DNA of 64,000 bases from Thermosediminibacter oceani DSM 16646 (GTDB taxonomy: Bacteria > Bacillota > Thermosediminibacteria > Thermosediminibacterales > Thermosediminibacteraceae). Every line of letters begins with the position of its first letter. The first letter of the stretch is position 1. Below, piece by piece: positions 1-64,000 of this stretch. A program made the position numbers and the translations under genes. The stretch spans positions 1,860,001-1,924,000 of the forward strand of contig NC_014377.1 in assembly GCF_000144645.1 (NCBI RefSeq), written 5' to 3'. The notes beneath the pieces are model-generated. The model had not been told where the DNA came from, made no database searches, and was given only the letters and a program-made list of their open reading frames with translations.

Positions 1-441
1 TACTGCGATAACGTCGCCGTTCTTCAGGCACGACCTCAAATAGGAAGCAGCTTCCCTGCCCAGTTGCTTTTTTACGGTCTCGTCCCTGTCGGAATTTCCG
101 GGAATAATAAGTACGTCCTCGCATTCAAACTTTTCCTTAATTCTTTCAGCTATAAAGCTCAGGCCTTTCAGGAAATACACGAAATTTTCCAGCCGGGCGA
201 TGAGCTCTTCTCCTTCACGAGAAACCCTCATGCCCTTAGGGTCGATCTCCAGCAGCCCCAGTTCCTCCAGGCGTTTTACTTCGGTCCTCAGAGGCCTTTC
301 CGAAAGGGCAAGCACCGCCGACAGGGCCCGACGGCCTATCGGTTGGTTGTAATAAATATTTCTGAGGATGTCAAATCTCTGTTCAACGATCTCGGCCATT
401 TCGGGCGCAATTTTTTTTAAAAGACTTGCGATTTCTTCCAT
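1..441 (-). CDS. cggR: Central glycolytic genes regulator CggR, N-terminal part (runs off window)
   Basis: SorC/DeoR-family repressor of the lower-glycolysis operon, which senses fructose-1,6-bisphosphate. The reverse-strand frame begins MEEIASLLKKIAP at 441 after a GGGAG ribosome site and continues open to base 1, so only about 147 N-terminal residues are present. The winged-helix region contains PIGRRALSAVLALSERPLR, followed by EVKRLEELGLLEI; this closely follows the N-terminus of Bacillus CggR. The start of the sugar-phosphate-binding domain (DVLIIPGNSDRDETV, then KKQLGREAASYL) is also visible. It lies 48 bp downstream of gap, separated by a strong stem-loop, whereas in most Firmicutes cggR precedes gap. 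A matching CggR operator lies upstream of gap, so autoregulation through the gap promoter is likely. Confidence 0.88.
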   Translation of the reverse strand, partial: MEEIASLLKKIAPEMAEIVEQRFDILRNIYYNQPIGRRALSAVLALSERPLRTEVKRLEELGLLEIDPKGMRVSREGEELIARLENFVYFLKGLSFIAERIKEKFECEDVLIIPGNSDRDETVKKQLGREAASYLRSCLKNGDVIAV

Positions 442-458
442 GGAATTTCTCCCTTTTA

Positions 459-488
459 GCAAAATAGCCCGAAAACGGGCTATTTTGC
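459..488 (-). terminator. 13-bp perfect stem-loop between gap and cggR
   Basis: Two 13-nt arms (459-471 and 476-488) pair perfectly around an AAAA loop directly after the gap stop codon and just before the cggR ribosome site. On the reverse strand it is followed by TAAAAGGGAG rather than a long T-run. It may therefore be a leaky terminator or an mRNA-stabilising or processing hairpin that keeps cggR output below gap output. The structure is seen; the role is inferred. Confidence 0.55.
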
Positions 489-489
489 A

Positions 490-1524
<1,035 letters not shown>

Positions 1525-1539
1525 TTAATCTATTCTACA

Positions 1540-1560
1540 GCGGGAAAAAGACTTTCCCGC
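1540..1560 (-). other. Hairpin in gap leader
   Basis: GCGGGAAA (1540-1547) pairs with TTTCCCGC (1553-1560) around a 5-nt loop, about 37 nt before the gap start codon. It would lie in the 5' untranslated RNA and could act as an mRNA-stability stem. No riboswitch family was recognised. Confidence 0.5.
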
Positions 1561-1661
1561 CGTTTTTGCGGCTCGTTATAACTTTTACACACCACAGTTT
1601 AAGTTTCTGCAATGAAGTCTTATTTGATTCAATGCCGGCCCAGGAATCTGAACTCTACCGG

Positions 1662-1697
1662 GATAATTTCTGTCCCTCTATTATTCATTTTGTCCCG
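1662..1697 (-). promoter_or_regulatory. CggR operator upstream of gap
   Basis: On the reverse strand the sequence is CGGGAC, six bases, AATA, four bases, AGGGAC, six bases, TATC. This has exactly the spacing of the known Bacillus subtilis CggR operator (CGGGAC-N6-TGTC-N4-CGGGAC-N6-TGTC), with one mismatch in the second hexamer and mismatches in the TGTC parts. It lies downstream of the putative gap start site, as in Bacillus, where bound CggR blocks transcription. Confidence 0.72.
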
Positions 1698-1742
1698 ATT
1701 GGAGTAAAAAAACAAAGATAACCAGATTCTATTTTTATATAT

Positions 1743-1751
1743 ATAATACCA
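1743..1751 (-). promoter_or_regulatory. Extended -10 promoter element for gap
   Basis: The reverse strand reads TGG-TATTAT, an extended -10 element, in an AT-rich stretch after rpoN. No good -35 hexamer is seen. It is placed so that transcription would start roughly 40 nt before the CggR operator. Confidence 0.4.
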
Positions 1752-1787
1752 CAAATCCAGCCAAATTCCTGCCTCAAGCGGTAAATC

Positions 1788-3179
1788 TTAGTACCTTTTT
1801 CTTTTGGCGGAAGAGGGTATTCCCAGTTCTTCCCTGTATTTGGCCACCGTCCTCCTCGAGATGATTATTCCATTTTTCTTAAAGTTGTCGGATATCTTCT
1901 GATCGCTGAGGGGGTTATATGGGTCTTCCCGAGATATCATTTCCTTCAACATCTTTTTGATGGTTTCCGAGGACGTGGCCGATCCGTTGAGATTTTCAAG
2001 CCCGTTTTTAAAGAAGAATTTCAGTTCAAACACTCCGCGGGGAGTCTGGACGTACTTGCCGCTTATCGCCCTACTGACTGTAGACTCATGGACTCCGATT
2101 TTATCAGCTATCTGCTTCAACGTGAGGGGTTTCAGGCCCGAAATGCCGTAATCCAGAAACTCTCTTTGTACGTCAATTATGGCTTTGATAACTTTGTATA
2201 AGGTCATTCGCCTCTGTTCTATACTCTTTATTAGCCAGAGGGCCGACTCCAGCTTGCGGGTCAGGAACTTGGAAGCAAGGGATTCCTTGTCCTCCGACAA
2301 CAGCAAAGACCTGTAATAAGGGTTGATTGAAAGCCTGGGCGCCACCGAATCGTTCATTATTACCACGTACTCGTTGCCCACTCTTTCGATAACCGCATCC
2401 GGGATAATATACTGGGTTTCATTTGCCGTAGAAAAATTCCTGCCCGGCTTCGGGTCCAGGGTGAGCACTATGTCTTTGAGTTCCTGCACCCTCGAGAGCG
2501 GTATATTCAGTCTCTCGGCTATTTTTGTATATTTTGCCTCCGCCAGGTCATTAAGGTGGTTCTCTATGAGGGCTCGCAGTTTGAGGTCTTTTATACCCCT
2601 TTGTTCAACCTGGATTAAAAGGCATTCCTTGATATTTCTCGCTCCTATCCCTGGGGGATCGAAAGATTGAATGACTTTGAGGGCTTCCTCAACCTCTTTT
2701 TCGGAGACCTTTAGAATTTTTGCCGCCTCGTCCACACCAACCGCCAAGTAACCGTTTTTATCCAGATTGCCGATCAGGAACACCCCTATTTTAAAAACCT
2801 TCTTAGATACGGGAGCAAGGCGCAGCTGCATTACCAGGTGTTCCTGCAATGTGGGTACGGCCGAAATGAAGTTCTCAAAGCTGTTCTCCTCTTCCCTTAC
2901 CTCTCTGGGATACCTTAAAAAATCCAAATCATAAGAGTCTTGCAGATACTCCTCCCAGTCGAGAGTATCCTTGTCCTTTGCTCCGGTCTCAACCTTTATT
3001 TCTTCGCCCGGATAAGTTTCTTCTTCTTTGTCCAGCAGCGGGTTGTTCAAAAGTTCCTGTTCAATATATTCAAAAAGTTCCACGCTGGACAGCTGCAGAA
3101 TGGTAATGGCTTGTCTCAGTTCCGGGGTCATCAGCAGTTTCTGGGTCTGCGAAAGGGTAAGACTGTAATTCATCTGCAT
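1788..3179 (-). CDS. rpoN: RNA polymerase sigma-54 factor
   Basis: Alternative sigma factor recognising -24/-12 promoters and needing AAA+ activators. The protein has 463 residues, normal for the family. The N-terminal Gln/Leu-rich activator-interacting region begins MQMNYSLTLSQTQKLLM. The core-binding domain follows. A helix-turn-helix with LKQIADKIGVHESTVSRAIS lies near residues 353-372, and the RpoN box RRTVAKYREE is near residues 442-451. The start ATG follows GGGGG by eight bases; an in-frame ATG two codons later is an alternative. Its likely client inside this window is the PTS operon at 44.5-52 kb, which has a matching promoter and a LevR-type activator. Confidence 0.97.
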   Translation of the reverse strand: MQMNYSLTLSQTQKLLMTPELRQAITILQLSSVELFEYIEQELLNNPLLDKEEETYPGEEIKVETGAKDKDTLDWEEYLQDSYDLDFLRYPREVREEENSFENFISAVPTLQEHLVMQLRLAPVSKKVFKIGVFLIGNLDKNGYLAVGVDEAAKILKVSEKEVEEALKVIQSFDPPGIGARNIKECLLIQVEQRGIKDLKLRALIENHLNDLAEAKYTKIAERLNIPLSRVQELKDIVLTLDPKPGRNFSTANETQYIIPDAVIERVGNEYVVIMNDSVAPRLSINPYYRSLLLSEDKESLASKFLTRKLESALWLIKSIEQRRMTLYKVIKAIIDVQREFLDYGISGLKPLTLKQIADKIGVHESTVSRAISGKYVQTPRGVFELKFFFKNGLENLNGSATSSETIKKMLKEMISREDPYNPLSDQKISDNFKKNGIIISRRTVAKYREELGIPSSAKRKRY

Positions 3180-3348
3180 TATTCGAGCCCCCTAAAGCCC
3201 TAAAAATCCTGCATATTATATATATTCGACAAAAACATTAATCTTACCTCTTTTATAAATTTACATGTATTGTAATACTTTTTTGAAATCTACTCTTAAA
3301 AAATGTTGTACAACGCTACAATTTAATTATATCATATTAAGAAAATAC

Positions 3349-3377
3349 GGGGAAGAATGCTTTCATCATTCTTCCCC
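3349..3377 (-). terminator. Rho-independent terminator after the YflT-like gene
   Basis: Perfect 11-bp stem (3349-3359 with 3367-3377), loop of 7, ten bases beyond the stop of the reverse-strand gene at 3387. It is followed on that strand by GTATTTTCTT. It separates this gene from rpoN. Confidence 0.85.
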
Positions 3378-3386
3378 GCGGATACT

Positions 3387-3857
3387 TCAGTGGGTTTCTA
3401 CATCCCTGGCCCCGTTTCGCCTCATTACATCGGCTGCTTTTTCCACCTTTTGTTCGTGGGTCCTTACGGCGGCCAGGATCTTGCCCCTTTTCACCTCTTC
3501 TTCGTAGTAGCGCCCTCTCTCCTCGGGAATGCCCCAGTCGATCAGACCGCCGGCAATACCTCCCGTGGCGGCGCCGGAAAGGAGACCCGCTATAGGTCCG
3601 GCAGCGATGATCGGACCGAGACCGGGAATTGCCAGCGCTCCCGCACCGAGCGCAAGACCTGCCAAGCCGCCCAAAACGCCACCGGTGGTGGTTCCGTCGG
3701 CGACGGTGTCCATGCCCATGCCACCGTTGTTGCCTCTCTGCTCGCCTTTAGCTACGATGGAAATTTCATTTGTATCAAAACCCGATTCCCTCATTTCGTT
3801 TACCGCTTTTTCCGCCTGCTCACGGTTTTCGAATACTCCTATTACTGTTTTTGCCAT
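3387..3857 (-). CDS. General stress protein 17M-like (YflT domain) with glycine-zipper centre
   Basis: 156 residues from the ATG at 3857, chosen because GGAGGAGG lies just upstream; a longer open frame to 3980 lacks a ribosome site. Residues 1-40 (MAKTVIGVFENREQAEKAVNEM, then SGFDTNEISIVAKGE) match the heat-induced stress protein YflT domain. A Gly/Ala-rich hydrophobic middle (about 55-115) resembles a glycine-zipper membrane segment. A second ferredoxin-like half follows, with GRYYEEEVKRGKILAAVRT and KAADVMRRNGA. Proteins of this layout are stress-induced in Bacillus, but the molecular function is unknown. It is divergent from the Gln-rich protein at 3979 across about 120 bp. Confidence 0.8.
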   Translation of the reverse strand: MAKTVIGVFENREQAEKAVNEMRESGFDTNEISIVAKGEQRGNNGGMGMDTVADGTTTGGVLGGLAGLALGAGALAIPGLGPIIAAGPIAGLLSGAATGGIAGGLIDWGIPEERGRYYEEEVKRGKILAAVRTHEQKVEKAADVMRRNGARDVETH

Positions 3858-3978
3858 GCGCCCTATTACCTCCTCCTGATTTTTTATCACTCTTATTTTT
3901 TCCTTCTTTTCGCCAGGTATACACCGCATTACTTCGGCCAAAAAAGGAGAAAATAAATTTATAGGAGGAGGAAAAACC

Positions 3979-4539
3979 ATGGCCGACGATAAAGGAAAAG
4001 AATTTATGGCCGAAATCAGCGAAAGTCCGGCGAGTGAAACGGCTCAAAGAATAAACCAGATATTAAATGAACAGCGGCAGCAGGCCGCCGGTTACCAGAA
4101 CAACCAGCATCAGCATTTTGCCCAGGAAATCCAGTGTATATGCGACCTGGCCAGGGAACAACGTATGACAACGGAACAGCAGATACAGAGCACCTTAAAC
4201 CAAGCTTCTACAAATCTCATGGATTCCCGGCGCCTGGAAAGCATATTTAACAGTGCACAGCAGCTGCAGCAGGCAGCCCGAATGGGGTTTTCCAATCTGC
4301 AGGCCAATGCAAAACAGTACAGCCAGATCCTTGAACAGATGGAAAAACAGTGTCACGAGCAGCAGGTAGCCACCGATATGCAGGTGGTCCAGGCCATGCA
4401 GCAGGCCATCTCGGCTATGGCACAGGCTCAGAGCGCCCTCCTTCAGAGCCATTCGATAGCTAAGATATTCGACTCGATAACCAGGTGCGGGGATGTGCTG
4501 GCGCAAATCGAACAGGCAGACACGACACTTCCTCAATGA
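3979..4539 (+). CDS. Gln-rich helical protein of unknown function
   Basis: 186 residues, ATG preceded by ATAGGAGGAGG. I do not recognise a family. The sequence is very rich in Gln, Ala, Met and Ser and almost free of aromatic residues after residue 90. Much of it (about 15-110 and 115-165) is predicted by eye to be long amphipathic helix or coiled coil with QQ pairs. There is no signal peptide or membrane segment. Five Cys are spread through it. It is divergent from the YflT-like stress protein, which suggests shared stress or sporulation control. It ends in a terminator shared with deoC. A spore coat or structural role is possible but only a guess. Confidence 0.7.
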   Translation: MADDKGKEFMAEISESPASETAQRINQILNEQRQQAAGYQNNQHQHFAQEIQCICDLAREQRMTTEQQIQSTLNQASTNLMDSRRLESIFNSAQQLQQAARMGFSNLQANAKQYSQILEQMEKQCHEQQVATDMQVVQAMQQAISAMAQAQSALLQSHSIAKIFDSITRCGDVLAQIEQADTTLPQ

Positions 4540-4541
4540 GG

Positions 4542-4569
4542 AAAGCGCCCGGTATAAACCGAGCGCTTT
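4542..4569. terminator. Bidirectional terminator between convergent genes
   Basis: AAAGCGC-C-CGGT pairs with ACCG-A-GCGCTTT around a short loop. It lies between the stop of the forward gene (4539) and the stop of reverse deoC (4577), so it can serve both. Confidence 0.75.
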
Positions 4570-4576
4570 ATACTCT

Positions 4577-5248
4577 TTACTTTAGCTCTTCTATAATGGC
4601 CACGCCGGAGCTGGTGCCTATCCTGGTGGCACCGGCTTCGATCATCTGAAGGGCGGTTTTCAGGTCCCTTATTCCTCCCGAAGCCTTTACCCCCATAGTA
4701 TCCCCAACCATTTTTTTCATAAGCCTTACGTCCTCTACCGTCGCACCGCCGGGGCCCAAGCCGGTGGATGTCTTAACAAAATCGGCTTTGGCCTCCTGGC
4801 AGAGTTTCAGAGCTGTAACCTTTTCGCTTTCCGTCAAATAGCACATCTCGAGAATAACTTTTACTATGGCTTCTGGATTTACTTCCTTTACCGCCCTGAC
4901 CACGCCTTCGATGTCCTGCCTCACTGCATAATAGTCCCCGCTCTTTAAAAAGCCTACGTTCATGACCATGTCTACTTCCAACGCACCCGATTCCACGGCC
5001 TTTCTGGCCTCGTAGGCCTTTAACTCGGGCAACGCCGCTCCCAGCGGAAACCCTACAGTGGCTCCGACCTTTACGTTGCTCCCGGAGAGCTTCTCGACCG
5101 CGAAACTTACGTAGCACGGGTTCACGCAGACCAGGTAAAAACCGTATTTCTTTGCTTCTTCGCATAGTCTTTCGATGTCTTCCAGTGTCGCCGTGGGCTT
5201 CAGGAGCGTATGGTCTATGACCCTCGCCAGCTGTTCTCTTGTAACCAC
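4577..5248 (-). CDS. deoC: Deoxyribose-phosphate aldolase
   Basis: Cleaves 2-deoxyribose-5-phosphate to glyceraldehyde-3-phosphate and acetaldehyde in deoxynucleoside catabolism. The 223-residue length is typical of the short bacterial form. IDHTLLKPTAT is at residues 11-21. The Schiff-base Lys159 lies in DFVKTSTG and the second catalytic Lys188 in GVKASGGIRD. Asp93 in EVDMVMNVG completes the site. The start is GTG at 5248 after AAGGAGGGA. It stands alone, not with other deo genes, and ends at a shared terminator. Confidence 0.96.
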   Translation of the reverse strand: MVTREQLARVIDHTLLKPTATLEDIERLCEEAKKYGFYLVCVNPCYVSFAVEKLSGSNVKVGATVGFPLGAALPELKAYEARKAVESGALEVDMVMNVGFLKSGDYYAVRQDIEGVVRAVKEVNPEAIVKVILEMCYLTESEKVTALKLCQEAKADFVKTSTGLGPGGATVEDVRLMKKMVGDTMGVKASGGIRDLKTALQMIEAGATRIGTSSGVAIIEELK

Positions 5249-5444
5249 AAGAGTCCCTCCTTGGGCCCGAAAGCCCTAAATCTCTTTTGAAACACAAGAA
5301 CTTGTACATAAATATTAGCATAACTTTTACCAAATTACAAAGAATATTAGAGTAAAATAAATTCATAATTCATGCAGGAATTCATCTGGATATGAAGAAT
5401 ATTATAAGTAATGAGTATTATTACCATCCAAAGGAGGGACTTAT

Positions 5445-5843
5445 ATGGATTCTTTAGCCAATCACCTTCAGAAAGACGACTGGAAAAAGGAAAAGCACGT
5501 CCCCGTGATAGAAGTTAAGGGACCAGTAAAAAAAGGTGAATCGTTTGATGTACATCTTTGCGTAGGCAAGGAAATTCCCCACCCGAACACTACGGAACAC
5601 CACATAAGATGGATAAAACTCTTCTATCAGCCCGAAGGAGAAAAATTCACAATAGAATTGGGGACGTACCGGTTTGAGGCCCACGCCGAATCGGTGGAAG
5701 GCCCCAATAAAGGTTCGGCCAAGTGCAACCCCTGTGTGCACACTAGCGTAATTGTCGAAAAGCCAGGAACATTGATTGCTCTGAGCTACTGCAATATCCA
5801 CGGCCTCTGGGAAAATTCGCTGAAAATCGATTTTGAGGAGTAA
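5445..5843 (+). CDS. Superoxide reductase, neelaredoxin type
   Basis: Reduces superoxide to hydrogen peroxide without making oxygen, a standard oxygen defence of anaerobes. The 132-residue protein has only the catalytic Fe(His)4Cys centre. Ligands are visible as His18 in EKHVPVIE, His46 and His52 in IPHPNTTEHHIRW, and Cys116/His119 in YCNIHGLWE; Glu16 and Lys17 precede His18. The N-terminal desulforedoxin Cys cluster is absent, so it is class II. ATG at 5445 follows AAAGGAGGG. It is monocistronic with its own terminator. Confidence 0.94.
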   Translation: MDSLANHLQKDDWKKEKHVPVIEVKGPVKKGESFDVHLCVGKEIPHPNTTEHHIRWIKLFYQPEGEKFTIELGTYRFEAHAESVEGPNKGSAKCNPCVHTSVIVEKPGTLIALSYCNIHGLWENSLKIDFEE

Positions 5844-5845
5844 GT

Positions 5846-5883
5846 AAAGCCCCGGTTTGAGCCATTAAGGCAGCCGGGGCTTT
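5846..5883 (+). terminator. Terminator after superoxide reductase
   Basis: AAAGCCCCGG (5846-5855) pairs with CCGGGGCTTT (5874-5883), with an 18-nt loop, followed by ATATTG. Confidence 0.8.
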
Positions 5884-5964
5884 ATATTGAAAATGAACTT
5901 TAAGATATGATAATTAATTCTCTCACGGGTATACTAACCTATGTAGTAGATGAGGAGGGTTAAC

Positions 5965-6198
5965 ATGGCGGAAATTTACATCAACCTGGGGCAGGAAATC
6001 AACGATTACGACATAAATGCGTTGAGAAGCAGATTAAAGTCAATTAAACCCGGAGAAGAAGTTGTCATTCGCATGGAAGCGACCGACGCTCACCAGGCCG
6101 ACCGGATAGTAGATGAGCTAAGAAATCACGGTTTTGACTACCAGCCCCACGGCGGCCATACAGATGAATATTTTCTGATCGCCCGGAAAAAGGGCTGA
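5965..6198 (+). CDS. Small soluble protein of unknown function (77 aa)
   Basis: Starts at the ATG at 5965 because GAGGAGGG precedes it by a suitable distance; the earlier in-frame start at 5950 overlaps that site. The predicted pattern is strand (IYINL), helix (INALRSRLKSI), strand (EEVVIRMEA), helix (QADRIVDELRNHG), strand (EYFLIARK). This two-layer alpha/beta arrangement recalls small TusA/SirA-like proteins, but the catalytic Cys motif of that family is absent. It has its own promoter region and terminator. No function is assigned. Confidence 0.7.
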   Translation: MAEIYINLGQEINDYDINALRSRLKSIKPGEEVVIRMEATDAHQADRIVDELRNHGFDYQPHGGHTDEYFLIARKKG

Positions 6199-6233
6199 GC
6201 TTTGTCCGTTGATTAATCTTATAAAACTGAGGC

Positions 6234-6257
6234 ACCCCGTGAAACCGGGGTTTTTTT
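6234..6257 (+). terminator. Rho-independent terminator
   Basis: ACCCCG (6234-6239) pairs with CGGGGT (6246-6251), followed by a run of seven Ts. Confidence 0.85.
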
Positions 6258-6366
6258 CTGTGAACACCGTAGGTGAACAATCCTTGGCCGCAGCAGCGGA
6301 ACTTCTCTGCATTAAAGTTAATATAATATATTAGACCTTAAAAGGAAGAAAGGAGGTTTCATATAG

Positions 6367-6762
6367 ATGACCGATTACAAAGGTTGCCCCGACTACAAAC
6401 CCGACTACAAAGACTGCCCCGACTACCACGATCATAAACATTACCACGATCATAAACATGAGCATTATACCTACGACATGATTGAAGCCGAAATGATGCG
6501 CATGCACGATCCATTATGCCAGGAAATAATGCCCCACGTGCGCATGGTATGCGACAGGTACGATGATCCCTGGAGATGCCCCTGCCCCACCCGTGAAATG
6601 CTGGAGCGCTGGTGTGATGAGGTAATGTGCTCGTGGTCTCCGTCGTGGTATTCAGCCGAAGTAGAGACTCAGCAGTTTGGCCGCAGGAGACCCCTGAGAT
6701 CGCTCGTACTCGCCCTTTTAATATTTGAACTGCTGCGCAGGAGACGCAGAATATTTAGATAA
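6367..6762 (+). CDS. Cys/His/Tyr/Asp-rich small protein, possibly a spore-coat protein
   Basis: 131 residues, ATG after AAAGGAGGT. I do not recognise a family. The N-terminus repeats short units (DYKGCPDY, DYKDCPDY) followed by HDHKHYHDHKHEHY, a strong metal-binding-looking cluster. The middle has further Cys pairs (PWRCPCPTREMLERWC). The C-terminus has a hydrophobic stretch (RSLVLALLIFELL) ending in RRRRRIFR, which could bind membrane. High Tyr, His and Cys content is common in Firmicute spore coat proteins, so that is the leading inference. It stands alone with its own terminator. Confidence 0.65.
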   Translation: MTDYKGCPDYKPDYKDCPDYHDHKHYHDHKHEHYTYDMIEAEMMRMHDPLCQEIMPHVRMVCDRYDDPWRCPCPTREMLERWCDEVMCSWSPSWYSAEVETQQFGRRRPLRSLVLALLIFELLRRRRRIFR

Positions 6763-6767
6763 CGGCA

Positions 6768-6800
6768 AGAGGGCTGCTGAAAAATTTCAGCAGCCTTCTG
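6768..6800 (+). terminator. Terminator after the Cys/His-rich gene
   Basis: GGCTGCTGAAA (6772-6782) pairs with TTTCAGCAGCC (6785-6795), followed by TTCTGG. Confidence 0.8.
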
Positions 6801-6838
6801 GTATCTCTTTTGTTCTTCGGACATTACCACCTCTTGCT

Positions 6839-6970
6839 AATAGAAATACATATACTTACAACAAAGACGGTGACCATGACCCAGATTTCCATCTTGTCTT
6901 CGGCGCCGGAGGCCTGTATGGTATTCCTGGTGATATTGACATCGACAAAATTTGTCTGATTAAAACTTAA
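6839..6970 (+). pseudogene. C-terminal remnant of a carbohydrate-binding-module protein
   Basis: An open stretch of about 43 codons ends at 6970. It reads NRNTYTYNKDGDHDP, then DFHLVFGAGGLYGIPGDIDI, then DKICLIKT. The pattern of alternating strands, GG and a final I-D-K-I-C-L strand is what ends CBM4/9-like beta-sandwich modules. No start codon with a ribosome site and no upstream domain are present. A terminator follows immediately. It is best read as the tail of a lost extracellular glycosidase. The rest of 6763-7116 holds only terminators and AT-rich sequence. Confidence 0.45.
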
Positions 6971-6996
6971 AAAGGCCCGATTACCGGGCCTTTTTA
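6969..6996 (+). terminator. Terminator after the remnant
   Basis: AAAAAGGCCCG (6969-6979) pairs with CGGGCCTTTTT (6985-6995). It is symmetrical and could serve both directions. Its survival supports the view that the remnant was once a full gene. Confidence 0.85.
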
Positions 6997-7116
6997 AATT
7001 TGGCAGTCTCCACTCCTCTTTAGTTTTGACGGTTTCCGAAAGAGATTTGGGTGGAAGCAGCTGTTCATTTTATCGATCACACCTCTTTTTATTTTTCCTA
7101 TTTTTTACTCTATATA

Positions 7117-8025
7117 TTAGAAAGGAGCCTTCCGAAACCACAGCGATCTTACACCTTCATCCTCAAATCCGAATTTTTTGTATAATTTATAAGCCCTTTG
7201 GTTTACATCTATTACAAAAAGCCTTATTTCTTCGGCACCGGAAGCACGAAGGATATCGACGCTTTTTTTCAGAAGAGCCTTTCCTATTCCATGCCCCTGA
7301 AAATCCGGGTAGACACCTATTGTCTCGATCCAACCAATTTTATTCTTTAGTTTTAAGTCATAAATTCCGGCCGGCCTGCCGTTATAAAGGCAGAGTCCTT
7401 TCAATCCGGGATTTTCTTTACATGCCTCGAGCATCCCGTTCATATCTTCATCGTTGAGTAATGCAGCGTTCGGAGAATGTCGAAAGGCTTCATTGTGAAC
7501 TTCCCGGAAGCTGTCTTTATTTTGATTCGACAGCATTTCAAAGAATATTTCCCTGGAAATATCGTTTTGTGTCGAGACATCCTCACCGCAGCAGTATTTC
7601 ATGACAAGAATTCTGTGAGTGTACCTGTACCCGAATGATTCAATATTCGCCCGCAAAAACTCCAGATCGGGAGTTATGCCGAGAGAAATCTTTCTGGCCC
7701 CTTTTGAAATACAGTAACGCTCGCATTTTTCTACGAGTATTTTAAAGCAATCAGCATACCTTTCCGTATTATCTATGTTTATACCGGTTATAAAAGCTTC
7801 TCCCCTATGGGTAACTTCTTTAGTTATACAGCCCATGGTGCCCAGGATTTCCCCCTCTTCCCATAGGGAGAAATGGCTTTCACCGAAATTAAAAAGAACA
7901 CCGCCGTAATTTTGAAGCATTTCTTCATATGTTTCTACGTAATGGTTCCAGCCGCTTTTAGTAATATAATTATAAAGCTGCTTTTTCGCGGGCTGCGTAA
8001 GTTCTTTGAATGAATAAACCTGCAT
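7117..8025 (-). CDS. Tandem GNAT-family N-acetyltransferase
   Basis: 302 residues, ATG after ATAGGAGGG. The C-terminal half (about 155-302) is a full GNAT domain with the acetyl-CoA-binding loop IGVYPDFQGHGIGKALL and the closing NQRAYKLYKKFGFEDEG. The N-terminal half (about 1-140) looks like a degenerate GNAT fold (GEILGTMGCITKEV, then LEFLRANIESFGYRY). Tandem GNATs act on diverse amines; the substrate cannot be read from the sequence. It is monocistronic and convergent with the remnant at 6.9 kb. Confidence 0.85.
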   Translation of the reverse strand: MQVYSFKELTQPAKKQLYNYITKSGWNHYVETYEEMLQNYGGVLFNFGESHFSLWEEGEILGTMGCITKEVTHRGEAFITGINIDNTERYADCFKILVEKCERYCISKGARKISLGITPDLEFLRANIESFGYRYTHRILVMKYCCGEDVSTQNDISREIFFEMLSNQNKDSFREVHNEAFRHSPNAALLNDEDMNGMLEACKENPGLKGLCLYNGRPAGIYDLKLKNKIGWIETIGVYPDFQGHGIGKALLKKSVDILRASGAEEIRLFVIDVNQRAYKLYKKFGFEDEGVRSLWFRKAPF

Positions 8026-8141
8026 CTAAAACCCTCCTATTTTCCATACCAGAATACAAAAGTGCACGCCATCGCTGCAATATTCTATAAAACAAAGGTG
8101 ATATCCTTTTTTTGCATGTCTTCGCACTAAGCTTTCTTTTC

Positions 8142-8169
8142 TTGACTTTACTTTTTATTGGATTACAAT
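8142..8169 (+). promoter_or_regulatory. Sigma-A type promoter of the ABC export operon
   Basis: TTGACT (8142-8147), 16-bp spacer, TACAAT (8164-8169), about 80 bp ahead of the first gene. Confidence 0.6.
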
Positions 8170-8247
8170 AAAATTAACATAACAATTTAACAAAATTATC
8201 AATATTGACGACCATTCACCCTAAAACGATAGAAAGGAGGGGTGTCG

Positions 8248-8952
8248 TTGGATACCCTAATAGTTGCCAGAAACTTAAGCAAGGTATACAAAATGGGCGA
8301 AGTTACAGTAGAAGCTTTGAGGGGAGTCAGCTTTGAATTGATGGAAGGCGAAATGGTGGTGGTCCTCGGGCCCAGCGGATCCGGCAAGAGCACCCTGCTC
8401 AATATCATAGGGGGAATGGATAAGCCGAGCGACGGCGAACTTTTTTACATGGGCACACCTCTCCACAGCTCCGACGGAAAGCAATTGACTTCCTATCGCC
8501 GAAACGAGGTGGGATTTGTTTTTCAATTTTATAACCTCCTGCCGAACCTGACGGCTCTGGAAAATGTTCTTCTTTCGGTACAGATAGCCCGAAACCCCCT
8601 TTCAGCCGAGGAACTGCTGAAAAAAGTAGGACTTGCCGACCGGGCGCACCATTTTCCCTCCCAGTTATCCGGAGGAGAGCAGCAGCGGGTAGCCATAGCT
8701 CGAGCCATGGTCAAAAACCCGCGGTTGCTGCTGTGCGACGAGCCCACCGGAGCTTTAGACTATAAAACGAGCATTCAGGTACTTAAACTGCTTCAGGATT
8801 TTTGCTATACGTATTCCAAAACGGTAGTTATAATCACCCACAACGCTGCGATAGCCCAGATGGCCCACAGAGTTTTTTATTTAAAAGACGGCAGGCTGGA
8901 CAGAATCGTGGAAAACGAAAACCCGCTGCCGCCGGAGAAGGTGACCTGGTGA
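8248..8952 (+). CDS. ABC transporter ATP-binding protein, MacB/LolD type
   Basis: Energises the FtsX-type permease encoded next. The TTG at 8248 was chosen because AGGAGG ends at 8240, leaving no room for the upstream GTG at 8242. Walker [10 protein letters not shown] is near residue 42, the Q-loop lies in [17 protein letters not shown], the signature in QLSGGEQQR, and Walker B in [12 protein letters not shown]. The 234-residue length is typical of MacB/LolD ATPases. The stop overlaps the permease start (TGATG), so the two are translationally coupled. Confidence 0.94.
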
Positions 8953-11315
8953 TGCTGTGGCGAAAGATGATAAGGGATTTGAAAGAGAATAAAGGTTCTT
9001 ACATCGCCTGCACCGTGATCATAGTTATGGGCCTTCTGGTTTTTACTGCGTTTACCACGGTGGTGGGAAGTTTACGGGATTCTCAGCAGAAGTTTTATAA
9101 AGAGCAGAATTTTGCCGACGGCTTCATAAAAGTGCAGGCCATACCCCGAAGCGAAGTGAAAAATCTGGAAAGCATCGAAGGCATAAAAAAGATCCAGGGC
9201 CGCCTGGTGAAGGACGTGATGGTATTAAAGCCCGGTGTGAAAGATAACGTTTACCTGCGCCTTGTTTCCATCGACCCCGGCATTTCAAACCCGATAAACG
9301 GGGTGCTCCTTACCCGGGGCAGGCCCCTCGATGACGATTCCATGAACGTATGGATTGACGGTAAGTTTTTTGAAGCAAACAATCTCGATCTGAACGATGA
9401 AATCGAAGTCATAGCCGGCGGCAGGATTAGGAAACTCACCGTGGCCGGGGTTGGGAACAGCCCGGAATTCGTATACGCCCTCCGCACCGCGGCGGACCTG
9501 TATCCTTCGCCGGAAACCTTTGGGATCGCTTTTATCCCCATAAGAGCGATGGAAAAGCTGTTTCCCGATGAAAAAGCTTTCAACGAACTGGTATTTACCC
9601 TGAAGCCGGGAGCCAACTATGAAAAGGTCAAAGAAGAGCTGGAAAAAAGGCTGGAACCCTATGGCGTAGAAAGCATAATCCCCCGTGCGGAACAGATGAG
9701 CCATATGCTTTTGGACCAGGAACTGAAAAGCCTGGAATCCGTATCGACAGCTATGCCCGTAATGTTTCTCTCAATCGCAGGAGCAATTTTATATATTACC
9801 CTTAAAAGGTTGATAGAGCAGCAGAGGGTACAGATAGGAATTTTGAAGGCCGAGGGCTTTACCTCCGGAGAAATCCTATTCCACTACTTGTCCTACGCAC
9901 TGACCATAGGCCTTGCCGGAGGCCTTACCGGCAGTATACTCGGCGCGCTTCTTTCCTATCCTCTGACATCGATGTATCAGGTATTTTTCAACCTCCCCGG
10001 CCTTGAAGGGAGATTCTCCCCGTCTTTAATTTTATTGAGCGTTTTACTTTCGCTTTCTTTTTCTCTTATAGCCGGTTTTCAGGGTTGTAAAAAGGTTCTT
10101 GCCTTGGAACCTGCCGAGGCCATGCGGCCACCCGCTCCCATTCTGGGAAGGAGGGTACTTCTGGAAAAGATAAGCTTTATCTGGAAAATGCTCAGCGTCC
10201 AGGAAATGATGGCCGCGAGGAACATTTCACGGAACTGGGGACGGAGCCTTTTCATATTCTTGGGCATCATGTTCTGCTTTGCCATTTCGGCCTTTACGTG
10301 GTCGATGAATGACCTGGTACAGAAGATGATGTTCGACCAGTACGAAAAAGTGGAGGTTTACGATGTAAAGCTCATCCTCTCAAGGCCCCTTGATCAAAAA
10401 AATGTTAACAGGGAACTTAATGCTTTCCCAGGAGTAAGATACGCGGAGCCGGTAGCCGAAGTCCCCGTAACTTTAAAAAACCGGTGGCTGAAAAAGGATA
10501 CGGTCATACTGGGACTTCCCCGGGATAGCCGGCTTTATAACATTCTGGACAAAAATTATAATAAAATCACACCCCCCGAAAACGGTATTCTTCTTTCTGA
10601 AAGGCTGGCAAACCTGCTGAACGCCGGAGTCGGAACAAAGCTGATGGTGGAAAGCCCCATGAAGGCCGGTGAAAATGAGGGTGTTCTTGAAGTTGCAGGG
10701 ATAATCCCCCAGTATGTGGGAATAAACGCTTACATGGAAATAGGGGCTTTGCAGGATTTTCTAAAACACGAAGATATGGCCACATCGATCTTGCTGAAGG
10801 TCGAAGAAGAAGCCATAACCTCCCTCCGGGAAAAATACATGCATAGCAAGTATATAAGTTCTATCGACGAGCGGGAACAGAGGCTCAATAAATTCAAAGA
10901 AATGATGGCATCCTACGGCAGCATGATTTATATATACGCTCTGATCGGAGTTGTAATCGGTTTCGCTATCATTTACAGCTCTTCGGTGATTTCCGTTTCG
11001 GAGCGTAGCAGGGAACTTTCTTCAATGATGGTGCTCGGCATGACGCCGGAGGAGGTACTGTCGGTGGTCACCTTCGAACAATGGTGCATAGGAGTGCCGG
11101 CCATGATTGCAGGCGTGCCGGTCTCAAAAATGATGTTGGCCGGCATATCGCGGGTTGTGAGCAACGATATGTTTACCATGCCGGAAAGCGTGACCTTCAC
11201 CTCACTCCTTCTGGCCTTCGCTGCTACCGTATTCTCTATCTTTATTGCCCAGAAGGTCTCAGCCCGGAAGGTCAAGAGGTTGAACCCGGCAGAAGTCCTT
11301 AAAGCCAGAGAATAA
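8952..11315 (+). CDS. ABC transporter permease with two FtsX domains
   Basis: 787 residues from the ATG overlapping the ATPase stop; a longer open frame from 8802 only overlaps the ATPase. One N-terminal membrane helix (SYIACTVIIVMGLLVF) is followed by an extracellular MacB-like domain. An FtsX core with three helices spans about residues 275-400, then a linker, another helix (SLFIFLGIMFCFAISAF), a second outer domain, and a final FtsX core (MIYIYALIGVVIGFAIIYSS onward). This double-FtsX layout is typical of Gram-positive exporters of lipids or peptides. With the ATPase and the adaptor at 11333 it forms a MacAB-like three-part system; the substrate is unknown. Confidence 0.92.
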   Translation: MLWRKMIRDLKENKGSYIACTVIIVMGLLVFTAFTTVVGSLRDSQQKFYKEQNFADGFIKVQAIPRSEVKNLESIEGIKKIQGRLVKDVMVLKPGVKDNVYLRLVSIDPGISNPINGVLLTRGRPLDDDSMNVWIDGKFFEANNLDLNDEIEVIAGGRIRKLTVAGVGNSPEFVYALRTAADLYPSPETFGIAFIPIRAMEKLFPDEKAFNELVFTLKPGANYEKVKEELEKRLEPYGVESIIPRAEQMSHMLLDQELKSLESVSTAMPVMFLSIAGAILYITLKRLIEQQRVQIGILKAEGFTSGEILFHYLSYALTIGLAGGLTGSILGALLSYPLTSMYQVFFNLPGLEGRFSPSLILLSVLLSLSFSLIAGFQGCKKVLALEPAEAMRPPAPILGRRVLLEKISFIWKMLSVQEMMAARNISRNWGRSLFIFLGIMFCFAISAFTWSMNDLVQKMMFDQYEKVEVYDVKLILSRPLDQKNVNRELNAFPGVRYAEPVAEVPVTLKNRWLKKDTVILGLPRDSRLYNILDKNYNKITPPENGILLSERLANLLNAGVGTKLMVESPMKAGENEGVLEVAGIIPQYVGINAYMEIGALQDFLKHEDMATSILLKVEEEAITSLREKYMHSKYISSIDEREQRLNKFKEMMASYGSMIYIYALIGVVIGFAIIYSSSVISVSERSRELSSMMVLGMTPEEVLSVVTFEQWCIGVPAMIAGVPVSKMMLAGISRVVSNDMFTMPESVTFTSLLLAFAATVFSIFIAQKVSARKVKRLNPAEVLKARE

Positions 11316-11332
11316 AATATGAAAGGAAAGCG

Positions 11333-12583
11333 GTGAGGACTGTGAAAAGAAAAATATTGATAGTTTCGATAATCTTAATCGCCCTGGTGGGGACTTTTTT
11401 CTACGAAAACAATAGGGGCATTGACGCAGAAGTCCTGAAAGTTCAACCGGTCACGGTAACCAGGACTTTTAAGGAGGAAGGTCAAGTAATTCCCGCGGTG
11501 GAGTATTCCGTCCACAGCCTTCAGGCAGGTGAAATAGTCAAACTTAATGTAGAAGAGGGCCAGCAGGTAAAGGCAGGAGATATATTGGCCCTACTGAATT
11601 CAAAAGAGCTGGAGTTTCAATTAAAGCAACTTCAGGCCGAGCTTAAAAGCCTCCGGGGCGAAGAGGCCAAGGCTTTCCAAAAACCCCTGGACTCTGAAAT
11701 AAAAAGCCAGGAATTACTGGTAGAACAGGCCCGGCATGACCTTACAATCCTGGAAAATGATTTTAAGAGAATGGAAAAATTGTATAGCGAAGGCGCCGTT
11801 ACGTTAAAAGAATACGAGAATGCCAGAAATATGATGGAAACGGCGAAAATCAACCTCCAGCGGCAGCAGGAAGCCCTGAAACTACTTTATGAGTCCCGAA
11901 ACCCCACCGGTGAGTCCCGGCAATATTACTCGGGGAGGGCCGAAGCTCTACAATCCCAGATCGACTTACTTAAGTACAGGATCGAAAGGTGCAGGATTAC
12001 TTCACCGGTAGATGGAATAGTGGCCGACCTTACCGTCAAGCAGGGCGATGTCGTAAATCCCGGCTCCAGACTGATGAAGATTTTTCAAAAGGGCGAATAC
12101 CTCGTGGAGGTTTTCGTCCCGGCTGACTCGGCACCGGATATAGCAGATGGAATGAAGGTGAAATTGATTCAGGAAAGGAAAAGCGAAAACCTCATTTTCG
12201 ATGGAGTTGTAGAAAAGGTAGCTCCTACCGCCGTGGAAAAGATATCATCCCTGGGCCTCGAAGAACAGCGCGTCAAAGTTACCGTAAAACCTCTGGCTCC
12301 CCAAAACCTGCAATTAATCCCCGGCACCGTGCTCGATGTGGAATTTACAACGGATAAAAGGGAAGGCGTGCTGGCGGTGCCCAAAACCGCACTATTCCCC
12401 TACGAAAATGGTGACGCCGTATGGGTGGTGGAGGGCAAAAGGGCAAAAGTTCGTCCGGTAAAAACCGGTTTTGAAAGCGAAAGCCTTGCGGTTATAGAAG
12501 AGGGCTTGAAAAAAGGAGACCTGGTCATACTAAATCCCCAGCTGGCAGGGCTTAAAGAAGGAAGAAAAATACGTGTAAAATAA
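11333..12583 (+). CDS. HlyD/MacA-type membrane fusion (adaptor) protein
   Basis: 416 residues. One N-terminal membrane anchor (KILIVSIILIALVGTFFY) is followed by a split lipoyl/biotinyl hairpin (VHSLQAGEIVKLNVEEGQ near 55-72 and ITSPVDGIVADLTVKQGD near 222-239). A long coiled-coil stretch lies between them, then a beta-barrel domain (NLIFDGVVEKVAPTA) and a C-terminal domain ending LAGLKEGRKIRVK. The start is GTG at 11333 after AAAGGAAAG. It is the last gene of the export operon, after the ATPase and permease. Confidence 0.92.
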   Translation: MRTVKRKILIVSIILIALVGTFFYENNRGIDAEVLKVQPVTVTRTFKEEGQVIPAVEYSVHSLQAGEIVKLNVEEGQQVKAGDILALLNSKELEFQLKQLQAELKSLRGEEAKAFQKPLDSEIKSQELLVEQARHDLTILENDFKRMEKLYSEGAVTLKEYENARNMMETAKINLQRQQEALKLLYESRNPTGESRQYYSGRAEALQSQIDLLKYRIERCRITSPVDGIVADLTVKQGDVVNPGSRLMKIFQKGEYLVEVFVPADSAPDIADGMKVKLIQERKSENLIFDGVVEKVAPTAVEKISSLGLEEQRVKVTVKPLAPQNLQLIPGTVLDVEFTTDKREGVLAVPKTALFPYENGDAVWVVEGKRAKVRPVKTGFESESLAVIEEGLKKGDLVILNPQLAGLKEGRKIRVK

Positions 12584-12590
12584 CAAAAAT

Positions 12591-12615
12591 CCCTGACCGG
12601 TACAACCGATCAGGG
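12591..12615. terminator. Bidirectional terminator between export operon and AbgT gene
   Basis: CCCTGA-C-CGGT pairs with ACCG-A-TCAGGG. On the reverse strand it is followed by ATTTTTGTTATTTT, a good T-run for the abgT operon; on the forward strand the tail is weaker. Confidence 0.75.
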
Positions 12616-12631
12616 GACGATTTAAAATCTA

Positions 12632-14176
12632 TTACAGCCGGATCATATTCCCGGGACCCAGGGGTAGGTCGAGGAGATACCAGAGAGAGAACATGATAAA
12701 CCATCCCAGTGCGAAGTAGATTGAAAAAGGAAGTAGGGTAGATATAAGCGTACCCATCCCCAACTTTTCGTCATATTTACGGGCCTGCGAGAGGGCAATG
12801 GGAAAATAAGCGAGCAGCGGGGTGATGGGGTTGGTAATGGAGTCCCCTATCCTGTAAGCCAGCTGAGTGAAGGCCGGGGAATACCCCAAAAGCATGAGCA
12901 TCGGAACGAAGACCGGCCCCAGCACAGCCCATTTAGCGGAAGCGCTGGCAACCAGTAGGTTGATCATAGAGGTTAAGATTATGATGCCGAGCAGCAGTGG
13001 TAAGCCGGTAAAGCCAATATTTTGCAGGAAGTTGGCACCCTTTATGGCCAGAATAGTGCCCATGTTGCTCCAGTTGAAGAATGCCATGAATTGGGCAGCC
13101 AGAAAAGCAAGAACAATATACGAACCCATCGTGCTCATCGCTTTTCCCATCTGGGCGGCCAGATCTTTATCGGATTTAATGGTTCCGGCAACGATACCGT
13201 AGCCAATGGCCGGAAACAGGAAAAATCCGGTCATGATCGGCACTAAACCTTTCATGAAGGGAGAGACGATCAGGGAACCGGTTTGCGGATCCCTCAACAG
13301 CGCATTGGCGGGCAGGGTCAAATAGGCGATTAGGCCCACATAAGCCAGGGCAATGAGGCCCGCGACCCGCAGTGCTTTCTTTTCTACATCGTTTAGGGGA
13401 TGGAACGTCTCATTCTGGCCCAGGAAGGCACCTAAACGGGGTTCAACAACCTTTACCGTCACCCAGCTCCCTACGAAAGTTAGGAGAAAAGTAGATGCAA
13501 TGAAGAAATAATAATTCATAGCTGGATTGGCAATATACTTGGGGTCGATGATCTGGGCCGCCTTTTCCGTAAAACCTGCCAGCAACACGTCCGACATATT
13601 GACAAATAAATTGGCGCTGAAACCACCGGCCACTCCGGCATAGGCTGCGGCAATCCCTGCGATGGGATGCCTGCCGACGCTTGCAAAAATCATCGCTGCC
13701 AGGGGCGGAAGCACTATGAAAGCCGAGTCTCCGGCGGCATTTCCCATAATTCCCGCAAATACAACCGCCGGCACGATAACCGAGACTGGAGCGCCGATCA
13801 ACAACCTGCGCAAAAGTGCACTTATCAAACCGCTGGATTCGGCGACACCTACTCCCATCATCACCACCAGCACCAGCCCGAGGGGTGGGAAGGTAGCAAA
13901 GTTGTTGACCATTTCGGTAAGAATTTTAACGATGTTTTCTCTTTGAAGCAAACTTACCGCTCTTACCACTTCTTTGGTGGCCGGATTTACAGCCTGCCAT
14001 CCGGCGACAGCCGCCACATGAGAGAGGATAATTACAAGCAGAGAAAGCCCGAAAAACAAAGTAGCCGGGTCCGGCAATTTATTACCGCCGCGTTCCACTA
14101 AATTCAAAAGTTTATCAAGAAGAGATGTTTTGTTCTTTTGGATATCCGCTAATTTTTTTGTGGTAGCAACACTCAT
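12632..14176 (-). CDS. AbgT-family transporter (p-aminobenzoyl-glutamate type)
   Basis: 514 residues with about twelve hydrophobic segments. ATG at 14176 was preferred over the ATG two codons upstream, because GGAGGG abuts the first but sits six bases from the second. Conserved AbgT features include GNAAGDSAFIVLPPLAAMIF, then ANLFVNMSDVLLAG, and a late GDSITNPITPLLAYFPI. Family members import p-aminobenzoyl-glutamate or similar acyl amino acids, and some export sulfonamides. It is 13 bp downstream of an M20 amidohydrolase, the classical abg pairing of uptake and hydrolysis. Confidence 0.92.
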   Translation of the reverse strand: MSVATTKKLADIQKNKTSLLDKLLNLVERGGNKLPDPATLFFGLSLLVIILSHVAAVAGWQAVNPATKEVVRAVSLLQRENIVKILTEMVNNFATFPPLGLVLVVMMGVGVAESSGLISALLRRLLIGAPVSVIVPAVVFAGIMGNAAGDSAFIVLPPLAAMIFASVGRHPIAGIAAAYAGVAGGFSANLFVNMSDVLLAGFTEKAAQIIDPKYIANPAMNYYFFIASTFLLTFVGSWVTVKVVEPRLGAFLGQNETFHPLNDVEKKALRVAGLIALAYVGLIAYLTLPANALLRDPQTGSLIVSPFMKGLVPIMTGFFLFPAIGYGIVAGTIKSDKDLAAQMGKAMSTMGSYIVLAFLAAQFMAFFNWSNMGTILAIKGANFLQNIGFTGLPLLLGIIILTSMINLLVASASAKWAVLGPVFVPMLMLLGYSPAFTQLAYRIGDSITNPITPLLAYFPIALSQARKYDEKLGMGTLISTLLPFSIYFALGWFIMFSLWYLLDLPLGPGNMIRL

Positions 14177-14189
14177 TTTCATCCCTCCT

Positions 14190-15374
14190 CTATGCTCTAA
14201 GCTTTCCGTTATTCAAAACGTAGCGTACCAAAAGTTCCACACCGATGGCCAGAGCATCCTCATCTATGTCAAATTCCGGGTGATGATGGGGAGCAACAAT
14301 ACCTTTAGCTTCGTTTTTAGCTCCCACGAAGGCAAAGGCACCGGGAACCTTCTGCAAATAGTAAGCGAAGTCTTCGCCTCCCATCACCGGTTCGGCATCG
14401 ATGACGTTTTCCGCTCCCACCACCTGTGCAGCAATTTGCCGTACGTAGCCTGTTACTTTTTCGTCGTTTATAAGTGACGGATAACCGTACGTATAGTTAA
14501 AACGATAATCGGCACCGTAAGCCGCAGTTATCCCTTTTAGAATTTCCTCCATTCTTTTTTGAATAAGTGCGCGAGTTTCATCGCTGTAGGTTCGAACGGT
14601 GCCGGAGATTTTGGCGATGTCGGCGATTACATTGAAGGTGTACCCCGCCTGCAGTGTACCTACGCTTATTACCGCCGGTTCGATGGGCTTTACGGATCGG
14701 CTGACAATCGTCTGCAATGCGGTAACCACTTGGGCGGCCACCACCACGGCATCGACGGTTTCATGGGGGGCGGAACCGTGGCCGCCTTTGCCGATGATCT
14801 CCGCTGTAAATGAATCAGGTGCTGCCATAAAGGGACCGGCTTTTAAACCGACGGTGCCGACGGGGTAACTGGTCCAAAGGTGAAGGCCGAAGATGTTATC
14901 CACTTTAGGATTTTCCAGCACCCCGGCTTCAACCATGAATTTTGCCCCTCCCGGAACTATTTCTTCACAGGGTTGGAAGATGAATTTAACTTTTCCACAA
15001 AAAGCGTCCTTCAACGATGACAAAGCTATTGCAGCCCCTAACAGCATGGCGGTATGGCCGTCGTGGCCGCAGGCATGGCAGACCCCTTCAACGGTGGAGG
15101 CGTAAGGCACCTTTTTGGCATCCCTTACGGGCAGGGCATCCATATCAGCCCGCAGGGCTACCGTTGGACCGGGCTTTCCGGTATCCAGCAACCCAACAAC
15201 CCCCGTTTTGGCGATTCCGGTCTTTACCTCAAGGCCCAGACTTTTGAGAGTTTCCTCCACAATTTTGGAGGTGCGCGTCTCCTCAAAGCCGAGCTCCGGA
15301 TGCGCGTGAAAATCGCGGCGTAAAGCCTGTACTTTTGGGAAAATCTTTTTTACTTCTTCTCGGATGTCTTGCAT
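14190..15374 (-). CDS. M20-family amidohydrolase (AbgA/AbgB, hippurate hydrolase type)
   Basis: Hydrolyses N-acyl or p-aminobenzoyl amino acids using two metal ions. The ATG at 15374 is chosen because AAAGGAG precedes it by about eight bases; the GTG three codons earlier overlaps that site. Metal-binding motifs are GVCHACGHDGHTAMLLG (about 96-112), FIFQPCEEIVPGGA with Glu, GLHLW, and the late His in VAPHHHPEFDID. A dimerisation domain lies between. The 394-residue length fits. It forms an operon with the AbgT transporter downstream and probably acts on what that protein imports. The 265 bp upstream are AT-rich with no recognisable element. Confidence 0.92.
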   Translation of the reverse strand: MQDIREEVKKIFPKVQALRRDFHAHPELGFEETRTSKIVEETLKSLGLEVKTGIAKTGVVGLLDTGKPGPTVALRADMDALPVRDAKKVPYASTVEGVCHACGHDGHTAMLLGAAIALSSLKDAFCGKVKFIFQPCEEIVPGGAKFMVEAGVLENPKVDNIFGLHLWTSYPVGTVGLKAGPFMAAPDSFTAEIIGKGGHGSAPHETVDAVVVAAQVVTALQTIVSRSVKPIEPAVISVGTLQAGYTFNVIADIAKISGTVRTYSDETRALIQKRMEEILKGITAAYGADYRFNYTYGYPSLINDEKVTGYVRQIAAQVVGAENVIDAEPVMGGEDFAYYLQKVPGAFAFVGAKNEAKGIVAPHHHPEFDIDEDALAIGVELLVRYVLNNGKLRA

Positions 15375-15639
15375 GTCCTTCACTCCTTTAACGTTTTAAA
15401 GTATATTGCGAAAAATTATATATAAAATTTAATATTTATGCAACCAAAAAATTAATCTCTAACGACTCAATGACCGGGATTTTATCGCATTTTTAAGCTA
15501 TTTTGGGCCAGCTGCCTTTTTTTCGACCTTGTTTGATAATTTTTTGTCAGGCATGACGGTCCAAAGTCCCTCAGCTTTACTCCATATTGATTTTGTGTTA
15601 ATGTTATCTTAGTTCCCTTTGGAAACGGGGGTTATTTCG

Positions 15640-16788
15640 ATGGACTGCAAAAAAGTCCTGATACTGTCGGAGAAATTCGGGGCCGGTCACGAGAGAGCCG
15701 CTCTCGCCCTCTCAAAAGGCATAAAAAATATATCCCCCGACACTGAAGTCAAGGTTATCAACTTTTTTCAATATTTCCATCCCCATGTTTCAAAAGTCAC
15801 CCTGAAGATGTACCTGAGCGCCATCAACATGAAGCCCGAAATATGGGGGTATTTCTACGAAAGGGAAAGAAATAAAAAGAAGGCAGGGCTTGCAAAGAAA
15901 CTGCTCCGGTCCGCTATGTATTTTTTCCTCAGGGAAATCCTTGATAAAGAAAGGCCCGACGTAATCGTCTGCACCCATCCCTTCCCGGCCTGCGTGGCGT
16001 CCCGTTTGAAGCAGAAGGGGCTCGAAACCCCACTGGCAGTCGTGATCACCGACTTTGACGTCCACGGCTTCTGGATAAACGACCATACGAATGCCTATAT
16101 CACCGCCGACGAGTTCCTGCTGAAACCCATGTTGGATTTCGGGATCAATCCAAGCATCATATACCCCACCGGCATACCCATAGACCCCAATTTCCACCGG
16201 GAGGTGATCGGGACCGACGCCAAGAGGGCGTTAGGGTTCAGGGAAGATGTGCCCCTTTTGCTTGTGACCGGAGGCGGCCTGGGCCTCACGGTCCTGGATG
16301 AGTATACCGTTAAACAACTGGCTTCGGCGACGGTGCAGCTCGCTATAATTTGCGGTAAAAACCCGCCCTTACGGGAGGCTCTTCGGAGGATCGTCGCGGA
16401 AAACCACCTGGACAACGTGAGGGTCCTGGGATTTGTGAGAAACATGTGGGATTACATGGGAGCGGCTGATCTGCTCATCACAAAAGCCGGCGGCCTCACC
16501 ATCGCGGAAGCCATCTCTAAGGAATTGCCCATCGTCCTATATAACCCCCTGCCCGGCCAGGAGGAGAGAAACGCCGCGTTCCTACTTAAAAAAGGCGTGG
16601 CTAAAAAAGCCCAAAATCAAAAAGAGCTTGTGGATCTGGTTAAAGAATTGACCCGCAACAAACACCTCATTCAAACCATGAAGAGGAACGCCGCAGGCTT
16701 AAAAAAGACCCGGCCGGCGGAGAAGGCAGCGGATATAGTACTCAGCCTGGCGGATCACGGCAATAAAACCGCATTAATTTCCTTTTGA
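15640..16788 (+). CDS. UgtP/MGDG-synthase-like glycosyltransferase
   Basis: GT28-family enzyme that adds glucose or galactose to diacylglycerol to make membrane glycolipids. 382 residues from the ATG at 15640 after GGGGG; the frame extends to a TTG at 15619 but without a ribosome site. The N-terminus KVLILSEKFGAGHERAALAL is the MGDG-synthase acceptor motif. VCTHPFPACVASRL follows. The donor-binding C-terminal domain shows LLVTGGGLGLTV, ADLLITKAGGLTIAEA and PIVLYNPLPGQEERNA. It is a monocistronic peripheral membrane protein with its own terminator. Confidence 0.9.
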   Translation: MDCKKVLILSEKFGAGHERAALALSKGIKNISPDTEVKVINFFQYFHPHVSKVTLKMYLSAINMKPEIWGYFYERERNKKKAGLAKKLLRSAMYFFLREILDKERPDVIVCTHPFPACVASRLKQKGLETPLAVVITDFDVHGFWINDHTNAYITADEFLLKPMLDFGINPSIIYPTGIPIDPNFHREVIGTDAKRALGFREDVPLLLVTGGGLGLTVLDEYTVKQLASATVQLAIICGKNPPLREALRRIVAENHLDNVRVLGFVRNMWDYMGAADLLITKAGGLTIAEAISKELPIVLYNPLPGQEERNAAFLLKKGVAKKAQNQKELVDLVKELTRNKHLIQTMKRNAAGLKKTRPAEKAADIVLSLADHGNKTALISF

Positions 16789-16798
16789 CGAAATATCA

Positions 16799-16830
16799 AA
16801 TCCCCGGTCTTAAAAAGACCGGGGATTATT
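16799..16830. terminator. Terminator after glycosyltransferase
   Basis: AATCCCCGGTCTT pairs perfectly with AAGACCGGGGATT around AAA, followed by ATTTTA. It lies between convergent genes and may serve both. Confidence 0.85.
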
Positions 16831-16861
16831 TTACTTGCTTCACTAAAACTGAGGGGATTTT

Positions 16862-17950
16862 TCACCCTTTTAGTAATTCTTCAAATATGTTCAATTTTCC
16901 ACCTAATTTTTTGCTTACATCTTCTATTATTCCTATTTCTAAAATAAAATCTTTAATTTCTCCGGGTTCGATATATCTTAATGTACCTCTCTCCCTCTCT
17001 TTATCTCGACCGAGGGTCATACAATTTGAAGGCTCTAATCCCACTACGTACTCTCCTTCACCCATCATCTTCCATAGATTAAGATATGGGAGTTCTTTTA
17101 AGTCAAATTTTATGTATAAGCCAAGACCATTACCCATCAATTTTTTGTTAAAAAGCACGGCTAAACCCATTTCTTTGTTTTCTAAAAACTCGTGAAAGTA
17201 TACGTTTTCTATAGTTCCATGCTTAGGGGAAGTGATTTTAAATTGGTCTTTCATATTTTTTTCAGATTCTAAACTCGTTGGAATTGACCTGTCAGAATTA
17301 ATATATATTTCGCTACCTTCATCAACCAGAGGAAATCCCAAATTACAATGGTAAATCATCATGATCGGCGTGCTTTCAAAACCGTTATTTTCAATTCTGT
17401 CATGAAGAAATATCCTGTTCTCCCCCGCCTTAACCTTTATAGTTCGGTGCAAAGTCAGATTTTCCCCGAAAAACTTAGTCTCATGGGATTGACCCGAAAC
17501 CTCGATAATAAAATCCTCTCCATCCCAATAATTTCTACAACAAATATTGTCAGCAGGGCAGTTGCTTATCCTACCGTGGAGCCCTAAATTTTCCCCCAAA
17601 TCAACACATGGTGCGCCGGCGTAAGATATACCGCATGTTGTAAGAAGTCCACCAATGAAGCTTCTAAACCACTCATTGCCGTCTTTTTCAAAAAACTGGG
17701 GTGCAACTATTCCATTTTTTGTTATATACGCTAAATTCACCCCTCGAAAATCGGCAAAGGCGATATCCATATTTCTATCCAATAAAATTGTAAATCTAAG
17801 GCCATTACCATTATTAACATCTACCGCCTCCACGCCTCTTGCCTTTCCCTCAGAAAAAAAATACCTTTTATAACCGGCAATTTGATTTATCGTCCCACAC
17901 TTTCTTAAAAGTTCCTTTTTACTATAATACACATTATTTACTATCGGCAA
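16862..17950 (-). CDS. DUF4432-family aldose-1-epimerase-like protein
   Basis: 362 residues, TTG start after AGGAGGATG. It has the galactose-mutarotase-like beta-sandwich pattern: LLDRNMDIAFADFRGVNLAYI, later GENLGLHGRISNCPAD, then MMIYHCNLGFPLVDEG with the conserved His, and a C-terminal NLWKMMGEGEYVVGLEPSNC. DUF4432 members are found in sugar operons and are thought to interconvert anomers. It is the last gene of the LacI-controlled sugar operon, separated from the binding protein by a stem-loop. A role as mutarotase for the imported pentose or hexose is inferred. Confidence 0.85.
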   Translation of the reverse strand: MPIVNNVYYSKKELLRKCGTINQIAGYKRYFFSEGKARGVEAVDVNNGNGLRFTILLDRNMDIAFADFRGVNLAYITKNGIVAPQFFEKDGNEWFRSFIGGLLTTCGISYAGAPCVDLGENLGLHGRISNCPADNICCRNYWDGEDFIIEVSGQSHETKFFGENLTLHRTIKVKAGENRIFLHDRIENNGFESTPIMMIYHCNLGFPLVDEGSEIYINSDRSIPTSLESEKNMKDQFKITSPKHGTIENVYFHEFLENKEMGLAVLFNKKLMGNGLGLYIKFDLKELPYLNLWKMMGEGEYVVGLEPSNCMTLGRDKERERGTLRYIEPGEIKDFILEIGIIEDVSKKLGGKLNIFEELLKG

Positions 17951-17978
17951 TCTAAATCATCCTCCTATTGAAATATGC

Positions 17979-18012
17979 ATAAAGGCTGCTGAAGTAATTC
18001 AACAGCCTTTAT
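17979..18012 (-). terminator. Intercistronic stem-loop between binding protein and DUF4432 gene
   Basis: ATAAAGGCTG (17979-17988) pairs with CAGCCTTTAT (18003-18012), with an inner TGAA/TTCA extension. The T-run on the reverse strand is short (TTTATGCATATTTC), so a partial terminator or an mRNA 3'-end stabiliser is likely. Confidence 0.6.
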
Positions 18013-18021
18013 GAGACTCGG

Positions 18022-19011
18022 TTATTTACTTAGCGAGCCGCTAATTATCTCTTCGACGTTCTCTTTTGTAATTACTGTTACGCCTGTATCCACTTTCTTT
18101 TCTACTTCTTTTCCTTGAAGCGTATCATAAGCAAATTGCACACCTAAGCTCCCCATCTTATACGGGTTCTGAACCATAGTTGCCTGCAACATTCCTTCAT
18201 TTATTGCATTTATTGTATCCTGAGATTTATCGAAGCCCACCAGCTTTATTTTGCCGGTAGCATTCCTCTGTTTTATCGCCTGTGCAACACCAACAGTTGA
18301 CCCTTCGTTGCAAGCGTAAAATCCGGCAAGATCAGGATTTGCTGTCATTATGTCAAGAGCCTGGTTCATGGCTTTTGTCTTATCACCCATACTGTACTGG
18401 GTCGTAACAATTTGAATATCAGGATATTTATTCTTGATCACTTCTTTGAAGCCATTCTCTCTCATCATTGCCGTCCCGGCACCGGGCTGGTGATTGATAA
18501 TGGCTATTTTACCTTTCTTGCCAATTAATTCTGCCAGGGTGTCAGCTGCAATCTGTGCAGCTTTTATATTGTCTGTTGCAATGAAACTTACTATTTTATC
18601 GGTGTTGACCGGGGAATCAATAATGATTACAGGAATGTTTGCATCTGCTGCTTTTTCTACTACCGGCTTTAATGCCTCTGCATCAAGGGGAGCGAGAAGT
18701 ATTGCATCAGCCTTCTGGTTGATAGCATCCTCAACCATTCTTACCTGTTCACCGGGATCAGTTTTATCCGCCGGAGCTCTAAACGTAACGGTGACATTGC
18801 CAAGTTCCTGGGCTTTCTCTTCTGCACCCCTCTTCACGGATAGCCAATGCTGGTCCATGGAATCCATGGTGATGAGAACAAAGTTGTACTTTTTACCCCC
18901 TTCCGCATTAGCCCCCGTACTGTTGCCACTACCGCCGCACCCTGCAAGTACGAACGAAAAAAGTATGGCGGCAGTGATAAGAACGGACATCAGCTTGATG
19001 CGTCTAAGCAT
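18022..19011 (-). CDS. Sugar ABC transporter substrate-binding lipoprotein (RbsB type)
   Basis: Periplasmic-binding-protein class I lipoprotein that captures sugar outside the cell. 329 residues with a lipoprotein signal: basic start MLRRIKLMS, hydrophobic core, lipobox LAGC at about residue 25. NFVLITMDSMDQHWLSVKRG opens domain I. The linker region has DAILLAPLDAEALKPVVEKA and VIIIDSPVN, and GFDKSQDTINAINEG closes the fold as in ribose/galactose binders. It is encoded after the ATPase and permease, flanked by stem-loops on both sides, a layout that usually raises the binding protein's dose. Confidence 0.94.
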   Translation of the reverse strand: MLRRIKLMSVLITAAILFSFVLAGCGGSGNSTGANAEGGKKYNFVLITMDSMDQHWLSVKRGAEEKAQELGNVTVTFRAPADKTDPGEQVRMVEDAINQKADAILLAPLDAEALKPVVEKAADANIPVIIIDSPVNTDKIVSFIATDNIKAAQIAADTLAELIGKKGKIAIINHQPGAGTAMMRENGFKEVIKNKYPDIQIVTTQYSMGDKTKAMNQALDIMTANPDLAGFYACNEGSTVGVAQAIKQRNATGKIKLVGFDKSQDTINAINEGMLQATMVQNPYKMGSLGVQFAYDTLQGKEVEKKVDTGVTVITKENVEEIISGSLSK

Positions 19012-19052
19012 TAGAGATACCTCCTTAATCTTAATATATTATCTTAAAACCC

Positions 19053-19075
19053 GGCATTCTTCAAAATAGAATGCC
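19053..19075 (-). other. Intercistronic stem-loop ahead of the binding-protein gene
   Basis: GGCATTCT (19053-19060) pairs with AGAATGCC (19068-19075). It lies in the 82-bp gap between permease stop and binding-protein start and may be a processing or stability element. Confidence 0.55.
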
Positions 19076-19093
19076 AAGTTTTATAATTTAAAG

Positions 19094-20053
19094 TTATGAA
19101 AGTTTATTTCTCCTTAAACCATCAAAGTAAACGGCCGCGATTATAACTATACCTATTGCTATCTGCTGCCAAAAAGCGGAGACATTTAATAAATTCAAAC
19201 CGTTTCTGAGAACCCCAATCACAAAAGCTCCTATAACTGCTCCCAGGACCGTTCCCTCTCCACCCAACAGACTCGCGCCGCCTATTACCGATGCTGCCAC
19301 CGCATCAAGTTCATACCCCGTACCTGCTGTGGGCTGGCCTGATACTATTCGCGCGGTCAGTATGATTCCTGCGCATGCAGCTAAAAAGCCGCTTATAGAA
19401 TAGATAGATATCAGCACTTTATTTGTATCAATTCCAGAAAGTCTGGCAGCTTCGAAATTGCTACCAATGGCATAGTTATACCTGCCCAGTTTTGTTTTTG
19501 AAAGTATGAATCCAAAAACTAGCGCCAGCACTATCATAATGTAAACCGGGATAGGAATGCCAAGAACCCTGCCCGAACCTATTACTGTAAAGCCCGGCGG
19601 GAGATTGGTAATTGGGATACCGTTGGTCAGTACCAACGCAATGCCCCTAACTATACTCATTGTACCTAAAGTCACGATAAACGGTGGAACTTTCCCATAA
19701 ACTATTACTAAACCGTTTATGAAACCTATAATAATGCCAACCAGGAGCCCTACCATAATTGAAAAAAATACCGGAACTTTTGCCACAAGCAGCATTGAGG
19801 TTATTATGCCGGACAATGCTATGGTAGAACCTATCGAAAGGTCTATTCCAGTAGTGATTATGACAAACGTTTGACCTATAGCTATTATCGCTATGATCAC
19901 TGTTTGTAATGCAACCGTTAAAAGGTTTTCGGTGGAAAAAAAGACTTTACTCGATAGACCAAAAATTATGCACATGATGATCAATATGCTCAATACCGAC
20001 AATCTTTGAAAAGTGTTACTATTCAAGCCTTTCATAATATCACCAGTTTTCAT
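19094..20053 (-). CDS. Sugar ABC transporter permease (RbsC type)
   Basis: 319 residues with eight to ten hydrophobic segments, forming the membrane channel of the importer. The family motif region [20 protein letters not shown] is near residues 68-87. [22 protein letters not shown] and [20 protein letters not shown] are the usual RbsC/AraH signatures for ATPase contact. The start ATG overlaps the ATPase stop, so translation is coupled. Its partners are the two-domain ATPase at 20050 and the lipoprotein at 18022. Confidence 0.95.
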
Positions 20054-21561
20054 AACACTACTTTCCTTTCATTTTTATATAATGTTGCATAATACATTAT
20101 TTCCTTCTGCGTAGTCCTCCTTGTAATCAAATTAGCCTTTATTTCTCCTTCGCACATCACATATATTCTATCGCTAATTCCCAGCAGTTCAGGGAGTTCT
20201 GATGACACGATTATTACGCCAATACCCTTCTGTTTCAATTGATTAAGAATATTGTATATCTCAATTTTTGCGCCTACATCTATACCCCTTGTAGGTTCAT
20301 CAAATATATACAGTGCCGGATTTTTTAAAATCCATTTTCCTACAACTATTTTCTGCTGATTGCCACCGCTCAGGTTTCTTACTCTTTGAAAAAGGCTTGG
20401 TGTCTTAATTTTTAGATCGGAAACTATCTTATTGGAAACAGAAATTTCTTTTTTTGTATTCAGAACGCCTATTTTGTTACAAATACTTTCCACGCTTGCC
20501 ATCGTAATATTATGAGAAACGCACATGTTGAGAGCGAGACCATCGTGTTTTCTATCTTCCGGGACGTATACTATTCCATTCTTAATTGCATCGGCTGGTG
20601 AATTTATATTAAGTTTTTTTCCATGTAAGTAAATTTCACCGCTGTCCCTTTTGTCGGCTCCAAAAATAGCCCTCATAAGCTCCGTTCTACCCGAACCCAT
20701 AAGTCCAGCAAATCCAAGAATTTCCCCTTCATAGAGTTCGAATGAAATATTCTTCAGTATATTGCCCCGGCTTATATTCCTCACTTCAAAAATTTTTTCG
20801 CCCCTTGGAACCTCGACTCTAGGGAACTTTTCGTTTATTTCTCTTCCCACCATTAGGGAAATAAGCTCGTCCAACCTTGTGTCTTTAAAATCAAGGGTCT
20901 TTATATATTTTCCATCTCTGAAAACCGTGACCCTATCCGCTATTTCCTTCAGTTCTTCAAGGCGATGTGAAATATATATTATTCCGCAGCCGTTTTCCTT
21001 CAACTTTTTAATCATCGAAAAGAGTTCTTCAATTTCATTTTCCGTAAGTGCTGAGGTCGGTTCGTCCATTATAAGTATCCTTGCGTCGGTAGATATGGCT
21101 TTAGCTATTTCTACCATCTGTTGCTTTGACACAGGGAGGTTTTTTACCTTGGTTGCCGGGTCAATATCCAGGTTGAATTTCTTTAATATTTTTTTAGCTT
21201 CTTCATTTTGCCTTTTTTCATTTATCACACCATTTATCATGTATTCCCTTCCGAGAAAGATATTCTGGGCTACTGTTAGATGCGGACAGAGGTTCAATTC
21301 CTGGTGTATGATGCTTATTTTATGTTCCTGTGCAGCTTTCGGGTTGTCAATTGTCACCGGCTTTCCATCGATATAAATAGTACCTTCATCTTTCTTGTGT
21401 ATACCTGCAAGGATTTTTACAAAAGTCGATTTCCCCGCTCCGTTTTCTCCTAACAGTGCGTGAACTTCACCTTTTCTTAATTCGAAGCTCACATTTTGTA
21501 ACGCCTTAACGCCGGAAAATTGTTTTGAAATATTTTCTGCTTTGAGTAACAAATTTTCCAT
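20050..21561 (-). CDS. Sugar ABC transporter ATPase with two nucleotide-binding domains (RbsA/MglA type)
   Basis: 503 residues. Domain 1 has Walker [15 protein letters not shown] near residue 38, the signature [14 protein letters not shown], and Walker [14 protein letters not shown]. Domain 2 has a degenerate Walker A ([16 protein letters not shown]), the signature [15 protein letters not shown], and Walker [15 protein letters not shown]. This degenerate second Walker A is normal for the family. It follows xylB by 33 bp and overlaps the permease start. It drives uptake of the operon's sugar. Confidence 0.96.
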
Positions 21562-21594
21562 AAAATTATCTCTCCTAAAAAAATTTTTGCGAAA

Positions 21595-23100
21595 TCACCT
21601 CTGAAAAAGCTTTGATATATTTGCAAAAGACTTATTTAAATTTTTATAAAGACCATGGTATATTTTATATATATCGTTATAAACATTTACTTCGGCATCA
21701 TCCGGGAAGACACTGTCCATGGTTTTTATAATACTCCTAGATGCTTCATTGACATCTCTGAAAGCACCAGCTCCTACCGCAGCTAGTATTGCAGCTCCAA
21801 ATGCCGGACCTTCGGTAGAATTCACTACATCAACTCTTAAGTTAAATACACTCGCCAGGATCCGCCGCCACAAAGTGCTCGTCGCACCTCCACCACTTAC
21901 CCTTGCGGATTTTATCGGAATCTGCATTTCCCTTATTATTTCCAGGGAATCCCTGAGTCCAAAAGCCACACCTTCCAGTATAGCTCTGGTCATGTCTCCT
22001 CTTTTATGCGTTATATTCAAACCTATAAAAGAGCCTCTTGCATCCGGATCATTGTAAGGGGTCCTTTCGCCCATTAAATACGGTAGAAATATGATGCCAT
22101 TGCTTCCCGGAGAACTCTTTTCTGCTTCTTCCAGTAATAGATCATAACCGTTTTTCTCACCGTAAGTGGTCACATTTTCAACCCACCACTTTAGACATGA
22201 CGCTGCTGAAAGCATAACTCCCATCACATGCCATTTCCCGTTGGCATGGCAGAAAGAATGTAATCTGCTTTCCTCATCAACACTGTAGCTGTCCTGGCAT
22301 GCGAACACGACACCTGAAGTACCTAATGCCACCGATATTATACCGCTTTCTACAGTACCTGTACCAACCGCACCGCAGGCTTGATCTCCTCCCCCTCCAA
22401 CCACGGGAGTACCGGCAATCAGGCCTGTTTCATCTGCTGCCCATTGAGAAATCTTGCCGGTGACTTCATAAGATTCATAGCATTCTGGAAGAACGCTTTC
22501 GGAAATCCCAACTATTTCAAGCATCTTTTGTGACCATTTTCTATTTTCAACGTCAAAAAGTAATGTACCTGACGCGTCTGATACATCGGTAGCATATTCT
22601 CCCGTCAATTTAAACCTAATAAAATCCTTTGGGAGGAGAATATGGGCTATTTTTTCAAATATATGTTTTTTATGGTTTTTTACCCATAAAATTTTAGGTG
22701 CCGTAAAACCAGCGAGAGCTTTATTACCGGTATATTTTGCGAGCAAACTTACTCCGATTGTATTATTTAAATAATCACACTCTTCTTGTGTTCTTTGGTC
22801 ACACCATAAAATTGCAGGCATTAAAACTCGATCGTTTTTATCAAGTGCCACCAAACCGTGCATCTGGCCGCTCAACCCTACGGCCTTTATTGCTTCGGCA
22901 GGTACTTTCGACTTTTCTAATATTTCTCTGATTCCGTCTTTAACCCCCCTCCACCAATCTTCAGGATCCTGCTCAGCCCATCCGACATGCGGATAGTGCA
23001 ACGGATATTGTCTGGAGGTTGTAAAAATAGATGTTCCGTTCATATCCATCAAAATGATTTTAACCGAGGAAGTCCCCACATCAATGCCCAAAAAATACAT
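21595..23100 (-). CDS. xylB: Xylulokinase-like FGGY carbohydrate kinase
   Basis: ATP-dependent kinase; close in pattern to xylulokinase, which makes D-xylulose-5-phosphate. 501 residues, full length. The N-terminal GIDVGTSSVKIILMD is the FGGY phosphate loop. VGLSGQMHGLVALD is the xylulokinase-type substrate loop. The catalytic Asp is in GGGGDQACGAVGTG (about 238). ARVSGGGATSTLWRRILASV and NSTEGPAFGAAILAAVGAG form the adenosine-binding part. The upstream lyxose isomerase would supply D-xylulose. FGGY specificity is hard to read, so ribulose or a ketohexose remains possible. Confidence 0.9.
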   Translation of the reverse strand: MYFLGIDVGTSSVKIILMDMNGTSIFTTSRQYPLHYPHVGWAEQDPEDWWRGVKDGIREILEKSKVPAEAIKAVGLSGQMHGLVALDKNDRVLMPAILWCDQRTQEECDYLNNTIGVSLLAKYTGNKALAGFTAPKILWVKNHKKHIFEKIAHILLPKDFIRFKLTGEYATDVSDASGTLLFDVENRKWSQKMLEIVGISESVLPECYESYEVTGKISQWAADETGLIAGTPVVGGGGDQACGAVGTGTVESGIISVALGTSGVVFACQDSYSVDEESRLHSFCHANGKWHVMGVMLSAASCLKWWVENVTTYGEKNGYDLLLEEAEKSSPGSNGIIFLPYLMGERTPYNDPDARGSFIGLNITHKRGDMTRAILEGVAFGLRDSLEIIREMQIPIKSARVSGGGATSTLWRRILASVFNLRVDVVNSTEGPAFGAAILAAVGAGAFRDVNEASRSIIKTMDSVFPDDAEVNVYNDIYKIYHGLYKNLNKSFANISKLFQR

Positions 23101-23120
23101 TTTCTTTTCACCTATTATTC

Positions 23121-24017
23121 TTAGATTTTATAAAGTCCCGCTTTATCGTCGGACTCAAATAGACACATATAGTGTTTAAGCATGCGCTTGTATCCTTCCT
23201 TCGCAGATCTAAAAGCATTAAACAAATTCGGTGGCACTTTTACAACTTTTCCGGTTTCAAAATCCTCTTCCTCTGCTGCTATATCGCCATTCTTAATGTA
23301 TTCATACATCGCATTCAAGCCCGCATTGCTCAAATCGGTAAACAGGTTGACTTTTTGAATTCCCATTTTTACAGCTTTCTTTAAGTTCTCATCGCCCGTA
23401 CCGGATCCGCCGTGGATAACCAATGGCACATCAACCGCGGAACTTATTTTTTCAAGCAGTTCAAAATCTATCCTCGGAAGGCCTCTGTAAGTTCCGTGAG
23501 AAGTCCCTATGGCTACCGCCAGCATATCCACCCCGGTTTGCTTCACATATTCGACTGCTTCGTCAACTTTTGTAAGGCCCTCATCCCGTGTTTTTTCATA
23601 CTCATATCCCTGTCCCACATGCCCCAGTTCAGCTTCTACGGATACTCCTGCCGCATGTGCTATCTTTACTATTTCCTTTACCTGGGCTACATTTTCTTCA
23701 AAAGGAAGAGTGGACCGATCAACCATAATGGATGTATAGCCTTCTTTTATGGCCTTTATAGCTATTTCAAAGGAAGTTCCATGATCCAAATGTAACGAGG
23801 CAATTACGTGAGAAAACTTTTCAGCATAGTATTTCACAATAGGGCCTAGTTTTTCGACGCCGTGGGGTTCAGCCACATCTATTATTATGGGTGCGTTTAG
23901 TTCGCTTGCGGCTTCAAATGCCGCTTCTACGGTTTCCATATTAATTACATTAGGAGCAGCAACACCAAAGCCATATTGTTTTGCTTTTTCAAGTATGACC
24001 TTTGTCGAAACAAGCAT
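23121..24017 (-). CDS. Class II ketose-bisphosphate aldolase (GatY/KbaY/FbaA family)
   Basis: Zinc-dependent aldolase making dihydroxyacetone phosphate plus an aldehyde. 298 residues. IASLHLDHGTSFEIAIKAI carries the zinc His and catalytic Asp (His-Leu-Asp-His). EAELGHVGQG holds the active-site Glu, AIGTSHGTY and LVIHGGSGTGDE the other zinc ligands and phosphate site. KVNLFTDL corresponds to the family's NxxTD segment. It lies between the PfkB kinase and xylB with spacings of 2 and 20 bp. Substrate could be a ketose-1-phosphate or a bisphosphate produced by the neighbouring kinases. Confidence 0.9.
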   Translation of the reverse strand: MLVSTKVILEKAKQYGFGVAAPNVINMETVEAAFEAASELNAPIIIDVAEPHGVEKLGPIVKYYAEKFSHVIASLHLDHGTSFEIAIKAIKEGYTSIMVDRSTLPFEENVAQVKEIVKIAHAAGVSVEAELGHVGQGYEYEKTRDEGLTKVDEAVEYVKQTGVDMLAVAIGTSHGTYRGLPRIDFELLEKISSAVDVPLVIHGGSGTGDENLKKAVKMGIQKVNLFTDLSNAGLNAMYEYIKNGDIAAEEEDFETGKVVKVPPNLFNAFRSAKEGYKRMLKHYMCLFESDDKAGLYKI

Positions 24018-24019
24018 GA

Positions 24020-24964
24020 TTATATCTCTCCATCTTTGTGCCGTTTTATGAATTCAAGAGTATCGGCTAATGACTTTATACCAGCTGATGCTCCGTAACT
24101 GGTGACGCAAAGCGCTCCAGCAGCATTCCCCAATTCCAGGGATTCCTCAAGGGAAAATTCTCTAACGATTCCTGTTAGAAACCCGGCTACAAACGAATCC
24201 CCTGCTCCAGTGGTATCTTTAACCTCAACCTTAAAAGGCGGCATATATATCTGTTCCTGCTTATTGCAGCCGAAACTACCTGCCGAGCCCATTTTTATAA
24301 CAACGGTTTTAATTCCATAAGACATGAAGAACTCTGCAATTTTTTCAGGTTTTTCTTCACCACTTATCATTTTAGCCTCATCTATACTCGGTATAAAAAT
24401 ATCAATGTAGGGAAGGCATGGCTCAATCGTTTTTAGCCATCTTCCACTGGCATCCCAAGCAGTATCTACTGATGTCGTCACTCCCATTTCTTTTATTCTT
24501 TTTAGGGCTTTTGCAGTTTCAATCCCATCAAACTTGGGCATCAGGAAACTTCCAGCTATGTGCACTATTTTGTTACCCTTTAACAGTTCAAAGTTCATGT
24601 CATCCAACCCAAATTCCGCATTTGCCCCTACATAATGAATAAAGCTCCGTTCTCCGCTCTTATCTACTATTACAATCGTGCTGGAAGTATTTTTTACATC
24701 AGTTCTGACTATTCCCCCTGTATCTACGCCTTCTTTTTTTAATGAATCTATTAAAAATTCTCCCAGGTAATCGCAGCCTACCTTTCCGATTAATCCGGTT
24801 TTTATTCCCAGCCTAGAAAGGGCTATTGCAGTGTTTACCGCACATCCTCCCGTATAAAGACCTATACTATCCACTGTAACCAGTCTTCCCGCTTCCGGAT
24901 ATTCAATAACTGGCGCACCGATAATGTCGGCCACTAAAATACCTATACAGGTTACTTCAGGCAA
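24020..24964 (-). CDS. PfkB-family sugar kinase
   Basis: Ribokinase-fold kinase. The frame is open from a TTG at 24991, but TTG at 24964 has GGGGG eight bases upstream and gives the usual N-terminus PEVTCIGILVADIIG, so I chose it. VDSIGLYTGGCAVNTAIALS is PfkB signature 1. DTTGAGDSFVAGFLTG near the C-terminus holds the anion hole and catalytic Asp. The 315-residue length is normal. It overlaps or abuts the lyxose isomerase gene and is followed after 2 bp by the aldolase. It may phosphorylate C1 of a ketose or of a ketose phosphate; which one is open. Confidence 0.88.
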   Translation of the reverse strand: MPEVTCIGILVADIIGAPVIEYPEAGRLVTVDSIGLYTGGCAVNTAIALSRLGIKTGLIGKVGCDYLGEFLIDSLKKEGVDTGGIVRTDVKNTSSTIVIVDKSGERSFIHYVGANAEFGLDDMNFELLKGNKIVHIAGSFLMPKFDGIETAKALKRIKEMGVTTSVDTAWDASGRWLKTIEPCLPYIDIFIPSIDEAKMISGEEKPEKIAEFFMSYGIKTVVIKMGSAGSFGCNKQEQIYMPPFKVEVKDTTGAGDSFVAGFLTGIVREFSLEESLELGNAAGALCVTSYGASAGIKSLADTLEFIKRHKDGEI

Positions 24965-24980
24965 AAATTTAACCCCCAAT

Positions 24981-25547
<567 letters not shown>

Positions 25548-25561
25548 TTAGAATGAAAAAT

Positions 25562-25575
25562 GTCTAACGTTGTCA
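25562..25575 (-). promoter_or_regulatory. LacI-type operator ahead of the sugar operon
   Basis: Contains TAACGTTGTCA, an 11-base match to the operator ahead of the regulator gene at 26643. It lies between the regulator stop and the isomerase start, next to a TACAAT-like -10 on the reverse strand. The central AACGTT is the usual LacI-family core. Confidence 0.7.
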
Positions 25576-25593
25576 TAAAAAATATATATTGTA

Positions 25594-26625
25594 TTAATTA
25601 TTTTTTTTAATCATAGTACAGCCGCAGGAATCCCTTATGATCAACTGGGTAGGTAATACAACTTTTTCCAATTTGGATTCTCCATCCATCTGTTTAAACA
25701 GGATATTTGCTGCGTGCCTTCCTATTTCATAGGCCGGCTGGGACATTACAGTCAGATGAGGTCTGAATCCTTCTGCCCATTTAATGTCATCGAAGGTCAC
25801 CAATGCTATATCCCTCGGCGCTTCTAAAGAATAATATTCCAGCGCTTTCATAGCGCCCAAGGCCATCACGTTATTACTTGTAAAAATGGCTTGAGGTCTG
25901 TTACCGCTGCTTATTATTTCTTTTGTTGCTCGATACCCATCTTGTGCAGTTTTATTATCGAGCTTGATTAGTTCAGCAATCGGGGTAATACCAAATTCAT
26001 ACAATGCTCTTTTAAATCCTTCGTATCTCTTGTCGCTCGTCGTAACGCCCATAGTATGGGATATATATGCAATTTTCGTGTAACCGTGGTCCACTATAAG
26101 ATGTTTTGTGAGTTCGTATGCCCCTCTTTCATTATCTACAGTAACTGACGATACTTCTAATTCTTCGACATCTCTATCGATGAATACAATTGGAACATTC
26201 TTTAATAGAGGCTTCAAATACTCCTTAGAACCTGCCGAAGGAACAATTATCATCCCTTCAATCTGTTTTTCAGTAAAAACCCTAGTGTATAATTTCTCTT
26301 TTGAAAGCATCTCATCAGAGTTTGCAAGCAGCATGCTGTAATTTCTACTGAGAGCGACATCTTCTATTCCTCTAACTATATTGCTATAGAAATTGTTCGT
26401 AATATCTGCGATAATCACACCTATGGAGTAAGTTTTTTTAATCCTTAGTCCTCTCGCAACTGCGTTCGGGCGGTATCCCAAGGTTTTAATTGCTTTTAAA
26501 ACCTTCTCCCGGGTCTCCGGTTTAACCTTGCTGGAATTATTTATAACCCTCGATACTGTTTTAAGTGATACTCCTGCTTCTCTTGCTACATCCTTTATTG
26601 TAGGTTGTTTACGTATATTTTTCAT
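25594..26625 (-). CDS. LacI-family transcriptional regulator of the sugar operon
   Basis: 343 residues. The N-terminal helix-turn-helix and hinge are clear: TIKDVAREAGVSLKTVSRVI at residues 9-28 and TLGYRPNAVARGLR near 48-61. The sugar-binding core follows (TYSIGVIIADITNNFYSNIV, later ALVTFDDIKWAEGFRPHLTV). The ATG follows AGAGGTG. It precedes and is co-directional with the sugar operon. Matching operators before its own gene and before the isomerase gene indicate autoregulation plus operon control, probably relieved by the imported sugar or a phosphate of it. It ends CGCTMIKKNN. Confidence 0.94.
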   Translation of the reverse strand: MKNIRKQPTIKDVAREAGVSLKTVSRVINNSSKVKPETREKVLKAIKTLGYRPNAVARGLRIKKTYSIGVIIADITNNFYSNIVRGIEDVALSRNYSMLLANSDEMLSKEKLYTRVFTEKQIEGMIIVPSAGSKEYLKPLLKNVPIVFIDRDVEELEVSSVTVDNERGAYELTKHLIVDHGYTKIAYISHTMGVTTSDKRYEGFKRALYEFGITPIAELIKLDNKTAQDGYRATKEIISSGNRPQAIFTSNNVMALGAMKALEYYSLEAPRDIALVTFDDIKWAEGFRPHLTVMSQPAYEIGRHAANILFKQMDGESKLEKVVLPTQLIIRDSCGCTMIKKNN

Positions 26626-26642
26626 CTAACACCTCTGTATTT

Positions 26643-26656
26643 TGATAACGTTGTCA
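26643..26656 (-). promoter_or_regulatory. LacI-type operator ahead of the regulator gene
   Basis: TGATAACGTTGTCA is palindromic but for one base pair (TGACAACGTTGTCA would be perfect). It lies 18 bp upstream of the regulator ATG. It shares 11 bases with the site at 25562. Confidence 0.72.
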
Positions 26657-26803
26657 TTATGCTATATTATTTCGCCATAAATTTTGGTTTTCCTGCTACA
26701 AAAAAATTTTTTATGCTATTCTTTTTAAAGGCTTTTTAGCCTCAATTTAGTTCTCTGGAGCCGCGTAAAAATTTTGCCCATACTATATATTTTCCCTCCG
26801 GGA

Positions 26804-26812
26804 TGGTATACT
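26804..26812 (+). promoter_or_regulatory. Extended -10 promoter of the DUF1624 gene
   Basis: TGG-TATACT at 26804-26812, about 33 bp before the ATG. No clear -35 is visible, as expected for an extended -10 promoter. Confidence 0.45.
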
Positions 26813-26844
26813 AAGATAAAAACACCCGAAGGGCTGGTATTTTT

Positions 26845-27525
26845 ATGAAGCGTATTGTTGAACTCGACTTTTTCCGCGGCATAGCCATCGTGCTGATGGT
26901 AATATTCCATGCCGTTTTCGACCTTTCCTACTACTTCGGCGTCGACATCGATTATACCCGCGGCTTCTGGTACTACGAGGGGAAGCTTTCAGCTATTATG
27001 TTCATAGCTATCGCTGGCATAAGCTCCTGTTTCAGCTGCCGCCCCGTTTTAAGAGGCATCCGCATCTTTCTGCTCGGTATGGCCCTCACGGCGGCAACCT
27101 ACACCCTGGATAAAACCAACTATATAAAATTCGGGATACTTCACTTCCTGGGCTCTGCCTATATGATCTCAGGGCTCTTAAAAAGAATGAAGCCGGCGGC
27201 AGTGATCCTTCTCGGCACTGCCACAATCGCAACCGGTATCTATTTCAACACCCTAACGGTCCGGAATCCATATGTTTTCCCTTTCGGGCTTACGACCCGC
27301 TCTTTCGCTTCCCTGGACTATTACCCCCTCCTGCCCTACTTCGGTGTCTTCCTCTACGGCACGGCCTTGGGACAACTGTTTTACGCCAGGGGATTCAGGC
27401 TCCTCGGCACCCTTACCGAAAACCCTTTATCCCGCCTGGGACGGCACTCCCTCTTTATCTATCTGGTTCACCAGCCAATCCTCCTTTTTCTCTTCTACCT
27501 TGTCCGGAGAACGGGTCTACTCTAA
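26845..27525 (+). CDS. DUF1624 (heparan-alpha-glucosaminide acetyltransferase-like) membrane protein
   Basis: 226 residues, seven or so membrane helices. The N-terminus RIVELDFFRGIAIVLMVIFH is the family hallmark of membrane acyltransferases of the HGSNAT/YeiB type, with the conserved His in MVIFHAVFD. RLGRHSLFIYLVHQPILLF near the C-terminus is also typical. The acyl acceptor is unknown; cell-wall or glycolipid modification is a reasonable inference. Start ATG at 26845 after AAGGG at a longish spacing. It is followed by the large surface protein at 27649. Confidence 0.82.
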   Translation: MKRIVELDFFRGIAIVLMVIFHAVFDLSYYFGVDIDYTRGFWYYEGKLSAIMFIAIAGISSCFSCRPVLRGIRIFLLGMALTAATYTLDKTNYIKFGILHFLGSAYMISGLLKRMKPAAVILLGTATIATGIYFNTLTVRNPYVFPFGLTTRSFASLDYYPLLPYFGVFLYGTALGQLFYARGFRLLGTLTENPLSRLGRHSLFIYLVHQPILLFLFYLVRRTGLL

Positions 27526-27648
27526 TATCGCTTTCACCCAATTAAATATTACAAGTTTGTTACATATAAAGGAAATTCCCCGGGCGCATAGAATTAGAAT
27601 ATTTAGGAAAGGGACACCAAAAAAAATTAACAAGGAGTTGAATTCAAA

Positions 27649-30600
27649 ATGCACCTGGGAATCATCGCCAAGCGGATTCTACCGGCTTTTCTTGCATTTT
27701 TCCTGCTTTTCTCTTCTGCGTTCCAGGGCTTAGCTCAAGAGGTGCTCCTCCACGAAGAAGTGGACGGGTTTCCGGTAACCCGGGGAGTCACCTATGAAGG
27801 AAGGACGGTATTTACATCCCTGGGGTGGCAAAAAATACATATCCTGAAAGTAGACCTGACTTCGGAAAATGTGGACATAGATGCCATAATGAACACGAAA
27901 GGGCTTTCGGAGCGCCAGATCCTGAGCAGGATGGTAGCGGAAAACGGAGCTGTTGCCGGTGTGAACGGCGACTTCTTCATAATGGCCAATCCTTCATCGC
28001 CCATAGGCGTCCAGGTGACCGACGGTGAACTTATCTCGTCTCCATCCAACAGAAAGGACATGGCCGCCTTTGCCCTTACATTTGAAAAGATACCCCAGCT
28101 GCTGCGCCTGGAATTCACCGGAAAGGTGGAAGCTCCCGACGGCACTTCCTTTGAGATCGGTGGTGTAAATAAGGTGGGTACCGGACAAGGCAGGATAATG
28201 GTCTATACCCCGGACTTCGGAAAAACCACCCCGGCATTACCGGCGGGCACTCCCGATATGACATTCGCCGTTATCGAAAACGGCGAGGTTGTCAACATCT
28301 TTGACGGAAGATCGGCCGAAATTCCGCATGACTCCCTTATACTCGCCGCCATAGGAGCAGGCTCGGAGTTTTTAAAAAATAAGTTTGCAATCGGAGACGT
28401 TGTAAAGATCGACCTAAAGATTACGCCCGACATTTCAAACCTAAAAATGGCTCTGGGCGGCGGTGCGGTTCTTGTGGAAAACGGGGCAATACCCCCCACC
28501 TTCTCTCACAACATAGCGGGGCAAAACCCCAGAACGGCTATAGGTTTTACGAAAGACGGCAAGACTCTCATACTGGCTGTGGTGGACGGAAGGCAGGCGG
28601 AAAGCAGGGGTATGACCCAGGAAGAGCTGGCCCGGCTGATGTTGAACCTGGGTGCTTACAACGCCATTAACCTGGACGGCGGAGGCTCGTCCACCATGGT
28701 AGTGAGGGCTCCAGGAGAAAAAGCTCCGGCCGTCATTAACAGCGTTTCGGAAAAAACCGAAAGGCCCGTCGTCAATGGCCTGGGCATCTTTGCAAAGTTA
28801 CCCTCTTCGGGGAAGGTCCACGGCTTTAAAATAGTCGCTAGTTCCTTCAACATACCGAAAAAGGGCCACAGAGTATTTGATATAAAGGCCTTCGACGAGA
28901 ACTACAATCCCGTCGATGTGGACCCAAGCCTTATCAGGTGGAGCGTTTCGGGGGGACTGGGCACTTTTAGCGGGAACGTACTTTACGCCGAAAAGAGCGG
29001 CACCGGCACCGTTACGGCTTCTTTAGGTGACCTCAAAGCCTCCGTCAACATCAGGGTGCTGCAAGATACAGCGGCGATCGCCGTGGAACCCGCCAGGATT
29101 CAGCTTTCCCCGGGTGGGAAGAAATCCTTCGCAGTTTATGCAGTCGACAGAATGGGTTACAGAGCTCCGATTGAGCCGGTGGACATTACCTGGGAGGTCA
29201 CCGGAAACCCCGGATACTTTGAAAACGGTGTATTTATTGCATCGACCAGCCCCGGGGTGGGTGCGGTTATCGCCCGATTCATGAATCTTAAAGCCGGCGC
29301 CCTGGTAAAGGTAGGAGACTCCGGAGAATTCGACGAATCGCTTTTGCCCCCTGTTCCGCTTCCCGTTGACGAGGCAAATACCCCGTTCCAGAGCGATAGC
29401 GTAACTTTCGGCGTTTTCGGGGACCTATTGATGGGCACTAACTACAGTCAGGCCTACCAAAAGACCTTCAATATGGCGTCTTCGGTCTTTGGGCGTTTTA
29501 AGACCGGGTTCAACGTTATCGCGGGTCGGGCCTATGTCGGCGGCCTTGCCCCGCAGAACGGCAGCGCAGCGGCAGTCCTCAAAAATTACAGGATGGCCGG
29601 ATCCGGCTATTCCACCCACGCTGTCGCCGGAACCTTCTTTATATTCCTGGACGCTTCGAAGGGCAGCCTGAGGCTTACCAACCCCGGCCAGTGGTTGAAA
29701 CTTAAAGAGGACGTAAAATCTGCCGCTTCCAAATATAAAAACATCATTGTGGTCCTGGACAGAACTCCCGAGGCTTTCAAAGATCCGCTGGAGGGCGACC
29801 TCCTCAAAAAGGTCCTTTCCGATCACAGGGATGCTTACCGAAACATGTGGGTGATTTCCGGAGGGGCGGAAAAATTTTCGACCAGAATGGAGGACGGGAT
29901 CAGATACGTAAACGTCCCCGGAGTAAACGCTCGAGAACCGGCAGCTGTGCTGGTCAATATTCAGGGAGACAGAATAAACTACAGGGTGGTACCGTTACTT
30001 GAAAAGATCATCACCGAAACTCCAGCGCTTAAAATGGGCCAGCCAACGGTTCTCAAGATCTACGGTATCTCTCCTGCGGGCCATAAAATACAGCTCGGCT
30101 ACCCGTATTCCGTAGAATACGCCGTATCCCCTGCCGGGTCGGCGAGCTTCGACGCAAAAACCCTTACCATCAACGCAAAAAAATCTGGTGAAATTTACCT
30201 CACCGTCAAAACCGAAGGCCTCACAGAAAAAATAAGGCTTCAGGTGGTTGATCTTACCGTTAAGGTCAACGGCGTCGAGGTGGACTTTCCTGATCAGCAG
30301 CCCTACATCAACAGCGAGCAGCGCACCATGGTGCCCGTCAGGTTCATTTCTGAGAGCCTGGGTGCCAGGGTTCATTGGGACAGTAAAAACAACATGGTCA
30401 TAATAGAGGGCAACGGGAAAAATATCAGCCTTAAGATAGGCGAGAAAAAAGCGATCTTGAACGGAAAGACCGTGCCTTTCGACACCAAGGCCGAGCTGAA
30501 GAACTCCAGGACAATGGTTCCGCTGAGATTCGTGAGCGAGGTGCTCGGGGCAAAGGTGGTATGGAACCCTGCCGCAAAAACGGTGGAAATAAGCCGTTAG
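27649..30600 (+). CDS. Secreted phosphodiester glycosidase (NAGPA domain) with C-terminal stalk domains
   Basis: 983 residues with a signal peptide (hydrophobic residues 10-28, cleavage near LAQE). Residues about 40-390 form a NAGPA/DUF2233 phosphodiester glycosidase domain with AGVNGDFFIMANPSSPIGVQ, QNPRTAIGFTKDGKTLILAV and the signature NAINLDGGGSSTMVV. Two Ig-like domains follow. About 575-770 resembles a degenerate calcineurin-like phosphoesterase domain (SVTFGVFGDLLMGTNYSQ). The last 100 residues are a copper-amine-oxidase-N-like stalk pair (RTMVPVRFISESLGARVHW and RTMVPLRFVSEVLGAKVVW), which attach proteins to the wall. It probably removes sugar-phosphodiester caps from wall polymers. 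RBS AAGGAG, own terminator. Confidence 0.9.
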   Translation: MHLGIIAKRILPAFLAFFLLFSSAFQGLAQEVLLHEEVDGFPVTRGVTYEGRTVFTSLGWQKIHILKVDLTSENVDIDAIMNTKGLSERQILSRMVAENGAVAGVNGDFFIMANPSSPIGVQVTDGELISSPSNRKDMAAFALTFEKIPQLLRLEFTGKVEAPDGTSFEIGGVNKVGTGQGRIMVYTPDFGKTTPALPAGTPDMTFAVIENGEVVNIFDGRSAEIPHDSLILAAIGAGSEFLKNKFAIGDVVKIDLKITPDISNLKMALGGGAVLVENGAIPPTFSHNIAGQNPRTAIGFTKDGKTLILAVVDGRQAESRGMTQEELARLMLNLGAYNAINLDGGGSSTMVVRAPGEKAPAVINSVSEKTERPVVNGLGIFAKLPSSGKVHGFKIVASSFNIPKKGHRVFDIKAFDENYNPVDVDPSLIRWSVSGGLGTFSGNVLYAEKSGTGTVTASLGDLKASVNIRVLQDTAAIAVEPARIQLSPGGKKSFAVYAVDRMGYRAPIEPVDITWEVTGNPGYFENGVFIASTSPGVGAVIARFMNLKAGALVKVGDSGEFDESLLPPVPLPVDEANTPFQSDSVTFGVFGDLLMGTNYSQAYQKTFNMASSVFGRFKTGFNVIAGRAYVGGLAPQNGSAAAVLKNYRMAGSGYSTHAVAGTFFIFLDASKGSLRLTNPGQWLKLKEDVKSAASKYKNIIVVLDRTPEAFKDPLEGDLLKKVLSDHRDAYRNMWVISGGAEKFSTRMEDGIRYVNVPGVNAREPAAVLVNIQGDRINYRVVPLLEKIITETPALKMGQPTVLKIYGISPAGHKIQLGYPYSVEYAVSPAGSASFDAKTLTINAKKSGEIYLTVKTEGLTEKIRLQVVDLTVKVNGVEVDFPDQQPYINSEQRTMVPVRFISESLGARVHWDSKNNMVIIEGNGKNISLKIGEKKAILNGKTVPFDTKAELKNSRTMVPLRFVSEVLGAKVVWNPAAKTVEISR

Positions 30601-30612
30601 TTCTGACTATAT

Positions 30613-30647
30613 AAAAGAGGGATATGAAATCCCTCTTTTTTTTTTTC
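30613..30647 (+). terminator. Strong terminator after the NAGPA protein
   Basis: AAAGAGGGAT pairs with ATCCCTCTTT around ATGAA, followed by an unbroken run of Ts. Confidence 0.9.
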
Positions 30648-30676
30648 TGCGATTAAAGTGTTGCCTTTATAAAGGA

Positions 30677-30704
30677 ACCCCCATTGCCGACTAATCATAT
30701 ATTA
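30677..30704 (+). promoter_or_regulatory. Possible sigma-K promoter, copy 1
   Basis: AC, 17 bases, CATATATTA, matching the Bacillus sigma-K consensus AC-N16/17-CATANNNTA. It lies just before the first tiny ORF. The match is short, so confidence rests on its exact conservation in the second copy. Confidence 0.4.
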
Positions 30705-30732
30705 TAACAAGAAAATGAAAGGAGGTGCCTGA

Positions 30733-30852
30733 ATGTCCGGCGGATTTTTCGACGACCGCAGGAGATTCTTTGACGATCGCAAGGCGTTTATAGTATTTCT
30801 GATACTGATTCTTCTATTGTTAGGCGAAAAAGATTTCCACGACAAGTGCTAA
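30733..30852 (+). CDS. Tiny YjcZ-like membrane protein, copy 1 (39 aa)
   Basis: Sequence has a charged start (MSGGFFDDRRRFFDDR), a single hydrophobic helix (KAFIVFLILILLLLG) and a charged tail ending DKC. ATG at 30733 follows AAAGGAGGTG. The layout resembles the small YjcZ/YhcZ sporulation proteins of Firmicutes. A near-identical paralogue lies 0.38 kb downstream. It has a sigma-K-like promoter and its own terminator. A mother-cell or spore-coat membrane role is inferred. Confidence 0.75.
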   Translation: MSGGFFDDRRRFFDDRKAFIVFLILILLLLGEKDFHDKC

Positions 30853-30870
30853 GCCTTGTTATATAAACAT

Positions 30871-30900
30871 GAGCCGTGCCCTAGGCACGGCTCTTATTAT
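30871..30900 (+). terminator. Terminator after tiny ORF copy 1
   Basis: GAGCCGTGCC (30871-30880) pairs with GGCACGGCTC (30884-30893) around CTA, followed by TTATTAT. Confidence 0.85.
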
Positions 30901-30904
30901 GTCG

Positions 30905-31005
30905 TTCCTGGCGCCCATCCCCAGTTCTTCGGCGTATTCCAGCTGCACCAGGCCATTGGCCTCCGGGTGCACGGCGGCGAACTTATCCTCCCCGGGATGG
31001 AAATT
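30905..31005 (-). pseudogene. Copied 3' end of the DUF362 gene
   Basis: On the reverse strand it reads PGEDKFAAVHPEANGLVQLE, then YAEELGMG, the same as the C-terminus of the intact DUF362 protein encoded at 31265. Homology stops before the natural stop codon. It has no start and is a by-product of the tandem duplication. Confidence 0.85.
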
Positions 31006-31053
31006 TCACGACCCTTTTCTCACTCGCCAATCAAAATGTTGCCTTTAAAAGTA

Positions 31054-31081
31054 ACCCCGATTACCGATTTATCATATATTA
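31054..31081 (+). promoter_or_regulatory. Possible sigma-K promoter, copy 2
   Basis: AC, 17 bases, CATATATTA, identical in both elements and spacing to copy 1, although several bases in the spacer differ. Confidence 0.4.
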
Positions 31082-31111
31082 TAACTAGAAAATGTTAAAG
31101 GAGGTACCGAA

Positions 31112-31213
31112 ATGTCCCACAGATTTTTTGATGATCGCAAGGCGTTTATAGTATTCCTGATACTTATTCTTCTCCTGTTGGGCGACTTTAAAGACTTCGA
31201 TGATAAGTGCTAA
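31112..31213 (+). CDS. Tiny YjcZ-like membrane protein, copy 2 (33 aa)
   Basis: MSHRFFDDR, then KAFIVFLILILLLLG, then DFKDFDDKC. It lacks six residues of the N-terminal repeat present in copy 1. The hydrophobic helix is identical, while synonymous changes separate the two genes, which shows selection on the protein. ATG follows AAAGGAGGT. Same inferred sporulation-type role as copy 1. Confidence 0.78.
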   Translation: MSHRFFDDRKAFIVFLILILLLLGDFKDFDDKC

Positions 31214-31229
31214 GCCCTGTTATAAGCAC

Positions 31230-31257
31230 GAGCCGTGCCATAGGCACGGCTCTTATT
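31230..31257. terminator. Terminator after tiny ORF copy 2, shared with DUF362 gene
   Basis: GAGCCGTGCC (31230-31239) pairs with GGCACGGCTC (31243-31252), followed by TTATTTTG. It lies between convergent stop codons. Confidence 0.85.
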
Positions 31258-31264
31258 TTGTCTT

Positions 31265-32383
31265 CTAGTTTAACTCCACCAGCTCGTATTTCCTGGTGCC
31301 CATCCCTAGTTCTTCGGCGTATTCCAGCTGCACCAGGCCATTGGCCTCCGGGTGAACGGCAGCGAATTTATCCTCACCGGGTTCGAAACCCCTACCTGCC
31401 TCTCCCAGAGCACTGTTCCTGTGCCCGTGCTGGCTCGTTACCAGGTCGTAGCTCGCCTGGTCTATGGCCACCGGGTCCAGCGACGCCAGGATGCCTACAT
31501 CGGGCACCAGCGGTGCGTCACTCCAGGGGGTGCAATCGCACAGCGGAGTTACGTTCATCACGAAGTTCATGAACGCTATTTTGCCTTTTTTTGTGAGGAA
31601 GGCTCCGTAGGCGTGCTCGGTCATCCTCTCAATGAACTCCCGGTTATCGGTCTTCCACTGGGGTTTAATCACGCCGAAGTAGCACATCGAGATGCACTCG
31701 CCGCAGCCGACGCATTTTTCGGGATCTATATACGCCGCCCCGTCTACCAGCGAAATCGCCTCCTCGGGGCAGTTTTTGATACAGGATAGACACTTCCTGC
31801 AGTTTTTATCCACGAAGGGCTTCAATGTGGAGTGCTGCTGCTGCTTGCCAGCGGCAGGGGCGCATCCCATGGCCAGGTTCTTTATGGCCCCGCCGAAACC
31901 CGCCGTCTCGTGGCCTTTAAAATGGGACATGACAATCATGGAATTGGCGTAATAAATCCCGGATGCGATCTTCACAGTCTCGAAATGCTTTTTCCCTATC
32001 TTAACTTCAACTGAGTCTTTGCTCACAATACCGTCGGCGATAACCACGGGGGCCCCGGCCACTGCATACGCAAAACCGTTTTCAATTGCGGTCACAACAT
32101 GGTCAACGCCGTTGCTCCTGGAACCTTTGTAGAGGGTATTCGTGTCCGTCAGGAAAGGTTTGCCTCCGCTATTTTTAACCTTTTCCACCACCTGCCGGAC
32201 GAATATTGGGTTTATGTAAGCGTTGTTTCCCTTTTCTCCGAAATGAATCTTTATCGCCACAAGGTCGTTTTCGGATATGATGCTTTTAAATCCAGCGGCA
32301 TCGAAGAGCTTCGTGACCTTCGCTGAAAGGCTTTGGGAACGCTTTTTTGCGCGCATGCTGTAAAAATACACTTTTGCACTCAT
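31265..32383 (-). CDS. DUF362 family protein with two [4Fe-4S] ferredoxin clusters
   Basis: 372 residues from the ATG at 32383 after GGGGGG; the open frame further upstream is not preceded by a ribosome site and crosses an IS remnant. The DUF362 domain surrounds a dicluster ferredoxin segment near residues 188-238: CRKCLSCIKNCPEEA and CVGCGECISMCYFG. Other conserved parts are VAIKIHFGEKGNNAYINPIF, MIVMSHFKGHETAGFGGAIK and LASLDPVAIDQASYDLV. The family is common in anaerobes; the reaction is not established. It stands alone, and its 3' end is duplicated upstream. Confidence 0.9.
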   Translation of the reverse strand: MSAKVYFYSMRAKKRSQSLSAKVTKLFDAAGFKSIISENDLVAIKIHFGEKGNNAYINPIFVRQVVEKVKNSGGKPFLTDTNTLYKGSRSNGVDHVVTAIENGFAYAVAGAPVVIADGIVSKDSVEVKIGKKHFETVKIASGIYYANSMIVMSHFKGHETAGFGGAIKNLAMGCAPAAGKQQQHSTLKPFVDKNCRKCLSCIKNCPEEAISLVDGAAYIDPEKCVGCGECISMCYFGVIKPQWKTDNREFIERMTEHAYGAFLTKKGKIAFMNFVMNVTPLCDCTPWSDAPLVPDVGILASLDPVAIDQASYDLVTSQHGHRNSALGEAGRGFEPGEDKFAAVHPEANGLVQLEYAEELGMGTRKYELVELN

Positions 32384-32455
32384 GGAAATCCCCCCCAAAA
32401 AGCATATCTCAGATTCGATTTTACCACAATTCCGCTGCAAAGAATATACAAATTT

Positions 32456-32559
32456 TAAGCCCGCACCGCTTAGTGAACTGCCCCCTGTCAAGTAGACAGT
32501 TGAAATAATAAAAACCGTTTACTTCAGAGGGGAGCATATCACCTAGCGGTGCGGGCTTA
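32456..32559 (-). terminator. Terminator of the NCS2 permease gene, split by an IS remnant
   Basis: A perfect 15-bp inverted repeat (32456-32470 and 32545-32559, core AGCGGTGCGGGCTT) flanks the 65-bp IS remnant. On the reverse strand it follows the permease stop and leads into TTAAAATTTG. The remnant sits in what would be the loop. Confidence 0.65.
32477..32541. mobile_element. Internally deleted IS3-family remnant (terminal repeats only)
   Basis: The first 43 bases match the right end, and the last 24 the left end, of the longer remnant at 43345-43502, in the opposite orientation. The ends are imperfect inverted repeats (CCCCTGTCAAGTAGACAG against a GGGGAGCATATCA end). No coding sequence is left, so it is MITE-like. 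Confidence 0.75.
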
Positions 32560-32581
32560 CAGTTCCTCTACAGCACTCCTT

Positions 32582-33919
32582 TTATCTTACGAACACGAAA
32601 TACAGCACGAAGGTTGCCGTGAGCACGTACATCATCCAGTGGACCTCCCTACCCCTGCCGGACAGGAGCATCAGCAGGGTATAGGATATGAAGCCCACAG
32701 CAAGCCCCATCGATATGCTGAAGGTAAGGGGCATGAGCACGGCGGTGATAAAGGCGGGAAAAGCCTCGTAAAAGTTATCGAATTTTATCTCATTAAGGCT
32801 GCTCGCCATAAAAATGCCCACTATTATCAGGGCCGGAGCGGTGGCCTGGGACGGTACTGCCAGCGCTAAGGGCGAGAATAATATACTGGCTATGAAAAGC
32901 AGCGATACAACCACCGAAGTGAGGCCCGTCCTGCCTCCCACGCTTACGCCGGCGGCGCTTTCCACATAGGTGGTGGTGTTGCTGGTGCCCAGCAGTGAAC
33001 CTATGACGGTACCAAGAGAATCGGCAAGCAGAGCCCTGTTGCCATTCTTTAAATTGCCCTTCTCATCTATCATGCCGGTGCGGCTGGCAACCCCGACGAA
33101 GGTACCGATGGTGTCGAAAAGGTCGGCAAAGAAAAGGGAGAATATCACCGGAAACATCGAGAACTTCAGGGCTCCGGCTATATCGAGCTTTAAAAGCCCC
33201 GGCGCCATGCTGGGGGGTGCGGAGATAAGAGACCCCGGCAATTTGGTAATCCCCATAGGTATCCCGATTATGGTGGTTATTATTATTCCCAGGAGCATCC
33301 CGCCCCTGACTCCCCGGGCCACCAGGACCGCGGTAACTATAAGGCCGATGGTAGCGAGCAGGGTGCCCGGGTCTTTGAAGTTGCCCAGATCCACGAAAGT
33401 AGCTGGATTTGAAACTATTATGCCCGCGTTTTTAAAACCTATAAAGGCTATGAAAAGCCCTATACCTGCACCCACTGCGTGCTTCAGCGGCAGCGGAATT
33501 GCTCTGATAAGCATCTCCCTGAGGCCGGTCAGCGTAACGATTACAGCGATTATACCCGAGATAAATACCGCACCAAGAGCGGTCTGCCAGGGAATCTGCA
33601 TTTTTCCTACCATTACGTAGGCGAAGAAAGCGTTGAGGCCCATACCGGGCGCAAGGGCGAAAGGATAGTTGGCGTAAAGCCCCATGAACATAGTCGAAAC
33701 GGCGGCAGCCAGGGCGGTGGCCATAAAAACCGCTCCCTGGTCCAGGCCCGCATCCTTGAGGACTATCGGATTGACCAGGAGTATATAGGCCATCGTGACA
33801 AAAGTGGTGAGACCCGCGGTGACCTCAGTCCTGACATCGGTTCCGCTTTCGGAGAGGTTAAAGAGTCTGTCCATCAGATTACCGGATGACTTGCTGTAAA
33901 TTGCCATCTCGTCCTTCAA
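32582..33919 (-). CDS. NCS2/AzgA-type purine (guanine-hypoxanthine) permease
   Basis: Imports purine bases with protons. About 445 residues, twelve to fourteen membrane segments. TTG at 33919 follows GGAGGG by six bases; an ATG at 33907 after GAAGGA is an alternative, and the frame upstream overlaps the terminator. Conserved stretches include GLTTFVTMAYILLVNPIVL, GMGLNAFFAYVMV, GAGIGLFIAFIGFKNAGI, FADLFDTIGTFVGVASRTGM and GTSNTTTYVESAAGVSVGGR, all AzgA/PbuG-type signatures. A guanine riboswitch with terminator and a pair of PurR boxes precede it, which fits guanine or hypoxanthine as substrate. Confidence 0.95.
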   Translation of the reverse strand: MKDEMAIYSKSSGNLMDRLFNLSESGTDVRTEVTAGLTTFVTMAYILLVNPIVLKDAGLDQGAVFMATALAAAVSTMFMGLYANYPFALAPGMGLNAFFAYVMVGKMQIPWQTALGAVFISGIIAVIVTLTGLREMLIRAIPLPLKHAVGAGIGLFIAFIGFKNAGIIVSNPATFVDLGNFKDPGTLLATIGLIVTAVLVARGVRGGMLLGIIITTIIGIPMGITKLPGSLISAPPSMAPGLLKLDIAGALKFSMFPVIFSLFFADLFDTIGTFVGVASRTGMIDEKGNLKNGNRALLADSLGTVIGSLLGTSNTTTYVESAAGVSVGGRTGLTSVVVSLLFIASILFSPLALAVPSQATAPALIIVGIFMASSLNEIKFDNFYEAFPAFITAVLMPLTFSISMGLAVGFISYTLLMLLSGRGREVHWMMYVLTATFVLYFVFVR

Positions 33920-33949
33920 ATGTATCCCTCCACGTTTTATTATTCCCCC

Positions 33950-33981
33950 AGCAAAAAACAAAAAGTCCCCGACTACGGGGA
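33950..33981 (-). terminator. Riboswitch-controlled terminator
   Basis: On the reverse strand CCCCG-TAGT-CGGGG is followed by ACTTTTTGTTTTTT. An upstream TTTTCCCC overlaps the first arm and can instead pair with GGGGAAA at the aptamer's 3' end, giving the antiterminator. Ligand binding keeps that GGGG in P1 and lets the terminator form, an OFF switch. Confidence 0.8.
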
Positions 33982-33992
33982 AAAGAAACTTT

Positions 33993-34066
33993 CCCCTATA
34001 GCCTGCGGTGGTTTACGGCCACCCGGTAGAGACTTCCGGGCCATATTCCCGGAATTATATAGGGGG
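33993..34066 (-). ncRNA. Purine riboswitch aptamer, guanine/hypoxanthine class
   Basis: Reverse strand: P1 arms CCCCTATA and TATAGGGG enclose the conserved core TATAAT, ATATGG, GTCTCTACC, CCGTAAA and GGCTATAG. P2 (GGGAATATGGCCC region) and P3 loops have the usual loop-loop pattern. The base equivalent to position 74 is C (in GGCTATA), which selects guanine or hypoxanthine rather than adenine. It lies directly ahead of the purine permease. Confidence 0.93.
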
Positions 34067-34094
34067 TAGACGTTAATATTTTTTTGATACCTGT

Positions 34095-34123
34095 ATGTTA
34101 CCAGATACAGCTCAAAAAGTCAA
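34095..34123 (-). promoter_or_regulatory. Promoter of riboswitch-permease transcript
   Basis: Reverse strand TTGACT, 17-bp spacer, TAACAT. Transcription would start about 20 nt before the aptamer. Confidence 0.75.
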
Positions 34124-34126
34124 TAT

Positions 34127-34170
34127 AAAATCGAACATTTATTAATAAATTTTCATGAATGTTCGCTTAT
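34127..34170 (-). promoter_or_regulatory. Two inverted PurR boxes
   Basis: AAAATCGAACATT (34127-34139) and ATAAGCGAACATT (reverse strand of 34158-34170) each differ by one base from the Bacillus PurBox AWWWCCGAACWWT. They are in inverted orientation, 18 bp apart, against 16-17 bp in Bacillus. They sit just upstream of the -35, the usual PurR operator place. Confidence 0.65.
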
Positions 34171-34237
34171 TTACTGTATCTTAAATGGAAAAATTTTTGT
34201 ATAATATTAGGCAAATACAGCAAAAGGTGGAAGAGCT

Positions 34238-35164
34238 ATGAAAACCTTTATGGTTGAAGGCCCGAGCCCTAATCTTTCGGCTTCTGTAGACACGGCCTGC
34301 AGGGCCGTGGTATGCAAAAAAGTTGAAGGCGGCTATATCATCGACATAAATGGCGAAAGGATCTTAGCCAGGACCGACCTCGGGTTTGCGGAAGGTCAGA
34401 CCCTCACCCTGAAACCGGTCCGGTTCTCAGCTGACCAGATCGTGTTTAAAGTACTAAACCGGCAGGATAAAGCAACCCACCGCCCCCCGGCCGCTACTCC
34501 TGCCGGGAGGGACCTTTTGCCCATTCTTACCCTGTCCAAACTCAACATCCCCATAACCCAAAACCGGCTGAAAATATTTTCCCGGGTCATTGAAAAACTG
34601 GTCGAGGAAATCGACCGCCCCCGTGAAAACCCGACCCTCGAAGACGAGATTCTGCCCCGTTCGACCGGGGATCTTTGGAATAACGCCGTAGAAGAAAAGC
34701 CCGGTTCCGCTGCCCGGGAAGCTGCGGAGCCCAGCACCTTCATCCGGATAGCGCTGAAGGTTCTGAATGCGGCCCACGCCGACCTTAAAGACGTAAAGGT
34801 GGCCTTTTTCTCTGTTGGTCATCCATTTTTCGGAAATATACTGCTAAAGGTAAAAAGGCGGCGGGAAGAACGCCAAGGGTCACCGCCCGTTAACCTTTCT
34901 TTCCTGGTCAACATAGCAGGCCTGGGAAGAATTCTTGTGAATCTTACTTATTCAAAGGGAGTCATAGACGGTAGTTTGGTGTTCGAGGATAGGGAAAAGC
35001 TGGATATTGCGAGGAAAAGATACGAGGACATAAGGGAGAAGATCCCTCGCTCCCTGGTGGTCGAATCCCTCCGGTGGAAATGGCAAAAAGTAGACATCGA
35101 TAAATTTCTTTTCGAGGACCTTGATCCCTCCGGCATCAACAGCGGCGTGGACATAACCGTATGA
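34238..35164 (+). CDS. FliK/YlqG-like hook-length-control-type protein
   Basis: 308 residues, ATG after AAAGGTGGAAG. The N-terminal part has an OB-like stretch (CRAVVCKKVEGGYIIDINGE, then LARTDLGFAEGQTLTLKPV). A variable middle is rich in Pro, Glu and Arg. A C-terminal beta-rich part (VNLSFLVNIAGLGRILVNLT) resembles the C-terminal domain of flagellar hook-length control protein FliK. It is followed after 27 bp by a cytoplasmic FlhB-tail homologue, the same pairing as ylqG-ylqH in Bacillus. No other flagellar gene is nearby. The role is unknown; the assignment is by context and weak similarity. Confidence 0.6.
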   Translation: MKTFMVEGPSPNLSASVDTACRAVVCKKVEGGYIIDINGERILARTDLGFAEGQTLTLKPVRFSADQIVFKVLNRQDKATHRPPAATPAGRDLLPILTLSKLNIPITQNRLKIFSRVIEKLVEEIDRPRENPTLEDEILPRSTGDLWNNAVEEKPGSAAREAAEPSTFIRIALKVLNAAHADLKDVKVAFFSVGHPFFGNILLKVKRRREERQGSPPVNLSFLVNIAGLGRILVNLTYSKGVIDGSLVFEDREKLDIARKRYEDIREKIPRSLVVESLRWKWQKVDIDKFLFEDLDPSGINSGVDITV

Positions 35165-35191
35165 ATAAAACCGTAAAAAGGAGAGGCTAGC

Positions 35192-35482
35192 GTGAGTGAA
35201 AGGGAAAAATTTCCTCAAAGGAAAGCCGTTGCTTTAAAATACGACCCCGAAAAAGATGGAGCCCCCAGGGTGGTGGCTTCGGGCAGGGGCGAAACCGCCG
35301 AAAGAATAATACAAACAGCAAAGGAACACGGCATTCCCCTCCACACTGACCCGGAACTGGCCGGGGCCCTTCTTTCGGTGGAAGTCGGACTTGAAATCCC
35401 ACCCGAACTCTACAGAGCTGTCGCAGAAATTCTTGCCTTCATATACCGGCTGGATAGGGATTTTAAAGAGACTCTTGATTAA
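35192..35482 (+). CDS. FlhB C-terminal-like protein (YlqH, EscU/YscU/HrcU family)
   Basis: 96 residues, GTG after AAAGGAGAGG. RKAVALKYDPEKDGAPRVVASG, then AERIIQTAKEHGIPLHTDPELAGAL is the cytoplasmic domain of FlhB-type export-switch proteins after the NPTH cleavage site. The membrane domain and NPTH itself are absent, so it is the stand-alone YlqH form. It follows the FliK-like gene, so a conserved two-gene unit unrelated to a local flagellar locus is present. Confidence 0.85.
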   Translation: MSEREKFPQRKAVALKYDPEKDGAPRVVASGRGETAERIIQTAKEHGIPLHTDPELAGALLSVEVGLEIPPELYRAVAEILAFIYRLDRDFKETLD

Positions 35483-35548
35483 GAATTCTTTACGTATTTC
35501 CTTGTAATAAATCTGTAACATAAAATTGTGAAATATTTTTTTAAATAA

Positions 35549-35557
35549 TGTTATAAT
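35549..35557 (+). promoter_or_regulatory. Extended -10 promoter of the SLH protein gene
   Basis: TGT-TATAAT, about 70 bp upstream of the ATG; a TTGTGA lies 20 bp further up, a little too far for a standard -35. Confidence 0.5.
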
Positions 35558-35627
35558 TTCCATAAAGGGAGGTGATGGAAAGTTCCAGAAAACGTACCTT
35601 AATATCATATCAGGGAGGGAAAACATT

Positions 35628-37808
35628 ATGAAAAGATTCAAGGCCCCTTTTGCATGGGCGCTTATCCTTCTTTTCTTTCTTTCGACCTTTCCCGCTTCTA
35701 CTTTCGCCGGTGAAAATCCGAAATTCTCACAGGAGCAGGCCGTCGAGCTCGTAAAAAAGTTTTTCGACACCAGCATCTATGACAAATTTTCTATAGACTA
35801 TAGTGAAACATCCGAAGGCAGGATGTGGAATCTAAACTGGAGTACCTCCAAAGAGCCCTATAAGAGGCTCTACGTTACGGTGGACGCCGATAGGGGATAC
35901 ATAAAACACCTCTCCAATTACTCCGGCGAAGATACTCGAAAAGGTACCCTTTTGCCTAAGATTTCCGAAGAGGATGCGAAAAAGATTGCTCAAGGATTTG
36001 CGACAAAGCTTCAGCCTGAAGAATTTGCAATGACCGTCTACCGCAGGCAGGTTGCCCCCCCGGTAAGGCCACTGATCGACGTTCACACCCGCCAGTATCA
36101 CCTTTATTTTGAAAGAGTTTACGAGGGTATCCCTGTAATCGACAACGGTTTTAACATCACCGTAGACGCCTTTACCGGTGAAGTCACCAACTACAGCTTC
36201 CAGTGGACCTTTGAAGCACTGCCGTCTCCGAAAAAAATTTTACCCAAAGAGGATGCCGAAAAGGTATTCCTTGAAAAATCCGGATTGACTTTGATGTACA
36301 GGCGGTTTTACAATTACGAAACAAGAGAGCAAAAGGTTAAACTGGTATATCAGGTCAATAATCCCAACAGCTTTTACGTGGACGCCTTCACCGGAGAGGA
36401 GCTGAGCCAGGGATATTCCAACGGGAATCCCGTATTCTTTGACGGCTACGGAGCCGGAGAAGCCAAGCGGGCTTTGGATGAACTGACGCCCCAGGAACAG
36501 AAGGAACTGGATGCTGCAAAAAAATTGATCCCCAAGGAAAAAGCCGTTGAGGTCGTAAAAAAATACGTGGAAATACCCGGTAATTACGAGCAGCGGTATG
36601 CAGGGCTTTACGAGGATTACGACAACCCCGGGCGCAGGGTGTGGAGCATCAGCTGGGAGAAAAATTCCGGAAAGCCCGAAGATTACGGCTCAATAAACGC
36701 CCGGGTTGACGCATCGACCTCGGAACTCCTGAGTTTCGATATATACGACAGCTCGCGCTACAGAGATGACTTTAAGCAGAACATCGATCGGGAAGCAGCC
36801 GAGGAAAAAGCAAATGATTTCCTTAAAAAGGTGCAGCCTGAAAAGCACTTGATGGTTAAACTCGAAAACCCTGAAAATCAGCAGCCGGTTCCGGAAAAAA
36901 CAAGAGAATTCGTATTTAATTACACAAGGCAGGTCAACGGAATACCCTTCCCGGACAACGGTTTCAGTGTAACCGTCGACGCCCGGACCGGCAAGATCTT
37001 AAGTTATTACAGCAGATGGTCCGATGCCACCTTCCCCGAGCCTAAAGGTGTCGTAGATAAAGACCGGGCCCAAGACCTCTTCCTCGAAAAAGTAGGCCTG
37101 CAGCTGGGATACATACGGTTCAATGAATCCGAAAGGAGCGGTAGTGGATACAGGCTCGTATACGGTGTCAACCCGTCGCCCTCGTACACCTTCGACGCCT
37201 TCGACATGAAGCCCCTGGATTATGCCGGCAATCCCATCGAGGAAAAGCCCAAACCCGAGTTCACCGATATTAGAGGCCACTGGGCCGAAAAGGAAGTGCA
37301 ATTGCTTGTAAATATGGGCATCATCGATTCGCAGGGCGAAAAGTTCGGCCCCGACGAAAAAATCACCGCCGCCGAATTCCTTAAAATGATGCTTGCCGCC
37401 ACCGGTAATTACCCGGTTGAAACGGCGCGGGAGCTTATGCTCAAATACGGAATCCCCACACCGCCAGAAAAGGACGGCAAAGAGGCCGAAAAGATAATCG
37501 ACGCCGCCGTCAGGGCGGGGTTTGTTAAAAAAGGCGAGGTTCAGGGTGAAGGTCCCATTACGCGGGAACTCATGGCGGCAATCCTGGTGAGAGCCATGGG
37601 GTATGACAGGGTCGCTTCCCTTCAGGATACATACGTTATCAAAGCGGAAGACGGCGCGTCGGTCAATCCCGTTTACAGAGGCCATGCAGCCATCGCCATG
37701 GGTCTCGGCCTGATCAAGGGCGTTTCCGGCAGATTCCTGCCGCAGGTCCCGGTTACAAGAGCCCAGGCTGCTGTTGTCTTGGTGCGTTTTATGAACACGG
37801 AAAGGTAA
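35628..37808 (+). CDS. Surface protein with YcdB/YcdC (PepSY-like) repeats and SLH domains
   Basis: 726 residues with a signal peptide (hydrophobic residues 8-26, cleavage after TFAG). Two long YcdB/YcdC repeats cover about 30-270 and 285-525. They share motifs such as DNGFNITVDAFTGEVTNYSF and DNGFSVTVDARTGKILSYYS and the EEDAKKIAQGF-type helix. The C-terminal 180 residues hold S-layer homology motifs (FTDIRGHWAEKEVQLLVNMG, then GLIKGVSGRFLPQVPVTRAQ), which bind pyruvylated wall polymer. Exported, non-catalytic, probably a peptidase inhibitor or wall protein by analogy with PepSY. RBS GGGAGGG; own terminator. Confidence 0.9.
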   Translation: MKRFKAPFAWALILLFFLSTFPASTFAGENPKFSQEQAVELVKKFFDTSIYDKFSIDYSETSEGRMWNLNWSTSKEPYKRLYVTVDADRGYIKHLSNYSGEDTRKGTLLPKISEEDAKKIAQGFATKLQPEEFAMTVYRRQVAPPVRPLIDVHTRQYHLYFERVYEGIPVIDNGFNITVDAFTGEVTNYSFQWTFEALPSPKKILPKEDAEKVFLEKSGLTLMYRRFYNYETREQKVKLVYQVNNPNSFYVDAFTGEELSQGYSNGNPVFFDGYGAGEAKRALDELTPQEQKELDAAKKLIPKEKAVEVVKKYVEIPGNYEQRYAGLYEDYDNPGRRVWSISWEKNSGKPEDYGSINARVDASTSELLSFDIYDSSRYRDDFKQNIDREAAEEKANDFLKKVQPEKHLMVKLENPENQQPVPEKTREFVFNYTRQVNGIPFPDNGFSVTVDARTGKILSYYSRWSDATFPEPKGVVDKDRAQDLFLEKVGLQLGYIRFNESERSGSGYRLVYGVNPSPSYTFDAFDMKPLDYAGNPIEEKPKPEFTDIRGHWAEKEVQLLVNMGIIDSQGEKFGPDEKITAAEFLKMMLAATGNYPVETARELMLKYGIPTPPEKDGKEAEKIIDAAVRAGFVKKGEVQGEGPITRELMAAILVRAMGYDRVASLQDTYVIKAEDGASVNPVYRGHAAIAMGLGLIKGVSGRFLPQVPVTRAQAAVVLVRFMNTER

Positions 37809-37820
37809 TGTTTAAAAAAA

Positions 37821-37866
37821 GCGGGTTAAACGGGCTAGCGCTTGTTTAACCCGCCTTTATTTTTTC
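37821..37866. terminator. Bidirectional terminator
   Basis: GCGGGTTAAAC (37821-37831) pairs with GTTTAACCCGC (37844-37854); CTTTATTTTTT follows on the forward strand and TTTTTTTAAAC on the reverse. It separates convergent genes. Confidence 0.9.
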
Positions 37867-39584
37867 AATATAATCCCCTTCATATTGTCCCCGTCCAGAT
37901 AAACATCGAATTCCCCCTCATAAATCCAAACCGCCCTGTGGCCGGTGGCTTTTCTCGATGCATTCCGGAACCAGTCAAAATTGATTATATTGGTCTCGAT
38001 GCTGTCGAAAACCGGTATGTAGAGGATACCGTCCAGCTCCAAATTGGCGAAAAAATGGGTGCCGTAAGAAAGCTCCGGTGTGAATCTCTTCCTCTGGATG
38101 CCCACTTCAATAAGCACGCCGCAGTTGCATATCTCATTGTAGTTTACGGGGACACCCTGCACCGGATTACTGGAACCCCACCGTCCCGGCCCCACCAGGA
38201 TATATCTTTCACCGGCCAGCGTTTCGTTCACCCTGCCCACTTCCCTGGCGATGGCGTATTTATCAGGGCTTTTGTGGAATTCGTCATGGTCGACGTACAC
38301 CAGGTATTTGATGCCCTGCACCATACCGTTGGTCAACATCCGGTCGCCGGCAAGGATGATATCCTCCTTCTTTATTTTTTCGGGAATCCTAACCTTCCGG
38401 TACTCTTCCAAGCTTGACAGGGGCCTCACCTGAATAAGGGCGAACCTGGGGTCTTCCGGCTCATAAGCCCATTCCACATCCACCGCGATCCCCATAGCGT
38501 CTTCGAGCACCGAAAAAAGATATTTCATCAAACTGAAAAATCGCGGTTTATAAGCCGGGAATCTGTCGAATGTAAATATGAGCTTTTCACCCGCGCTGAG
38601 AGAGGTTATGACTGGAGGAATGTCTTTTATCATGTTTTCGGCTGCGGAATACAGGGAACACAACCTGTTGAAACTCCTGTGATAAGGTATCAGGTCAAGC
38701 CTCTCATTGATATTATACGATTCTAACTTCCCCGTCTTCAGATTGAGCATGTCAAAGGTCTCCTGAGAATACTTGGCTATTTCCTGAGCGTTGTTGCCTT
38801 CGGGCCTTAACTCCAGGTTTGTCAGAGAAAAGGTCCTGGCATATCCCCTTCCGGTGCTCCTGGTGCCGAGCCCGAACACCATGCGGACGACCCCGTCTTC
38901 CTTTCTTATCCTCTCGGTAAAACGCCGGTAGTTCTGCGAAAAACCTACGCCTGCTATTTCCGGGTAAAAGCCGTCACCCCTCTGTTTTCCGAAGAGTTCC
39001 TGAATAATAACCGCCATCTTTTCGTCTTCGAGCCCGTGCTTTTTTCTGTAAACCACCGAGTTTTTACCGAAGGTGCTGGCGTAGACCTGTTTTATGGCAT
39101 CGGTAAGCTTTTGCAGTCTCTCCTTTTCGCTGCCTCTGTTGGATATAAACGTGGTAAAATACTTACCCGCAAAGGAATATTTGACACTGTCCTCCAGCAT
39201 CGAAGATGACCTTATAGCCAGCGGACAGTTCATAACGCTCAATACCCGTTTCAGAAAATCATTTACATAATCGGAAAAATTCCCTTCCATGATCGCTCTC
39301 TGGGTCCTCTCGAGATCCTGGGATGATTCCTCTAAAATTTTATAAATGCCATTTTTTTCTAAAAATTCTTCGTACACGCTGGTCGCGATAAAATAGCTCT
39401 GAGGGAACATCACATTTGTTAAAATCTCATCGCTTTTTCCCTGCAGAATTATCTTTGAATAGAGAAAACCTTTAGCCTTTCCGCCTATGGTGCCATCACC
39501 AAGGGTTCTCCGTTTAACCCCCTCGATTTGAAGCGGATCGAAAGCTATATATTCTTTGAGCTTATCCTTCCTTTGTTTTGTCAT
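37857..39584 (-). CDS. PEP/pyruvate-binding-domain protein (PpsA/PPDK N-domain only)
   Basis: 575 residues. The N-terminal 390 residues match the ATP-grasp nucleotide-binding part of PEP synthase: GGKAKGFLYSK, CPLAIRSSSMLEDSVKYSFA, VVRMVFGLGTRSTGRGYART and the closing PRFALIQVRPLSS. The swivelling phospho-His domain and the TIM-barrel PEP domain are missing. Instead a 180-residue unique C-terminus follows, with ILVGPGRWGSSNPVQGVPV. Such truncated proteins occur in anaerobes and have no proven reaction; phosphotransfer to another protein is possible. ATG follows TAGGAGGTGG. A structured intergenic element lies upstream. Confidence 0.85.
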   Translation of the reverse strand: MTKQRKDKLKEYIAFDPLQIEGVKRRTLGDGTIGGKAKGFLYSKIILQGKSDEILTNVMFPQSYFIATSVYEEFLEKNGIYKILEESSQDLERTQRAIMEGNFSDYVNDFLKRVLSVMNCPLAIRSSSMLEDSVKYSFAGKYFTTFISNRGSEKERLQKLTDAIKQVYASTFGKNSVVYRKKHGLEDEKMAVIIQELFGKQRGDGFYPEIAGVGFSQNYRRFTERIRKEDGVVRMVFGLGTRSTGRGYARTFSLTNLELRPEGNNAQEIAKYSQETFDMLNLKTGKLESYNINERLDLIPYHRSFNRLCSLYSAAENMIKDIPPVITSLSAGEKLIFTFDRFPAYKPRFFSLMKYLFSVLEDAMGIAVDVEWAYEPEDPRFALIQVRPLSSLEEYRKVRIPEKIKKEDIILAGDRMLTNGMVQGIKYLVYVDHDEFHKSPDKYAIAREVGRVNETLAGERYILVGPGRWGSSNPVQGVPVNYNEICNCGVLIEVGIQRKRFTPELSYGTHFFANLELDGILYIPVFDSIETNIINFDWFRNASRKATGHRAVWIYEGEFDVYLDGDNMKGIILKK

Positions 39585-39658
39585 TTAAACCACCTCCTAC
39601 AATTTAAAGTACATATAAAGTTTTTGGAATGCGAATATATATCCATCACCGGGGCAAT

Positions 39659-39778
39659 CGCAATGGCCGATCCAAGACTTCAGGATCCCTTCACGGGGTT
39701 TTGTAATGGTCCCATGAAGCCGAAAGGTTGCAGCGGGCTATGTAGAGATCCCTGATAGCTGAAGCGTAGGTCATTGCG
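39659..39778. ncRNA. Candidate structured RNA element, family unknown
   Basis: Ends CGCAATGGCC (39659-39668) and GGTCATTGCG (39769-39778) pair over ten bases (one G-U if read on the forward strand). Inside, ACTTCAG can pair with CTGAAG, CTTCA-x-GGG with CCC-x-TGAAG, and GCTAT with ATAGC, giving a rod- or cloverleaf-like fold. It fills the gap between dedA and the PEP-binding gene. I could not match it to a known riboswitch, 6S or SRP RNA. The strand is unresolved; on the reverse strand it would be a leader of the gene at 39584. Confidence 0.4.
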
Positions 39779-39794
39779 GGCTCTTACTTTTTTA

Positions 39795-40328
39795 TTAAGA
39801 GCGTAGCTGTGAAATAAGCCGCCCGATCATGGGTAGCAGCGCAAGGCCTTTATACATCAAAAAAGTATAAAAAGCTGCCCATAAAAAATCTCCGAGAAAA
39901 CTATAAATCACATAGACCCTGAAATCGATCCCGATGATCCCCGAGGCCCAGACAGCCGGTGTTCGGGGAATGCCTATCAGGCGGCTGCCCACGATTACAA
40001 GGCCGCCGTAGCGCCTGTACCACTCCTTTATCCGGTCAAAACCTTCCCGCCATAGCTTGATTTTTTTCCCGTACCTGTCGAAAAAAGGTTTCCCTTTTTT
40101 CCGGCCGGCATAATACGCGAGCACGTTTCCCAAGAGGTTCCCCAGAGCCATGGTGAGTACCGCTTTCCAGAAAGAGATTTTACCTTTTTTTATGAGGAAG
40201 GCCGCCGCCAGAAAAACCACCTGTACCGGCGCGGGCATGCCTGTGCCTTCGAAGGCCAGTATCGAGAATATGGCGACGTAACCGTAATCGAGCACAGCCT
40301 CATATAACTCAGATCCAAGGGTGTTCAT
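39795..40328 (-). CDS. DedA-family membrane protein
   Basis: About 177 residues with four to five membrane segments. The ATG at 40328 is preferred, with GGTGGT upstream; an ATG four codons earlier is an alternative. FEGTGMPAPVQVVFLAAAFL matches the DedA re-entrant motif with E-x-x-G-x-P-x-P. ALGNLLGNVLAYYAGRKKGK and GSRLIGIPRTPAVWASGIIG are the other signatures. DedA/VTT proteins flip phospholipids or undecaprenyl phosphate. A stem-loop (GCTCTTA/TAAGAGC) lies at the stop codon. Confidence 0.9.
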   Translation of the reverse strand: MNTLGSELYEAVLDYGYVAIFSILAFEGTGMPAPVQVVFLAAAFLIKKGKISFWKAVLTMALGNLLGNVLAYYAGRKKGKPFFDRYGKKIKLWREGFDRIKEWYRRYGGLVIVGSRLIGIPRTPAVWASGIIGIDFRVYVIYSFLGDFLWAAFYTFLMYKGLALLPMIGRLISQLRS

Positions 40329-40430
40329 GGCTACCACCATAAAATTTTATTTATTTCCGTTTTTTTATTTTCCCTTTTTTTAAATAAACTATAAAAAATT
40401 GGGGTAAAACATTCTCCAATAATCCAAAAA

Positions 40431-40459
40431 TTGCACCCGTCGCTCCGGTATGTTAACAT
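40431..40459 (+). promoter_or_regulatory. Promoter of tsaD
   Basis: TTGCAC, 17-bp spacer, TAACAT, 25 bp before the GTG start codon. Confidence 0.6.
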
Positions 40460-40483
40460 TGATTTAGAAAGGAGAGTGCAAAA

Positions 40484-41497
40484 GTGAAAGACGGCTCATT
40501 CATCACTCTAGGCATCGAGACCTCCTGCGACGAGACCTCGGCGGCGGTAGTGACGGACGGCAGGAATATCCTTTCCAATATCATACTCTCGCAGACTGAA
40601 TGGCACGAGAGATTCGGCGGCGTCGTGCCCGAGATCGCTTCACGAAAGCATCTGGAGTCGATCTGCGCCGTCGTCGAAAAGGCCCTGCTGGAAGCCGGCG
40701 TAGGGTTCAAAGACGTGGACCTGGTGGCAGTCACCAACGGTCCGGGCCTCATAGGAGCCCTGCTGGTGGGGGTGTCCTACGCAAAAGCCGTGGCCTACGC
40801 GATAAAGAAACCCCTCATAGGTGTAAACCACATAGAGGGGCACATTTACGCCAACTTCCTTGAAAACGATTTTGAACCTCCCTTCGTTTGCCTGGTGGTT
40901 TCGGGAGGACACACGCACCTTATACACATGCGGGATCACGGGCTATACGAAGTGCTGGGCAGAACACTGGACGATGCTGCGGGCGAAGCCTTCGATAAAA
41001 TAGCTCGGGCCCTGGGCCTGGGTTATCCCGGCGGGCCGCTGATCGATAAAATCGCCAAATCCGGCGACGAAAACGCCATCGCGTTTCCGGTGGCACACAT
41101 AAAGGACGGCGCCCTGGATTTCAGCTTCAGCGGGCTCAAGTCGGCGGTGTTAAACTTCCTCAACAACAGCAGGCAAAGGGGTGTCCAGGTAAAAGTAGAA
41201 GATGTGGCGGCCAGTTTCCAGAAAGCGGTAGTAACTGCCCTGGTGGAAAACACCCTGGAAGCGGCAAAGCGGGTGAATTCGAAGGTTATAGCGCTGGCGG
41301 GAGGGGTCGCGGCCAACAGCCGCCTTAGAGGGGAACTGCTGAATAGGACCGGCGGTGACCTGGAGGTCCGCTTCCCACCGGTCAAACTCTGCACCGACAA
41401 CGCCGCCATGATAGCGTGCGCAGGCTACTACAGGTACAAGCAGGGGTTCTCCTCGGATCTTTTTCTTGACGCCTATGCAAACTTGAGGCTTTTTTGA
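40484..41497 (+). CDS. tsaD: tRNA threonylcarbamoyladenosine transferase TsaD
   Basis: Transfers threonylcarbamoyl to A37 of ANN-decoding tRNAs, working with TsaB and TsaE. 337 residues, full length. [20 protein letters not shown] is the N-terminal ATPase motif. The metal site is His116/His120 in [35 protein letters not shown] and [12 protein letters not shown] are further family signatures, and the final metal Asp lies in [17 protein letters not shown] start after AAAGGAG. Unlike the usual single operon it is convergent with rimI-tsaB-tsaE. Confidence 0.97.
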
Positions 41498-41503
41498 TGA
41501 TCT

Positions 41504-41598
41504 TGTGGAAAATAAATCTGGGGATATTGTGAATAAGTTGGGTACAAGGGACGGTTTTTAAGTTTTTTCTGTGGATAACTCTGTGGATATGTGGAAAA
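41504..41598 (+). other. Cluster of five DnaA-box-like 9-mers
   Basis: Same-strand boxes: TGTGGAAAA at 41504, TGTGAATAA at 41528, TGTGGATAA at 41570 (a perfect complement of the consensus TTATCCACA), TGTGGATAT at 41582 and TGTGGAAAA at 41590. They fill the 103-bp gap between convergent tsaD and rimI. No DUE-like AT-rich repeats or dnaA/dnaN genes are nearby, so a DnaA-titration or regulatory cluster is likelier than oriC. Confidence 0.6.
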
Positions 41599-41600
41599 AT

Positions 41601-42071
41601 TTACTTTTCTAACAAATCCGCCCACATTATGACCGCATCTTCCCGGTTATCGGAATAATAGCCGGGCCTTATGCCCATGGGCTCAAACCCCAGCTTTGAA
41701 TATAGGTTCTGGGCAACGTAGTTGCTCTTTCTCACTTCAAGGGTCATCCTGCGGGCGCCGCTCCCCCGGGCAATATCCATTAGAGACCTCATCAGGAGTT
41801 CCCCTATTCCCCTTCCCCGGTACTCGGGCAAGACGGCCACATTGGTCACGTGGGCTTCGTCTACAACCAGCCACATCCCGGCATAACCCACTACGCTGCC
41901 GTTAAACTTTGCCACTATGTAGGTGGAAAAATGGTTGTCCGTCAGCTCCGCGGCAAAGGCGTTTCTGGACCAGGGGTTGGTAAAGCTTAGCTTTTCTATC
42001 TCTATCACCCGGTCCAGATCTTCCAGCTTCATCAGCTCAATGGTAACCTTTTCCCGTTCAGCATTTTCCAT
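41601..42071 (-). CDS. rimI: Ribosomal-protein-alanine N-acetyltransferase RimI-like
   Basis: GNAT enzyme, 156 residues from the ATG at 42071, preceded by GGGAGGAG; the frame extends to 42098 but overlaps that site. IELMKLEDLDRVIEIEKLSF opens the fold. The acetyl-CoA loop is NVAVLPEYRGRGIGELLMRS, and the closing motif is SNYVAQNLYSKLGFEPMGIR, the RimI hallmark. Its start overlaps the tsaB end by 14 bases. RimI normally acetylates S18, though many Firmicute members have broader targets. It is the last gene of tsaE-tsaB-rimI. Confidence 0.92.
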   Translation of the reverse strand: MENAEREKVTIELMKLEDLDRVIEIEKLSFTNPWSRNAFAAELTDNHFSTYIVAKFNGSVVGYAGMWLVVDEAHVTNVAVLPEYRGRGIGELLMRSLMDIARGSGARRMTLEVRKSNYVAQNLYSKLGFEPMGIRPGYYSDNREDAVIMWADLLEK

Positions 42072-42771
42072 ATTTCTCCTCCCATTTCTCCTCCGCATGC
42101 GATTTCCTCATGTAAAAGGGTTTGATGGAAAAACAGTTGCAGGTCTTGCCGCTAAGAAAATCATTTAGCCCCGCCGCAGCCACCGAAGAAGCCCTGGGCA
42201 TGGCAAAGATCCGGTGGGCAACGGTGATTTTCTCCCCCGCAGTCAGTCCTTCCGGCAGCGCGGAAGTCACAAGGCCCGCACCGTCTCCAACCAGAATCGT
42301 CCTGCTATTCAGTTCCAGCAGGCGTTCTATCAACCTTTCCACCCTTATGACTTCATAATCCCAAAGACGCTTCAGCTCCCCCTCTTCCCAGCGGTAGAGG
42401 CAGGTATAAACCTCTCCCCTCTGGGCATCGACAACGGGGCATATGAGGTCACCGCAGTGCATCAAATTGTACGCCAGGGCATCCAGGGTATTAACCCCCA
42501 CGAGAGGTATATTGCAAACGTGAGAAAGCCCCTGGGCGCAGGCCATTCCTATCCTGATACCCGTAAAGGACCCAGGCCCTACAGCCACCGCTACGGCGCC
42601 CAGCTCCTTCAATTCCGTATCGGCATCGGTAAGCAGCCTGTCTATCATTGAAATAAGTTTTTCCAGGTGGGTATGCCGGTTGTTCAGGACGTATTCGGCC
42701 ACCAGCCTTTCCTCGGAAAGCAGCGCTGCTGTAGCCACCGTGGAAGATGTATCTATTCCCAGAATCTTCAT
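42058..42771 (-). CDS. tsaB: tRNA threonylcarbamoyladenosine biosynthesis protein TsaB
   Basis: Inactive TsaD paralogue that forms the core of the TsaB-TsaD-TsaE complex. 237 residues. ILGIDTSSTVATAALLSEER is the N-terminal ASKHA motif. AVAVGPGSFTGIRIGMACAQ near residues 62-81 is diagnostic of TsaB. VDAQRGEVYTCLYRW follows. ATG overlaps the tsaE stop by four bases (ATGA), indicating translational coupling. Confidence 0.95.
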   Translation of the reverse strand: MKILGIDTSSTVATAALLSEERLVAEYVLNNRHTHLEKLISMIDRLLTDADTELKELGAVAVAVGPGSFTGIRIGMACAQGLSHVCNIPLVGVNTLDALAYNLMHCGDLICPVVDAQRGEVYTCLYRWEEGELKRLWDYEVIRVERLIERLLELNSRTILVGDGAGLVTSALPEGLTAGEKITVAHRIFAMPRASSVAAAGLNDFLSGKTCNCFSIKPFYMRKSHAEEKWEEKYGKC

Positions 42772-43235
42772 TGCCGCTTCAACTCCCGTATTATTTTTTC
42801 GTACCGCCCGTCCGTTGCCGTAAAGGTTATTCTCCTCCTTTTATAGTCCAGGATTTCGAATTCTATCCAGAGCACTTCCGGCGGCAGGATATCCGTCACC
42901 TTATCGGCCCATTCCATCACCACTACATGGCTTTTAAGATAATCCCTGAACCCTATGTCTTCCAGTTCAACGGCGTCCAAAAGCCGGTAAACGTCCATGT
43001 GAGCCAGGGGTATATCGCCCCCGTACTCGTTTATTATCGTAAAAGTGGGGCTCGTCACGTAATCGATGGAACCCAGCCCTCTTGCAATACCCCTGGTAAA
43101 GGCCGTTTTACCCGCACCAAGGTCTCCTTTTAGAGCCACGCAGTCCCCGGGCGAAAGCAGTTTACCCAGGGCTTCGCCCAGCTTTTCGGTTTCCGTCACA
43201 CCGTTTGTTTCAAAAATCGCTTTCATTTCCCTCAT
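42768..43235 (-). CDS. tsaE: tRNA threonylcarbamoyladenosine biosynthesis ATPase TsaE
   Basis: P-loop ATPase that drives turnover of the t6A complex. 155 residues. Walker A GDLGAGKTAFTRG at about 38-50, then DYVTSPTFTIINEYGGDIPL and HMDVYRL with the conserved Asp, and VVMEWADKV as Walker B. ATG at 43235 after GGAGAAAG; another in-frame ATG lies three codons later. First gene of tsaE-tsaB-rimI, with a promoter about 40 bp upstream. Confidence 0.95.
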   Translation of the reverse strand: MREMKAIFETNGVTETEKLGEALGKLLSPGDCVALKGDLGAGKTAFTRGIARGLGSIDYVTSPTFTIINEYGGDIPLAHMDVYRLLDAVELEDIGFRDYLKSHVVVMEWADKVTDILPPEVLWIEFEILDYKRRRITFTATDGRYEKIIRELKRQ

Positions 43236-43269
43236 TCTTTCTCCATTCGTATTATTGTGTTACATATAC

Positions 43270-43297
43270 ATTATATCGCAAAATGCCTGATGGTAAA
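43270..43297 (-). promoter_or_regulatory. Promoter of tsaE-tsaB-rimI
   Basis: Reverse strand TTTACC, 16-bp spacer, TATAAT. The -10 is perfect and the -35 moderate. Confidence 0.5.
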
Positions 43298-43325
43298 AAC
43301 AGATAAATTTGTTTAACACACAAGT

Positions 43326-43531
43326 AAAAAAGCTGTCCCAAAATTGATATGCTCCCCTTGTAGTAGACAGAGGGGTGCATGACACCAATGGAGTATCGCA
43401 ACTATCTTGCCGGTATGCAGCATAAAGAAAGCACCAATCATTTTGGATTGGTGCCTTACGTGGAATTTTTATTATTTCCACTGTCTACTTGACAGGGGAC
43501 AGTCCAGCACGCGCCTAGGGACAGCCCTTTT
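43326..43531 (-). terminator. Terminator of ribU, split by an IS3-family remnant
   Basis: On the reverse strand AAAAGGGCTGTCCC follows the ribU stop, and the complementary GGGACAGC with a run of six Ts comes about 190 nt later. Arms are at 43518-43525 and 43332-43339. The IS remnant lies between the arms, in the former loop. Confidence 0.65.
43345..43502 (+). mobile_element. IS3-family remnant with both ends and the last codons of the transposase
   Basis: Left end TGATATGCTCCCCTTGTAG and right end CTACTTGACAGGGGACAGT are imperfect inverted repeats. Between them a frame starting at 43380 encodes MTPMEYRNYLAGMQHKESTN, continuing to FLLFPLST and a stop. This is the typical C-terminus of IS3-family OrfB integrases (…GMSPxEYR…). 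Everything between the left end and these last ~37 codons is deleted. It is non-autonomous. Confidence 0.75.
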
Positions 43532-43544
43532 ATTTACCGTGACT

Positions 43545-44162
43545 TTATATATGCAATATCGGCGAAACTCTTTTGTAGATCAGCATTGTGATTATCGTCA
43601 GTATTAAGCCTTTTATGAGGTTGAAGGGCACGATGCTGTATACTACCAGCGTCTTGAGGTCTACCACTCTGGAGTTGACGCTGCTGCCCATACCTACAAT
43701 TGCTTCCAGGGGTATGTTGAAGACCTTCGCATACAGAGGTAAAAAAACGTAGTAATTGGCCAGGGCCATGCCCAGGGTCATTATGACCGTACCAAACACC
43801 ATTCCGAGTATAGCATTCGTCCGGGTCTTCCTCACCGAGTACAGCAGGGCCGCCGGCACCACAAAAAGTGTGCCCGTAAGCAGGTTGGCGATTTCTCCCA
43901 CAAAAGCGGTCTGGTTCTTGAAAATGGCGTGCAGGATATTCTTGAGCACCTCCACCGCCACCGCCGCCCAGGGCCCTACCCCGAAACCGGCGAGCAGTGC
44001 CGGCAGGTCGCTCAGGTCCATCTTCAAAAATTCGGGAAATAGCGGCAGCGGAAACTCAAGATAGGTCATTATCAAAAAGGCCATCACTCCGAGCACCGCA
44101 ACCTTAGCAATATTTCTGGTTTCGCGCCATGTCGCTGCTCCGGACTGGTTTAATGCATCCAT
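43545..44162 (-). CDS. ribU: Riboflavin ECF transporter S component RibU
   Basis: Membrane protein binding riboflavin/FMN, which works with a shared ECF energising module not in this window. 205 residues, six membrane segments. Typical RibU parts are VAVLGVMAFLIMTYLEFPLP, LKMDLSDLPALLAGFGVGPW and VEVLKNILHAIFKNQTAFVG, with NYYVFLPLYAKVFNIP further on. The ATG follows AGGAGGTG. An FMN riboswitch precedes it, which confirms the substrate. Confidence 0.95.
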   Translation of the reverse strand: MDALNQSGAATWRETRNIAKVAVLGVMAFLIMTYLEFPLPLFPEFLKMDLSDLPALLAGFGVGPWAAVAVEVLKNILHAIFKNQTAFVGEIANLLTGTLFVVPAALLYSVRKTRTNAILGMVFGTVIMTLGMALANYYVFLPLYAKVFNIPLEAIVGMGSSVNSRVVDLKTLVVYSIVPFNLIKGLILTIITMLIYKRVSPILHI

Positions 44163-44188
44163 ACTTACACCTCCTGTAAAATTTGAAA

Positions 44189-44209
44189 CCCCGGGACAAA
44201 CCCCCGGGG
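44189..44209 (-). terminator. Expression-platform hairpin of the FMN riboswitch
   Basis: CCCCGGG (44189-44195) pairs with CCCGGGG (44203-44209). On the reverse strand TTTCAAATTTT follows and then the AGGAGG ribosome site. It can act as terminator when FMN is bound. Confidence 0.7.
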
Positions 44210-44232
44210 CTTAATCTCACATCGCCACTATC

Positions 44233-44356
44233 GCCTTCTCCCATCCGGACTTTAACCGTCGGCCCCGGATTTTCACCGGGTCAACCCCTTTAAAGGGCTC
44301 GCGGGCTCGCCATAAAGGCTCACCGCCGGTCGGGAATTTCACCCTGCCCCGAAGGC
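44233..44356 (-). ncRNA. FMN riboswitch (RFN element)
   Basis: The reverse strand carries the classic RFN blocks: GGGGCAGGGTGAAATTCCCG, ACCGGCGGTGAGCC, GAGCCCGCGAGC, CCGGTGAAAATCCGGGGCCG and GTCCGGATGGGAGAAGG. P1 is closed by GCCTTC/GAAGGC. It lies ahead of ribU and, by family knowledge, turns expression off when FMN is abundant. Confidence 0.97.
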
Positions 44357-44389
44357 TTGATCCTTCGATCTTATTAAATTCTGTAGATT

Positions 44390-44418
44390 AGTATACCACA
44401 TAATTCTTTCAGATTCAA
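44390..44418 (-). promoter_or_regulatory. Promoter of the FMN riboswitch-ribU transcript
   Basis: Reverse strand TTGAAT, 17-bp spacer ending TGG, TATACT: a good -35 with an extended -10, about 35 nt before the aptamer. Confidence 0.75.
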
Positions 44419-44501
44419 GTGAAAAAAGCGACTATTGTTGTTGAATCCTCAGAGCTATTGTTATACTTCATTCATAGAGAGGACGGATTGGGATCTTTTC
44501 C

Positions 44502-45398
44502 CTATAAGTAGTAAAGCTCGTGTCCACCAAACTGATTCCTTAGGACAGCTACAATTTTGCCTGAGAATGTATCATTTTCTAACGATCTGTATCTCATAAA
44601 TAAGGATAGTGCGATGATAGGTACAGGAATACCCTTTTCCAAAGCTGTTTCTACAGCCCATTGAGCTTCTCCAGTCGATTTCATAATACCCTTAATATTT
44701 GTTAACTTATTGTCCTTAGATAGGGCATCATACAATAACTCTATCAACCAGCTTCTGATAACAGAACCATGATTCCAAACTTTTGCCACTTTATCCAATT
44801 TAAAGTCGAATTCACTTTTATATAACATTTCAAATCCTTCTGCGATTGATTGCATCATACCATATTCTATGGCGTTATGTACCATCTTACAAAAATGTCC
44901 GCTTCCAGCTCTTCCAGTATATAAATAGCCATCTTCTACAGAGATATCTTTAAAAATTTTCTCGCAAGTTTCAAATACATCTTTATCTCCACCTACCATT
45001 GCACAAATTCCATTTAGCGCTCCACTTACGCCGCCACTTATTCCACAATCTAAAAAATTAATATTCAACCTCTTGAGCATTTCATACTTTGCAATCGAAT
45101 CTTTATAATGCGAGTTACCACCATCTATTATGATATCGTTTTCATCTAAATATTTAACTAATTCATTTATAACATTATTGGTGGGTTCTCCAGCTGGTAG
45201 TAATAAAAATATCTTTCTTGTTTTATTTAATTTACTAACTAAATCTTGAATACTTTCGGCAAAAATTGCTCCTTTTTTGTCTAAACCCTTTAATTTTTCT
45301 TTGTCGATGTCATATATAACTGTTGTATATCCTTTTGACAATAAGTTAAGTGTAAGATTATATCCCATTTTACCAATTCCTATTAATCCTATCTCCAT
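44502..45398 (-). CDS. 6-phosphogluconate dehydrogenase, short decarboxylating form (YqeC/GntZ type)
   Basis: Oxidises and decarboxylates 6-phosphogluconate to ribulose-5-phosphate. 298 residues, the short form lacking the long C-terminal tail. GLIGIGKMGYNLTLNLLSKG is the nucleotide motif. IIDGGNSHYKDSIAKYE and CGISGGVSGALNG hold substrate-binding residues, and the catalytic Lys is in GSGHFCKMVHNAIEYGMMQ. ATG after GGGGG. It is the last gene of the sigma-54-dependent PTS operon and points to a gluconate-6-phosphate-type intermediate as its end product. Cofactor preference cannot be read with certainty. Confidence 0.92.
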   Translation of the reverse strand: MEIGLIGIGKMGYNLTLNLLSKGYTTVIYDIDKEKLKGLDKKGAIFAESIQDLVSKLNKTRKIFLLLPAGEPTNNVINELVKYLDENDIIIDGGNSHYKDSIAKYEMLKRLNINFLDCGISGGVSGALNGICAMVGGDKDVFETCEKIFKDISVEDGYLYTGRAGSGHFCKMVHNAIEYGMMQSIAEGFEMLYKSEFDFKLDKVAKVWNHGSVIRSWLIELLYDALSKDNKLTNIKGIMKSTGEAQWAVETALEKGIPVPIIALSLFMRYRSLENDTFSGKIVAVLRNQFGGHELYYL

Positions 45399-45476
45399 TT
45401 TTCAACCCCCATACATTAAATTAAATGTGATAAATAAATTAAGCATCGCATTTCTAAAATTGTACCTGCCAATGAG

Positions 45477-46109
45477 TTAAACTTGATTTACTAAATTTAC
45501 AAACTCGATAGCCCTTTCGGTTATTTTATCAAACATACCTTTTGCTATAAGATCTCTATCTACTAATGCTCCTCCTAATGACACGCCTGTTGCACCCGCT
45601 AAAATAAAGTCTTTAATATTATTTTTATTAATCCCTCCTGTAACAAAAATAGGTATATGTTTAAGTGGTCCTAAAATTTCTTTAATATATTGAGGTCCGA
45701 ATACACCGGCAGGGAAAACTTTAATGAAATCCGCTCCTGCCTCATAACCTGTTAAAATTTCTGTGGGTGTTGTAGCCCCGGGAATTACAGGTATACCATA
45801 TCTATTGCACAATTTTATTACATCTAGCTTCATAACCGGTGTAAATATAAACTTCGCACCTGCTAAAATAGCAGCCCTTGCCGTTTCCGCATCCAATACT
45901 GTTCCAGCTCCAACAAAATATTTATTGCCTTTACTCAATTCTTTAATTACATCTAGAGCCCCAGGAGCCTCAACGGTTATTTCTAAAGCCTCAATACCTC
46001 CTTTTTTTAAGGCATCGGCTAAAGAAAATATTGTGTTTATATCACTATTTCTAATTACAGCTGTTATTTTAAGTTTTTTAAGTTTCTCAATAATTTCATG
46101 CTTTTTCAT
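45477..46109 (-). CDS. eda: 2-keto-3-deoxy-6-phosphogluconate (KDPG)-type aldolase
   Basis: Class I aldolase splitting KDPG or KDPGal to pyruvate and glyceraldehyde-3-phosphate. 210 residues from the ATG at 46109, preceded by GGAGAGG; the upstream TTG overlaps that site. ALEITVEAPGALDVIKEL holds the catalytic Glu, FVGAGTVLDAETARAAILAG the phosphate helix, and DFIKVFPAGVFGPQYIKEI the Schiff-base Lys, with PIFVTGGINKNN near the end. No phosphogluconate dehydratase or SelA-like DgaE dehydratase is encoded beside it, so its substrate source in this operon is unclear. It lies between the two dehydrogenase classes. Confidence 0.9.
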   Translation of the reverse strand: MKKHEIIEKLKKLKITAVIRNSDINTIFSLADALKKGGIEALEITVEAPGALDVIKELSKGNKYFVGAGTVLDAETARAAILAGAKFIFTPVMKLDVIKLCNRYGIPVIPGATTPTEILTGYEAGADFIKVFPAGVFGPQYIKEILGPLKHIPIFVTGGINKNNIKDFILAGATGVSLGGALVDRDLIAKGMFDKITERAIEFVNLVNQV

Positions 46110-46130
46110 TTGTATCCTCTCCAATAAGTT

Positions 46131-47093
46131 TTATTTCTTATTCTCATAAAGATATTTGGGCTCCATATCTTCCAATACACTAATAAGCCCTTCTACCGCC
46201 ATAATTGCCATCCTCTCCGAGGCTTCTATAGTAGCTGCCCCGCAGTGGGGTGATAAAATTAAATTATCCAATTCAAACAGTTTGCTATTTAATGGTGGCT
46301 CTTCTTCGAAAACATCTAATGCTGCTCCTGCTATTTTTTTGTTTTTCAAAGCGTTATATAGTACAGCCTCGTTTATAATTCCACCCCGAGAAGTATTAAT
46401 TATATATGCAGTGTTTTTCATGAGATTAAATTCCTCTTCGTCGACAAAATGATATGTTTCCTTATTTAGCGGTAAATGTAATGTTATAAAATCTGCTTCT
46501 TCAAATAATGTCTTTTTATCAACATATTTTACACCTAGTTTATTTGCAAAATCATAATCAGGGTATTTATCATAAGCTAATATTCTCATATCAAAACCTG
46601 TAGCTCTTTTGGCAACACTCCTACCAATATTTCCTGTACCGACGATCCCTAAAGTCTTACCATAAACTTCACAGCCAATTATCTTTTCCCATTTGTTGCT
46701 CCTCACTATATTATCTAACTTAATAACATTTCTGCTTAAACACAGCATCAGAGAAAAGGTTAAATCTGCTACAGATTCTGTGTTTGCACCAGGGGTATAA
46801 GTAATTTTTACTCCTAACTTGTCAGCTTCTTCAATATCTATATTATCTACCCCAACTCCATACTTCGTTATGACCTTCAGCTTTTTTGCATTTTTTAATA
46901 CATTACTCGTTATTTTGTCTAAACCTACAATAATGCCATCAACATCCCTTATTATTTTAATCAATTCAGATTCTTCATACGGTTTCCCTGAGTTATTTAT
47001 CAAAATTTCATAATCGTATTTTTTTAGCATTTCAAATGGAACATTACTTGTCTTGCCAAAAGATCTCGGTGTTATTAATACTTTCTTCCTCAT
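46131..47093 (-). CDS. D-isomer-specific 2-hydroxyacid dehydrogenase (SerA/GhrB-like)
   Basis: 320 residues. The NAD domain has LGIVGTGNIGRSVAKRATGF with an Asp at the end of strand 2 (ILAYDKYPD), suggesting NAD. Catalytic residues are visible as Arg in NTSRGGIINEAVLYNALKN, Glu in DVFEEEPPLNSKL, and His in LILSPHCGAATIEASERM. Family members reduce 2-keto acids such as hydroxypyruvate, 2-ketogluconate or phosphorylated forms. The regulatory ACT domain of SerA is absent, so a role in serine synthesis is unlikely. ATG after GGAGG. It follows the Ldh2-family gene by 24 bp, pairing two hydroxyacid dehydrogenases of different families. Confidence 0.9.
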   Translation of the reverse strand: MRKKVLITPRSFGKTSNVPFEMLKKYDYEILINNSGKPYEESELIKIIRDVDGIIVGLDKITSNVLKNAKKLKVITKYGVGVDNIDIEEADKLGVKITYTPGANTESVADLTFSLMLCLSRNVIKLDNIVRSNKWEKIIGCEVYGKTLGIVGTGNIGRSVAKRATGFDMRILAYDKYPDYDFANKLGVKYVDKKTLFEEADFITLHLPLNKETYHFVDEEEFNLMKNTAYIINTSRGGIINEAVLYNALKNKKIAGAALDVFEEEPPLNSKLFELDNLILSPHCGAATIEASERMAIMAVEGLISVLEDMEPKYLYENKK

Positions 47094-47117
47094 TTCGAGC
47101 CTCCATTTTTCTCTACT

Positions 47118-48167
47118 TTATTCTTCAAAGTCTATGTCATACTCCTTTGCTATCTTTATTACTTCCTCATACGTTTGGTCGTTTATAGGAACTCCATTTT
47201 TTAAACGTTCTTCTATTCTCCTTAGTTCTGGTTCACCGGGGAACATAATTTCATTATTATCATCTGATTTTGGAACAGATTTCATTTTTTCTATATAACG
47301 AGTAATTTTCTCATTATATTCATTGATTGGCATTAATTCGCTGATGTTTATCGCTATAAATACTATGCCTAAATCCTGACCACGATCTAATGCATTATGA
47401 AGCGATCCCACATCAGGGCCCCATGATGAACCTGTTAATAGACCGGCTATTATATCAATCAACATTGCAAGTCCAAATCCCTTATAGCCACCTAACGGAT
47501 ATAGTGTCCCTTTTAAAGCTTCTTTAGGGTCAGTTGTAGGTTTGCCATCTGCATTAAGAGCCCAATTATCCGGGATTTTATTACCTTTAGATAATTCAAC
47601 ATAAATTTTCCCTTTTGCCACAGTTGAAGTTGCCATATCTAAATTTATCACTTGGTCGTTATATGGAATCGTAATACAAAGAGGATTTGTCCCAACAAAT
47701 TTGACTTTCCCTCCCCACGGTGCCATCGATGCGGGGGCATTTGTCATACCTATGAAGATGCAGCCATTATCTGCTACTATATTTCCATAAAAACCTAATG
47801 AACCACAATGGTTTGTCCTCCCTATAAATGCTGCTGCAATTCCGCTTTTCTTTGCTTTATTTAATAAAGGTTCAACCGACTTATATGCCGCGATCTGTCC
47901 CATGGTATTATTGCCGTCAATCAATAATAGTGGTATATCTTTATCTAAATTTAAAACGTTTATATCGCCTGATAAATTATACAAACCTAATTTTGCCCTT
48001 TTTACATAAATAGGTAAATTGGATATACCGTGCGATTCTATCCCTCTTAAATCAGAATAAATGAGACTTTCCGCTATTATTTTCGCATCTTGTTCTTTAA
48101 AACCCGTCTTTTTAAAAATTTCTATTTCCAATTTTTTTAATTTATCTGCATCTATAATCTTCGGCAT
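47118..48167 (-). CDS. Ldh2/malate dehydrogenase-family oxidoreductase (YiaK/ComC/AllD-like)
   Basis: NAD(P)-dependent 2-hydroxyacid dehydrogenase of the unique non-Rossmann family. 349 residues from an ATG at 48167 chosen for its spacing to AGAGAGG; ATG at 48173 is an alternative. DLRGIESHGISNLPIYVKRA holds the catalytic Arg/His region, GRTNHCGSLGFYGNIVAD the active-site His, and KFVGTNPLCITIPYNDQVIN plus GGYKGFGLAMLIDIIAGLLT the cofactor region. Known members act on 2,3-diketogulonate, sulfolactate, ureidoglycolate or malate. Here it is co-encoded with a SerA-like enzyme, so it may work on the same 2-keto intermediate with opposite stereochemistry. Confidence 0.9.
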   Translation of the reverse strand: MPKIIDADKLKKLEIEIFKKTGFKEQDAKIIAESLIYSDLRGIESHGISNLPIYVKRAKLGLYNLSGDINVLNLDKDIPLLLIDGNNTMGQIAAYKSVEPLLNKAKKSGIAAAFIGRTNHCGSLGFYGNIVADNGCIFIGMTNAPASMAPWGGKVKFVGTNPLCITIPYNDQVINLDMATSTVAKGKIYVELSKGNKIPDNWALNADGKPTTDPKEALKGTLYPLGGYKGFGLAMLIDIIAGLLTGSSWGPDVGSLHNALDRGQDLGIVFIAINISELMPINEYNEKITRYIEKMKSVPKSDDNNEIMFPGEPELRRIEERLKNGVPINDQTYEEVIKIAKEYDIDFEE

Positions 48168-48197
48168 CGACATCAACCTCTCTATAAGTTTCACATC

Positions 48198-48701
48198 TCA
48201 TTTATTTATTCCAAATAGCTTTAAAGCAGCATCTAAGTTAACCCTTTTGCTTTCTGGCAATGTTTGAAAAAAGACCTCAACATTAAAATCATTTGCCAAT
48301 TCCCACAGCATCTCAGCTTCTTCCTTTTTTAAACTAACACTTGGAATCACAAACTTTTTCTCCGGACTTTTAGCAAGTCCTCCAATATTCAATTTTTTGA
48401 TAGGCAAACCTTTAACGACGGATTCTTTTACTGTAGCAATATCCTTGTAAAGTAAAATAACTTTGTAAATCCCAAAGTTATCTTTATTCCATAGCGAGAT
48501 TGCATCATCCACGCTTAATATTTTTGCCGGCAAATTAGACGCGGCAGCTGTCATTAGGTAAATACTTTTCATATATTCATCTTTTACAAGGTTATTGTCT
48601 ATCACAAAAACAGAATTACATCCAAATCCTTTGGCCCATTTTGTCATGACTTGTCCATGAATTAATCTATCATCCACTCTAGCAAAAAGTATTTCTCCCA
48701 T
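48198..48701 (-). CDS. PTS mannose-family EIIB component, second copy
   Basis: 167 residues. ILFARVDDRLIHGQVMTKW at residues 4-22 holds the phosphoryl His. NSVFVIDNNLVKDEYMKSIY and NIGGLAKSPEKKFVIPSVSL are further EIIB-Man signatures. ATG follows AAGGGAGG. It transfers phosphate from EIIA to the incoming sugar. It is paired with the second EIIA just upstream in the operon, so the cluster encodes two EIIA-EIIB sets for one EIIC-EIID. Confidence 0.93.
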   Translation of the reverse strand: MGEILFARVDDRLIHGQVMTKWAKGFGCNSVFVIDNNLVKDEYMKSIYLMTAAASNLPAKILSVDDAISLWNKDNFGIYKVILLYKDIATVKESVVKGLPIKKLNIGGLAKSPEKKFVIPSVSLKKEEAEMLWELANDFNVEVFFQTLPESKRVNLDAALKLFGINK

Positions 48702-48720
48702 CGCTGATCTTTCCTCCCTT

Positions 48721-49122
48721 TTATAATTTGGATCCTAGCTTTTTGATACCATCCACACTTGATTTATATACAATTTCAATCAATTCTTCCGTATCATATT
48801 TATCCCTAGATGATAATATTTCTATCAACATCGGTAAATTAACTCCTGTCAAAATTTTTACATCATAGTTTTTTGAGACTGACAAAGCACTATTTGATGT
48901 ACTGCCGCCAAATAAATCTACAAGAATAATCGTTTCTTTATTAGCTTTTTGATTCTCTACAACAATTTTTTCAACGTCCATTCGCAATGATTCAATATCA
49001 TCCCCTAAATTAAGTCCGAGTGTAACCACATCTTTTTGTTCTCCCATTATCAATTCAGCGCTCTTCAATAATTCTCTACTAAAATTCCCATGTGTAATAA
49101 TCAGTACAGCTTTTTCTTTCAT
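48721..49122 (-). CDS. PTS mannose-family EIIA component, second copy
   Basis: 133 residues from the ATG at 49122 after GAGGAGG; the long open frame upstream is non-coding and crosses a palindrome. AVLIITHGNFSRELLKSAEL holds the phospho-His at about residue 10, and ILVDLFGGSTSNSALSV the second conserved region, with VNLPMLIEIL near the end. It is separated from EIID by 131 bp that contain two inverted repeats, which suggests separate control of the downstream half of the operon. Confidence 0.92.
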   Translation of the reverse strand: MKEKAVLIITHGNFSRELLKSAELIMGEQKDVVTLGLNLGDDIESLRMDVEKIVVENQKANKETIILVDLFGGSTSNSALSVSKNYDVKILTGVNLPMLIEILSSRDKYDTEELIEIVYKSSVDGIKKLGSKL

Positions 49123-49164
49123 TGGTTCCTCCTCATCTCTTACATTTAAATATTTGAATCGATG

Positions 49165-49182
49165 TTTTGCCACTTGGCAAAA
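49165..49182. other. Perfect palindrome inside the PTS operon
   Basis: TTTTGCCA-CT-TGGCAAAA, eight-base arms, 42 bp before the second EIIA start. It looks like a protein-binding operator rather than a terminator because no T-run follows a stable loop. The binding protein is unknown. Confidence 0.45.
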
Positions 49183-49215
49183 TAAAATTAACCGAAAATA
49201 CTGCAGAACAAAGGT

Positions 49216-49243
49216 AAGAGGGAGAAGCAAAGCATCCCCTCTT
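49216..49243 (-). other. Stem-loop after EIID
   Basis: AAGAGGG (49216-49222) pairs with CCCTCTT (49237-49243), ten bases after the EIID stop, with inner partial pairing. It is possibly a leaky terminator or mRNA end stabiliser. Confidence 0.5.
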
Positions 49244-49253
49244 TTATAATTTC

Positions 49254-50114
49254 TCAGAGTATACCCAAAAATCCTAACACGCCAAAAATAACTACCAACC
49301 ACAGAAGTACCTGTATAATCTTCAATCCTTTTCTAGAAAAATACAGGTAAATTGACATTACTACAAACAAAGGTAACATACCGGGTAAGATCTTATCCAA
49401 TATTTCTTGAAGCACAAACTCTTTCCCAGAAATTGTCCACTTGAGCGGAGTGCTTACATTCACGTATGAAGCTGCGAGAATACCCATCATGAAGGTGCCC
49501 AAAACTGATAATGCTTCTATTATGCTTCGTATGCGGCTACCACTTACTATTTCCGCAACTGCAGCACGTCCTAAATTATAGCCCAATCTGGTAAAGTAAA
49601 ATCCATATAGATACGTTATTGTAACGAATGCAATCCAAGGAACTAAAGCGCCCAAAGGATTTCCTGCTTGTGCCCATGGAAGAGCAAGGGCTATTAAAAT
49701 ATACTGTACAGTTCCAGAATCTATAGCATCTCCTATACCCGCAAGGGGTCCCATCAAACCAACTTTTGTATTATTAATAGCTTCCGAAGTAATGGCTTCA
49801 TCTTTTTTTCCTTCAGCCAAAGCCTTAGCTCTTTCTTCTTCTAAAGAAATCGTAATTCCGAGTATAGTACCTCCACCCCAGTTACACTGTGTATTAAAAA
49901 ATAGGAGGTGTCTTCTAAAAGCTTCTCTCAGATCTTCTGACTTCTTATATAATTTCTTTAAAATAGGCATTATAGCCCACAGGAAAGACGGAGCTATCAT
50001 TGTTTCGTAATTATGGGGAATCTCATTAACAAACCACCAACGAAACCAAGCGCGGTGCAAATCCTTGTTAGTAATTCTTTCAGGATAATCTTTGCTCTTT
50101 ACATTTGCCTCCAT
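49254..50114 (-). CDS. PTS mannose-family EIID component
   Basis: 286 residues. The N-terminal cytoplasmic part (RITNKDLHRAWFRWWFVNEI) and TMIAPSFLWAIMPILKKLY are typical, as are FNTQCNWGGGTILGITISLE and KVGLMGPLAGIGDAIDSGTV. Membrane helices lie at about residues 145-190 and near the C-terminus (IIQVLLWLVVIFGVLGFLGI). ATG follows GGAGGG. With EIIC it forms the membrane channel. Confidence 0.95.
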   Translation of the reverse strand: MEANVKSKDYPERITNKDLHRAWFRWWFVNEIPHNYETMIAPSFLWAIMPILKKLYKKSEDLREAFRRHLLFFNTQCNWGGGTILGITISLEEERAKALAEGKKDEAITSEAINNTKVGLMGPLAGIGDAIDSGTVQYILIALALPWAQAGNPLGALVPWIAFVTITYLYGFYFTRLGYNLGRAAVAEIVSGSRIRSIIEALSVLGTFMMGILAASYVNVSTPLKWTISGKEFVLQEILDKILPGMLPLFVVMSIYLYFSRKGLKIIQVLLWLVVIFGVLGFLGIL

Positions 50115-50138
50115 TTTTCATCTACCCTCCTTATAGAT

Positions 50139-50918
50139 TTATTCTTCAATTTGTTGCGGATTGGTTAAGGAAACATACAAATAAGCTGTTATTGTCCCTA
50201 AGACTGCGTATGTCACAGTATTCACATTAAGAGGCTTCAGAATTATGGCCATGAAATAAGCAAGAAGGAAAAATACAATAAATTTTCTTTTGCCTATAAC
50301 AGTAAGTGTCAAAGCTATTCCTAAGGCAGGCAAACCTCCTCCTATGACCGACAACATATGGAATATCTTCCCCGCAGAAACTGTTTTAACTAATGCAGCT
50401 ATTAGAGGCGTTCCTTTATAAAGAGCAATGAAAATTGTCGGGAAAAAGATGACCAGACTAATGATTATAGGCAGAACGACAATTGAGAAAGTTATACCTC
50501 TTTCATTTAGCCGATCTGCATATTTGTTAGCCAAACGAACGACAAAGGTATTAACAAAAAACCTAAAACTATAAAGATAACTACCTAAAAGCCCTATAGG
50601 GACGGCTACAGCAATTGCTGCTTCTGGACTTAGGTTGGCCAAAACCGCAACCGGCACTGCTATAGCGGTCGCAACAGCTGGTTCGCTTGGCATTGTACCA
50701 CCCGGGGCTATTAAACCCATATAAATTAATTGAATTGCAGCAGTAACTGTCATAGCAGCAGGAACATTGTTTAAAACTATACCTACTACCAACCCTGTCA
50801 TCATAGGAGTAAAGCGGAGCATCAATGTAGAGTATCCAAGAGCACGCGCTTCTACTATCGCTATCCACAGAGCTATTAGAGCCGCTTGTCCAGCACTAAG
50901 AGTAACTTGCTGATCCAT
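50139..50918 (-). CDS. PTS mannose/sorbose-family EIIC component
   Basis: 259 residues with about eight hydrophobic segments. LIALWIAIVEARALGYSTLM, AMTVTAAIQLIYMGLIAPGG and PSEPAVATAIAVPVAVLANL are EIIC-Man/Sor signatures. The ATG follows AAGGGGGATG. It precedes EIID by 24 bp. Confidence 0.94.
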   Translation of the reverse strand: MDQQVTLSAGQAALIALWIAIVEARALGYSTLMLRFTPMMTGLVVGIVLNNVPAAMTVTAAIQLIYMGLIAPGGTMPSEPAVATAIAVPVAVLANLSPEAAIAVAVPIGLLGSYLYSFRFFVNTFVVRLANKYADRLNERGITFSIVVLPIIISLVIFFPTIFIALYKGTPLIAALVKTVSAGKIFHMLSVIGGGLPALGIALTLTVIGKRKFIVFFLLAYFMAIILKPLNVNTVTYAVLGTITAYLYVSLTNPQQIEE

Positions 50919-51026
50919 CTTTACATCCCCCTTAATTATTAAGTTTTAATTTTTATTTTATTTTCGATGCTTTTACTATCCTACTTGCATTCCCACCTCT
51001 TTCAGGTTGTAGTTGTATATTAATAT

Positions 51027-51503
51027 TTATAAATATTTGTCTATATTAAGCTTAGGGTCATCAGGTAAAATTTGAAAATAAACAGGTATACCTTTCGCTA
51101 AGATACTTTTCAATATCTCTGTTTCCTCGAGTGAGATAAAAATATTTTTTAGTAATAATCTCTTTCCCGGTCCCGCACTCATACCCCCTATATTTATTTC
51201 TTTCAATTTAACTTCCGCTTCTATTAGAGAATACATTGTAGAAGGGCTCTTTGCTAACAATATCACCCTTTCTTCACCAACAAATTTTTCCTTCAAGGCA
51301 TAAATAGCCTCTCTAATGCTAAAAATTTCTGTTTTTATACCTTGAGGAGCTGCCATTTTTATTACTTTGGCAAGAAACACATCATTGGAAACTTCGTCAT
51401 CGACAATAATAATCTTTTGAGCTTGAGTATAATTTACCCAGGAAGCTATAATTTGCCCGTGAATTAATCTATCATCAATCCTCGCCAGAACAATATCTCT
51501 CAT
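51027..51503 (-). CDS. PTS mannose-family EIIB component, first copy
   Basis: 158 residues. IVLARIDDRLIHGQIIASW at residues 4-22 has the phosphoryl His. IIIVDDEVSNDVFLAKVIKM and NIGGMSAGPGKRLLLKNIFI are conserved EIIB parts. It follows the first EIIA by 16 bp, with AAGGAAG before its ATG. It is related to, but clearly different from, the second copy at 48198. Confidence 0.94.
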   Translation of the reverse strand: MRDIVLARIDDRLIHGQIIASWVNYTQAQKIIIVDDEVSNDVFLAKVIKMAAPQGIKTEIFSIREAIYALKEKFVGEERVILLAKSPSTMYSLIEAEVKLKEINIGGMSAGPGKRLLLKNIFISLEETEILKSILAKGIPVYFQILPDDPKLNIDKYL

Positions 51504-51519
51504 AATATCAGCTTCCTTC

Positions 51520-51942
51520 TTAAGCTATTTCGTAGTCAGAAATAACTTTTCGTAAATCTTTTATTCCGCAGTGTCCCTTCTCAATACAATGCTCTTTTAG
51601 CATGCTTAAATTATAATTTTTTCGCATGGTCAATGCTTCTATAATCATAGGCATATTAACACCCGTTATATATTCGACTTTTAGATTATCCTCTAAATCT
51701 CTGCTGCCGATAATAGTAACATTTGATGGACTTCCACCATAAAAATCTATAAAAATTAAAACCCCATCACCTTCATCGAGCATTTTAATCGTTTCTAATA
51801 TATTGTTTTTAAATTCCTCAATATTGTCACCTGGAAAAAGCCCCAAGGCCATTGTTCGCTCTTGATTTCCTACAATAAGTTCTGCACTTTTTAAAAGCTC
51901 CTTGCCTAAATTTCCATGTGAAACTATTAAAATTCCTATCAT
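51520..51942 (-). CDS. PTS mannose-family EIIA component, first copy
   Basis: 140 residues from the ATG at 51942 after AAGGAGT; the longer frame from 51963 overlaps that site. GILIVSHGNLGKELLKSAEL holds the phospho-His near residue 9, VLIFIDFYGGSPSNVTIIGS the second motif. ITGVNMPMIIEALTMR is also typical. It is the first gene after the sigma-54 promoter. Confidence 0.93.
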   Translation of the reverse strand: MIGILIVSHGNLGKELLKSAELIVGNQERTMALGLFPGDNIEEFKNNILETIKMLDEGDGVLIFIDFYGGSPSNVTIIGSRDLEDNLKVEYITGVNMPMIIEALTMRKNYNLSMLKEHCIEKGHCGIKDLRKVISDYEIA

Positions 51943-51985
51943 GAAATTACTCCTTACTATCACAACTTTTTCTCTAATATTCTAC

Positions 51986-52003
51986 AAGCAACTTTCATGC
52001 CAA
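51986..52003 (-). promoter_or_regulatory. Sigma-54 (-24/-12) promoter of the PTS operon
   Basis: Reverse strand TTGGCATGAAAGTTGCTT: GG and GC are exactly ten bases apart, matching YTGGCACG-N4-TTGCW. It lies about 43 bp before the first EIIA start codon and next to an activator gene of the sigma-54-interacting LevR class. Confidence 0.85.
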
Positions 52004-52018
52004 GTATTTTGTCATATA

Positions 52019-52077
52019 AGCGCTAATTATGGCGAAAAAAAAATTAGTGCTATTAATCTAAAGCATTTAGCACTAAT
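52019..52077. promoter_or_regulatory. Upstream activating sequence for the LevR-like activator
   Basis: ATTAGTGCTA (52043-52052) and TAGCACTAAT (52068-52077) form a perfect ten-base inverted repeat. A third half-site, AGCGCTAATT (52019-52028), is inverted relative to the first with one mismatch. The centre is about 57 bp upstream of the -24 element, a normal distance for a looping activator. Confidence 0.75.
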
Positions 52078-52111
52078 GTATGTCAAAAAAAATATCTGTG
52101 TTACGATCTTT

Positions 52112-54745
52112 TTAAATATATGTGTCAACCCTAATAGAAAGTGTGCCATAATATGTGCTAATCATTTCTACTATATACGCAATTTCTGTATCAGGTATTG
52201 AAATTCCAAAAACCTCTTCCACTATTTCAAAATGTTTTTTTATAAGCTCAAACTTAACACTTTGATCGTTTTTAATATGATCTAAATTCCTATAAGGCAA
52301 ACTTTCACCTCTTATAATCCTCTCTATCATACATGAACAATGAAACAAGAATTTTATCAATATTTCTTCGTCTATATCAGCACCAATATCCGATAATATA
52401 CACTTTAACACACTCTCTAGAATTTTATATGCCTTACTAGGATTTAAAAAGGTCAACGTTTTATCAAGTATATTAATCAAGCTTTTCTTTAAAAATGGCA
52501 TATCATTTTCAAATTCTATTTGCGTATATTCTATCACTTCATTTTTCTCTTTATTATTGTTAAAAGCAAAACTCAAGCTCATGATTTCTTTCGTTAGTTC
52601 GTCAAGAGTCATATCAGGCATTAAAGCTTTTCTTGTAGCTTCAATAACAATAGGCGTACTTACCATATCTATTGTCTTTGTCATAATCCCTGTTCTTTCT
52701 GAAATTATCTCAGAAAAAGTTGTAAGGGATCCCATATCCACCAATATAAGTACACCTTTCCCCTTATCTATTTGCTTAACAATGTCAATAGCTTTATTTA
52801 ATGTAACTTCAACTTTTTCATCAAGAGGCATGTCCAAAGCCTTTGCATGATCTACCCCAAGAAGAACATTTGCCACATTCGCCATTGTGCTTGCCGCATG
52901 ATCCCCATGCATTATGACTAATACACCTATGTTTTCATCCTTTCTACCTATTCTCAATGCATGCAAAAACATAGCGAGAAACGCCGTTTCGTCTTCGGGT
53001 ATTTTTACGTATAGCTTTTCTTCCAATTTAGCCTTTATTTCTTCTGCCGCAATATATTCAAACTGGTAATCTTTTGCTATATTTTCTCTATCCGGATGAG
53101 ATATCACTATGCCCTTTTTTAATCTTTCTAAAAGTGTCGCAATATGAAGCGTTATAGTATAAATTATCCGTTGATCAATGAGTCCTTTAAATTTATCTTT
53201 TACATTATTTAAAGCATATTCCACAGCTTCCAAGATATCTGGACTTACAAATTTTAATACCACATCCCGATTTATAGTGTTAGGCTCTGATTCACCGGAA
53301 AGCAAATACTTATTAAAATATTCTTTAATCTGATTTTCTATTTTTCTTCTGATTTCCTCAGAAGATAATCCCTCTTCATTATATTTCCTCCAGTTATTTA
53401 CTATTATCTCATAAAAATCATCTTTTGCCTCATAATTGCCTGCACTCCCAAGAAATTTTTTATTAAATTCATTCATTAGTTCAGTATTATCTCCCTCAAA
53501 TACAACATCCTTATAATTATTAACCTCTCTTATTATTTCCTCGTTTTTCTTGGCATCCCTTATCCTAAATAATCCTTCTTGAATATGACGGGAAAGTATT
53601 GAAAGTTTTACCTCCACTACACCATTCGGAGACATCATATACTCAAGAAAGGCTCCCGCACATATAAGCCGGATGTCATTCTTTAACTGGCCTATATTTC
53701 CCGGACAATCGTATAATAGTAAGGCTTTTATAACCTCCTTTGAAACTTTTATAGGCACATTAATACGGCGAGATTCCTCCCAAAAAAATTGATATATAAA
53801 CATCAGCCGTTCTTTCAACGTACGCATTTCCAAACTCGGAAGTTGTATTACAACGGGAACCCTTCTTAAAAAAGTATGCAATAAAACCGATTGCGGTTCC
53901 TCGGTTGTAGCCGCAATTATCCTTACCTTTGCTTTTCTTGTATTTTCCGACTCACCCATTCTCCGATAAATCCCTTTATCCATTAATGTGAAAAGCATTT
54001 CCTGACCTTCTGGAGGTAAACGATGTACCTCGTCTAAGAATAAAATTCCCCCATTAGCTTCATCAACAAGACCTCTTTTTTCTTTATCTGCACCAGTAAA
54101 AGCTCCTTTTACATAGCCAAACAATTGAGACAGTAATAATTGAGGGTTTTCGGCATAATCCGCGCAATTGAAAATAATAAATGGAGATTTCTCTGGCAGC
54201 ACTCCTATCTGAATCGCATACTTATACATCGCTTCCGCAAAAGTGGTTTTACCAACACCTGTTGGTCCAACAATTAATGTATGAAGGCCATCTGGAGGAT
54301 ATAGTATTGCAGCTTTAGCTCTTGTTATTTGGTCTTTTAAGCTATCTTGAGCCCCTATGAGGTTGTCAAGACTATTTTCTACATAATTTGTTGTTACATT
54401 ATTTTCGATTTCTCTCTTTATACCTTTTAATACACCCTTTTCTTTAAGCATTAAAATAAACTTTTTTTGACTCTCTATAACTGTATTAGCAAAATTTATA
54501 CCCCACTTTTCTTGTAAGTAGATTCTATCTAAATACAAAACCGGTTTACCTTTAATTTTTAGAACTTTTCCTTCTTTTACTAAACTATTAAGTTCTCTGC
54601 TTGCATTAGACCGATCAATACCAATTAAATTACCTATGTAACTAGCTTCAAATCCTAATCTGCTATTGTCAACACTCAAGGATAGTGAGGCGGTAAGATC
54701 TCTTAATTTTTGATAAATTCTGTCTTTCCTTTTTAAACTTAACAT
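52112..54745 (-). CDS. LevR/DgaR-type sigma-54-dependent activator with PTS regulation domains
   Basis: 877 residues from the ATG at 54745 after GGGGGGAGG. An N-terminal helix-turn-helix (LIGIDRSNASRELNSLVKEG near 40-59) is followed by an AAA+ domain with Walker A IVGPTGVGKTTF (about 158-169), the sigma-54 contact loop GAFTGA (214-219) and Walker B ILFLDE (about 234-239). A PRD lies after about 420, then an EIIA-Man-like domain (GVLVIMHGDHAAS, VLILVDMGSLTTF) and a second C-terminal PRD (FLFHCSCMIERIIRGE). It activates the adjacent PTS operon, with activity set by PTS phosphorylation of PRDs. It lies upstream in the same direction, just before its UAS. Confidence 0.95.
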   Translation of the reverse strand: MLSLKRKDRIYQKLRDLTASLSLSVDNSRLGFEASYIGNLIGIDRSNASRELNSLVKEGKVLKIKGKPVLYLDRIYLQEKWGINFANTVIESQKKFILMLKEKGVLKGIKREIENNVTTNYVENSLDNLIGAQDSLKDQITRAKAAILYPPDGLHTLIVGPTGVGKTTFAEAMYKYAIQIGVLPEKSPFIIFNCADYAENPQLLLSQLFGYVKGAFTGADKEKRGLVDEANGGILFLDEVHRLPPEGQEMLFTLMDKGIYRRMGESENTRKAKVRIIAATTEEPQSVLLHTFLRRVPVVIQLPSLEMRTLKERLMFIYQFFWEESRRINVPIKVSKEVIKALLLYDCPGNIGQLKNDIRLICAGAFLEYMMSPNGVVEVKLSILSRHIQEGLFRIRDAKKNEEIIREVNNYKDVVFEGDNTELMNEFNKKFLGSAGNYEAKDDFYEIIVNNWRKYNEEGLSSEEIRRKIENQIKEYFNKYLLSGESEPNTINRDVVLKFVSPDILEAVEYALNNVKDKFKGLIDQRIIYTITLHIATLLERLKKGIVISHPDRENIAKDYQFEYIAAEEIKAKLEEKLYVKIPEDETAFLAMFLHALRIGRKDENIGVLVIMHGDHAASTMANVANVLLGVDHAKALDMPLDEKVEVTLNKAIDIVKQIDKGKGVLILVDMGSLTTFSEIISERTGIMTKTIDMVSTPIVIEATRKALMPDMTLDELTKEIMSLSFAFNNNKEKNEVIEYTQIEFENDMPFLKKSLINILDKTLTFLNPSKAYKILESVLKCILSDIGADIDEEILIKFLFHCSCMIERIIRGESLPYRNLDHIKNDQSVKFELIKKHFEIVEEVFGISIPDTEIAYIVEMISTYYGTLSIRVDTYI

Positions 54746-54916
54746 ACTTTTCCTCCCCCCTTTCATCAGTCGCTTTTTTTGGAGACCTCGTTTTACAATT
54801 TAGCTCAATTTAATATTACATTAATTTCGAATTCTTTATTGAAAAGAGATCAATTTGTAGGCTCAGACCCCCGAACATAGTTTAAACGATATCAAATACT
54901 TCATTAAATCTAATTA

Positions 54917-54945
54917 ATAAAAACCAGACACCAAAGGCGTCGGGT
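54917..54945 (-). terminator. Terminator after the PqqD-like gene
   Basis: Reverse strand ACCCGACGCC pairs with GGTGTCTGGT around TTT (one mismatch, one G-U), followed by TTTTATT. It isolates the activator gene from the OPT/PqqD unit. Confidence 0.75.
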
Positions 54946-54961
54946 TTGGACATCTCTCCTT

Positions 54962-55321
54962 TCAAGAGTCCTCCTTTTGTTTTAAAAACAAATAATTACC
55001 ACTGCAGAGCATTTGAATAAATTTTACAAGCCTTGGGTATAGCGGCTCCACTCTGTCGCCGAACTTTTCTGAAAGGGCATTGCCTATGTCGTAAATGGTA
55101 TTTTTACCGTCGCACAGCTTCCATACGGTTGATCCTATTTCATCAAGGTCCAGCGTTATTTTTCGAGGAGCATTAAAAACAAATTGAAGGATTCTGGCAA
55201 TTATTCCATCCCTTTCGATGCAAAGTTTTATACTGCCGCTTTCATCTTCCGTCCACTTCACGTGAGGTTTTCTCTCAGGTATCATTAACAGAAGGTTTTC
55301 TTTGCCCAAGCCGCTAACCAC
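54962..55321 (-). CDS. PqqD-family (RRE-like) small protein
   Basis: Up to 119 residues; the GTG at 55321 directly abuts GGGAG, so the true start may be a few codons later. The C-terminal two thirds match the PqqD fold: LDLDEIGSTVWKLCDGKNTI, then YDIGNALSEKFGDRVEPLYP, then RLVKFIQMLCSGNYLFL. In PQQ and RiPP clusters this domain binds precursor peptide leaders. Here no radical-SAM enzyme or precursor gene is visible. It lies 43 bp behind the OPT peptide transporter, past a weak stem-loop, so a link with peptide handling is possible. Confidence 0.8.
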   Translation of the reverse strand: MVSGLGKENLLLMIPERKPHVKWTEDESGSIKLCIERDGIIARILQFVFNAPRKITLDLDEIGSTVWKLCDGKNTIYDIGNALSEKFGDRVEPLYPRLVKFIQMLCSGNYLFLKQKEDS

Positions 55322-55338
55322 TCCCTGATTAAAATTTA

Positions 55339-55363
55339 GGAGGGGGAATTATTATCCCCCTCT
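55339..55363 (-). other. Stem-loop between OPT transporter and PqqD-like gene
   Basis: GAGGGGGA (55340-55347) pairs with TCCCCCTC (55355-55362). The T-run on the reverse strand is weak (CTAAATTTT), so read-through into the PqqD-like gene is plausible. Confidence 0.55.
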
Positions 55364-55364
55364 T

Positions 55365-57269
55365 TTATTCTTCAACCTTTTTAAAGCATACGCTGATCAG
55401 AGTAAGTGTCAGAATTATGAAAGCAACAAGGCCTCCGACCTGTCCGAGGACATTATTCCCGAAAGCAATGTCGACATTTGCAGCTACAAAAGCCGCAATG
55501 ATAATTCCCATTATTCCCTCGCCGGCAATCAATCCGGAAGCGTAGAGAACACCGTTTTCAACTTTCTTCTTCAGATCTTCTTCGGATTTCGTGACCTTTT
55601 CAAGGAAGCCTCTTACTAAACCGCCTACCATGATGGGCACGCTGAGGTGAATGGGTAGATACAGTCCAACGGCAAAGGGCAGTGACGCTATGCCGAAAAG
55701 CTCTACGACAGCTGCTGCAGCAAAACCGGTAAATACCAGCGACCACGGTAGATTTCCGTTCATAACTCCTTCTATTACGAGTTTCATCAGGGTTGCCTGC
55801 GGAGCTGCTAGTTCCTTGCTTCCAAAGCCGTAGGCTTGGTTCAGGAGAATTAAAACAAAGCCTATGAGCAATCCCGATGCGAATACACCTATAAATTCTC
55901 CAATCTGCTGTTTCCAGGGAGTGGAGCCGACCAGGAATCCGGTCTTCAGGTCCTGTGAAGTATCACCGGCGTTGGCCGCTGCAAGGCAGATAATTCCACC
56001 CACCGAAATGGCGGCAACCATTCCCTCAAGTCCCGTCATGCCAAGAGCCTTAAAAATTATTGTTGTGAAAAGCAACGTAGCAATAGTCATACCGGAAACC
56101 GGGTTGGACGAGCTTCCAACAATACCCACGATCCTGGACGAAACCGTGACGAAGAAGAATCCGAATAATGCGATGAGAATTGCTCCGGGAATACCTACAG
56201 GTATGAAGGGGCTAAAAGCGATTAAAATTATCAGTATAAGGGTTCCCACCAATACCCATTTCATCGGTATATCTCTGTCGGTGCGGGGTTTACCTTCGTT
56301 TTCGTCTTTTAAGCTGAAGCCGCCTACCGACTGGCGGAAGGCATTGATGATAGTGGGCAGTGCCTTTATCAAACTTACTATTCCGCCAAAGGCTACCGCA
56401 CCGGCACCGATATACCTGAGGTAAAAACTCCAGATGCCCCAGGCATCGAGCTCGGCAATCGGAGCTGATGCAGGGTATATGACCTGATTAATGTAACTTC
56501 CGAAGTGGGAAATTAGAGGTATAAAGCCGAACCAGCCGAGAACTGCGCCGGCAAGCATATACGCTGCTATTTGCGGCCCTATTATGAATCCTACGCCGAG
56601 CAGCGCCGGAAGAATATCCGCACCAATTAACGTCCTGTATCCGGGTACGGGCCATTCGATCTCTGATGGAAAGATTTTAAACCCGTCTGCTATCAATTTG
56701 TAAATGGCTCCTACTCCAAGACCGGTGAAGACCGTCCTTGCACTGACGCCGCCGACCTCGCCGGCGACGAGCACCTCAGCGCAGGCCGTGCCCTCAGGGT
56801 ACGGAAGTTTCCCGTGCTCCTGCACTATGAGGAACCTTCTGAGCGGGATCATCATCAGAACACCGAGAAATCCGCCGATAATTGCAAGGCTCGAAATCTG
56901 CAAAATGCTCGGGTTGGCGTTCCACAAAAACAGCGCGGGTATTGTAAATATTACGCCTGCAGCCAGCGATTCGCCCGAAGATGCGATGGTCTGAACCATG
57001 TTGTTTTCGAGTATAGATTCCCTGCGCATTATTCCGCGCAAAATGGCCATCGAAGCCACAGCAGCCGGAATGGAGGCGCTTACGGTCATTCCCACTCTTA
57101 GGCCGAGATAAGCGTTGGCAGCTCCAAATACAATAGCAAGGATGATTCCGAGTACTATTGAAAAAGCGGTTAATTCGGGTACCGTGCGATCAGCGGGAAT
57201 ATAGGGGATATACTGTTCACCGGGCTTAAGTTTATAAGCCTGCTCCGATAACCCTTTCTTTTTTTCCAC
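55365..57269 (-). CDS. OPT-family oligopeptide transporter
   Basis: 634 residues with about sixteen membrane segments; proton-coupled uptake of peptides or metal chelates. Family signatures include GAANAYLGLRVGMTVSASIP near residues 50-69, EHGKLPYPEGTACAEVLVAG, SNPVSGMTIATLLFTTIIF, and ANAGDTSQDLKTGFLVGSTP. GLIAGEGIMGIIIAAFVA lies near the end. The start ATG follows GGGAGGG. The 252 bp upstream to the amidohydrolase gene hold no recognisable element. Bacterial members are poorly characterised; a peptide substrate is the default. Confidence 0.94.
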   Translation of the reverse strand: MEKKKGLSEQAYKLKPGEQYIPYIPADRTVPELTAFSIVLGIILAIVFGAANAYLGLRVGMTVSASIPAAVASMAILRGIMRRESILENNMVQTIASSGESLAAGVIFTIPALFLWNANPSILQISSLAIIGGFLGVLMMIPLRRFLIVQEHGKLPYPEGTACAEVLVAGEVGGVSARTVFTGLGVGAIYKLIADGFKIFPSEIEWPVPGYRTLIGADILPALLGVGFIIGPQIAAYMLAGAVLGWFGFIPLISHFGSYINQVIYPASAPIAELDAWGIWSFYLRYIGAGAVAFGGIVSLIKALPTIINAFRQSVGGFSLKDENEGKPRTDRDIPMKWVLVGTLILIILIAFSPFIPVGIPGAILIALFGFFFVTVSSRIVGIVGSSSNPVSGMTIATLLFTTIIFKALGMTGLEGMVAAISVGGIICLAAANAGDTSQDLKTGFLVGSTPWKQQIGEFIGVFASGLLIGFVLILLNQAYGFGSKELAAPQATLMKLVIEGVMNGNLPWSLVFTGFAAAAVVELFGIASLPFAVGLYLPIHLSVPIMVGGLVRGFLEKVTKSEEDLKKKVENGVLYASGLIAGEGIMGIIIAAFVAANVDIAFGNNVLGQVGGLVAFIILTLTLISVCFKKVEE

Positions 57270-57521
57270 CGTTTACCCTCCCTTACGAATAAATTTAGCA
57301 GCCTGCCATATCATCGTCCAAATCGCTTTCTCACCCCCTTTGATGTATCTTATGAAAATTCTAACACTGTACAAGTGTCATGTCAAACATTCGTATATGC
57401 CTAATAATTCTGATTGGAAAATAATACAATAACGGAAAACCAAATATGCCCTCCGTTTTCATATTTTCGCCCGTATGATCTTTTTTACGGGTTTTCAGCG
57501 CAATTTATTAACAAGGATAAT

Positions 57522-58679
57522 CTATTCTTTTTTATACACCACCCGGCCCTCTATCATCACGACCTGGGGCCTCGACATTATCTCCAGGGGGAATCCGTCC
57601 CATACGACTATATCGGCGTCCTTGCCTTCTTCGATGCTGCCCACCCTGTCGGCGATGCCTATTATCTCGGCCGCATTGATGGTAATGGCGGCCAGGGCAT
57701 CCTCGGTGCGCATTCCCTCTTTTACCGCCAGAGCAGCACATATATTCAGATACTGGACGGGTATGACCGGGTGATCGGTCATTATGGCCACTTTAACGCC
57801 CTTACTTGCCAGTATCCCCGGAGTCTTGAAGCTCAGGTCCTTCAGTTCTACTTTGGACCGGGACGTAAGCGACGGGCCTACAACGGCCGCAACGCCCAGC
57901 TCCGCCAGTTCGTCGGCTATCAGGTGCCCCTCGGTGCAGTGCTCTATAGTTACGTCCACATCGAATTCCCGTGCTATCCTGATGGCCGTCATAATATCAT
58001 CGGCTCTGTGGGCGTGAGCCCTGAGGGGTATCTTTTTTTCCAGCACGTCGCACAGGACCTCCATCTTCAGGTCCCTTTCAAAGACCTCGTTCTCCTTCCT
58101 CTCCCGGTCCCGCTTCTCCTTGTAATTCCTGGCCTTGTTTAAAGCCTCCCTCAAAAGGGCGGCGGTGCCCATGCGGGTCGACGGCATCTTCTTCTTGTTG
58201 CCGTAAACGCGCTTCGGATTTTCCCCGAAGGCCACCTTCAACCCCGCCGGAGCCTTGACGACCATTTTATCAATAACCCGGCCGTAGGTCTTTACGGCTA
58301 TGGATTGGCCTCCTATGACGTTGGCGCTGCCCGGCCCTGTAAAGACACAGGTTACGCCGCCCTTCACCGCATCTTCAAAAGCCTTATCCATGGGATCTAT
58401 CGCGTCAAGGGCCCTGAGGTGCGGTGTGATGGGGTCCGTCCACTCGTTGCCGTCTTCCCCGATGTCCCCAACGCCCTCTCCGAAGATCCCCACGTGGCTG
58501 TGGGCATCTATAAAACCGGGAAACACGTATTTACCCCGCGCATCTATTACTTCGCAGCCCTCCGGAACCGGCAGATTTTTCCCGACTTTGCTGATCTTGC
58601 CGCCCTCGACGAGCACGACTCCGTCTTCCAACACTTCGCCTTTCATAGTGTAAACCATGCCGCCTTTTATGGCTATCAT
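57522..58679 (-). CDS. Metal-dependent amidohydrolase (imidazolonepropionase-like)
   Basis: 385 residues from the ATG at 58679 after GGAGGG; an upstream GTG overlaps that site. It has the composite amidohydrolase fold: N-terminal beta-sandwich (MIAIKGGMVYTMKGEVLEDG), metal motif GFIDAHSHVGIFGEGVGD (HSH in place of the usual HxH), AHRADDIMTAIRIAREFDVD and TIEHCTEGHLIADEL with further His, AIMTDHPVIPVQYL with the final Asp, and EGKDADIVVWDGFPLEIMS closing the sandwich. The substrate is unknown; cyclic amides or imides are usual. It stands alone upstream of the OPT gene. Confidence 0.88.
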   Translation of the reverse strand: MIAIKGGMVYTMKGEVLEDGVVLVEGGKISKVGKNLPVPEGCEVIDARGKYVFPGFIDAHSHVGIFGEGVGDIGEDGNEWTDPITPHLRALDAIDPMDKAFEDAVKGGVTCVFTGPGSANVIGGQSIAVKTYGRVIDKMVVKAPAGLKVAFGENPKRVYGNKKKMPSTRMGTAALLREALNKARNYKEKRDRERKENEVFERDLKMEVLCDVLEKKIPLRAHAHRADDIMTAIRIAREFDVDVTIEHCTEGHLIADELAELGVAAVVGPSLTSRSKVELKDLSFKTPGILASKGVKVAIMTDHPVIPVQYLNICAALAVKEGMRTEDALAAITINAAEIIGIADRVGSIEEGKDADIVVWDGFPLEIMSRPQVVMIEGRVVYKKE

Positions 58680-58773
58680 ACTGATCCTTCCCTCCACGCC
58701 TCTTACTTTTATACATTACCCGAATAAAATTCATCATTTTACCTTATTTGCTCCAACTTTTGCCTTAACCTTA

Positions 58774-59592
58774 TTAGCGTATGCCGGAGCCCATGGCCAG
58801 AGCCGCCCTGAACACTTTATACGCTTCTAAATAATCAGCAGCGTTGTAAACCACGGTCCTGGCATCCTTTTTTTTCATGCCAGGAATCAGAAGGGCCACA
58901 TCAGCCAAAATGGACTGCTTAAAGGCAATTTCCAGCTCAACGGTTCCCTCCTCGATGGTTGGCCTGAAACGGGAGACGTCTTCTAGGGCTTCCTTTACCC
59001 CTTGCCGGATCCGTTCTTTCACTACGTCGAAGGGGCACACCTTAGCCGAATACCTGGTAACAGCCTCTTTTACCACCACACCTACCGGATCGTTGAGCTC
59101 CTCTCTTGCGCATCTTACCGCGTTCTGGTCTCCGGTCACCAGCACCACTGGCACACCGTAGTAACCCGCCAGCCTGCCGTTTAATCCGGCCTCGCTCATG
59201 GCTCTGCCGTTTATTTTTGCGCACAGCACGCTGCCGGTATAGGTATGGTCCATTATTGCTTCGGAACTACCAGCCCGGGCGTGGTATCCGACGAAAAATA
59301 CCGCATCGAAACTCCCGTCAATTCCCTGCATCATGCTGAGTGGTTTGGGGCTGCCGCTTATTAGAGAAGCCCGGGGATGCAGTTCTTCCACCAGGATATT
59401 GTCCATTTTATTGTGGGAGTCATTCACGACGACCTCGGAGGCCCCAAACTCAAAAGCGGCCTCCACCACCGCGTTTACCTCTCTGGTCATCAGCCGCCGA
59501 AACCTCTCGTATTCCCCGGACCCCGGTTCTACGTGAGCCAGCGAGACGACTCCCGAAATACCTTCCATATCGGCGGATATGTAGATCTTCAA
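58774..59592 (-). CDS. dppA: D-aminopeptidase DppA (M55)
   Basis: Zinc decameric enzyme removing N-terminal D-amino acids, e.g. from D-Ala-D-Ala peptides. 272 residues. Metal ligands appear at the positions known in Bacillus DppA: Asp8 and Glu10 in ISADMEGISGV, His60 in VVNDSHNKMD, His104 in FVGYHARAG, and a Glu near 134; His116 in IMDHTYTG is the likely catalytic base. TTG start after GGAGGAGGGG. It follows the C26 hydrolase gene by 57 bp and probably takes part in recycling wall peptides. Confidence 0.95.
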   Translation of the reverse strand: MKIYISADMEGISGVVSLAHVEPGSGEYERFRRLMTREVNAVVEAAFEFGASEVVVNDSHNKMDNILVEELHPRASLISGSPKPLSMMQGIDGSFDAVFFVGYHARAGSSEAIMDHTYTGSVLCAKINGRAMSEAGLNGRLAGYYGVPVVLVTGDQNAVRCAREELNDPVGVVVKEAVTRYSAKVCPFDVVKERIRQGVKEALEDVSRFRPTIEEGTVELEIAFKQSILADVALLIPGMKKKDARTVVYNAADYLEAYKVFRAALAMGSGIR

Positions 59593-59649
59593 AAAGCCCC
59601 TCCTCCTTCTTACAATTGCTATTAAAAAGTTATTAAAGTCCGGCCGAAA

Positions 59650-60360
59650 TTATTCGTCGATCCGGGCGGCAGCCTCGACGAAGCTTTTGAACAGCTCGAG
59701 CTGCTCTGGGTAGACTTCCCACATCTCTTCCGGATGCCACTGCACTCCCAAAAGAAACGCATCCTCCGAAATACCCTCAACGGCTTCCACCAGACCGTCC
59801 GGGGCGAAGGCCACCGGTCTGAGAGGGCGGGCGATATCCTTCAGGGCCTGGTGGTGGAAGCTGTTCACCAGGAGCGTCTCTGCTTTGATCAGGCCGTAAA
59901 GCATCGAATCTTTCTCTACCCTGACCTCGTGGCTGCCGTACCACCTTGGAGCTTCCTGCCTGTGCTTGAGCGGCTTTTCTATTTCCGACCCGATATCCTG
60001 GTAAACGCTGCCTCCCAGGGCGATGTTGATAACCTGTATGCCCCGGCAGATGCCGAATACCGGCTTTCTCCTCCTGACAGCCTCCCGACAGAGGTAAAGT
60101 TCGACAGCATCGCGCTTCGGGTTTATTTCTCCCAGACCGGGCCGCGGGCTCTCGTTGAAGTGACGCGGGTCTACGTCGGGCCCCCCGGCAAGCAGAAGGC
60201 CGTGGACCCTATCGAGCAACTCGCCGAGATCCTGCTCCCTCCCCAAAGGCGGGACGACTACGGGTATCCCACCGGCCCTCTCTACAGCCCTGTAATAGCC
60301 GTGATTTAGAAAAATTCTACCATCTTCCAACGAACATGTTATCGCTATCAGAGGTTTCAC
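59650..60360 (-). CDS. Peptidase C26 / gamma-glutamyl-GABA hydrolase-like (PuuD family)
   Basis: Class I glutamine-amidotransferase-fold hydrolase of gamma-glutamyl bonds. 236 residues. The nucleophile Cys105 lies in PVFGICRGIQVINIALGGSV, with GLLLAGGPDVDPRHF as the oxyanion strand and GVQWHPEEM holding the catalytic His-x-x-Glu. NSFHHQALKDIA is also typical of PuuD. GTG start after GGAGAG, right at the stop of the HD-GYP gene, so the genes are coupled. No putrescine pathway genes are nearby, so wall-peptide or gamma-glutamyl-peptide cleavage is as likely as GABA release. Confidence 0.9.
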   Translation of the reverse strand: MKPLIAITCSLEDGRIFLNHGYYRAVERAGGIPVVVPPLGREQDLGELLDRVHGLLLAGGPDVDPRHFNESPRPGLGEINPKRDAVELYLCREAVRRRKPVFGICRGIQVINIALGGSVYQDIGSEIEKPLKHRQEAPRWYGSHEVRVEKDSMLYGLIKAETLLVNSFHHQALKDIARPLRPVAFAPDGLVEAVEGISEDAFLLGVQWHPEEMWEVYPEQLELFKSFVEAAARIDE

Positions 60361-60361
60361 C

Positions 60362-61597
60362 CTATCTACTCTCCGCTTCTTCCGGCTGTGGATGGTCAGG
60401 AAGAACCCTGACGGCCACCTTCACCACCTCCGGGTCGAACTGGGACCCCGCCCATTTTACGAGTTCCTCTTTTGCCTCCCAGCCACTTTTCTGCTTCTGG
60501 TAGGGCCTTGCTGAGGTCATGGCATCGAAGGCGTCGGCCACCGCCATTATGCGGGCACCCAGTTGGATGCCGTCCCTGGACAGGCCGTCGGGGTATCCGG
60601 AGCCGTCGTACTTCTCGTGGTGGTGTCCCGATATAGGTGCCAGATCCTTAAGGGCGCCTACCGTGCTCAATATCTCCATCGTATAGACCGGGTGCCTCTT
60701 CATTGTCTTGAACTCTTCCAGGGTAAGGCGCCCCGGCTTATCGAGTATTGCCCGGGGAATGGCCACCTTTCCCGCATCGTGCAGGTATGCAGCAAACTCG
60801 AGTTTTTCCACCTCACTATCGGCAAGGCCCAGGTTTTTGGCTATGAGGGACGTATAAAAGGCCACCCGGCTGGAATGGCCGGCGGTATATTCGTGTTTGG
60901 CGTCTATTACCCGTCCGAACACCTGTATAACCTTAGATATGTCCCTCTCGCAGTATCCGGTTTTGGTGGGCGGCATGCTTTCAACTATTTTGAACACCAT
61001 TTCTCCTATCTTCTGTTCATCTATGATCTCGTCGAAGAAATTGCCTTCCCCAAGAACTTCAACCATGACCTCATACATCAGGTCCGAAAACTCCCACCCT
61101 CTTCTGGCGGCAAGGAGTGTCTTCATACCGACGATGTCAAGGGGAGGTTTTACCCTGGAGAGCACGTCAAAGGTGTCACAGATCCTGAGAATCTGGCCTC
61201 CCAGGCTTATCCTGTCGCCGCAAATACCGCGCGGGTAACCGCTGCCGTCCCAGTGCTCGTGGTGGTCCAGGATCATATCCACCACACCTTTCAGCGGTTC
61301 GATCTCCCTCACTATTTCGGCCCCTTTGCGCGGATGGTTATAAATCACCGGATAGCGAAGGTGGTCATCCGGATTGGTATAGTGCACCATGTGGTCGGGC
61401 AGGGATATGGCTCCGATGTCGTGCAAAAGACCGGCGTAAAATATGTGGTTGGCGTATTCCGGCATTACCTTCCGGGCCATTTTCTCGGCCAACACACCTA
61501 CTCTCCAGGCGTGGTAGAGCTTCCGGTTCTCTTCCAGGTCCATCATCAAAGAGAGGGCGGTCATTAATTCGGTAAAAAGTTTATCCTTAATTTCCAT
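60362..61597 (-). CDS. Tandem HD-GYP domain protein (putative c-di-GMP phosphodiesterase)
   Basis: 411 residues with two HD-GYP-type domains and no sensor domain. The first (about 20-165) has LLHDIGAISLPDHM and DHHEHWDGSGYPRGICGDRI. The second (about 230-400) has AGHSSRVAFYTSLIAKNLGL, YLHDAGKVAIPRAILDKPG, GHHHEKYDGSGYPDGLSRDG and MAVADAFDAMTSARPYQKQK. HD, HH and D metal residues are retained in both. HD-GYP enzymes hydrolyse cyclic dinucleotides. ATG after GGAGG. It heads an operon with the C26 hydrolase and DppA. Confidence 0.93.
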   Translation of the reverse strand: MEIKDKLFTELMTALSLMMDLEENRKLYHAWRVGVLAEKMARKVMPEYANHIFYAGLLHDIGAISLPDHMVHYTNPDDHLRYPVIYNHPRKGAEIVREIEPLKGVVDMILDHHEHWDGSGYPRGICGDRISLGGQILRICDTFDVLSRVKPPLDIVGMKTLLAARRGWEFSDLMYEVMVEVLGEGNFFDEIIDEQKIGEMVFKIVESMPPTKTGYCERDISKVIQVFGRVIDAKHEYTAGHSSRVAFYTSLIAKNLGLADSEVEKLEFAAYLHDAGKVAIPRAILDKPGRLTLEEFKTMKRHPVYTMEILSTVGALKDLAPISGHHHEKYDGSGYPDGLSRDGIQLGARIMAVADAFDAMTSARPYQKQKSGWEAKEELVKWAGSQFDPEVVKVAVRVLPDHPQPEEAESR

Positions 61598-61669
61598 GCA
61601 AACCTCCGATGCGAAAAAGTATACAGTTAATGTATATATTCTAAAAAAAACTGAAATATCCTGCTTTAA

Positions 61670-61696
61670 AAAAACTAATAAGCCCGTTACGGGCTT
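61670..61696 (-). terminator. Terminator after mazF
   Basis: Reverse strand AAGCCCG-TAA-CGGGCTT followed by ATTAGTTTTTTT, 15 bp beyond the mazF stop. Confidence 0.85.
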
Positions 61697-61710
61697 CCTG
61701 AAATTGATAT

Positions 61711-62061
61711 TTAAAAGTCCACCAGTCCCAGGCTTATTTTCAGCGCTTCATCTACTCTTGCCATAATTTCCTGGTCTAGGTAAGCTATCTTCTCCCTCAA
61801 TCGCCTTTTGTCGATGGTCCTGAGCTGTTCTAAAAGAATGACCGAATCCTTTTCCAGGCCGTATTCTCCCCGCTTTAGCTCCACGTGGGTCGGCAGCTTG
61901 GCCTTGTCAATCTGGGACGTAATTGCAGCAACAATTACGGTAGGGCTGTACTTATTTCCCACGTCGTTTTGCACAACGAGGACGGGCCTTACACCGCCCT
62001 GTTCGGAACCCACAACCGGGTTTAAATCCGCATAGAACACATCTCCGCGCCTTACCAGCAC
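61711..62061 (-). CDS. mazF: mRNA interferase toxin MazF (EndoA/NdoA)
   Basis: Ribosome-independent endoribonuclease cutting mRNA at short sites. 116 residues from the GTG at 62061, which equals the Bacillus NdoA length and has GGAGAG about eight bases upstream; a GTG three codons earlier is an alternative. [20 protein letters not shown] is the N-terminal hallmark with catalytic Arg, [20 protein letters not shown] and VAAITSQ follow, with [13 protein letters not shown] near the end. It directly follows the antitoxin gene and lies downstream of alr, the same order as in Bacillus. Confidence 0.96.
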
Positions 62062-62062
62062 T

Positions 62063-62338
62063 TTAGTCACTCTCCGAAAGCCTTATCTCGTAAAGCGCAA
62101 GATCTCTGAAATCCTCGTTTATCCCGAATTCAGCGATCCTAAGGTTTATATCGGCCATTTCCTGGTAACCGTTTTTGAGCTGTTCTCTCATTCTTATCCT
62201 TTCCCTTTCTCTAATATATAATCTCATCGCATCCTGAATAAATTCGCTGCGGTTCTTTTTTTCCTTAGATATTATGCCATCCACCTGCTTTAACAGGCTA
62301 TCCGGTAAGCTGACGACTATCCTTTTTAACTCAGCCAC
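62063..62338 (-). CDS. Antitoxin MazE/EndoAI (ribbon-helix-helix)
   Basis: 91 residues from the GTG at 62338 after GGGGGG; the frame continues upstream to 62377 without a ribosome site. [20 protein letters not shown] is the ribbon-helix-helix DNA-binding part, [20 protein letters not shown] the second helix. The C-terminal part wraps the MazF toxin. It ends one base before the chosen mazF start, so the two are coupled. The RHH fold is the EndoAI type of Firmicutes rather than the E. coli AbrB-like MazE. Confidence 0.93.
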
Positions 62339-62398
62339 AGCGGCACCCCCCAAAAAATAGTAACAAATCAGTATCATTATGTGAATCGCGTATGTAAA

Positions 62399-63574
<1,176 letters not shown>

Positions 63575-64000
63575 CCAAGCTTTCCCCCTCTAATACGTAT
63601 TTAAAAGCCTCATGGATATGATCTAAAATATCTCCCGCGATCAGGGGGATTTCTCCTTTTTCCCGGGCTGCCAGATCTCCGGCCAGGCCGTGCAGGTAAA
63701 CCCCTGCCGCGGCCGCCTCATGGCATTTTAGACCTCTTGCCGCAAGGGCAGCTATCATGCCGGTGAGCACGTCTCCGCTGCCGCCGGTAGCCATCCCGGG
63801 ATTCCCGGTGGGATTGATGCAGGTTGGATAATCCGGCGAAGCCACCAGAGTGCGGGCACCCTTTAAGACCGCGGTACACCCGAACCGGTCGCAGGCCTCT
63901 CGCACTGCATCCCACCTGTTCTCCTGCACCTTTTCGGCGGTTACCGAAAGCAATCTTCCCATTTCCCCCGGGTGCGGAGTAATCACTGCAGGAGCAACCG

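Follow-up and report, generated by a model that had tools for sequence, protein, structure and literature searches.

A horizontally acquired LevR-type PTS operon in Thermosediminibacter oceani with a proposed role in the catabolism of gluconate-type acids

The described systems closest to the operon reported here each share part of it. KguK and KguD in pseudomonads yield the same intermediates that we propose below (PMC11837542); in Pseudomonas and Cupriavidus, 2-ketogluconate enters by a permease, is phosphorylated by KguK to 2-keto-6-phosphogluconate, and is converted by a reductase to 6-phosphogluconate. The DgaABCD-EF system for D-glucosaminate has a PTS of the mannose family under a LevR-type sigma-54 activator, and sulfolactate degradation by ComC, SlcC, and SuyAB pairs an Ldh2-type with a SerA-type dehydrogenase, which together act as a two-enzyme racemase. 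In Lactobacillus suebicus, an activity that epimerizes 6-phosphomannonate to 6-phosphogluconate has been measured with no gene attached to it, and the candidate named in that study is a GntE homologue (PMC6978723). LarA-type GntE is a nickel-pincer gluconate 2-epimerase that inverts C2 of mannonate and gluconate and was assayed on the unphosphorylated acids (PMC7583248). An Enterococcus faecium plasmid (NZ_CP072711) carries a PTS with related IIC and IIB and a 55% identical IID, but has UxuA and a HAD phosphatase where the operon described here has SerA, Ldh2, Eda, and 6-phosphogluconate dehydrogenase (6PGDH).

The window analyzed is a stretch of 64,000 nucleotides from Thermosediminibacter oceani, a heat-loving deep-sea bacterium. 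All 10 of the genes proposed from the sequence-only reading are present between 44502 and 51942 on the minus strand, reading in one direction, and profile matches confirmed their families. The activator gene lies just beyond that span. The features, in order of transcription, are as follows.

52112..54766, minus strand, levR-like sigma-54 activator; AAA+ domain with GAFTGA, EIIA-man domain, two PRD stretches
51988..52002, minus strand, putative sigma-54-type -24/-12 promoter site TGGCATgaaagTTGC, between levR and IIA1
51520..51942, minus strand, PTS EIIA-1, mannose family, by profile; active-site His motif SHGNLG; start refined to ATG 51942
51027..51503, minus strand, PTS EIIB-1, sorbose/mannose family, by profile; motif DDRLIHGQ
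50139..50918, minus strand, PTS EIIC (EII-Sor), by profile
49254..50114, minus strand, PTS EIID (EIID-AGA), by profile
48721..49122, minus strand, PTS EIIA-2, by profile; start refined to ATG 49122
48198..48701, minus strand, PTS EIIB-2, by profile; motif DDRLIHGQ
47118..48194, minus strand, Ldh2-family (L-type) 2-hydroxyacid dehydrogenase, by profile
46131..47093, minus strand, SerA/GhrB-type (D-type) 2-hydroxyacid dehydrogenase, by profile; proposed from its clade as a 2-keto-6-phosphogluconate reductase
45477..46109, minus strand, Eda, KDPG/KHG aldolase, by profile; sole copy in the genome; start refined to ATG 46109, which matches relatives beginning MKKQEII
44502..45398, minus strand, short NAD-type 6PGDH, by profile; sole 6PGDH in the genome

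Gaps within the operon are 3 to 131 nt, and 169 nt separate levR from the next gene. The profiles matched were EIIA-man, PTSIIB_sorb, EII-Sor, EIID-AGA, Ldh_2, 2-Hacid_dh, KDPG/KHG aldolase, and short 6PGDH, the last scoring over the TIGR00872 and PRK09599 cut-offs. The permease belongs to the mannose family, with IIA, IIB, IIC, and IID matching PF03610, PF03830, PF03609, and PF03613, respectively, and it includes two complete IIA/IIB pairs. A GAFTGA-containing AAA+ domain joined to PRD and EIIA domains, together with a -24/-12 site before the PTS genes, marks the system as LevR type. Matches of the TGGCATgaaagTTGC type are no more numerous across the window than expected by chance, but the position before IIA1 is conserved in relatives, and such a site also lies 5' of the PTS genes in 13 other loci (L122 to L129, L099, L100, L102, L111, and L112).

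The operon is a horizontally acquired island, judged from its composition and distribution to have been taken up whole. Its GC content is 34% versus 48%, GC and GC3 mark it as a single acquired unit, and the sampled congener lacks it. The co-occurrence search suggested by the sequence-only reading found levR through eda, in the same order and 82 to 95% identical, in three genomes from a distant family (L122 to L124; the L122 contig starts within levR). This recurrence, together with the GC and GC3 signal, argues that the operon is not a chance cluster of genes. The LevR protein is 84 to 85% identical in those three loci, and IIC is 91% identical in G409, G410, and G418 and 76 to 79% identical in six other genomes (G085, G120, G365, G412, G416, and G421). 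Of the three closest operons, two have a long 6PGDH gene directly upstream of levR; the contig of the other is too short to judge. No flanking direct repeats of at least 12 bases that would mark an insertion were found around the block; one 12-base inverted match is T-rich and unconvincing.

Related PTS operons carry varied subsets of the downstream genes: 6PGDH alone (L128 and L129), SerA and short 6PGDH (L103), SerA, Eda, and long 6PGDH (L126), SerA, Eda, short 6PGDH, and ribose-5-phosphate isomerase B, RpiB (L125), or only SerA, which there has its own sigma-54 site (L099 and L100). The same SerA clade occurs at a non-PTS locus (L104) with a gluconokinase-like kinase, a KduD/IdnO-type reductase, and a short 6PGDH, and in other genomes the short 6PGDH adjoins gluconokinase and GntP. 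Specificity appears to shift within the PTS family, since one relative with a 58% identical IID (L102) is linked to a DgaE-type lyase and another at 55% identity (L130) to mannonate dehydratase and a HAD phosphatase. A scan of genome contigs returned one distant locus.

Substrates of SerA-type enzymes are notoriously difficult to assign from sequence, and a scan of specificity positions in this SerA gave no clean phosphate-binding signature. In the SerA tree, however, the PTS-linked and 6PGDH-linked proteins form one clade (support, 97/94) that includes SerA proteins adjoining 6PGDH and gluconokinase and is separate from the SerA proteins of other Ldh2 pairs. Among the relatives of SerA in the PDB is a probable 2-ketogluconate reductase, and glyoxylate/hydroxypyruvate reductases are also close. 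By family and clade, the operon SerA would suit the reductase step of a Kgu-type route, with the PTS replacing KguK. A SerA match on a Niallia plasmid was set aside as a PTS relative, as by eye it sits in a DUF1537-kinase/PdxA2-type operon.

On the strength of the gene sets beside related PTSs and of the SerA clade, the core is most readily interpreted as a PTS-based form of the 2-ketogluconate route, and we consider this reading probable. The LevR/sigma-54-controlled PTS would import D-gluconate-type hexonates and hexulosonates as 6-phosphates, delivering 2-ketogluconate as 2-keto-6-phosphogluconate and probably also gluconate as 6-phosphogluconate. With NADH, SerA would reduce the former to 6-phosphogluconate, which the short 6PGDH would decarboxylate to ribulose-5-phosphate, so that 2-ketogluconate use would be redox neutral. 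The NADH preference is predicted from a single acidic residue in each Rossmann fold. The genome lacks glucose-6-phosphate dehydrogenase (G6PDH), so the usual oxidative pentose phosphate pathway does not supply its sole 6PGDH with substrate. Genome comparison supports the earlier proposal of a PTS for a gluconate-type acid with SerA and 6PGDH downstream.

The roles of Ldh2 and Eda are more tentative. Ldh2 reaches the cut-off of no named NCBIfam equivalog, and its alignment gave no substrate clue. The proteins of L122 to L124 are 86 to 87% identical to it, and no other relative exceeded 42% identity in a search of 398 genomes of the phylum; it is an accessory gene of one subtype, T. oceani and these three near-identical operons, and most relatives lack it. 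With a C2 handedness opposite to that of SerA, Ldh2 may oxidize 6-phosphomannonate to the same 2-keto intermediate, and with SerA would then constitute a two-enzyme epimerase; this fits the handedness of both families, and the pairing is supported by an unrelated ascorbate-type PTS (L036) that also carries SerA, Ldh2, and an aldolase, there of the DHDPS family. Eda may be an exit for 3-deoxy acids to pyruvate and glyceraldehyde-3-phosphate. A classical Entner-Doudoroff reading was rejected because no Edd feeds Eda (no ILVD_EDD match in the genome; 14/14 controls positive), and a hexuronate (Uxu) route fails because the genome has no UxuA mannonate dehydratase. With no clear KDG kinase either, KDPG must arise another way, which sharpens the earlier suggestion that Eda drains a 2-keto-3-deoxy branch: its input may be KDG imported as KDPG, or 3-deoxy-hexonate-6-phosphates oxidized at C2 by SerA or Ldh2. 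The residue at the arginine position of Eda looked odd against Escherichia coli Eda, but it is not diagnostic, as the closest solved KDPG aldolases (1vlw and 1wa3) also lack arginine there. Imported 6-phosphates would on this proposal enter a C2-redox hub with two exits into central metabolism, a 6-phosphomannonate 2-epimerase made of two dehydrogenases feeding 6PGDH and/or 3-deoxyhexonate-6-phosphate oxidation to KDPG feeding Eda. We give this hub somewhat less than an even chance.

The operon might instead be a plain 2-ketogluconate/gluconate PTS operon in which no C2 epimerization takes place, Ldh2 and Eda being either passengers or enzymes for other acids. Core gene sets lacking Ldh2 or Eda do exist, and other Ldh2 proteins adjoin apparent TRAP or tripartite transporters, but the two genes are tightly packed in the operon and retained in four genomes, and the trio at the ascorbate-type PTS also argues for function; we regard this alternative as unlikely, if the most serious. 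Import of both C2 configurations of a 3-deoxy-hexonate (metasaccharinate), with SerA and Ldh2 each oxidizing one epimer to KDPG for cleavage by Eda, would account for two opposite-handed dehydrogenases and an aldolase in a genome without Edd and UxuA, no dehydratase being required, and also for the recurrence of the trio with a DHDPS-family aldolase. On its own, though, it leaves the recurrent link to 6PGDH and the isomerase in L125 unexplained, and a UxaA-type dehydratase is present elsewhere in the genome; we judge it improbable. That SuyB/UxaA-like gene lies, by eye, in a separate operon with KdgT-, DUF1537-kinase-, and PdxA2-like genes.

Three further readings have very little to recommend them. 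Eda could cleave 2-keto-6-phosphogluconate to hydroxypyruvate and glyceraldehyde-3-phosphate, with SerA or Ldh2 reducing hydroxypyruvate to glycerate, and both the reductases near SerA and the recurrent SerA-Eda adjacency would suit this. Eda enzymes normally depend on their substrate being a 3-deoxy compound, however, no glycerate kinase was recognized in any of the compared operons, and L103 and L104 have SerA and 6PGDH without Eda, making such cleavage very improbable. Racemization of sulfolactate or malate by a ComC/SlcC-like pair is less credible still: the L-sulfolactate dehydrogenase model is the closest named family for Ldh2, and SlcC/ComC is the known two-dehydrogenase racemase, yet Ldh2 scores 288 bits against a cut-off of 500, neither a PTS nor 6PGDH would be of use with a C3 sulfonate, the operon has no sulfo-lyase (SuyAB), and the SuyB/UxaA-like gene sits in a different operon. 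Operon context and the sub-cut-off Ldh2 thus contradict it. Glucosaminate use of the Dga type, equally implausible, would be in keeping with the mannose-family PTS, the LevR-type activator, and the DgaE-family lyase of L102, but DgaE and DgaF are absent from the operon and its close relatives, and the lack of a DgaE ammonia-lyase contradicts it. Nor do orthologous operons always carry another dehydratase, an outcome that would have counted against the sequence-only reading: only one relative has a DgaE-type lyase, and several have none.

Compared with the systems outlined at the outset, the T. oceani operon would replace permease and KguK by a PTS, exit by 6PGDH, add Ldh2, Eda, and sigma-54/LevR control, and use NADH, as predicted, instead of NADPH. 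It has two dehydrogenases and 6PGDH where the glucosaminate system has DgaE and DgaF, and a sugar-acid PTS and 6PGDH where sulfolactate degraders have a sulfo-lyase. If Ldh2 and SerA epimerize, the net reaction ahead of 6PGDH would be that measured in L. suebicus, carried out by a dehydrogenase pair in place of a GntE homologue. The parts are therefore familiar, and the ten-gene combination is undescribed among searchable papers; the earlier statement that no such operon had been described holds to that extent, but its chemistry is partly known from KguK/KguD, the L. suebicus activity, and GntE. Either hub activity, if true, would add a catabolic step not yet described whose genes are available, and the operon could give candidate genes for the measured but gene-less 6-phosphomannonate 2-epimerase activity. 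More broadly, the joining of one permease lineage to different downstream enzymes shows that these PTS operons for sugar acids form a family that is both mobile and modular.

The ten co-directional genes claimed in the sequence-only reading are indeed present on the minus strand, with intergenic gaps of 3 to 131 nt. They encode, in order, IIA1, IIB1, IIC, IID, IIA2, IIB2, an L-type 2-hydroxyacid dehydrogenase (Ldh2), a D-type one (SerA), a KDPG/KHG aldolase (Eda), and a short 6PGDH (gnd), and the regulator gene levR lies 169 nt upstream.

44502-51942, minus strand, ten-gene operon
51988-52002, sigma-54 site TGGCATgaaagTTGC, between levR and IIA1
52112-54766, minus strand, levR

Matches like TGGCATgaaagTTGC are no more numerous across the whole window than expected by chance, but of the LevR-linked relatives that were scanned, nearly all have the same site ahead of their PTS genes. 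The phosphorylatable histidine motifs, as read from the sequence, are intact in both IIA and both IIB proteins, so that two complete IIA/IIB pairs are kept per single IIC-IID.

The whole functional unit is a recent horizontal acquisition by the 2,280,035-base T. oceani genome. The GC content falls from ~48% to 34% across levR to gnd, and GC3 is 0.21 to 0.32 in this block versus 0.51 to 0.65 in flanking genes, a small PqqD-like ORF (0.43) being the exception. Ldh2, EIID, and the short 6PGDH had no match in the sampled congener at the cutoffs used. The genes from levR through eda occur in the same order, with 82 to 95% protein identity, in three genomes of a distant family (levR is truncated by a contig end in one). 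In those genomes, the short 6PGDH is not adjacent to eda; in two of the three, a long 6PGDH lies just upstream of levR, with remnants resembling an FGGY kinase. The island is bordered by an FMN riboswitch (44229-44360, minus strand), which immediately precedes the gene for a RibU-like transporter (43545-44162); a purine riboswitch (RF00167) lies at 33979-34082, minus strand.

The sequence-only interpretation, import of an aldonic or ketoaldonic acid followed by C2 epimer interconversion, is partly supported; genome comparison favors the gluconate-type substrate class and a role of SerA and 6PGDH downstream of the PTS. The strongest evidence for the substrate class comes from the gene partners of related PTS, all of which are predicted to act on gluconate-type C6 acids. 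Ordered by EIID identity to the operon's EIID, the relatives begin with the three near-identical distant-family operons (88%). At 72 to 73%, one locus (L125) has SerA, Eda, short 6PGDH, and ribose-5-P isomerase B, then UxaA-type pieces; another (L126) has SerA, Eda, and long 6PGDH, its partner contig (L127) stopping soon after Eda; and in three (L099 to L101), SerA alone adjoins levR. At 58 to 61%, the partners are long 6PGDH only (L128 and L129), SerA and short 6PGDH with an RpiR regulator (L103), or a DgaE-family lyase (L102). At 55%, an Enterococcus faecium plasmid locus (L130, NZ_CP072711.1) adjoins mannonate dehydratase and a HAD phosphatase. EIIC and EIID are fused in one open frame of ~560 aa in L102, L128, and L129. 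At L126 and L133 (genome G412), adjacent sugar-acid operons carry a Gat-type PTS, SerA paralogues, a UxaA-type dehydratase, and galactonate dehydratase, as well as a second SerA-Eda pair and an MFS-like transporter. T. oceani itself has a second mannose-family PTS locus (L138, G000:C1:290001-305000) with levR and a Zn-dehydrogenase, apparently interrupted by transposase-like ORFs.

In a maximum-likelihood tree, the operon SerA groups with PTS-linked SerA proteins and two found beside short 6PGDH (L103 and L104, the latter also beside a gluconokinase-like kinase), with support of 97/94. A separate position is taken by SerA proteins that have an Ldh2 partner and whose operons encode TRAP- or tripartite-like transporters. 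In L099 and L100, a sigma-54 site of its own precedes SerA. Taken with the KguK/KguD chemistry known for 2-ketogluconate (PMC11837542), these findings favor 2-keto-6-phosphogluconate reductase as the best assignment for the operon SerA. An aspartate follows the second Rossmann strand in both SerA and the short 6PGDH, which suggests NAD(H) use and a redox-neutral route from 2-ketogluconate.

Ldh2 matched no named equivalog and, the near-identical operons aside, had no relative above 42% identity in the phylum sample. As a rule of these families, the substrates are L-type 2-hydroxy acids for Ldh2 enzymes and D-type ones for SerA enzymes; among hexonates, mannonate has the former C2 configuration and gluconate the latter. 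Since the opposite handedness matches those configurations, a two-enzyme conversion of 6-phosphomannonate to 6-phosphogluconate would be chemically coherent, in parallel with the ComC/SlcC sulfolactate racemase. Measurements in Lactobacillus suebicus have shown that net activity, which is not assigned to any gene (PMC6978723). LarA-type GntE works on unphosphorylated acids (PMC7583248), whereas the proposed conversion would use 6-phosphates. Independent support for SerA and Ldh2 working downstream of a PTS comes from L036 (G387:C51), where ascorbate-type IIA, IIB, and IIC genes precede those for SerA, Ldh2, a DHDPS-family aldolase, and a cyclase-family protein. The L036 SerA lies outside the supported clade, and the operon thus looks like a separate assembly.

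The operon's Eda and 6PGDH are the sole copies found in the T. oceani genome. Searches with positive controls found no G6PDH, Edd/IlvD, or UxuA there, and its one full-length PfkB kinase scores far below the KDG kinase cutoff. Hence, 6-phosphogluconate does not come from the usual oxidative pentose phosphate pathway, nor KDPG from the usual dehydratases. A UxaA/SuyB-like dehydratase, also present in the congener, is encoded elsewhere; by eye, its operon neighbors resemble GntP, KdgT, a DUF1537 kinase, and PdxA2. An aldolase without a dehydratase recurs (Eda in T. oceani, the DHDPS-family enzyme in L036), which suggests a 3-deoxy input; the candidates are KDG, which the PTS would phosphorylate, and 3-deoxyhexonates, which would be oxidized at C2.

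The enzyme families are known and their combination is undescribed in the openly licensed literature, which is not proof that no description exists. The operon fits best under 2-ketogluconate catabolism, as a PTS variant that carries a putative accessory C2-epimer/3-deoxy module.
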